This document shows positions 1 through 32,860 of a DNA stretch of 32,860 bases, piece by piece. The stretch comes from Oscillospiraceae bacterium (GTDB lineage: Bacteria; Bacillota; Clostridia; UMGS1810). The stretch's first letter is position 1, and the number at the start of each line of letters is the position of its first letter. The notes beneath the pieces were generated by a model. It was given only the letters and a program-made list of their open reading frames with translations. It was not told where the DNA came from and did not search any database. A program made the translations under genes and the position numbers. The stretch lies in NCBI GenBank assembly GCA_015068825.1, contig SVJU01000021.1, positions 1 to 32,860 on the forward strand. Reading direction: 5' to 3'.

Positions 1-546
1 ATACGTGAAATCTCCGAAAAATATATAACCAACATCAGCAGAACCACTGAAATGCTAAAAAACACAAGTATCGATTATACAATTATAAATATCCCCGAAT
101 GCATAAATAAAGCTATTGCTGAATCAGGAATACCATCAAATATCAAAATATCGGTTCAAACTAATGACGATCAATTATTTGTGTTGGGTGATAAATACCA
201 TTTGATGGAAGTTTTTAAAAATATGTTCATTAACTCTATTCAGGCAATAAAGAAAAAACAGCCGGAACTACCCGAAATTGACGTCTACATATTTACAGAA
301 GATATGTTTTGCATTATAGAAATAAAAGATAATGGGTGTGGTATAGACAGCAAGGACTATAAAAAAATCTTCAGATCGTTTTATACATCAAAAAATTATG
401 TTGCCGGAAGTGGTATAGGTCTTACATATTCGAGAAATGTAATCCGCCTCCATCATGGCGATATTGAAGTTGAAAGCGAACTTGGAAAATATTCACTTTT
501 TAGAATAGTACTCCCAATCACAAACAAAGTGAGGAAATTAATATGA
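1..546 (+). CDS. Sensor histidine kinase, C-terminal part (cut by window start)
   Basis: The reading frame is open from base 1, so only the last 181 residues are visible; the ATG at 52 is internal rather than the start. The visible part is the end of the dimerisation region and a complete HATPase_c domain. The N box lies at residues 69-83 (EVFKNMFINS), the G1 box at D110 (DNGCGI), the F box at 124-127, and the G2 box at 136-141 (GSGIGL). It should bind ATP, autophosphorylate on a histidine lying in the missing part and phosphorylate the response regulator that follows. The stop overlaps the regulator start by 4 bases (ATGA), the usual sign of a co-translated pair. The sensory domain and signal cannot be judged from here. 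Confidence 0.93.
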   Translation: MREISEKYITNISRTTEMLKNTSIDYTIINIPECINKAIAESGIPSNIKISVQTNDDQLFVLGDKYHLMEVFKNMFINSIQAIKKKQPELPEIDVYIFTEDMFCIIEIKDNGCGIDSKDYKKIFRSFYTSKNYVAGSGIGLTYSRNVIRLHHGDIEVESELGKYSLFRIVLPITNKVRKLI

Positions 547-1223
547 ACAATATTATCAGATGGGCAATTTGCGACGATGCAGATTATATATGCCGCAATT
601 TTCAGTTAGACCTTTCCACATATGATAATTTCAAATTTGAAGGCAAAGCAAACAACACTTCGGAGTGTCTGAATGTCATTAAAAATACTAAACCTGATAT
701 ACTCCTTCTTGACATTCAAATGCAGGAGGAAAAAACAGGAATTGATATTATCCCTGAAATCAAAAGCATATCTCCAAAAACAAAAGTTATAATGGTAACA
801 AGCTTTGAAGATTCAGAGTATATTTTCAATGCATTTGCAAACGGAGCAGACAATTATGTTTCCAAAACAGAAAATATTGATTTTATTGTAAAAACTATTA
901 TCAATGTTTATAACAACACTTCTGTTCTCCGTCCAGAAATTGCACAGATTCTTGCCAATAAAAGCAAGCAGGTTGCAAATATGCAAAAATCTATGCTTTA
1001 TTTAATTGAAATCATTTCAAAACTATCCACAAGTGAATATATGATTTTTAAGGCAGTATGCCTTGGAAAAACTTATAAACAAATAGCAAGCGAAAATTTT
1101 ATTGATGTAAGTACGGTCAGAACTCACGGTTCAAGAATTATCAAAAAATTCAACGCAAAGTCTATGGATGAAATAGTAAAAGCGATAAACGAACTAAATG
1201 TAATGGACTTATTTGACAAATAG
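543..1223 (+). CDS. Two-component response regulator, NarL/LuxR family
   Basis: 226 residues in the standard REC plus LuxR-type HTH architecture. The receiver domain (about 1-120) has the acidic pair D11/D12, phospho-acceptor D57 (in LLLDIQM), T86 and K108. The DNA-binding domain is at about 161-215 (LSTSEYMIF...TYKQIA...VSTVRTHGSRI). Phosphorylation by the upstream kinase should control DNA binding. Targets are unknown; the small ORF and spoIIID downstream are candidates by position only. A strong hairpin follows the gene, so readthrough into the next ORF is probably limited. Confidence 0.95.
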   Translation: MNNIIRWAICDDADYICRNFQLDLSTYDNFKFEGKANNTSECLNVIKNTKPDILLLDIQMQEEKTGIDIIPEIKSISPKTKVIMVTSFEDSEYIFNAFANGADNYVSKTENIDFIVKTIINVYNNTSVLRPEIAQILANKSKQVANMQKSMLYLIEIISKLSTSEYMIFKAVCLGKTYKQIASENFIDVSTVRTHGSRIIKKFNAKSMDEIVKAINELNVMDLFDK

Positions 1224-1228
1224 AAATG

Positions 1229-1274
1229 ATACCGACATATTTGATGAATGAAATTCGAATATGTCGGTATTTTT
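1229..1274 (+). terminator. Hairpin terminator after the response regulator
   Basis: A perfect 13-bp stem (1229-1241 with 1258-1270, core ACCGACATAT/ATATGTCGGT) has a 16-base loop and is followed by five T (1270-1274). The T run is short, so termination may be partial. Confidence 0.65.
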
Positions 1275-1371
1275 ATGCCCAAAATGAAAGGATGAAATTA
1301 AATTGAATATTTTAGGACAAGCTGGCATAGTATGTAACATAAATCAATTTGGAATTGGAGGTACATATTAT

Positions 1372-1551
1372 ATGAAGAAGACAATCAGAGGTAAACTACA
1401 TATAACCTTCCATAATCCAAATACGAGGAATGACTCCGAGAAAATTGCAGGTGAATTCATTTCACGAGCGGCGACAGGAGTTATAACCAAAATGATTTTA
1501 GACAAGATGGAAAAACGTAGTGAGAATAAAAGTTACGAATCAGAAAAGTGA
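1372..1551 (+). CDS. Small basic protein of unknown function, 59 aa
   Basis: Not recognised. The ATG at 1372 has a strong SD (TTGGAGGT) about 10 bases upstream, giving MKKTIRGKLHITFHNPNT at the N-terminus. The frame extends upstream to a TTG at 1303 that also has an AAAGGA at fair spacing; that start would give 82 residues. I prefer 1372 because the upstream Gly-Gly codons are simply the translated SD. The protein is hydrophilic with no signal peptide or membrane segment and has a charged, lysine- and glutamate-rich tail (about residues 40-59). It lies alone between the two-component pair and spoIIID on the same strand. A regulatory or sporulation-linked role is possible from position only. 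Confidence 0.55.
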   Translation: MKKTIRGKLHITFHNPNTRNDSEKIAGEFISRAATGVITKMILDKMEKRSENKSYESEK

Positions 1552-1656
1552 TTTGTACTAAAGAATACATATCAAACATACTCCGTCCGAATCTACTTAT
1601 ATTATTTCAAATTTAATAAGAAGAATACCTTTAGTTATTTAGCATAGTCCCCAATA

Positions 1657-1664
1657 CATACAAT
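1657..1664 (+). promoter_or_regulatory. Possible sigma-E -10 element (distal) upstream of spoIIID
   Basis: CATACAAT matches the mother-cell sigma-E -10 consensus CATACAnT exactly. No good sigma-E -35 (kmATATT) lies at 14-15 bases upstream; TTATTT at 1635-1640 is the nearest. spoIIID is sigma-E dependent in Bacillus, so the match is in a sensible place, but this half-site alone is weak evidence. Confidence 0.25.
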
Positions 1665-1700
1665 CAAAAAAGTATTATTCTTGCATACAAGACTCATATT

Positions 1701-1729
1701 GAATATTTTAATTGACTTTTTCATATTTA
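1701..1729 (+). promoter_or_regulatory. Possible sigma-E promoter (proximal) of spoIIID
   Basis: GAATATT at 1701-1707 is a perfect sigma-E -35 (kmATATT). Exactly 14 bases later comes CATATTTA (1722-1729), which keeps the CATA half of the -10 consensus. The site ends 29 bases before the spoIIID start. Spacing and position fit; the imperfect -10 keeps confidence low. Confidence 0.35.
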
Positions 1730-1758
1730 TATATTAATCAAATATAAGGAGGATAATG

Positions 1759-2010
1759 GTGAAAGACTACATATATGAAAGATGTTTAACACTTGCCAAA
1801 TTTATTATTGAAAATAAGGCTACCGTAAGATGCGCCGCTAAAGAATTCGGCGTTTCTAAATCAACTGTACACAAAGATATAAGCGAAAGACTTATTAAAA
1901 TAAATCCACATCTTGCAAAAAAGATAAGAGAAATACTTGATGAGAACAAGGCTGAACGCCATATAAGAGGCGGTCTGGCAACAAAGAAAAAATACAAAAA
2001 AATATCATAA
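1759..2010 (+). CDS. spoIIID: Sporulation transcriptional regulator SpoIIID
   Basis: 83 residues matching the whole length of the SpoIIID family: an N-terminal helix (KDYIYERCL), an HTH at about 20-42 containing the family-typical FGVSKSTVHKD, and a basic C-terminal segment with ENKAERHIRGG and KKKYKK. SpoIIID is the mother-cell DNA-binding protein that activates and represses genes after sigma-E during sporulation. I chose the GTG at 1759: AAGGAGG (1746-1752) sits 6 bases before it but only 3 before the in-frame ATG at 1756, and homologues begin MKDYI-like. Its presence implies the organism is a spore former or a recent descendant of one. Confidence 0.97.
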   Translation: MKDYIYERCLTLAKFIIENKATVRCAAKEFGVSKSTVHKDISERLIKINPHLAKKIREILDENKAERHIRGGLATKKKYKKIS

Positions 2011-2017
2011 AAAAGTT

Positions 2018-2041
2018 AAAGCCGCCCCAAGGGACGGCTTT
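2018..2041. terminator. Bidirectional terminator between spoIIID and the pyr operon
   Basis: The arms AAAGCCG (2018-2024) and CGGCTTT (2035-2041) form a GC-rich hairpin with an inner CCC/GGG region. On the minus strand it is followed by a run of six T (good terminator for the convergent PHP gene). On the plus strand only TTT follows, so it is weaker for spoIIID. Confidence 0.75.
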
Positions 2042-2046
2042 ACTAA

Positions 2047-2883
2047 TTAAAAATAATTATCTTTTGTTATTGAAACTTCTTCAAATCCATTTTTGGTAAA
2101 TTTTGAAATTGATTTATATCCACAATCACGGGCATACTTAATAGCTGCATCAAAACCATATCCAATGGAATTTAATGTATGTGAATCAGCCGAAATGGTA
2201 ACTTTTCCACCAAAGTTTTTAATTGCACCCAGAATAAGCATATTAGGATACGGTTTGGTTTTACATTTTTTATACATCCCGCCTGTATCAATTTCAAACA
2301 CTATTCCCTTTTTAATAAGATGTTCTGCAGCTTCAAGTGCAGGAAACAAATATTTTGTATTTGTTTCATCAAAAAATTTATTTTTAAAATTGAACTTTGA
2401 AACCAAATCAAAATGCGTAATTATATCTATATCAACCTTATCAGCAAGTTCACATATAAGACGATAATATTCTTTTGTATACTTGTAAAAATCACCCTCA
2501 AAATATGTATTTACATTTCTTTTGATTGCACTTTCTGTTTCATCAAAACAAATAAATCCATCATTTATTTTTAGATAATGTACTGCACCTACAATATAAT
2601 CAAATTTTGAAAGGTCTGTATTTGAAGAATACAAATCATATTCGCATCCTAAAAATATATCCATAAATCCATTAAAATCTTTTTTGATGTTTGAAACTTC
2701 GTTGATATATTTTTCGGTTTCATCAAGTGTCATAGAAAAATGTTTATCAAAATCAACGTAAGCATGCTCACAAAAACCTATTGATTCATAACCTTTTAAA
2801 GCTGCCACTGCAACCATTTCTTCAACAGTTGCCTCTCCGTCACAATAAGTTGTATGAGTATGAAGATTTGACTTAAAACGCAT
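2047..2883 (-). CDS. PHP-domain phosphatase, HisJ-type histidinol-phosphatase family
   Basis: 278 residues, the usual length of HisJ-type PHP proteins. Metal-binding motifs of the PHP fold are visible: H8 and H10 (NLHTHTTYCDG), the CEH motif ending at H40, GCEYD, GAVHYL, THFD and SADSHT near the C-terminus. The family hydrolyses histidinol phosphate in histidine synthesis, but other small phosphoesters are possible; no his genes are nearby. It lies 15 bases after pyrD, so it is the last gene of the pyrK-pyrD transcription unit. SD AAAGGGGA precedes the ATG. The family call is firm and the exact substrate is not. Confidence 0.85.
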   Translation of the reverse strand: MRFKSNLHTHTTYCDGEATVEEMVAVAALKGYESIGFCEHAYVDFDKHFSMTLDETEKYINEVSNIKKDFNGFMDIFLGCEYDLYSSNTDLSKFDYIVGAVHYLKINDGFICFDETESAIKRNVNTYFEGDFYKYTKEYYRLICELADKVDIDIITHFDLVSKFNFKNKFFDETNTKYLFPALEAAEHLIKKGIVFEIDTGGMYKKCKTKPYPNMLILGAIKNFGGKVTISADSHTLNSIGYGFDAAIKYARDCGYKSISKFTKNGFEEVSITKDNYF

Positions 2884-2898
2884 TTATATCCCCTTTTT

Positions 2899-3813
2899 TT
2901 AGCGATGTGCTATACCAATAATATCAGATAGTTTTTCTATACCATATTTTTCCATTTCTTTTGGCAAATCGTTTATTATATCACGGCATGCATATGGATT
3001 TATGAGATTTGCTGCACCAACCTGAACAGCCGAAGCTCCAGCCATCATTATTTCAAGAACATCTTTTGCACTTGAAACTCCACCCATACCGATAATAGGA
3101 ATTTTTACAGCATCATAAACCTGATAAACCATTCTTACTGCAACCGGAAAAATCGCATCACCCGAAAAACCGCCCATTTTATTTGCAACAACGCATTTTC
3201 TTGTTTTTACATCAATTCTCATTCCCATTAATGTGTTTATAAGGCTGATACCATCTGCACCACCTTCTTCGCACGCTTTTGCAATTTTAGTTATATCGGT
3301 AACATTAGGCGACAATTTCATAAATACAGGTTTTTTTGTAACTTTTTTTACTGCTTTTGTAACTTCATAAGCACTTTTTTCATCAGTACCAAAGCTCATT
3401 CCACCATTATGCACATTAGGACAGCTTATATTTACCTCTATCAAACCAACCTGTTTTTCTTTATCAATTTTTTCGCAGCAATATACATATTCATCAACTG
3501 AAAATCCACTTATATTAGCAATTACCTGTTTTTTAAAGCAATCTTTTATTTTTGGAAGTTCCTCTGCAATAACTTTTTCGATACCAGGATTTTGAAGTCC
3601 CACAGAATTAATCATACCATTTTTACATTCTGCAATTCTTGGTGTAGGATTTCCGAAACGAGGATCTTTTGTGGTGCCCTTAAAAGAAAATGAACCTAAA
3701 ATATTTATGTCATAAAGTTCAGCAAATTCATATCCGTATCCAAAAGTTCCGCTTGCAGGAATTATTGGATTTGTGAGATTCATCGAACCCAAACTAATTT
3801 TTGTATCTACCAT
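2899..3813 (-). CDS. pyrD: Dihydroorotate dehydrogenase, class 1B catalytic subunit
   Basis: 304 residues covering the complete FMN-binding TIM barrel. It oxidises dihydroorotate to orotate in pyrimidine synthesis. Seen: N-terminal PIIPASGTFGYG, the catalytic loop with C131 (NISCPNVHNGG) typical of class 1 enzymes, LSPNVTDI, GGFSGDAIFPVA, and the phosphate-binding GMGGV and VQVGAA near the C-terminus. Cysteine as the catalytic base plus the adjacent PyrK makes this the NAD-linked 1B heterotetramer. It overlaps the 3' end of pyrK by 7 bases, so translation is coupled. SD AAAGGAGGAG. Confidence 0.97.
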   Translation of the reverse strand: MVDTKISLGSMNLTNPIIPASGTFGYGYEFAELYDINILGSFSFKGTTKDPRFGNPTPRIAECKNGMINSVGLQNPGIEKVIAEELPKIKDCFKKQVIANISGFSVDEYVYCCEKIDKEKQVGLIEVNISCPNVHNGGMSFGTDEKSAYEVTKAVKKVTKKPVFMKLSPNVTDITKIAKACEEGGADGISLINTLMGMRIDVKTRKCVVANKMGGFSGDAIFPVAVRMVYQVYDAVKIPIIGMGGVSSAKDVLEIMMAGASAVQVGAANLINPYACRDIINDLPKEMEKYGIEKLSDIIGIAHR

Positions 3814-4541
3814 ATAATCTCCTCCTTTTCAAGTACAGGTCCATCTTTGCAAATTCGTTTGTTTCCATATTTTGTTTTGCAAGAGCATCCCATACAAGCA
3901 CCAAAACCACATCCCATTCTTTCTTCAAAGCTAAGCTGCCCTGAAACATCACCAGTTGCACTATAAAGAGCTTTTAGCATAGCTTCCGGACCGCAGGTAT
4001 AAAAATAAGAATATGTGTTTATATTTTTAAGTGCATCTGTTACAAAACCTTTTATTCCCATGCTTCCGTCAACGGTTGTAATAATTGTTTCAAGACCTAA
4101 TTTTTCAAATTCTTCTTTGTAAAAAACATCTTCTTTTGAGTTAAAACCTAAAATAACAACAGGTTTCTTGCCCTCTTTAATTAATTTTTTACAAAGCATA
4201 TACATAGGAGGAACACCAACACCTCCGCCTATAACAACTGGATTTTCTCCTTTTTTAACATCAAATCCATTGCCAAGTCCTGTTAGAACATCAAGATTTT
4301 TTCCGTGAGCAAACGAAGCCATTTTCTCTGTTCCCTCACCTACGACCTTATAAATAATTTTAAGTTGTCCATCTGACACATCACAAACAGAAATAGGTCT
4401 TCTTAAATAACAGCCTTCAATAAGAATATTTACAAACTGGCCAGGTTTAACAATCTCTGATGTGTCGCCCAAAAGGATCATTTCATAAATATCTTTTGCT
4501 ATTTTTTTGTTGGTTTCAACCATAAAAATACTCTGTTTCAA
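3807..4541 (-). CDS. pyrK: Dihydroorotate dehydrogenase electron-transfer subunit
   Basis: PyrK carries electrons from PyrD FMN through a [2Fe-2S] cluster and FAD to NAD+. With a start at 4541 it has 244 residues: an FAD-binding N-terminal domain (RRPISV at 48-53), an NAD-binding region (GGGVGVPPM, about 105-113), and a C-terminal cluster motif with C211, C216, C219 and C231. The open frame reaches a GTG at 4550, but the SD AAAGGGGTG abuts that codon; the TTG at 4541 sits 6 bases after the SD and gives the usual MKQ... N-terminus, so I use it. It is the first gene of pyrK-pyrD-PHP, behind a consensus promoter and a leader hairpin. Confidence 0.95.
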   Translation of the reverse strand: MKQSIFMVETNKKIAKDIYEMILLGDTSEIVKPGQFVNILIEGCYLRRPISVCDVSDGQLKIIYKVVGEGTEKMASFAHGKNLDVLTGLGNGFDVKKGENPVVIGGGVGVPPMYMLCKKLIKEGKKPVVILGFNSKEDVFYKEEFEKLGLETIITTVDGSMGIKGFVTDALKNINTYSYFYTCGPEAMLKALYSATGDVSGQLSFEERMGCGFGACMGCSCKTKYGNKRICKDGPVLEKEEIIW

Positions 4542-4560
4542 AAAACGCACCCCTTTTTAT

Positions 4561-4602
4561 AAAAAAACCGGCTGCAAGATGAAAAATCATCGTCAAAACC
4601 GG
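4561..4602 (-). promoter_or_regulatory. Leader terminator-like hairpin (candidate attenuator) of pyrKD
   Basis: Read on the minus strand, CCGG (4599-4602) pairs with CCGG (4568-4571) around an inner GATGA/TCATC stem with a TTTT loop, followed at once by seven T. That is an intrinsic terminator placed between the pyrK promoter and the pyrK SD. A 6-base segment near the transcript start (CAAGAT, 4609-4614) can pair with ATCTTG (4575-4580), which would break the inner stem. This suggests transcription attenuation, but no PyrR-binding consensus was recognised, so the regulator is unknown. Confidence 0.6.
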
Positions 4603-4619
4603 ATAATAATCTTGGATTT

Positions 4620-4648
4620 ATTATACATTTTTTAATCATCGATGTCAA
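4620..4648 (-). promoter_or_regulatory. Consensus sigma-A promoter of pyrK-pyrD-PHP
   Basis: On the minus strand TTGACA (4643-4648) and TATAAT (4620-4625) are separated by 17 bases: both hexamers are perfect. Transcription should start near 4613, only about 10 bases before the leader hairpin. Confidence 0.9.
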
Positions 4649-4676
4649 CACATTCAAAATCTTTTTTAGTATGTTA

Positions 4677-4705
4677 TAGACTTTTTTTACTTTGTGTGAT
4701 AAAAT
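4677..4705 (+). promoter_or_regulatory. Sigma-A promoter of the amidohydrolase gene
   Basis: TAGACT (4677-4682), a 17-base spacer and TAAAAT (4700-4705) lie 31 bases before the gene start. The divergent pyr promoter lies just upstream (4620-4648). Confidence 0.65.
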
Positions 4706-4735
4706 TAGTAAAAACATTCAAAGGATATGATAACA

Positions 4736-5530
4736 TTGATAATTGATTTTCACGCACATATATTTCCTGATGCACTTGCACCGAGGGCTTTAAAAAAACT
4801 TACAGAACGCCTGACATACGACATAACGCCATCAACCAATATGACAAAGGTATCACTTATTGAATCAATGGACAAAGCAGGTATTGATATTTCAGTCGTT
4901 CAGCCTGTTGTTACAAAACCTTCTCAGCTTATTCATACAAATGAATTTTCAAAAGAAATATGCGATGACAGAATTATTTCGTTTGGCGGAATTCATCCCG
5001 ATACAGATGATTTTAAAAAAGATATCGATTTTGTAAAAAAACTTGGATTAAAAGGATTAAAATTTCACGCAGAATATCAGAATTTTATACTTGATGAAGA
5101 CAGAATGCTCAGAATTTATGATTACGCATTTTCAAAAGATTTAATTGTTTTACATCATGCCGGTCTTGATGCAGGTATGCCTCCCCCGTACAAATCCAAT
5201 CCCGAAATGTTTTTAAATGCAATAAGAAAACTAAAAGGCGGTGTTATGATTGCCGCACATTTTGGCGGACATAAACAATGGGATGATGTTTATAAGTATC
5301 TTGCAGGTGAAGATATTTATCTTGATACATCTATGGGATTCGATTATTTTGATGATGAAACATTTATAAGAATCATGAAAAAGCATGGTTCGGACAAAAT
5401 TTTATTTGCCTCGGATTCTCCATGGAGCAATGCAAAAAATGAAATAGAAAGAATTAAAAATCTTGATATAAATAATGAAGATAAAGAAAATATTTTTTAT
5501 AAAAACGCAAAAAAAATACTTAAGATATAA
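4736..5530 (+). CDS. Metal-dependent hydrolase, amidohydrolase-2 family
   Basis: 264 residues forming a complete TIM-barrel amidohydrolase (ACMSD/TatD-like group, PF04909 type). Metal ligands are visible: H6-x-H8 (DFHAHIFPD), the LKFHAE strand, a histidine in LHHAG, AAHFGG, and the aspartate in ASDSPW near the C-terminus. Substrate is unknown; relatives decarboxylate or hydrolyse ring and carboxylic compounds. The frame opens at ATG 4727, but AAAGGA (4720-4725) nearly touches it; the TTG at 4736 has 10-base spacing and yields the family-typical MIIDFHAH. It is a single-gene unit with its own promoter and terminator, divergent from pyrK. Confidence 0.88.
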   Translation: MIIDFHAHIFPDALAPRALKKLTERLTYDITPSTNMTKVSLIESMDKAGIDISVVQPVVTKPSQLIHTNEFSKEICDDRIISFGGIHPDTDDFKKDIDFVKKLGLKGLKFHAEYQNFILDEDRMLRIYDYAFSKDLIVLHHAGLDAGMPPPYKSNPEMFLNAIRKLKGGVMIAAHFGGHKQWDDVYKYLAGEDIYLDTSMGFDYFDDETFIRIMKKHGSDKILFASDSPWSNAKNEIERIKNLDINNEDKENIFYKNAKKILKI

Positions 5531-5531
5531 C

Positions 5532-5570
5532 AAAAAGACTGAACGAATTTTAACCGTTCAGTCTTTTTTT
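5532..5570. terminator. Bidirectional terminator between amidohydrolase and atpC
   Basis: A 14-bp perfect stem (5532-5545 with 5555-5568, core AGACTGAACG) has a 9-base loop. It gives a T run on both strands and so serves both convergent units; on the minus strand it ends the ATP synthase operon. Confidence 0.92.
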
Positions 5571-5571
5571 A

Positions 5572-5970
5572 TCATTTTTGTGCTACATTAATTCTTGATA
5601 ATGCTCGTTTAAGCTTTATTTTTGCTCTTGTAACATCATAATCAGAATTTTTCTTACTTATCGCATCTTCAGCTCTTTTTTTAGCATCAAGTGCCCTTTG
5701 CATATCTATTTCATCTGCCCATTCAAAGCTAAAAGCAATAACTCTTACCTTTCCATCTGTTACGGTAAGTGTACCACCATTACACGATGCCTCACGATAT
5801 TTACCATCTTGTTTTACCCTTGCTTTTCCTATTTCAAGAGAAGCAACATAATCGGCATGATTTGCTAAAATTCCTACATCGCCATTTATAGTTCTTAAAA
5901 TAATATTTTCCACCTCATCGTCAAACACAAGACCGTCAGGTGTTACTATCTGAAGTTTGAATTTATTCAT
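5572..5970 (-). CDS. atpC: ATP synthase F1 epsilon subunit
   Basis: 132 residues with an N-terminal beta-sandwich (about 1-85, FKLQIVTPDG, NGDVGILANHAD) and a C-terminal two-helix part (about 90-132, rich in A, K, R). Epsilon couples the c ring to gamma and can inhibit ATP hydrolysis. It is the last gene of the atp operon, 22 bases after atpD, with SD AAGGAGG six bases or so before the ATG and a strong terminator directly after the stop. Confidence 0.97.
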   Translation of the reverse strand: MNKFKLQIVTPDGLVFDDEVENIILRTINGDVGILANHADYVASLEIGKARVKQDGKYREASCNGGTLTVTDGKVRVIAFSFEWADEIDMQRALDAKKRAEDAISKKNSDYDVTRAKIKLKRALSRINVAQK

Positions 5971-5992
5971 TTGCTCCTCCTTCCAATTAATT

Positions 5993-7393
<1,401 letters not shown>

Positions 7394-7405
7394 TCACCTC
7401 TTAAT

Positions 7406-8242
7406 TTAATTTTGAGCTCCAGCTACAATTTCGGTAATTTCCTGTGTAATTGCAGCCTGTCTTGCTCTGTTATAGCTCAAATTAAGTGTATTTATCATTT
7501 CATCTGCGTTTTTGTTTGCCGACTGCATTGCGTTTCTTCTTGCAGATAATTCTGATGCAAGTGATTCTTTGCTTGCACCATACACAATGCCGCTTATATA
7601 CTGTGGAACTATCATTTCAAAAACAGTTTCATAAGACGGTTCATAAATAATAAGACTTTGCTTTTGATTTTTTTCTTCACCGTCATAAATAATAGGCAGT
7701 ATATCATCTGTTTGCGGAACTTGTGTTAACACATTCACAAACTTTGTATAATAAATTTTAATTGCACCGAATTTTTTATCAAGATATGCTTTTGAAAGCT
7801 CTTTCCCAATTGTATGACAATCCGAAACAGAAATATCTTCTGTTACATTATACACATCGGTATAAATATTCGCTTTTTTGTGTTCAAAAAATTCAATTGC
7901 TTTTTTGCCTATTGGAAAAATAATGTCATTTTCCTTAAAATCTACTGTTTTAAAAAGATTATTATTATATCCGCCTGCAAGACCTCTGTCACCGGCAATT
8001 ACAATATGGCACACTCCTAAATCTTTATTATGTGTGCAAAACGGAGAAGTAAAATCTTTATTATTTTTGGCAATATCATCAAGCGCTTCTTTTAAAATTT
8101 CAAAAAAAGGTCGTGCTTTTATAATTCTGTCTGTTGCTTTTTTTAGTTTTGATGATGCAACAAGCTCCATTGCCTTTGTAATCTGTTTGGTGTTTTCAAC
8201 ACTTTTTATTCTTTGTTTAATTGCCTTCATATTTTGTGCCAA
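7406..8242 (-). CDS. atpG: ATP synthase F1 gamma subunit
   Basis: 278 residues with the two long coiled-coil helices expected at the ends: KQRIKSVENTKQITKAMELVA at the N-terminus and SARRNAMQSANKNADEMI to the C-terminus. Gamma is the central rotor shaft between c ring and alpha/beta hexamer. The start is TTG at 8242, with SD AAGGGGTG 6-7 bases upstream; the in-frame ATG twelve bases later is too far from the SD. It lies 16 bases after atpA. Confidence 0.97.
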   Translation of the reverse strand: MAQNMKAIKQRIKSVENTKQITKAMELVASSKLKKATDRIIKARPFFEILKEALDDIAKNNKDFTSPFCTHNKDLGVCHIVIAGDRGLAGGYNNNLFKTVDFKENDIIFPIGKKAIEFFEHKKANIYTDVYNVTEDISVSDCHTIGKELSKAYLDKKFGAIKIYYTKFVNVLTQVPQTDDILPIIYDGEEKNQKQSLIIYEPSYETVFEMIVPQYISGIVYGASKESLASELSARRNAMQSANKNADEMINTLNLSYNRARQAAITQEITEIVAGAQN

Positions 8243-8258
8243 TTACAACACCCCTTTT

Positions 8259-9776
<1,518 letters not shown>

Positions 9777-9788
9777 TCACCATCCTCA

Positions 9789-10319
9789 TTATGAAAAAAT
9801 ATGTTTTTTAATATCTTCAAGTTTTGATTTTACACTTGCATCAACAATAGAATTTGCAAAGCGTATTATCATACCGCCTAAGATACCCTCATCAACCGAC
9901 AAATTTATAACTACCTTTTTGCCGGTAATTTTTTCAAGTTTTTGTTTTAATTTTTCCTTGGATTCTTCTGATATTTTAATAGCTGTTATCACATTTACAT
10001 TTTCAATGCCCTTGTATTCATAATATTTTTTTCTGAATGTTTTTTCACAATCATAAAAAGTATTCATTATGTTTTTTGTTGACAAAAGCTTTAAAAAATT
10101 AAGTGTATATTCATTAATATTTTCTTTGAATGCTTCATCAATAAGTTTTTCTTTTTCTATTTTTTCTATTGCATACGAATTTAAAAGTTTTATATAATCC
10201 TCATTTTCCTTAAAAACTTTTAAAACAAGCTCAAAATCTGAAAAAACTTCATCGACCTTACCATCATCCAAACAAACATCAAATAATGACATTGCATAAA
10301 GATTAGATATTTTACTCAT
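9789..10319 (-). CDS. atpH: ATP synthase delta subunit
   Basis: 176 residues: an N-terminal helical bundle (SKISNLYAMSLFDVCLDDG) and a C-terminal sheet region (KKVVINLSVDEGILGGMIIRF) with the family-typical GGMIIR motif. Delta joins the b stalk to the top of F1. The frame is open up to an ATG at 10352, but that stretch overlaps atpF and is not family-like; the ATG at 10319, preceded by GGGTGATC, gives the expected N-terminus. It overlaps the end of atpF by 8 bases. Confidence 0.94.
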   Translation of the reverse strand: MSKISNLYAMSLFDVCLDDGKVDEVFSDFELVLKVFKENEDYIKLLNSYAIEKIEKEKLIDEAFKENINEYTLNFLKLLSTKNIMNTFYDCEKTFRKKYYEYKGIENVNVITAIKISEESKEKLKQKLEKITGKKVVINLSVDEGILGGMIIRFANSIVDASVKSKLEDIKKHIFS

Positions 10320-10821
10320 TCTGATCACCCATATTACCAATAATTTCATCAATCATTTTTTCGTGATCGGCTTTTGTTATATCCTTTTGGATAACTTTTT
10401 TTGCAATATCAACAGCTAAAGCAGAAATATCGGTTTTTATCTCATTGACAGCATTTTTCTTTTCCTGCTCAATTTCTTTATTTGCTTTATCCAAAATATT
10501 TTTCGCAGTATTTTTTGCGTCTTCAATTATATCATCAGAACGCATTTCGGCAGTTTTCACAGCACTTTTTACAATGTCTGCCGCTTCTTTTTTTGCATTG
10601 TCAATTCTCTCTTCATATTCTTCTTTTAGTTTATCAGCCGCTTCTTTAGATGAAGAAGCATCGTCATACATTGATTTTATCTCATCTTCTCTTTGCTTTA
10701 AAATGTTTTTAATAGGATTAAATAAAAACTTTTTCATAAGCAAAAACAAGATAAGTAAATTTGCCCATGTAAAAATTAATGTCCACACATCAATTGTGAC
10801 AAACGATAAATATTTTTCCAT
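10312..10821 (-). CDS. atpF: ATP synthase F0 b subunit
   Basis: 169 residues: one N-terminal membrane helix (about 13-30, TLIFTWANLLILFLLM), the polar loop KKFLFNPI, then a long, highly charged coiled coil rich in K, E, D and A (about 35-150) forming the outer stalk. SD TTAAGGAGG precedes the ATG; the gene lies 30 bases after atpE and overlaps atpH. Only one b-type gene is seen, so a b2 homodimer is expected. Confidence 0.96.
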   Translation of the reverse strand: MEKYLSFVTIDVWTLIFTWANLLILFLLMKKFLFNPIKNILKQREDEIKSMYDDASSSKEAADKLKEEYEERIDNAKKEAADIVKSAVKTAEMRSDDIIEDAKNTAKNILDKANKEIEQEKKNAVNEIKTDISALAVDIAKKVIQKDITKADHEKMIDEIIGNMGDQNE

Positions 10822-10851
10822 GGCTATCCTCCTTAAGCAATAAATTAGTTA

Positions 10852-11124
<273 letters not shown>

Positions 11125-11133
11125 TTAAATATT

Positions 11134-11868
11134 TTATTCTGCCGCCGATGATACAAATACCATTGTCAGCATTGATATAATGTAAGCTTGCAAGAAGCTT
11201 GTGAACAAATCAAAATATATTGATAAAATGGCAGGAAGTCCCACCTGAAAAATGGGGATACTGTTTATAAAATCGTTTGGTATGAAACTTAAAACAGCAT
11301 TACTAAGTGCAGCTAATGCTCCATAAACAAGACTTGTTATAACAACACCCGATGCAACATTTCCAAAATGACGAAATGCTATTGAAATTGGATTTGCAAC
11401 TTCACTTATAAGATTAAGCGGTGTTAAAAAAGCAACAGGCTGTGTGAACGATTTAAGCCATCCGAAAACACCATTCGTTTTAATATTCATAGCCTGCACC
11501 ATTAAAAATGTTATAAGCGCCCACCCGAGTGTTGTAGATAAATCTGCAGTTAGCGGTCTCATACCAAGAAGACTTGATAAACTTCCCAGAATTGAAAGAG
11601 TAAAAAGTGCACCTATATATGGCATAAACTTAATATGTTTTTCACCCATAACCTCGCTTACAAGATTATGAAGCATCATATAAAGCTTTTCTGCAACAAT
11701 CTGTTTTTTGCTTGGATTTTTCACCTTCAAATTATGAGTAAGAAATATGCACATCAAAGTTATAAAAGCCATTATAATCCAGCTATTAACTATTGTTTCA
11801 GTAACATTTATTCCACCTAAAATTGGTATTGTAAATATTATTTTAGGACCATTTACTTCAACATTCAT
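11134..11868 (-). CDS. atpB: ATP synthase F0 a subunit
   Basis: 244 residues with five to six membrane helices. The essential stator arginine is R166, in SIAFRHFGN, and the C-terminal helices (ILSIYFDLFTSFLQAYIISML) complete the ion half-channels. The open frame reaches back to 11895, but GGAGG about 8 bases before the ATG at 11868 and the family-like MNVEVNGPK start decide for 11868. It overlaps the upstream atpI-like gene by 11 bases. Confidence 0.95.
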   Translation of the reverse strand: MNVEVNGPKIIFTIPILGGINVTETIVNSWIIMAFITLMCIFLTHNLKVKNPSKKQIVAEKLYMMLHNLVSEVMGEKHIKFMPYIGALFTLSILGSLSSLLGMRPLTADLSTTLGWALITFLMVQAMNIKTNGVFGWLKSFTQPVAFLTPLNLISEVANPISIAFRHFGNVASGVVITSLVYGALAALSNAVLSFIPNDFINSIPIFQVGLPAILSIYFDLFTSFLQAYIISMLTMVFVSSAAE

Positions 11869-12256
11869 TTTTCTTACCTCCTTTTTTCGAATCAATTATT
11901 CCAAGTACCATTATTGTAATTCTTGGGAATATTAATGGTATTATAGTTGCCCAGTGATTTATATAAGGCGAGTTTATTGCAAAATATATAATAAGTCCCA
12001 TAAACATTAGTCTTAAAAAATATCCCGAACCCATATATCCTTTTGCAGCGCCTTGTGATTTTTTTACACTGTTTTCAACACTGATTGCAAGAAAAACAAA
12101 ATTGAGTATTGCAACCAGTGCCCCCAAAAGTGTTCCAAACAAATAACTGTTATTATAACCAACTGTTATTATAACAACAATCATCTGAATAACAGATAAT
12201 ATAAAAACCCCTAAAGATATTCTTTTTATTTCATAAACTGATGATTTAGATAACAT
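11858..12256 (-). CDS. ATP synthase subunit I family protein (AtpI-like)
   Basis: 132 residues with four predicted membrane helices (about 14-32, 38-58, 76-96, 99-118) and a lysine-rich end (DSKKGGKKNEC). Position directly before atpB and the hydrophobic layout match the AtpI family, whose members help assemble the c ring or handle Mg2+/Ca2+ near the synthase. Sequence conservation in this family is poor, so the call rests mostly on context and topology. It overlaps atpB and lies 4 bases after the AtpZ-like gene. Confidence 0.8.
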   Translation of the reverse strand: MLSKSSVYEIKRISLGVFILSVIQMIVVIITVGYNNSYLFGTLLGALVAILNFVFLAISVENSVKKSQGAAKGYMGSGYFLRLMFMGLIIYFAINSPYINHWATIIPLIFPRITIMVLGIIDSKKGGKKNEC

Positions 12257-12260
12257 AAAA

Positions 12261-12491
12261 TCACTCTTTTTTTGAATTTTCTTTTTCTATAAACTTTATA
12301 AAATTTATAAGGCTCATAAAACCTGCTCCGCAACCTATGACTATTCCTGCAACAACAATAATATCACCGATATTAAATTTATTCTTAATATAAACAGAAA
12401 TAATTATGCATAAAACAACAGGCGTTACTATATTTAAACCAAGTTGCGTAACATACGAAAGATACTTTATATATTTATACTTATCGTTCAT
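12261..12491 (-). CDS. AtpZ/AtpI-type small membrane protein
   Basis: 76 residues with two membrane helices (about 16-33 and 42-66). A glycine-rich second helix (IVVAGIVIGCGAGFMSLINF) and the charged tail KFIEKENSKKE are typical of the small AtpZ-type gene found before atpI in Bacillota (PF09527-like). In Bacillus, AtpZ and AtpI together have been linked to divalent cation handling for the ATP synthase. It begins one base after the epimerase stop and is followed by the AtpI-like gene 4 bases later. Confidence 0.78.
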   Translation of the reverse strand: MNDKYKYIKYLSYVTQLGLNIVTPVVLCIIISVYIKNKFNIGDIIVVAGIVIGCGAGFMSLINFIKFIEKENSKKE

Positions 12492-12492
12492 T

Positions 12493-13641
12493 TTATTCTA
12501 CCGTTAAATCTTGGGGTCTTTCTTTAAGATAGCCAAAATGATAAAGAATTGCATCAACTGTTCTTTTTGAAGCAGTACCATCACCATAAGGATTTGCAGT
12601 TTTGGATATTTTTTTGTAGAAGTTTTCGTCACAGATTAAATCAGTTGCATATTTAATAATGTTTTCTTCTTCTATTCCACCCATAAGTACGGTTCCTGCT
12701 TTAACAGCTTCGGGTCTTTCGGTTTCTGTTCTTAATACAATAACAGGTTTTCCAAGACTTGGTGCTTCTTCCTGAAGTCCACCAGAATCTGTCATAACCA
12801 TATAACATCTGTCCATTGCATTGTGCATATCAACAACATCAAGAGGCTCTATTAAGTGAATTCTATCATTACCACCAAGGATTTTATTTGCAACTTCTCT
12901 TACTGCGGGATTTAAATGAACTGGATATACAACCTCAACATCATTGTGTGCTTCAACAATTTTTCTTACTGCTGTGCAAATGTTTTCAAGCGGTTTTCCA
13001 AGATTTTCTCTTCTATGAGCAGTCATTAATATAACTTTTTTAGAAGCAAAATCAATGCTGTTTAAAACATCATCTTTAAATTTATAATCTTTTCTTACAG
13101 TTGATTTTAAAGCATCAATTACAGTATTACCCGTAATGAATATTGCTTTTTCATCAATATTTTCTTTTAAAAGATTTTCTTTATTTGCAATAGTTGGCGA
13201 AAAGTGCAAATCTGCAATAGCACCTGTTAAGCGTCTGTTCATCTCCTCAGGATACGGAGAATATTTATCATAAGTTCTAAGACCTGCTTCTACATGACCT
13301 ACTTTTGCCTGATTATAAAAAGATGCAAGAGCACCTACAAAAGTTGTACTTGTATCACCATGAACAAGTACAATATCAGGTTTTGCTTCGTCAATAACCT
13401 TATATAATCCTTCAAGCGCATTTGTTGTGATAGACAAAAGTGTTTGTCTGTCTTTCATAATATTTAAATCATAATCAGGAGTAATGTCAAAAATTTCTAA
13501 AACCTGATCAAGCATTTGTCTGTGCTGAGCAGTTACTGCAACGATTGATTTGATATTTTCGTTTTTTTCAAGTTCTTTAACAAGCGGAGCCATTTTTATT
13601 GCTTCCGGTCTTGTTCCGAATACTGTCATAACTTTAATCAT
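12493..13641 (-). CDS. mnaA: UDP-N-acetylglucosamine 2-epimerase (non-hydrolysing)
   Basis: 382 residues, the full GT-B-like epimerase fold. Motifs: GTRPEAIKMAPL at the N-terminus, HGDTSTTFVGAL, HVEAGLRTYDKYSPYPEEMNR-like acidic region, TAHRRENLG, and MTDSGGLQEEAP near residues 280-295. It makes UDP-ManNAc for wall glycopolymers. The open frame starts at 13665, but GAGGAG before the ATG at 13641 and the MIKVMTVFGTRPE start decide for 13641. It overlaps the tagO-like gene by 8 bases. mnaA next to atpI is also the arrangement in Bacillus subtilis, so this is conserved synteny (wecB is the enteric name). Confidence 0.95.
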   Translation of the reverse strand: MIKVMTVFGTRPEAIKMAPLVKELEKNENIKSIVAVTAQHRQMLDQVLEIFDITPDYDLNIMKDRQTLLSITTNALEGLYKVIDEAKPDIVLVHGDTSTTFVGALASFYNQAKVGHVEAGLRTYDKYSPYPEEMNRRLTGAIADLHFSPTIANKENLLKENIDEKAIFITGNTVIDALKSTVRKDYKFKDDVLNSIDFASKKVILMTAHRRENLGKPLENICTAVRKIVEAHNDVEVVYPVHLNPAVREVANKILGGNDRIHLIEPLDVVDMHNAMDRCYMVMTDSGGLQEEAPSLGKPVIVLRTETERPEAVKAGTVLMGGIEEENIIKYATDLICDENFYKKISKTANPYGDGTASKRTVDAILYHFGYLKERPQDLTVE

Positions 13642-14716
13642 TATTATTCTCCTCGTTTTCGTCATTAATTGTGTTTTGTTTTAATGTCTTTTCGCGGTGC
13701 ATTGTAAGATATATACTAAATGCAATCACAACAAGCACAGAAATTACAATCCATATTGCCTGCTGTGCGCCTTTTTCTACCATTACAACAGCAGTAAGCC
13801 CCAAAAGTGTACTTAAAACATATAAAATTGCAACCGCCTGTTTCTGAGAAAACCCCATATCCATAAGCTTATGATGAAGATGACCTCTGTCGGGTGCCAT
13901 AACGGGTTTCTTATTCCATAGTCTTCTTATAATAGCAAAAAGAGTATCAAAAATAGGAAGACCAAGTACTAAAAACGGTGCTACAAAAGATATTATAAGA
14001 TATCCTTTAAAAAGCCCCTGAATACATATTACAGAAAGCATAAATCCCAAAAACTGCGCACCTGTATCACCCATAAATATTTTTGCAGGATTAAAATTAA
14101 ACGGCAAAAATCCAACACATGCTCCTGCAAGTGCCGCAGAAAGTATTGCAACAGTTGGCTCCCGCATAAGAATTGCTATAAAGAAAAGAGAAAATGTTGC
14201 AATTGAAGAAACACCTGCCGCAAGACCATCAAGACCATCTATTAAGTTTACTGCATTTGTAACTGCAATAATCCATATAACTGTTACAGGTATGCTTGCC
14301 CATTTTAAAGGGAATATTCCACCAGGAACCAAAAAATCAGGAACACTTAAATAACGTATCTGAACTCCGTTTAAAGCAACAATCAGCGCCGCGAGAAGCT
14401 GAAAAATAAGTTTTTTGCTTGCTTTAAGCTCAACTGTATCGTCAACAATTCCCATTGCAACTATTATTATTGAGCCAAGAAGTATTCCTCTTAAAGCCTC
14501 ATCCAAAGGTCTGTAAAAGCAAAGTATACTTATAAAAGCACCATAAAAAATTGCAAGTCCGCCAATAAGTGGTGTACTCTTTTTGTGGATACGCCTTTTT
14601 CCGTCAGGAACATCAACCGCACCCATTTTAAATGCCATCTTACGCACAAGCGGAGTAGATACAAACGACAAACCAAACGCAAGTGAAAAACATAATATCA
14701 AGCTTAAAATACTCAT
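13634..14716 (-). CDS. tagO: Undecaprenyl-phosphate GlcNAc-1-phosphate transferase (TagO/WecA family)
   Basis: 360 residues, a polytopic membrane protein with about ten to eleven helices. Family motifs: VDVPDGKRRIHKKSTPLIGG (cytoplasmic loop 1), GIVDDTVELKASKK, NAVNLIDGLDGLAAG, FNPAKIFMGDTGAQFLGF and the RGHLHHKLM loop with the HxH-type histidines near residue 280. It loads the lipid carrier with GlcNAc-phosphate, the first membrane step of teichoic-acid-like polymers. The partner epimerase follows with an 8-base overlap, which strengthens the wall-polymer role. The charged, asparagine-rich tail (after about 345) looks disordered. Confidence 0.93.
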   Translation of the reverse strand: MSILSLILCFSLAFGLSFVSTPLVRKMAFKMGAVDVPDGKRRIHKKSTPLIGGLAIFYGAFISILCFYRPLDEALRGILLGSIIIVAMGIVDDTVELKASKKLIFQLLAALIVALNGVQIRYLSVPDFLVPGGIFPLKWASIPVTVIWIIAVTNAVNLIDGLDGLAAGVSSIATFSLFFIAILMREPTVAILSAALAGACVGFLPFNFNPAKIFMGDTGAQFLGFMLSVICIQGLFKGYLIISFVAPFLVLGLPIFDTLFAIIRRLWNKKPVMAPDRGHLHHKLMDMGFSQKQAVAILYVLSTLLGLTAVVMVEKGAQQAIWIVISVLVVIAFSIYLTMHREKTLKQNTINDENEENNND

Positions 14717-14737
14717 TATAATATCCGCCTTTATTGT

Positions 14738-15745
14738 TTAAAATTTTCTGTCAACAAAACCTACTCTTCTGTGTACTTTTGAAAGCGTTCTTCTTGCAAG
14801 GCTCTGAGCAATTTTTGCACCATTTGTATAAATTTGTTCTATATATGCCTTATCTTTTATAAGTTCATCATATCTTTGCTGAATAGGTTTAAGCTCTTCA
14901 ATAATTGCCTCTGCAACAGCCATTTTAAAATCACCATATCCCTTACCATCAAATTCAGCTTCGATTTCTTCATTTGATTTTTTGGTAATTGCACTGTAAA
15001 TTGTTATAAGGTTGTTTATTCCGTCGTGACCTTCACGTACCTTTATAAGATTATCAGAGTCTGTTACGGCTCTTTTTATTTTTCTTACAACAGCATCTGG
15101 ACGGTCTAAAATAGAAATAAATCCGTTTTCGTTAGGATCTGATTTAGACATTTTTGATGTCGGCTCCTGAAGGCTCATAATTCTTGCGCCTGCTTTTGGC
15201 ATAAATCCTTCTGGAACAGTAAATGTATCACCATATATGCCATTAAATCTTATTGCAATATCTCTTGCAAGTTCAAGATGCTGCTTCTGGTCATTACCAA
15301 CAGGCACAAGGTCTGTCTGATAAAGAAGTATATCTGCCGCCATTAAAACAGGATAGGTAAATAATCCTGCATTTATATTATCCGCATGCTTTGAGCTTTT
15401 ATCCTTAAACTGTGTCATTCTTGAAAGTTCACCCATATAGGTATAACAGTTTAAAATCCACGAAAGCTCTGCGTGCTGTGGAACATGGGACTGGAAAAAC
15501 ACAAGATTGTCTTCGCCATTTATTCCGCATGCCAAATACTGCACCAAAAAATCAACACATCTTTTTCTAAGCTGAACAGGGTCTTGTCTTACAGTTATAG
15601 AATGAAGGTCTACAACTGAAAAAAGACAGTTATAATCATTTTGAAGCTCAACCCAGTTTTTTAATGCTCCTATATAGTTACCAAGTGTAATACAGCCCGT
15701 AGGCTGAATACCACTGAATATTACTTTTTTCTTTTCGTTTTCCAT
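14738..15745 (-). CDS. trpS: Tryptophanyl-tRNA synthetase
   Basis: 335 residues, the normal length for bacterial TrpRS. The HIGH-equivalent PTGCITLGNY is at 15-24, the KMSKS loop is exact at 198-202, and the Trp pocket region MAADILLYQTDLVPVGNDQ precedes it. It charges tRNA-Trp. SD GGAGTTT. It lies 34 bases after the aminotransferase, leaving no room for a T-box leader of its own, so transcription probably comes from the promoter at 17068-17096. Confidence 0.97.
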   Translation of the reverse strand: MENEKKKVIFSGIQPTGCITLGNYIGALKNWVELQNDYNCLFSVVDLHSITVRQDPVQLRKRCVDFLVQYLACGINGEDNLVFFQSHVPQHAELSWILNCYTYMGELSRMTQFKDKSSKHADNINAGLFTYPVLMAADILLYQTDLVPVGNDQKQHLELARDIAIRFNGIYGDTFTVPEGFMPKAGARIMSLQEPTSKMSKSDPNENGFISILDRPDAVVRKIKRAVTDSDNLIKVREGHDGINNLITIYSAITKKSNEEIEAEFDGKGYGDFKMAVAEAIIEELKPIQQRYDELIKDKAYIEQIYTNGAKIAQSLARRTLSKVHRRVGFVDRKF

Positions 15746-15779
15746 TGCTATTTAAAACTCCTTGAATTTAGAATATTTT

Positions 15780-16970
15780 TTAAACGTATTCTTTTAAAAC
15801 ATCGCCAAGAATTTTCATACCTTCTTCGATCTTTTCATTCGAAACAGTTGTATAATTTAGTCTGAAGCAGTTTGATGGAGCATCAATATCTGCCATACAA
15901 GTTCTGCCTGGAACAAATGCAACTTTCTTTTCAACACATTTTTCAAAAATAACACCTGTATCAATACCTTTTGGCATTTCGCACCATAAAAAGATACCGC
16001 CATCGGGATTTGTAACCTTAATGCAATCGGGAAAATATTTTTTTGCACATTCTATCATAAGAGCACATTTTTCACCGCAAACCTTACTTGCTTTTTTAAT
16101 GTGCGCATCAAAATCATACTGTTTTATAAATTCACAAACCATCATCTGCATCATAAGTGTTGTATGAACATCATTAACCTGTTTTACAACAACTACTCTG
16201 TCCATAATATCTTTATGGCATGTTAAAAATCCTACTCTTATTCCGGGAGCAAGAGTTTTTGAGAATGATCCTACATAAATAACTCTGCCTTCATCGTCAA
16301 AAGATTTTATTGTAGCAACATCTTCACCTTTAAATCTTAATTCACCATAAGGGTTATCTTCCAAAATAAGACAATCATATTTTTTTGCAATTTCCAAAAG
16401 TTTTTTTCTTTTTTCAATGCTTAATGTTATACCTGTAGGATTCTGGAATGTAGGAATTGTATAGATAAATTTAATGTTTCTATTCTCTTTTAAAAGTTCT
16501 TCTACTTTATCTGTATTGATTCCGTCTTCTTCAACCTCAACATCATAAAGCTTTGCATTATATGAACGGAAAGAATTAAGCGAACCTATAAAGCTTGGCG
16601 CTTCAACAATTACACCATCACCTTCGTTTAAAAGTGCTTTACCAACAAGGTCAATTGCCTGCTGCGCACCTGTTGTAATAATTGTCTGGTCAAATTCTTT
16701 TCCGACACCGATTTTTTTATTCCTTTCTTCTACAATTTCAATAAGCGGAGCATAACCTTCTGTTATACCATAAACAAGCCCTTTTGCACCGCCCTCTTCC
16801 ATTATTTTTTTTGTTATTTCACCAAATTCTTTTGCAGGGAAAAGTTCGGGTGAAGGAATACCACCTGCAAATGAAATAACATCGCTTTTTCCTACCATTT
16901 TAAAAATTTCTCTTATTGCAGATGCTTTTAAAGATGTAACTCTATTAGCAAGTTTGTTTGAAATATCCAT
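15780..16970 (-). CDS. PLP-dependent aminotransferase, class I/II (2-aminoadipate/LysN-like)
   Basis: 396 residues, fold type I aminotransferase. The PLP lysine is K238 in VGSFSKTLAPGIRVG; also seen are GAQQAIDLVGKALL (cofactor phosphate loop), PTFQNPTG and LEDNPYGEL with the PLP-ring aspartate. This subfamily resembles the aminotransferase domain of MocR regulators, but the N-terminal HTH is absent. Substrate is uncertain: 2-aminoadipate, aromatic or branched-chain amino acids are all possible. SD GGAGG lies 11 bases before the ATG. It is the first gene of the run that continues to atpC. Confidence 0.87.
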   Translation of the reverse strand: MDISNKLANRVTSLKASAIREIFKMVGKSDVISFAGGIPSPELFPAKEFGEITKKIMEEGGAKGLVYGITEGYAPLIEIVEERNKKIGVGKEFDQTIITTGAQQAIDLVGKALLNEGDGVIVEAPSFIGSLNSFRSYNAKLYDVEVEEDGINTDKVEELLKENRNIKFIYTIPTFQNPTGITLSIEKRKKLLEIAKKYDCLILEDNPYGELRFKGEDVATIKSFDDEGRVIYVGSFSKTLAPGIRVGFLTCHKDIMDRVVVVKQVNDVHTTLMMQMMVCEFIKQYDFDAHIKKASKVCGEKCALMIECAKKYFPDCIKVTNPDGGIFLWCEMPKGIDTGVIFEKCVEKKVAFVPGRTCMADIDAPSNCFRLNYTTVSNEKIEEGMKILGDVLKEYV

Positions 16971-17067
16971 TATTTATCATACCTCCGCAGTTAATTTTTT
17001 AACAATATTTTACTGTTTTTTTTGATAACAGGAAATATATGCATTATTATGAAATATATACCCAATT

Positions 17068-17096
17068 AGTATAGCATAAAGTAATAGAAAAATCAA
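17068..17096 (-). promoter_or_regulatory. Extended -10 sigma-A promoter for the aminotransferase-trpS-tagO-atp run
   Basis: Minus strand: TTGATT (17091-17096), 17-base spacer ending in TGC, TATACT (17068-17073), giving an extended TGnTATACT. A leader of about 90 bases follows, with a small GTTAA/TTAAC hairpin but no recognised riboswitch. This promoter and the spoVG promoters are all that I can identify in the 357-base gap 16971-17327. Confidence 0.8.
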
Positions 17097-17259
17097 CATT
17101 TTTATGTTTTGAAATTTTTTCATTTTCCAATATTTTTGATATATGAACATTGACAGATTTTGACATATTTTTTCACTTTTTTATATTGCATATCTACCAA
17201 AAGGAACATAGTTTATATGGTACTTTTCAACAATCTTTTTGCTCTAACACATCCATTTC

Positions 17260-17288
17260 TTGACATTTTAGCCAACACAAGATATAAT
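17260..17288 (+). promoter_or_regulatory. spoVG: Consensus sigma-A promoter of spoVG
   Basis: TTGACA (17260-17265), 17 bases, TATAAT (17283-17288): both hexamers perfect, 39 bases before the spoVG start. A second, weaker match (TTGACA near 17156 with TATATT 16 bases later) lies about 100 bases upstream and could be a tandem promoter. No good sigma-H site is seen, although spoVG of B. subtilis uses sigma-H. Confidence 0.9.
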
Positions 17289-17327
17289 CAATTTATACAT
17301 ATTCCCAGACGAAGGAGAACGGATGTT

Positions 17328-17591
17328 ATGAACATTACAAGTATTAAAATTAAAAAATTTGCTACAGAGGGCAAAATGCGTGCAATCGCATCAATCACAA
17401 TTGATGATTGCTTTGCTATTCACGATGTAAAGGTTATTGAAAACAATGACAAAGTTTTTGTTGCAATGCCTAACAAAAGATTGAAAGACGGTACATTTAA
17501 AGATGTTGCCCATCCTATCAACATTGAAACAAGAAAAATGATAGAAGATGCTGTAATTGAAGCATACAACAATGCTGAAGAGGAAGAGTAA
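17328..17591 (+). CDS. spoVG: Septation/sporulation regulator SpoVG
   Basis: 87 residues, matching the family from end to end: MNITSIKIKKF at the start, GKMRAIASITIDDCF (strand and RNA/DNA-binding surface), VFVAMPNKRLKDG, then HPINIETRKMIEDAV and an acidic tail EEEE. SpoVG is a small nucleic-acid-binding protein acting in sporulation, septation and often stress or virulence control. The frame extends upstream to 17160, but that part is AT-rich, unlike the family, and contains the promoter. GAAGGAG ten bases before the ATG at 17328 decides the start. Single-gene unit with its own promoter and terminator. Confidence 0.97.
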   Translation: MNITSIKIKKFATEGKMRAIASITIDDCFAIHDVKVIENNDKVFVAMPNKRLKDGTFKDVAHPINIETRKMIEDAVIEAYNNAEEEE

Positions 17592-17607
17592 ATTTTAAAG
17601 CATATTT

Positions 17608-17637
17608 AGCAAGCTGGTTAATTCAGCTTGCTTTTTT
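17608..17637 (+). terminator. Terminator of spoVG
   Basis: A 9-bp stem AGCAAGCTG/CAGCTTGCT (17608-17616 with 17624-17632), 7-base loop, then a run of six T ending at 17637. Confidence 0.9.
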
Positions 17638-17657
17638 GTTTGTAAAATTACATATCA

Positions 17658-17694
17658 AAAAACCGTCTTAACTAAAAAAGTTAAGACGGTTTTT
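17658..17694. terminator. Terminator of the minD-mgsA-LUD unit (bidirectional)
   Basis: A 16-bp perfect stem (17658-17673 with 17679-17694, core ACCGTCTTAACT) with a 5-base loop. The A/T ends supply T runs on both strands; its main use is the minus-strand LUD gene ending at 17696. Confidence 0.9.
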
Positions 17695-17695
17695 A

Positions 17696-18346
17696 TTAAT
17701 AACCTACTTCTTCGCCAACAATAATAACTTTTATTCTGTTTTTAATTCGTTGATATGATGAAATACAATAATTTGCACAAATTCTGTCTTCGCTGCTACA
17801 ACCATCAAAAGGTTTTTCACAACCGGATGAAGCTTTTACACATTCACCTTTTAAATTACAATATGTTTCACAAGAGAGCCTTTTTGTGTTTTTTGGTGCA
17901 GCCACTTTTTTAACTCTTTTAACAGCTTCATCAAAGCTTTCAACAATTTTATTTTTTCCTGCGACTATAATAACCGATTTTGGTCCAAACATTATAGCTG
18001 CAACTCTGTTTGCATTTCCATCAACATTATAAAGCTCACCGCTTTTTATAATGGCATTACTGCTTGCAAGATAAGCATCTGCAAAAAAGCTGTCCCTGAA
18101 AATTTTTTCTATATCTTGTCTTTCCAAACCTACTTCGTATCGGTCAAGAAAGTTATAATCGCCACATCTTAAAAGTTCTAAAACATTGCACTCATTTAAT
18201 GTAACAGAACCACCGACACTTACTGTATCACCCTTTTGCAAAAGCGATTTTACAAGGGGTACAACCTCTTCTTTAGTATCAACATAAAAGGCATCCATAT
18301 TGTTCTTTTTTAAGTTTTCTATGGTTTCTTTTATTAAAGTATCCAT
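17696..18346 (-). CDS. LUD-domain protein (LutC/YkgG-like) with cysteine-rich insert
   Basis: 216 residues. The LUD (DUF162) fold is indicated by the N-terminal helix NLKKNNMDAFYV, GDTVSVGGSVTLNE, ADAYLASSNAIIKSGELYNVDG and AGKNKIV. In LutC the fold works in lactate oxidation with LutA and LutB, but neither partner is here, so that role is not supported. Residues 159-194 hold seven cysteines (159, 163, 169, 176, 183, 190, 194) in a short insert that may bind a metal or Fe-S cluster. Stand-alone LUD proteins of this kind are common in Clostridia with unknown function. Last gene of the minD-mgsA unit, 17 bases after mgsA. Confidence 0.82.
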   Translation of the reverse strand: MDTLIKETIENLKKNNMDAFYVDTKEEVVPLVKSLLQKGDTVSVGGSVTLNECNVLELLRCGDYNFLDRYEVGLERQDIEKIFRDSFFADAYLASSNAIIKSGELYNVDGNANRVAAIMFGPKSVIIVAGKNKIVESFDEAVKRVKKVAAPKNTKRLSCETYCNLKGECVKASSGCEKPFDGCSSEDRICANYCISSYQRIKNRIKVIIVGEEVGY

Positions 18347-18363
18347 TTTATAAGCCTCTCTTT

Positions 18364-18780
18364 TTACGAAATTCTATTACTTTTCGGATTAACAATATCA
18401 CGCCATTCAAGGTCGCCGCGTTCCATACCTCTTACCAAAACCTCAGCAGTTGCAACATTTGTTGCAAGTGGAATGTTATGAACATCGCAAAGACGCAAGA
18501 GTGCGTTTACATCAGGCTCATGAGGCTGTGCAGTTAAAGGATCTCTGAAAAACAATACAAGGTCTATTTCATTATAAGCAATTCGTGCGCCTATTTGCTG
18601 ATCTCCGCCCTGTGGTCCTGATAAAAATCTATGTACATCAAGTCCTGTTGCATCAATAATAAGAGAGCCTGTTGTACCAGTTGCAACAAGATTGTGTTGA
18701 GCCAAAATTCCCTTGTAAGCAATGCAGAACTGAACCATTAATTCTTTTTTCTTATCGTGTGCTATAAGCGCAATGTTCAT
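18364..18780 (-). CDS. mgsA: Methylglyoxal synthase
   Basis: 138 residues, full MGS-like domain. It converts dihydroxyacetone phosphate to methylglyoxal and phosphate, a bypass of lower glycolysis. Seen: [10 protein letters not shown], phosphate-binding [21 protein letters not shown] with catalytic D60, and [14 protein letters not shown] with H87 and D90, which match the known catalytic aspartate and histidine of the E. coli enzyme (D71, H98, D101). It lies 45 bases after minD. mgsA following the min genes is a known clostridial arrangement. Confidence 0.96.
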
Positions 18781-18825
18781 TATACCATTCTCCTTTATAT
18801 ATTTTGTTTTTTCGTTTTCATATGT

Positions 18826-19596
18826 CTATAAAAATTTTTTCATTTTCCTTTTATTATCAAAATCTATTACAGGAATATGCTCACCCTGGATTCGTTTTAC
18901 TATATTTCTAAGTGCCTCGCCAGATAACGATTTTTCGTTAGTTACAACTGATTTTGATTTAACATTTGCTGTAACAAGTTTTAAATCCTCGGGAATAACA
19001 CCCAACAAATTTACTCTTAAGTAATCTAAAACCTCATCAACATAAGGCAATTCTTTTCCCATAAGTTTTGGATATATTTTATTTACAACAAGCTTTATAT
19101 CATCTTTTCCAAATTCATAAAGTCTTTCAATAGCCCTGTCAGCATCACGCATTGCACTAAGATCAGGCGTTGTCACTACAATTGCCTTATCTGCTGGCGC
19201 ACATGCAATTTCAAAACCATAATCCACACCTGCCGGACAATCTATTATAACATAATCAAAAATACTTTTTAAATCCTCACAAAGCTTTATCATTTTTTCT
19301 TTTGTTATATCTTCACAGCTTTTTGTTTGTGCAGCCGGAAGTATCGCAAGACCTTTTTGATTTTTATTCACAACAACAGCTTGTTTCAAATCACAATCAC
19401 CATTTATTAAATCAACAATATCATAAACAATTTCGTTTTCTAATCCTACCGCTATGTCAAGATTTCGAAGGCCTATATCGGTATCTATTAAAATAACAGA
19501 TTTGCCGCTGAGCGAAAGCCCTATACCTATGTTGGCTGCAACGGTTGTTTTACCAACACCGCCTTTTCCAGATGTTACAACGTAAACCTCGCCCAT
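18826..19596 (-). CDS. minD: Septum site-determining protein MinD
   Basis: 256 residues, ParA/MinD ATPase. The deviant Walker A GKGGVGKTT is at about 10-18, with DTDIGLRNLD (switch I), DYVIIDCPAGVD (Walker B/switch II) and VVTTPDLSAMRDADR. It positions the division septum by ATP-dependent membrane binding. The C-terminal membrane-targeting helix is short (KRKMKKFL). It has its own promoter (19624-19652) and SD GGAGGTG. No minC precedes it and no minE follows it, unlike the common minC-minD-minE order of Clostridia. Confidence 0.95.
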   Translation of the reverse strand: MGEVYVVTSGKGGVGKTTVAANIGIGLSLSGKSVILIDTDIGLRNLDIAVGLENEIVYDIVDLINGDCDLKQAVVVNKNQKGLAILPAAQTKSCEDITKEKMIKLCEDLKSIFDYVIIDCPAGVDYGFEIACAPADKAIVVTTPDLSAMRDADRAIERLYEFGKDDIKLVVNKIYPKLMGKELPYVDEVLDYLRVNLLGVIPEDLKLVTANVKSKSVVTNEKSLSGEALRNIVKRIQGEHIPVIDFDNKRKMKKFL

Positions 19597-19623
19597 TTTT
19601 TCACCTCCACATCAAACATTATA

Positions 19624-19652
19624 ATTTTATCATATTTTACCAAAAATGTCTA
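19624..19652 (-). promoter_or_regulatory. Sigma-A promoter of minD-mgsA-LUD
   Basis: Minus strand: TAGACA (19647-19652), 17 bases, TAAAAT (19624-19629), 28 bases before minD. It lies in the 80-base gap after the PBP2 gene, so minD can be expressed apart from mreBCD. Confidence 0.75.
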
Positions 19653-19676
19653 CTAAAATTTTAATTTTTTGTAATA

Positions 19677-21647
19677 TTACTCTTGGGAAACATTAAAATA
19701 CTCTGTAAGTACTGCTTTTGCTATTGGAATAGTACTGCTGCCTGAGCCTGCGGCTTCTACAACAACTGCAATTGCAATTTCAGGATTTTTATATGGTGCA
19801 TAACATACAAACACACCGTTTGCATTTTTGGTTCCAACCTGAGCAGAACCTGTTTTGCAGCAAACCTCAATTGGAAAGTCCTCAAAATATGCCTTTGCAG
19901 TTCCTTCCGACGCAACAAGGCGCATTCCCTTTGTTATTGCGTCATAAGCATCTTTTTGAATTTCCACGGTGCTCAACACTTCTTTTTTTGTTTCATAAAC
20001 AATTTGCCCGGTTTTATAATCTTTTACATTCTTCAAAAGATGTGCACGATATCTTACACCACCATTTGCTATTGTAGAAGTATAACTTGCAAGCTGAATT
20101 GGTGTAAACAGGTTAAAAGACTGTCCGATTGCACATTGCACAGTATCTCCCGGATACCATTGTGTTTTAAAAATTTTCTCTTTATACTCAGGCGTTGCAA
20201 GATTACCTTTTGATTCACCTGAAATTTCTATTCCGGTAAGTTCGGCAATACCAAATTTTTCTCCACATTTTACAATTTCTTCTATACCCATCTGATTGCC
20301 AATTGTATAATAAAAATAGTTACACGAATCCCTAAGTGCCTCTGAAACATTTATATTTTCATGTGTTTTATGGCTTTCTGTCCATACCCAACAATTAAAT
20401 TTCTGTCCTTTAAGTTCGAAAACACCCTGATCAAAAATTTTTGTTTCAGGTGTTATATATCCACCCTCCAAAGCCGCAACACTTGTAAGCATCTTAAAAG
20501 TTGAGCCAGGCTCATATACGCCACCTATTGCCCTGTTAAACATTGGTTTTCTCGGGTCTGATATAAGCTTATTGTAATCCTTATCAAAGGTTGCAAGACT
20601 ATATGTAGGATAATTAGCAATAGCAAGTATTTCACCGCTGTTTACATCAAGAGCCACAACGCTTCCTGCACCAGCAGAATCAATACCAGAAATTACATTT
20701 CTAAGTGCATTTTCTGCAACTTTTTGCAAATCCATATCAATTGTTAAGGTGGCATTATTACCAGGTATCGGGTCTACATTTTCGCTGGATAAATCTTTTT
20801 TATCAATTGCTCTTTCAACAATTTTTTTACCGTCTTTCCCCCTGATATAGCGTTCAAGATATTTTTCCATTCCATCTTTTCCAATTATTGCATTCATAGA
20901 ATAGTCTTCATCTTTCATTGCTTCATATTCTTCTTTGTAAATAATACCTACACGGCCTAATATATGCGAAGCAAGATTATCATCAGGATACATTCTTACC
21001 GGGCGCGTAACAATATTTACATTGGGGAATGAAAGTCTTTGTTCTTTTATAACAGTAACTGTATTAAGCGACACATTTGTTGCAATTGTAAATGGTGTTA
21101 CCGAGCTGAAATTTCTAAGTTCCATTTCATATCTTACACCTGCAAGAATTCTTTTTTCATTCTCCTTAAAATTATCTCCGATGCTATATTTTTCAAAAAA
21201 CTCATTCATTTTTTCGGATGCAGTAAGATTTTTTTCACCATTTTTATCCAAAGAAAACTTTTTGATATCAACACTTGAATTTTCTTTATATTCATAAGGA
21301 TAATCAGTTACAGGAAGATTATCTGCATATTTTTCGTTATGATCATTTAAAACATTAATAACATTTAATATAGTTCTGTTTATACCCTCATTTGTTGAAT
21401 CGGAGTTTTTTGTTATTTCAACAGCAAAACCAGTTGTATTGGTCACAAAAGCCCTTCCGTAACGATCAAGAATTTCTCCCCTTGGTGCAGAAACAACCTG
21501 TGTATTTAAAAGCCTGTTCTGTGCTTTTGTATAATATTCATCTCCGTTTATAATCTGCAAATCTACAAGACGGCAGATAATCATAAAAAAGAGGGCAAAA
21601 AACAAAGTAATTATAATAAACTGTTTATTGTAAAGTTTCTGTGTCAA
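19677..21647 (-). CDS. mrdA: Penicillin-binding protein 2 (elongasome transpeptidase)
   Basis: 656 residues, class B PBP: one N-terminal membrane helix (about 10-30), the dimerisation/pedestal domain with APRGEILDRYGR, and a transpeptidase domain. Active-site serine S382 is in GSTFK, the second motif is S441-C-N, and the third is K598-T-G-S. It cross-links peptidoglycan during rod elongation, consistent with its place after mreBCD. The start is TTG, sharing bases with the mreD stop (TTGA), with SD AGGAAGTGA. No rodA follows it in this window. The role (elongation rather than division) is inferred from context and N-terminal similarity. Confidence 0.94.
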   Translation of the reverse strand: MTQKLYNKQFIIITLFFALFFMIICRLVDLQIINGDEYYTKAQNRLLNTQVVSAPRGEILDRYGRAFVTNTTGFAVEITKNSDSTNEGINRTILNVINVLNDHNEKYADNLPVTDYPYEYKENSSVDIKKFSLDKNGEKNLTASEKMNEFFEKYSIGDNFKENEKRILAGVRYEMELRNFSSVTPFTIATNVSLNTVTVIKEQRLSFPNVNIVTRPVRMYPDDNLASHILGRVGIIYKEEYEAMKDEDYSMNAIIGKDGMEKYLERYIRGKDGKKIVERAIDKKDLSSENVDPIPGNNATLTIDMDLQKVAENALRNVISGIDSAGAGSVVALDVNSGEILAIANYPTYSLATFDKDYNKLISDPRKPMFNRAIGGVYEPGSTFKMLTSVAALEGGYITPETKIFDQGVFELKGQKFNCWVWTESHKTHENINVSEALRDSCNYFYYTIGNQMGIEEIVKCGEKFGIAELTGIEISGESKGNLATPEYKEKIFKTQWYPGDTVQCAIGQSFNLFTPIQLASYTSTIANGGVRYRAHLLKNVKDYKTGQIVYETKKEVLSTVEIQKDAYDAITKGMRLVASEGTAKAYFEDFPIEVCCKTGSAQVGTKNANGVFVCYAPYKNPEIAIAVVVEAAGSGSSTIPIAKAVLTEYFNVSQE

Positions 21648-22156
21648 AAAATCACTTCCTTTTTAAACGAAAGTGCACTATTTAATGCTTTTTTTGTTTT
21701 CACATATAAAAAATATCCAGCTATAGAAAAAATGGCATCTGAAACACACTGTAGAAATACTTTTATAAAACTTTTTAAATTTATATATTTTCCCCATATA
21801 TAAAAATTCAGAGTCAAAAACAGAGCATTGTAAACTGCACTTATCAAAAATGTAAGAATAAATATGTAAACAAGTCTTTTATAAAAAAACCTATTTGATA
21901 CAAAAGAAACAAAAACACCAAGATAGAGAAATATTATTGCGTTAAGACCTGTTTTATCTCCCACAATCCAATCAAGCATAAGACCTGCAACCACTCCAAA
22001 AAAAGCCGAATGCGGCACTTTGTTTACCGAAAAAAAGCAAACTGAAAAAACAAGAACCAAGTTTGGTATAACACCAAAAATCTTTATTCTTGTAAAAAAT
22101 GTTGTCTGGAGTACTAAAAGTACAAAAAGATATAAATATTCTTTTATGATTTTCAC
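21644..22156 (-). CDS. mreD: Rod shape-determining protein MreD
   Basis: 170 residues, mostly hydrophobic with five to six membrane helices and few charged residues between them, as expected for MreD. The N-terminal MKIIKEYLYLFVLLVLQTTF and GVVAGLMLDWIVGDKTGLNA fit the family. It links MreB/MreC to the membrane synthesis complex. The start is GTG at 22156, after GGGGAAA; it lies 10 bases after mreC and overlaps the PBP2 start by 4 bases. Sequence conservation in MreD is low, but position makes the call safe. Confidence 0.92.
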   Translation of the reverse strand: MKIIKEYLYLFVLLVLQTTFFTRIKIFGVIPNLVLVFSVCFFSVNKVPHSAFFGVVAGLMLDWIVGDKTGLNAIIFLYLGVFVSFVSNRFFYKRLVYIFILTFLISAVYNALFLTLNFYIWGKYINLKSFIKVFLQCVSDAIFSIAGYFLYVKTKKALNSALSFKKEVIF

Positions 22157-22166
22157 TATATTTCCC

Positions 22167-22988
22167 CTACTTTTTTATAACAAAAACATGACCTATATCA
22201 TATATCGGCACTCCGGTTTTAATAACCAGTTCTTTAGTCATACCGTCACTTGACGAAAGTATTCTTTCGACCTTACCTATATAAAGCCCTTCAGGATAAA
22301 CTCCGCCATCTCCCGAAGTATAAATTTCGTCACCTTCAACAATACTCGATTCCTTTGGAATATACGGCATTAAGCACTCACCGTTCTGCATAAGATTTAT
22401 ATCACCCTGAACAACAGATTTATCTTTTGTTCGTTTACAAATTGCCGCTACTGAAGATGACGAATCAATAATGCCTGTAACCTTTGCCCAGTTTTTACCT
22501 GCCTCATACACATATCCTACTACACCATCATTTGTTACAACAACACTGTTTAAACCGACTCCATCATCTAATCCTTTATCAAGATTTAAAATACAATACC
22601 AGTTATTGAAATTTCGTGAAGTTACTTCACAGCTTATATAATCATAACCTGTATTTCTCTCTTTAAGTTCAAGTAATTTTCTTAATCTTTCATTCTCATT
22701 TCTTAAGTCGGACATATCCCTAAGGTCTGCATTAAGGTTAGATATTTCTTCTTTAAGTTCATTGTTTTTTCGCTCAAGATTTTTCATATCAATAAAATAC
22801 TTAAAAAAGCTTTCGGTTGAATCAATAACCTTGACAACCATTTTCTGAATTGGCGTAATAACCATACCAAAAGCATCAGAAACAACCCCTGCGTTTTTAA
22901 ACGGAAGGGTTGATATTGCCATTAAAACCACCAGAATAATTGTAAGTATTAAAATCAGTACTTTTGTTTTGTTTTTGAAAAATGTCAT
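22167..22988 (-). CDS. mreC: Rod shape-determining protein MreC
   Basis: 273 residues: a basic cytoplasmic start, one membrane helix (about 9-28), a coiled coil (about 65-110, NNELKEEISNLNADLRD, NERLRKLLELKE) and a periplasm-side double beta-barrel domain with NWYCILNLDKGLDDGVG and SGDGGVYPEGLYIGKV. MreC forms filaments that activate PBP2. It lies 15 bases after mreB and 10 before mreD; SD CGGAGAAA. Confidence 0.96.
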   Translation of the reverse strand: MTFFKNKTKVLILILTIILVVLMAISTLPFKNAGVVSDAFGMVITPIQKMVVKVIDSTESFFKYFIDMKNLERKNNELKEEISNLNADLRDMSDLRNENERLRKLLELKERNTGYDYISCEVTSRNFNNWYCILNLDKGLDDGVGLNSVVVTNDGVVGYVYEAGKNWAKVTGIIDSSSSVAAICKRTKDKSVVQGDINLMQNGECLMPYIPKESSIVEGDEIYTSGDGGVYPEGLYIGKVERILSSSDGMTKELVIKTGVPIYDIGHVFVIKK

Positions 22989-23003
22989 TTTTTTCTCCGT
23001 AAA

Positions 23004-24014
23004 TTACTTAGTAACAATAAAAAGGTTATCTTTCTTGAGTAAGTCCAAATCGTCCAAAATCATTCCTGTTCCTATTGCTGTGCATTCTGACGGCATATCA
23101 GCAACAAAAACATTCATCCCTACTTCTTTTTTTATAAGAAGGTCTACTCCTTTTAAAAGTGCTCCTCCACCAGTTAAGGTTATTCCTCTTTCAATGATAT
23201 CTGCACAAAGCTCAGGTGGAGTATCCTCTAAAACATCTTTTATTGCTTCAACAATAGTCATAAGCTGCTCTTTTATTGCATCTCTTATTTCACCCGCATT
23301 TATAACTACATTTTTAGGAAGTCCTGTCATATAGTCACTACCACTGACTTCCAAGGTCTCTTCATCGTTTACACTAAATGCAGAACCAAGAGAAATTTTA
23401 ATTTTTTCTGCTGTTACATCGCCTATTATTAAAGAGTGTGCTCTTTTAATATACTTTTCTATTGCTGCGTCAAAATTTGAGCCTGCAACTTTTACTGTTT
23501 TCCCGCATACAATTCCGCCAAGAGAAATAACAGCAATCTCTGTTGTGCCACAGCCAATATCAACAACCATGCTTGCAATTGGTTCTGAAACCGGTAGCTG
23601 CGCGCCTATTGCTGCAGCCATGGGTTTTTCAACAACAAAAACCTCTCTTGCACCAGTATTTAAAAGCGCATCACGAATAACCTGTTTTTCAACCGCTGTA
23701 ACATTTATAGGTACACATGCAACAACTCGAGATTTTACAAATGCTTTTTTAGAAAAAGCTTTTCTCACAAAGTTTTTAAGCATAGACTGTGCAGTTTCAA
23801 ATTCAGCAATAACACCTTCTTTTATAGGACAAACTGAAAGAATAGCTGATGGAGTTTTTCCTATCATATCTTTAGCATCACTGCCAACAGCAAGTACAGA
23901 CTTAAATTCTTTATCAATTGCAACAACCGAAGGCTCGTTTAAAACTATTCCTTTTGATTTTATATATATAAGTGTATTTGCACTGCCTATGTCAATACCA
24001 ATATCATTTTTCAT
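23004..24014 (-). CDS. mreB: Rod shape-determining protein MreB (actin homologue)
   Basis: 336 residues with the actin-fold ATPase motifs: phosphate-1 GIDIGSANTLIY (5-16), SVVAID, phosphate-2 VVDIGCGTTEIAVIS (about 153-167) and the adenosine loop LTGGGALLKGVD near 287-298. It forms membrane filaments that guide sidewall synthesis together with MreC, MreD and PBP2 downstream. SD GAAAGG. A 50-base gap separates it from maf; no convincing promoter is seen there. An Mbl-type paralogue cannot be excluded, but the mreC/mreD context supports MreB. Confidence 0.95.
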   Translation of the reverse strand: MKNDIGIDIGSANTLIYIKSKGIVLNEPSVVAIDKEFKSVLAVGSDAKDMIGKTPSAILSVCPIKEGVIAEFETAQSMLKNFVRKAFSKKAFVKSRVVACVPINVTAVEKQVIRDALLNTGAREVFVVEKPMAAAIGAQLPVSEPIASMVVDIGCGTTEIAVISLGGIVCGKTVKVAGSNFDAAIEKYIKRAHSLIIGDVTAEKIKISLGSAFSVNDEETLEVSGSDYMTGLPKNVVINAGEIRDAIKEQLMTIVEAIKDVLEDTPPELCADIIERGITLTGGGALLKGVDLLIKKEVGMNVFVADMPSECTAIGTGMILDDLDLLKKDNLFIVTK

Positions 24015-24064
24015 ATATCTTTAGCCTTTCTTTATTTGGTAAAAATTTTATCATAGTATATCTT

Positions 24065-24649
24065 TTACAAAATTTCAAAGCAAAATTCCTCTTTTAAAAT
24101 TTTTGCAAGTTTAAACGCACAAAGTCCTACAACATTAAAATAGTCACCATCTATTTTTTCAATAAATATGCTTCCCAACCCCTGAACAGCGTATGCACCC
24201 GCTTTATCCATAGGCTCTTTTGTTTTTACATAATTTATAATTTCTTCATCTGTAAGCTTTTTAAAATATACATCTGTTTTTTCATAGGTTGTCACAGCTT
24301 TTCCTGTATGCGAATTTACAACGCAAATTCCTGTATAAACGCTATGGCATCTGCCTGATAAAGATTTTAACATATTTATTGCATCTTCTTCATCTTTTGG
24401 TTTTCCAAGAATTTTATCATCAAGCACAACAATTGTATCTGCACCTATAACAAGTTTCTCCAAAACCATATTTTTGCATACAGAAAATGCTTTAATACTT
24501 GCAAGATTTCCCACATATAATTCGGGAGATAAATTTTTATCTACCGAATCTTCATCAGCATCTGACAAAACTATATCAAAATCTATATTTAAATTTTCCA
24601 AAATTTCTTTTCTTCTTGGTGATTTAGAAGCAAGAACAATTTTTTTCAT
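24065..24649 (-). CDS. maf: Maf-family nucleoside triphosphate pyrophosphatase
   Basis: 194 residues, full length. Motifs: N-terminal LASKSPRRKEIL, VIGADTIVVLDDKILGKP, LSGRCHSVYTGICV, and DKAGAYAVQGLGS near residue 145-160. Maf proteins hydrolyse modified or canonical NTPs such as dTTP and UTP, acting as house-cleaning enzymes and affecting septation when overproduced. It starts 2 bases after the Gx-transporter-like gene and lies before mreB, the common clostridial order; radC, often between maf and mreB, is absent. Confidence 0.95.
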   Translation of the reverse strand: MKKIVLASKSPRRKEILENLNIDFDIVLSDADEDSVDKNLSPELYVGNLASIKAFSVCKNMVLEKLVIGADTIVVLDDKILGKPKDEEDAINMLKSLSGRCHSVYTGICVVNSHTGKAVTTYEKTDVYFKKLTDEEIINYVKTKEPMDKAGAYAVQGLGSIFIEKIDGDYFNVVGLCAFKLAKILKEEFCFEIL

Positions 24650-24651
24650 TT

Positions 24652-25164
24652 TTATATTACTCCCACAAGATTTTTCTTATATTTTAATACATAGTTTGCT
24701 CCAAATCCGGTTGCAATACCGCTTATAACCGAAATTGGTGCAAGAAAACAAAAATATGTAAATATTGACATATCACTAACTAAAATTGCAGCAACTACTA
24801 TCTGTGCTATATTATTGAAAAGTGCTCCTGTTACGCAAACACCTATTGGTGACACTTTATCTTTAAAAATCTTTAAAACAATAACCATTGCCACAACAGA
24901 TAAAAACGCACCTGATACGCTGTACATAAGTGCATTTACACCGCTAAATAACAGTCCAGATAAAAATGCACGGACAATACTAACGAAAAGTGCATATTTT
25001 GCACCGTATAAATAAAGCACAATAACAGAAATTATATTTGCAAAACCTAATTTTCCACCGGGGATATGCGGCATGACAGGAATATAAGATTCAATCACCC
25101 CCAAAACAAATGCAACGGCAATAAATAGTGCAATTTTAATATTTCTTCTAATATGTGATTTCAT
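24652..25164 (-). CDS. Gx-transporter / heptaprenyl-diphosphate-synthase-component-I family membrane protein
   Basis: 170 residues with five to six membrane helices. The family pattern is seen in GVIESYIPVMPHIPGGKLGFANI near the N-terminus, ALFNNIAQIVVAA and the GIATGFGANYVLKY end. Proteins of this type (PF07456-like) resemble ECF-type substrate-binding membrane components; the prenyl synthase name is historic, and the substrate is unknown. The gene overlaps the NusG-II gene by 17 bases, a pairing common in Clostridia and often near rnf or FMN-related genes, neither of which is here. Confidence 0.82.
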   Translation of the reverse strand: MKSHIRRNIKIALFIAVAFVLGVIESYIPVMPHIPGGKLGFANIISVIVLYLYGAKYALFVSIVRAFLSGLLFSGVNALMYSVSGAFLSVVAMVIVLKIFKDKVSPIGVCVTGALFNNIAQIVVAAILVSDMSIFTYFCFLAPISVISGIATGFGANYVLKYKKNLVGVI

Positions 25165-25528
25165 CTATATCTTCACCGCCTCCCTCAATTTTTATAACAA
25201 GCCTGTGCGGAAGGCAAACAAGTGACTGATAACTTTTATTTATATAATCATCTCTTATTTCAGTTTTATCTTTACAATCACTTTCCAAGACTTTTACACC
25301 ATTTTTCGTTATTTCAATAACATTTTCGCCAAGATTATTTATCGTCAATATTTCTTTTTCTTCAATATCCTTAAACACATACGAAGCATATTGTCTGCCG
25401 TTTACATATATAACCGCTTTTTCATTACCGTTATCCAAAGCAAAAAAAGCAATAAATATCGAAGTAATCCACATTAAAATTACAAATATAATTATTTTTA
25501 TATCAGTCTTTGTAACTATCCTTTTCAA
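25148..25528 (-). CDS. NusG domain II-containing protein
   Basis: 126 residues: an N-terminal membrane anchor (about 10-30, IIIFVILMWITSIFIAFF) followed by a small beta-rich domain with AVIYVNGRQYASYVF, NLGENVIEITKNGVKVLESDCKDK and CLPHRLVIKIEG. The pattern fits the NusG-II family (PF07009 type), predicted to face the outside. Its function is unknown. The start is TTG at 25528 behind SD AGAGGAGT. It begins 3 bases after the U32 gene and overlaps the Gx-type gene, so the pair probably acts together. Confidence 0.83.
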   Translation of the reverse strand: MKRIVTKTDIKIIIFVILMWITSIFIAFFALDNGNEKAVIYVNGRQYASYVFKDIEEKEILTINNLGENVIEITKNGVKVLESDCKDKTEIRDDYINKSYQSLVCLPHRLVIKIEGGGEDIDEITY

Positions 25529-25531
25529 AAT

Positions 25532-27616
25532 TTATACTCCTCTGAAATAATGTCCTCTTGTAAATTCAAAATTGCACTTACTACCACTTTTGTAAAGAGC
25601 AATAACATTTTTGATTTCATCCACATTCTCATCTGTAAAAGCAAAACGCAGATATTTTACTTTTGTATTTTTAAGTTCATTTAATTTATCAGCCATAAAC
25701 AAAGGTGATGAATTAAAAATATGACTCGTACAGGTGAAAGAATCCTGCAAAACAGGAAACCTTTTTTTCATTCTGTCTTCAAGATATAAAAATTTATCTT
25801 CCCTGCAGCCACACTTACCAAAAGCACTTTTATAAATACACGCTTTTGTATTCATAACTTCTATTTTGCCATATACTAAAATTTCGCAATCAATGCTCTT
25901 TTTATTGCACTCAATCTGAGTAAGTGTAAGTTCATTTGAAAGCATAATAGCTTTTAGTCCATATTTTTTGTATTCATTCAAAGAAATTGAATTCGTTATA
26001 TTAAGATTTGCCTCACCATATATTTCCTTGTTTTTGCAAAGCGGTATCTGTCCTATATTTGATATAGAAACTTTTTTGATATCAGATAAATTAATTTTTT
26101 CTTTTCTTATTACTTTTGGAAGCACGCAAACAATTTTTTGATTATTTTTTAATAACTCTTTATTTTTAATATAAAGGTTATACGGAACAAAAATTTTATC
26201 AAAAAATTCATTTTCCATAACATAATCAAGCTGCTCTTTTGTGCAAACTGAAGCAGTAAATTTATGCTCACCAAAACTATTTTTACAAAAACAGAATTCA
26301 AAATTTTTATATTCTTTTTTTCTGTTTGATAAAAGAATTTTATCTTCAAGCAAAATTACAGCTTGCCTTCTTATTTCATTCAAATCTTTTTTTGATACAA
26401 AAAGATTATCATCAATTTCACACTCAAATTCATCAAGACAAAAAGCAGTATCGCCAAGACGAGAAAACTGTGACTTTAAGCTGTCAAAATCAAGCGGAGC
26501 ATTATTTGCACTCTGAGGTGTTACATTGGATAAATATTCTATGCAGTTATTTTCATTATCAAAAAGTCTAACAAAAATTTCTTTATTTTTCTTTACAGAA
26601 ACAAAAGCATTTATTCTTGTTTTCCTCGCATCAAGCCTGGACATTTCCTCTGCTTTTTTCAAAACTTTGTTATCTATATTTTTATAAACCAAATCATTGT
26701 TTTTATCAAAATTAAGCATATTACGGTTTATGTTATTATCAAAATATGCTTTTGTAAAACCGCTGCGACTGAAAATATTTTCAAGCTCCATTAGTGTATC
26801 GTCAGATACACTTCCTCTTTTTACAGCATCAGAATATGCACCTGTTACAAGTGAAACGTATTCTTTATTTTTCATTCTTCCTTCAATTTTTAACGATTTA
26901 ATGCCTATCTTTTTTAGTTGTTCTATTTCGTCTGCAAGACATAAATCCTTTGGTGAAAGAAGATACTTTGAATCTTTAAAAACTTTTTTGCCATCGTAAT
27001 CAATTAAATTATAATTAAGTCGGCAAGGCTGTGCACAAGCTCCTCTGTTACCACTTCTTGAACCTATGATACTACTAAGTAGACATTGACCCGAATAGCA
27101 TACGCAAAGGGCTCCATGAACAAACACCTCAAGCTCCGCATCGGTATTATCAGCTATATATTTTATTTCTTCAAAAGAAAGTTCTCTTGAAAGAACAACT
27201 CTTGAAAAGCCCATTTCCTTTGCAAGTTTTACACCTTCAAGTGATGAAATTGTCATTTGCGTACTTGCATGACAAGGAAAATCAGGAAAATAATCTTTCA
27301 CAATCCTTAAAACAGCCAAATCCTGAATAATAAGCGCATCAACATTTGCCTCATAACAAAATTTTATAAATTCAAAAACTTCTTCAAGTTCATTGTCCAT
27401 AACAAGAGTATTTAAAGTAACATAAACTTTAACATTTCTTAAATGGGCATATTTTACCGCATCTATTATTTCTTCGTTTGTAAAATTTTGTGCATTTTTT
27501 CGTGCACTGAAGGATTTTCCTCCAAGATATATTGCATCTGCACCATTGTTTACTGCAGCTTTAAACGTTTCAAAATCACCAGCAGGCGATAAAACTTCAA
27601 TCTCTTTATTTTCCAT
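25532..27616 (-). CDS. U32 peptidase-family protein (RlhA/TrhP-like, with DUF3656-type C-terminus)
   Basis: 694 residues, the long form of the family. The N-terminal TIM-barrel region has EVLSPAGDFETFKAAVNNGADA and HASTQMT (116-122). The cluster region follows, with C171, C173, C178 (CVCYSGQC) and C194, C198 (RGACAQPC). Residues after about 380 look like the extra domain of RlhA-type members, with a further cysteine group near 605-620. Relatives hydroxylate 23S rRNA (RlhA) or tRNA uridine (TrhP) using prephenate rather than acting as peptidases; which one applies here is not decidable by eye. It overlaps zapA by 11 bases; its SD is weak, suggesting coupled translation. Confidence 0.88.
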   Translation of the reverse strand: MENKEIEVLSPAGDFETFKAAVNNGADAIYLGGKSFSARKNAQNFTNEEIIDAVKYAHLRNVKVYVTLNTLVMDNELEEVFEFIKFCYEANVDALIIQDLAVLRIVKDYFPDFPCHASTQMTISSLEGVKLAKEMGFSRVVLSRELSFEEIKYIADNTDAELEVFVHGALCVCYSGQCLLSSIIGSRSGNRGACAQPCRLNYNLIDYDGKKVFKDSKYLLSPKDLCLADEIEQLKKIGIKSLKIEGRMKNKEYVSLVTGAYSDAVKRGSVSDDTLMELENIFSRSGFTKAYFDNNINRNMLNFDKNNDLVYKNIDNKVLKKAEEMSRLDARKTRINAFVSVKKNKEIFVRLFDNENNCIEYLSNVTPQSANNAPLDFDSLKSQFSRLGDTAFCLDEFECEIDDNLFVSKKDLNEIRRQAVILLEDKILLSNRKKEYKNFEFCFCKNSFGEHKFTASVCTKEQLDYVMENEFFDKIFVPYNLYIKNKELLKNNQKIVCVLPKVIRKEKINLSDIKKVSISNIGQIPLCKNKEIYGEANLNITNSISLNEYKKYGLKAIMLSNELTLTQIECNKKSIDCEILVYGKIEVMNTKACIYKSAFGKCGCREDKFLYLEDRMKKRFPVLQDSFTCTSHIFNSSPLFMADKLNELKNTKVKYLRFAFTDENVDEIKNVIALYKSGSKCNFEFTRGHYFRGV

Positions 27617-27965
27617 TTTTAGCCAACTCTATTTTTAATCTTTGTATTTCGTCTTTAAGATACTCATTTTCTTTTTCACAAATGAGAGCTTTGCTTTTTA
27701 AATTGAAAGCCTCTTCTTTATATTTTTTTAAATCAAGAATTGTTTCATCTAAAAGAGCCTTATTTTTAAAAAGTTCATCTGTTACATTAACAGCAGTAAG
27801 TATGGCAAGCTTCGTTTCATTCAATTTTGGATCTTTCGCCCTGAAATCACGCATTTTTTTGTCAACATTATAGCAAACCTTTTGAATATATTCCTCACTT
27901 TCAACACCCGAAAACGAATAATCATGACCATAAATTCTAAAAGTTGCACTTGTTTTTTCACTCAT
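27606..27965 (-). CDS. zapA: Cell division protein ZapA
   Basis: 119 residues: a small N-terminal globular domain with FRIYGHDYSFSGVESEEYIQKVC and LAILTAVNVTDELF, then a coiled coil (about 70-115) ending in KDEIQRLKIELAKNGK. ZapA bundles FtsZ filaments at the division ring. The frame reaches a GTG at 27974, but GAGG 8 bases before the ATG at 27965 decides the start. It is the first gene of the zapA-U32-NusGII-Gx-maf run and has its own strong promoter. Confidence 0.93.
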   Translation of the reverse strand: MSEKTSATFRIYGHDYSFSGVESEEYIQKVCYNVDKKMRDFRAKDPKLNETKLAILTAVNVTDELFKNKALLDETILDLKKYKEEAFNLKSKALICEKENEYLKDEIQRLKIELAKNGK

Positions 27966-28038
27966 ATTAATCACCTCTTAAATATGAATTTTTATATTAA
28001 TAATTATACAAAACCCCATTTTAGATATTGTCCATCTA

Positions 28039-28067
28039 ATTATCGCATAAAACAAAAAAATTGTCAA
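28039..28067 (-). promoter_or_regulatory. Sigma-A promoter of the zapA operon
   Basis: Minus strand: TTGACA (28062-28067), 17-base spacer ending in TGC, GATAAT (28039-28044), an extended -10 promoter, 73 bases before the zapA ATG. Confidence 0.88.
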
Positions 28068-28114
28068 CTTAATAATCAGCTAAAAAAAGAAGTGTTATGT
28101 AAACTTATTTTTAC

Positions 28115-28177
28115 TTATCCACACACTGTTGTTTATAAAAGTTGCCGTTTTTCCACATATTCACATAGTTATCCACA
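28115..28177 (+). promoter_or_regulatory. Cluster of DnaA boxes
   Basis: Two perfect boxes TTATCCACA at 28115-28123 and 28169-28177, one single-mismatch box TTTTCCACA at 28149-28157, and a two-mismatch ATATTCACA at 28157-28165 that shares base 28157 with it. All face the same way. They lie between the divergent zapA and DUF1858-purA promoters. This is a real DnaA-binding candidate; whether it is a replication, titration or transcription-control site cannot be decided here. Confidence 0.75.
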
Positions 28178-28200
28178 GTTTAACCACGCATTTTCGACAC

Positions 28201-28281
28201 CTTTTTCATAATTATTTTGCAACCAAATTTTTTTATTTAAAAAAATACTTGAATTCTTTTTTAAAAAACTTTACAAAAACA
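28201..28281. other. Very AT-rich tract beside the DnaA boxes
   Basis: About 80 bases almost free of G and C, with long A and T runs (for example around 28228-28246 and 28256-28268). No ORF, hairpin or repeat of note. It could be an easily melted element next to the DnaA boxes, or simply upstream promoter DNA. It forms part of the 402-base gap 27966-28367. Confidence 0.5.
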
Positions 28282-28310
28282 TTGATTTTTTTGTCGTTTA
28301 GGTGTATAAT
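28282..28310 (+). promoter_or_regulatory. Sigma-A promoter of the DUF1858-purA unit
   Basis: TTGATT (28282-28287), 17 bases, TATAAT (28305-28310), 57 bases before the DUF1858 start. A-rich sequence lies directly upstream. Confidence 0.85.
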
Positions 28311-28367
28311 ATTTTCGTATGATGTCATTTAGATAAATTCAAGATACATTTAAAGGAGGTTATCATT

Positions 28368-28571
28368 ATGGCAACTGTTGATAAAAACACCATTATTGCC
28401 GATGTATTAAAAATTGACGCAGGAACTGCACCATTCTTTTTTGAAATCGGTATGCATTGTTTAGGATGCCCATCAGCATCAGGCGAAACAATTGAACAGG
28501 CTTGTATGGTTCACGGTGTTAATGCAGACGAGCTTATTGACAAAATCAACAATTATTTAAAAAATAAGTAA
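28368..28571 (+). CDS. DUF1858 domain protein
   Basis: 67 residues, a small helical domain of the DUF1858 type: TIIADVL at the start, FFFEIGMHCLGCP with C31-x-x-C34, then EQACMVHGVNADELIDKIN. Short stand-alone versions are widespread in anaerobes and related domains are joined to redox proteins, so a thiol or redox-sensing role has been suggested; nothing here proves it. SD AAAGGAGGT. It is co-directional with purA, 44 bases ahead of it, with a palindrome between them. Confidence 0.9.
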   Translation: MATVDKNTIIADVLKIDAGTAPFFFEIGMHCLGCPSASGETIEQACMVHGVNADELIDKINNYLKNK

Positions 28572-28590
28572 GGTTTTTAAAACCTTACTT
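28566..28590 (+). terminator. Hairpin between DUF1858 gene and purA (partial terminator?)
   Basis: A 25-base near-perfect palindrome (12-base arms AAGTAAGGTTTT/AAAACCTTACTT, at least 9 bp usable) includes the stop codon. The run after it (TACATATTTTT) is a poor T tract, so it more likely acts as a partial terminator or mRNA-stabilising hairpin than a full stop; purA has no obvious promoter of its own in the 44-base gap. Confidence 0.45.
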
Positions 28591-28603
28591 TACATATTTT
28601 TAA

Positions 28604-29887
<1,284 letters not shown>

Positions 29888-29891
29888 TATT

Positions 29892-29925
29892 AAAGAGGTT
29901 TACCGATTGGTAAACCTCTTTTTTT
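29892..29925 (+). terminator. Terminator of purA
   Basis: A 13-bp perfect stem AAAGAGGTTTACC/GGTAAACCTCTTT (29892-29904 with 29909-29921), loop GATT, seven T to 29925. On the minus strand only TTTAA follows, so it is weaker for the convergent EEP gene. Confidence 0.93.
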
Positions 29926-29926
29926 A

Positions 29927-30700
29927 TTATAATTTAAATTTAGCACACAAAGGATAATGATCAGATAAATAAATACCGTTACTTGTATCATTCCATATAT
30001 CATAACCTGTAAAGTTTTCTTTTAAGTTATGAGAAATAAAAATATAATCTATTTTCATTCTCAGACCATCTTCTTTGTAAAAATCGTGAAACGTAATTCC
30101 AGAATCTTTCGTTACATCAAAAAGCTCTTTTGAAACAATCTTAATAGTTTCTTCATCTGGTTTTCCGTTAAAATCTCCGAGTAAAACAGAGTATGTCTCT
30201 CTCTTTTTCATATCAGCCATAATTCTTTGCATAACAAAAGTTACACCTTCAACGCGTGCACTTTCGCTTATATGATCAAGATGCACATTATAAATATTAA
30301 ATACTTTTCCTGTTTTTTTATGTCTTATGCCGCTAACAACTAAAGTTCTTGGACACTCACTTTGATTTTCAAAACGAGAACCTGCAACATAAGGAGTTGG
30401 ACTTAGCCAGATGGTTTCATAATCCAAAAGGTCAAAATCAGAAATTTTAATAGCTGTATATAATCCTTCTCCGTCATAATCAGCATTTCTGCCATGACCT
30501 AAAAACAAATAATCGCTAAACATTTTTTTCAAAATTGCAATACTTTCGGATATACATTCCTGAAAAGCTATTATATCGGGTTTTTCTTCATTTACCTTTT
30601 CCCATATAAGTCCCGCCCTATGAACAAAGCTGTTCTGAGCATCAACACCGTTCCAAACACAACGCAAATTAAATGTAACAATTTTTATATCTGATGTCAT
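29927..30700 (-). CDS. Endonuclease/exonuclease/phosphatase (EEP) family hydrolase
   Basis: 257 residues, complete EEP fold. Motifs: TFNLRC, IIAFQECI (metal-binding glutamate), YNVHLDHIS (catalytic histidine), LLGDFNGKPDEE (aspartate and asparagine), IDYIF and the terminal SDHYPLCAKF (aspartate-histidine pair). No signal peptide, so it is cytoplasmic. The family includes nucleases, sphingomyelinase-like and inositol phosphatases; substrate is open. It lies 17 bases after the SPFH gene, last in the DUF4430-NfeD-SPFH unit, but no functional link to those genes is obvious. SD GCGGAGG. Confidence 0.88.
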   Translation of the reverse strand: MTSDIKIVTFNLRCVWNGVDAQNSFVHRAGLIWEKVNEEKPDIIAFQECISESIAILKKMFSDYLFLGHGRNADYDGEGLYTAIKISDFDLLDYETIWLSPTPYVAGSRFENQSECPRTLVVSGIRHKKTGKVFNIYNVHLDHISESARVEGVTFVMQRIMADMKKRETYSVLLGDFNGKPDEETIKIVSKELFDVTKDSGITFHDFYKEDGLRMKIDYIFISHNLKENFTGYDIWNDTSNGIYLSDHYPLCAKFKL

Positions 30701-30717
30701 TTTTTCCTCCGCAAGTT

Positions 30718-31608
30718 TTATTGTTTATTCTCGGTTAATATTTCTTTTACAGATGCTGCAAGACCTGCAATTGACTGAATATTTGAAGGAACAATAATTT
30801 TTGTTGCCTTACCGTCAGCTGCTTTTTCAAAGCTTTCCAAAGATTTTAAAGCAATATATCCTTCACTTGGATTTGATTCGTTAATTTTTCTTATACCTTC
30901 AGCGATAGCAGTTTGAACTGTTAAAATTGCTTCTGCTTCACCTTCTGCCTCTTTAATAGCTGCCTGCTTTTTCGCCTCAGCACGAAGTATTGCAGATTCT
31001 TTTTCACCTTCTGCAAGAAGTATTGCAGATTTTTTCTCACCTTCTGCACGAAGAATTGCTTCTCTTCTTTCTCTTTCTGCTTTCATCTGCTTTTCCATTG
31101 CATCCTGTATTTCTCTTGGTGGAATAATATTTTTAAGCTCAACGCGGTTGATTTTAATTCCCCATGGGTCTGTTGCAATGTCAAGAATTGCTCTCATCTC
31201 GGTGTTGATTGTATCTCTTGATGTGAGTGTTTCATCAAGTTCTAAATCACCAATTATATTTCTTAATGTTGTTGCTGTTAAGTTTTCAATTGCCATCATT
31301 GGTCTTTCCACACCATAGGTATAAAGCTTAGGATCTGTTATCTGATAATATATAACTGTATCAATCTGCATAGTTACATTATCTTTTGTGATAACAGGTT
31401 GAGGTGGAAAATCAGCTACGTGTTCCTTTAAACTAACCCTTTTTGCAATTGTGTCAATAAACGGAATTTTAATATGAAACCCAACACCCCATGTTGTATG
31501 ATATGCACCTAGTCTTTGAATAACATAAGCCTGCGCCTGAGGCACAATTTTCATATTAAGAATAACAAGTGCAATTACAAGAACGATAATTAAAGCAATA
31601 CCTTCCAT
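30718..31608 (-). CDS. SPFH/band-7 domain protein (stomatin/QmcA-like)
   Basis: 296 residues: an N-terminal membrane segment (about 1-20), the SPFH domain (about 22-180, PQAQAYVIQRLGAYHTTW, ERPMMAIENLTATTLRNIIGD, and ALDIATDPWGIKINRVE-like core) and a long alanine/glutamate helical region with repeated AEGEK-type units (about 190-240). It ends with a glycine-bearing region. Such proteins form oligomeric membrane scaffolds. The next upstream gene encodes NfeD, its usual partner. SD GGAGAAA. Confidence 0.94.
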   Translation of the reverse strand: MEGIALIIVLVIALVILNMKIVPQAQAYVIQRLGAYHTTWGVGFHIKIPFIDTIAKRVSLKEHVADFPPQPVITKDNVTMQIDTVIYYQITDPKLYTYGVERPMMAIENLTATTLRNIIGDLELDETLTSRDTINTEMRAILDIATDPWGIKINRVELKNIIPPREIQDAMEKQMKAERERREAILRAEGEKKSAILLAEGEKESAILRAEAKKQAAIKEAEGEAEAILTVQTAIAEGIRKINESNPSEGYIALKSLESFEKAADGKATKIIVPSNIQSIAGLAASVKEILTENKQ

Positions 31609-31625
31609 AAATCATTTCTCCTTTT

Positions 31626-32042
31626 TTATTTTTTAACAATTAATTTAACGCCTTCGATTTTTTCAATCGTTACAATCTCATCTTTTTCAATTATATCATC
31701 ATTTATACTTCTTGCACTCCACAAATTACCATTAATTTCAACTTCGCCACTAGATTTTAAATTATTGATGTCTTTTGTTACAACAGCTTTTTTGCCGACA
31801 ATAGCATCTAAATTTGTGCTTTCGGTATTCTTTATGGTTTTTTTAATCAAAGGACGCGCAAGAAACACACATATTGCACTAACAATCAAAAAAGCAAAAA
31901 TTTGAGCTGTACTTGAAAATCCAATGTATGCAAATACAAGTGATGCAAGCGCACCTATAGCAAACCAAATGCTGATAAGCTGAATAGTTGTAAGTTCTAA
32001 TACCGCAAATAAAACTATTGCTGCCATCCACAAAATTTTCAT
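31626..32042 (-). CDS. NfeD family membrane protein
   Basis: 138 residues: three hydrophobic segments in the first 70 residues (ILWMAAIVLFAVLEL, FAIGALASLVFAY, IFAFLIVSAICVFLA) and a C-terminal OB-fold-like domain (about 80-138) with VGKKAVVTKDI, SGEVEINGNLWSARS and IVTIEKIEGVKLIVK. This is the short NfeD1b-like form without the protease domain. It is directly followed, 17 bases later, by the SPFH gene, a well-known pairing in membrane quality control. Confidence 0.93.
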   Translation of the reverse strand: MKILWMAAIVLFAVLELTTIQLISIWFAIGALASLVFAYIGFSSTAQIFAFLIVSAICVFLARPLIKKTIKNTESTNLDAIVGKKAVVTKDINNLKSSGEVEINGNLWSARSINDDIIEKDEIVTIEKIEGVKLIVKK

Positions 32043-32068
32043 TTTAACACCCCATAAATAAATTACAT

Positions 32069-32494
32069 TTATTTTGTATAAACTAATTCGTAATGCTCGC
32101 CATCTAAAAATTCGGCTTTGTCAACTCCGCTTGTCATAGATTCGTTATTTTTGGTAAATGCCCAGTAGCTTTTATCTATGTCATAATCTGCTTTGATACC
32201 GTTTACAACTTTAACATAAAGACCGTACTGTCCATTATCACCCGAAATAAGATTATGTTCGACTAAAGCCTCGCCTACTGTTTTTTTATTTGTGTTAATT
32301 GTAAATGTAACTGACTTTTCCAATGCAACAACTTTTACAAAAAGTGTTTTTTCGCCCATACCAAATTCAGTATCCTGCGTATATGTGGCATTTTTCCACA
32401 AATCATTTCCGCTCATATTATTTTTTGTTGGAATAAAAAATAAACAAGCAAGAACAACTATTGCTATAATTATAAAAACAGCATATTTTTTCAT
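32069..32494 (-). CDS. DUF4430 domain lipoprotein-like/secreted protein
   Basis: 141 residues. A hydrophobic N-terminal segment (about 4-20, YAVFIIIAIVVLACLFFI) could be a signal or anchor; a lone cysteine (LACLFF) is not a clear lipobox. The rest has the DUF4430 (transcobalamin-like) pattern: VTFTINTNKKTVGEALVEH, LYVKVVNGIKADYD, SYWAFTKNNESMTSGVD and a terminal HYELVYT. It should be outside the membrane and may bind a ligand or take part in adhesion; function is unknown. First gene of its unit, SD GGGGGAG, 26 bases before nfeD. Confidence 0.83.
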   Translation of the reverse strand: MKKYAVFIIIAIVVLACLFFIPTKNNMSGNDLWKNATYTQDTEFGMGEKTLFVKVVALEKSVTFTINTNKKTVGEALVEHNLISGDNGQYGLYVKVVNGIKADYDIDKSYWAFTKNNESMTSGVDKAEFLDGEHYELVYTK

Positions 32495-32571
32495 TATAAC
32501 TCCCCCTTTTTATCAAACCACTAAAAACTTCTACACAAACAAAATTCAATTATTAAATTTATAAATTATTA

Positions 32572-32586
32572 TATACAGACTGTATA
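32572..32586. promoter_or_regulatory. 15-base palindrome upstream of the DUF4430 gene
   Basis: TATACAGACTGTATA is a perfect dyad (7-base arms, one central base). It overlaps a minus-strand TATAAT (32568-32573), whose -35 region is poor. A plausible operator for a repressor, 78 bases before the DUF4430 start. No known operator type is matched. Confidence 0.4.
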
Positions 32587-32641
32587 ATCCGGATTCTAAT
32601 TCTTTTTAGTAATTGATTTTGTCAAGTTAGGGACAAAAAAA

Positions 32642-32860
32642 TTATTTATATGTCCAATAATCATCACTACAAGGTTTAAATCCTGAACATACATCAAATA
32701 ATGTACGACTTCGTTTTTTCATCTCTTCCTCATCTTGAATTATAAACAATACATCTTCTTTACATTTGGGTTCAAAATCATTTATACAAAAAATTTGATT
32801 ATCTTGGTCTCCATAAGGACAAAAATTTCCGTATCTACAGGTATAACATGAGTGTATTTT
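32642..32860 (-). CDS. Cysteine-rich protein of unknown function, C-terminal part (cut by window end)
   Basis: The minus-strand frame is open from the window edge (32860) to a TAA at 32642-32644, giving 72 residues. Not recognised. Seven cysteines are visible: C5, C8, C14 (SCYTCRYGNFCPYGD), C25, C33 (FCINDFEPKCKED), C58 and C64 (VCSGFKPC near the end). The spaced CxxC group suggests metal binding. Strongly charged in the middle (DEEEMKKRSR). Its start lies beyond the window, so length and function are unknown. Confidence 0.55.
   Translation of the reverse strand, partial: KIHSCYTCRYGNFCPYGDQDNQIFCINDFEPKCKEDVLFIIQDEEEMKKRSRTLFDVCSGFKPCSDDYWTYK

Follow-up and report, generated by a model that had tools for sequence, protein, structure and literature searches.

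DnaA boxes between zapA and DUF1858-purA

The window analysed here is a stretch of 32,860 nucleotides that makes up the whole of one contig (C27) in a 2.0-Mb metagenome-assembled Oscillospiraceae genome, G000, of 62 contigs. Between zapA and a DUF1858-purA pair transcribed in the opposite direction, it carries DnaA boxes, an AT-rich tract and two predicted promoters, as follows (coordinates, strand, feature).

27606 to 27974, minus strand: zapA, cell division protein (Pfam PF05164, E = 4.8e-17)
28039 to 28067, minus strand: predicted zapA promoter, TTGACA-17-GATAAT, also in the genus mate G001
28094 to 28104, minus strand: GTTTACATAAC motif (GTTATGTAAAC on the plus strand), a possible second-protein site, enriched beside the arrays described below
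28115 to 28123, plus strand: perfect DnaA box TTATCCACA, 54 bp before B3
28149 to 28157, plus strand: DnaA box B1, TTTTCCACA, one mismatch, in the register of B1 of the conserved array
28157 to 28165, plus strand: DnaA box B2, ATATTCACA, two mismatches, in the register of B2 of the conserved array
28169 to 28177, plus strand: DnaA box B3, perfect TTATCCACA
28180 to 28188, plus strand: weak DnaA-box-like TTAACCACG, two mismatches
28208 to 28300, strand not applicable: AT-rich tract, 85% A+T, without a DnaA-trio
28282 to 28310, plus strand: predicted DUF1858-purA promoter, TTGATT-17-TATAAT, also in G001
28368 to 28571, plus strand: DUF1858 domain protein (Pfam PF08984, E = 2.7e-21)
28616 to 29887, plus strand: purA, adenylosuccinate synthetase (Pfam PF00709, E = 1.5e-184)

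An earlier, sequence-only reading of this DNA had described four boxes in one orientation within 63 bases, followed by an AT-rich tract at a switch in gene direction. The positions and mismatches of the boxes were confirmed, and exact copies of TTATCCACA occur in the window only at the two plus-strand positions listed. The AT-rich tract is likewise real: the best 80-base stretch 3' of the boxes reaches 86% A+T, a value attained by 0.1% of 80-base windows, which average 67%. Gene directions are also as described: between 2 and 28 kb most genes run leftward, DUF1858-purA runs rightward, and from 29.9 kb on the genes run leftward again. The GTTATGTAAAC motif, which is common to other such clusters, was absent from that reading. 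A known RNA element in the gap was rejected, as an Rfam search of the gap gave no match near threshold and a chance-level match inside genes only.

The boxes exceed what is expected by chance. Same-strand boxes in the 63 bases give a cluster score of 9, compared with a best score of 5 among 200 simulated windows of matched dinucleotide content, none of which reached the observed value; at least three closely spaced boxes are involved. Across the genome, TTWTCCACA occurs 85 times and is rarer than its reversed control (130), and close pairs of it are found at only three places: the window locus, dnaA-dnaN and upstream of rpsB.

We compared the locus with that of the one genus mate in the genome set, G001 (contig JALEIO010000129.1), a metagenome-assembled Oscillospiraceae bacterium. 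There, zapA and DUF1858-purA diverge as in G000 and both predicted promoters are retained, but a stretch of about 190 bp containing all the boxes is missing from the gap. The window copy is therefore not conserved, and with a single genus mate the alignment fits a gain in G000 and a loss in G001 alike. Neither 30 purA loci drawn from the class nor the zapA loci of the family showed a DnaA-box cluster comparable to that of the window. The sequence-only reading had held beforehand that boxes lacking conservation in close relatives would count against it. The window copy does lack such conservation, at G001 and at the purA and zapA loci of relatives, whereas a similar element is present at another place in this genome and in the family. 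The distribution of purA is itself irregular: the gene was not found in most family members, including the 97%-complete G005 (loci L011-L040), and the window PurA is 75% identical to that of G035, a member of another family, with about 40% typical for family member G003. This pattern of identity and distribution suggests that purA was acquired by transfer.

A four-box array in the family

A scan of the G000 genome located a second cluster, on contig C34:

C34:5108-5299 of G000 (L010 1415-1606): full four-box array upstream of rpsB, with GTTTACATAAC on both sides

The four boxes lie on one strand in a register of -20 (B1), -12 (B2), 0 (B3) and +42 (B4), the 42 bp from B3 to B4 corresponding to four helical turns. 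When up to three mismatches were allowed, the pattern matched in 11 of 16 family genomes and in seven others among 391 class genomes, compared with no matches to the reversed pattern in the same 391. The array was found in seven or more genera; an eighth, represented by G008, has the triad only. In a pair scan of the family, the 42-bp box-pair spacing recurred in G000, G001, G003, G006, G012, G014 and G015, with none in the reversed control, and a lone match to the pattern pair at C46 was rejected as lying in coding sequence with its boxes opposed. Per position, the boxes carry 1.56 bits of information and the linker 0.46; as far as the sequences tell, several genera share the spacing of the boxes to the base, while their linkers have diverged.

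The genes beside the array vary. It stands upstream of rpsB in three genomes, and the rpsB array has nearly equal box spacing in three genera (G000, G001 and G002). It stands upstream of ctsR in G003, G006, G008, G010, G012 and G015, and the arrays of G005 and G009 have other neighbor genes. In G000, the contig with the rpsB array also carries ctsR, 5.5 kb beyond the array, so the rpsB and ctsR settings are related. The distance from array to gene is variable, about 320 to 610 bp. We rejected the array as a regulator of rpsB or ctsR because both genes and distances differ among genomes, and its placement before different genes at different distances favors a role as a site over control of one gene. 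Our literature search found no report linking DnaA boxes to rpsB.

Matches outside the family are box-rich places, some of them perhaps convergent. The clearest is in G022 (L167, C185:3924-3991), where tsaD (gcp) and rex flank it and an exact GGTTTACATAA is present. In Bacillus subtilis a strong DnaA cluster adjoins gcp as well (gcp/ydiF; PMC4447404), and on the strength of this one genome it is possible that the position next to gcp is deeply conserved. Within the family, a second and different box cluster lies beside a malQ-like gene in genus g4 (L146 in G010, L158 in G014), which shows that the family has lineage-specific extra clusters in other places as well.

A second motif accompanies the arrays. 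The 11-mer GTTATGTAAAC (GTTTACATAAC) has three exact copies in the 2.0 Mb of G000, one beside the window boxes and two flanking the rpsB cluster. GTTTACATAAC was first picked by comparing these two clusters, so that independent evidence for it comes solely from its recurrence in other genomes. A search within 300 bp of each of 14 arrays, allowing at most one mismatch, gave 15 occurrences of (R)GTTTACATAA; the rate in 435 kb of family sequence predicts 0.33, an excess of about 45-fold. Five exact copies of GGTTTACATAA were found near arrays versus none in the 435 kb. In G000, G001, G002 and G005, a copy of the second motif starts at +93 to +95 from B3.

The window cluster shares part of this arrangement. 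The overlapping triad TCCACATATYCACATANTTWTCCACA occurs at two places in the genome only, the window and C34:5177 upstream of rpsB. In the window it keeps the B1-B2-B3 register of -20/-12/0, and 27 of its 29 positions agree with the array consensus; the (R)GTTTACATAA motif flanks it at 28094-28104. B4, which the rpsB array of G000 has at +42, is absent from the window, where the sequence at 28211 matches 1 of 9 bases. Our reading is that the window cluster would be a lineage-specific (genus- or species-level) second, partial copy of the conserved array type. A neutral pile-up of boxes in an AT-rich gap would sit well with the lack of conservation in the only genus mate, but the simulated windows and the agreement of triad register and second motif with the family-wide array make it quite improbable.

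The similarity between the window and C34 clusters spans 27 bp only. With no plasmid similarity and no four-box match in viral sequence, this led us to reject a copied mobile element. We also considered whether the window could hold the remnant of a plasmid- or phage-type origin built of iterons and DnaA boxes, given that the repeated GGTTTACATAA motifs are iteron-like and that one phage contig has a similar overlapping box run. This reading is hardly credible when set against the lack of any similar plasmid record, of an exact four-box match in viral contigs and of a rep gene nearby, and against the persistence of the rpsB/ctsR arrays in the same chromosomal setting across genera. The phage contig itself is GC-rich (IMG/VR, L224 6504-6529); it carries the overlapping run TTATCCACATATCCACATAGTTATCCACA and further boxes between small genes and the terminase gene.

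DnaA regulates some genes, and the sequence-only reading had proposed that it may control zapA and purA from here. If DnaA regulated transcription of the divergent zapA operon, DUF1858-purA or both, it would couple replication to division or purine supply. The boxes do lie between the two predicted promoters: the one at 28115, nearest to the zapA promoter, is about 48 bp upstream of the predicted zapA -35, and B3 is about 105 bp upstream of the predicted purA -35. Such control is thus possible by position, but no box overlaps either predicted core promoter, G001 keeps both genes and their predicted promoters without the boxes, and the related arrays are found several hundred base pairs ahead of unrelated genes such as rpsB and ctsR. 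On balance we consider it unlikely.

Position of the replication origin

As the sequence-only reading had noted, dnaA and dnaN are not in the window. Both lie on contig C29, in the series dnaA-dnaN-recF-gyrB-gyrA, where 8 boxes with no more than one mismatch each form a separate cluster in the dnaA-dnaN gap. In G005, G006, G007 and G012, this gap contains a clear DnaA-trio (CTACTACTA-type run) and then an AT-rich stretch; in G000 and G001 the trio is degenerate. In Clostridioides difficile, DnaA opens the DNA in the dnaA-dnaN gap (PMC7561715). The window locus does not adjoin dnaA or dnaN as a Firmicutes-type oriC would, and no DnaA-trio occurs in 28060-28330. Local GC skew is positive over purA alone and negative directly after it, in a genome whose 62 contigs give no whole-chromosome skew. 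Given the dnaA-dnaN box cluster on C29, the missing trio and the return of the skew after purA, the window locus is very probably not oriC.

The sequence-only reading had also raised an origin without dnaA, and a replication origin or second origin of this kind would account for the boxes, the AT-rich tract and the gene divergence at the window. The GC skew on the dnaA contig of G000 is not clean. On C34 a sharp switch in GC skew and gene strand coincides exactly with the related rpsB array, and another array is near such a switch on G012:C3; these positions suggest an origin at the array. This suggestion is contradicted in G003, G005 and G008, where the array is not at a strand switch, and the trio evidence favors dnaA-dnaN over the rpsB/ctsR array. 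With the window copy also missing from G001, we rejected oriC at the window, and regard any origin there as very improbable.

Two further observations concern sequences around dnaA. Upstream of dnaA, few or no DnaA boxes are present in most family members (G000, G001, G006, G007, G009 and G011; L085-L095). In the origin region of G005, GTTTACATAAC stands directly 3' of the dnaA stop codon (L082 / L087), which places the motif at an oriC as well. Elsewhere, in three genomes of family f10 (L179, L180 and L181), boxes in a register similar to B2, B3 and B4 lie directly upstream of dnaA, by parA/parB, hinting that the array may derive from an oriC1 half. The G006 array and dnaA are 45 kb apart.

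A probable extra-oriC DnaA-box cluster and known systems

At the level of sequence, the window cluster is distinguished by its boxes, their excess over chance, the family register, the co-occurring motif and its absence from the genus mate. It sits on C27, away from the dnaA-dnaN origin on C29. We think it probable that the segment is an extra-oriC DnaA-box cluster, a second copy of the array, which, perhaps together with a partner protein, sequesters DnaA and delays initiation at dnaA-dnaN. Boxes arranged head to tail at such spacings suit cooperative binding of DnaA, which would occupy the box at 28115 and the triad at 28149/28157/28169 in this way and stay held, lowering free DnaA, and initiation at the dnaA-dnaN origin would then be delayed until enough DnaA had accumulated. 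A putative second protein would bind the (R)GTTTACATAA motifs beside the cluster. DnaA binding, sequestration, the partner protein and the effect on timing are what we infer for this cluster. The sequence-only reading had offered a DnaA titration site among its possibilities, and that proposal gains from the recurrence of the triad and second motif at a family-wide extra-oriC array. The lack of B4 in the window copy and its absence from G001 count against this explanation.

Fixed spacing, drifting linkers and a second motif point to a specific nucleoprotein complex. The array with its motif could serve as a defined DNA bait in a search for the putative partner protein, and we predict that changes in array copy number or position would shift the timing of initiation. 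A bolder proposal, possible though doubtful, is that the family-wide array is a dedicated Clostridia DnaA-control site, with a role like that of datA or DARS, where DnaA held in the fixed four-box register would act jointly with a protein reading (R)GTTTACATAA; the window cluster would be a second, partial copy of it. In a more extreme variant, suggested by the lack of boxes upstream of dnaA in most family members, the array may be an oriC1 half, displaced by tens of kilobases yet working with dnaA-dnaN.

The bipartite oriC of C. difficile (PMC7561715) resembles the window locus in having box clusters with a nearby AT-rich tract, and the f10 register upstream of dnaA extends the likeness. The window, however, has no dnaA, DnaA-trio or double cluster around dnaA, and most family members differ from the bipartite plan by their few or absent boxes upstream of dnaA.

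In Escherichia coli, datA, DARS1 and DARS2 are non-coding DnaA-box sites outside oriC, with conserved spacing and partner sites for IHF and Fis; they also act on the nucleotide state of DnaA. Like them, the site described here is non-coding, extra-oriC and conserved in its box spacing, an analogy at most. Unlike them, it has all its boxes pointing one way at the window and is known from sequence alone. To our knowledge, the Firmicutes have none of Hda, SeqA, datA and DARS for tuning DnaA, and the clusters of B. subtilis are usually viewed as loose groupings of boxes.

B. subtilis has six extra-oriC DnaA-box clusters, the joint removal of which leads to early initiation (PMC5295017, PMC13220808), although their individual effects are mild (PMC5295017). 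The oriC-proximal clusters are attributed to Okumura et al. 2012, as cited in PMC5295017 and PMC13220808. Strong in vitro DnaA sites of this species, and a need for the partner Rok at some of its DnaA sites, are described in PMC4447404. The effect of cluster removal and the Rok-dependent sites make sequestration with a helper protein a fair model for the window cluster. The likeness extends to several intergenic boxes outside oriC, few clusters per genome, a Firmicute host and a dnaA-dnaN origin elsewhere. Compared by description, the family arrays differ in their fixed four-box register across genera and in their second motif. We read the window cluster as a probable extra-oriC cluster like those of B. 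subtilis.
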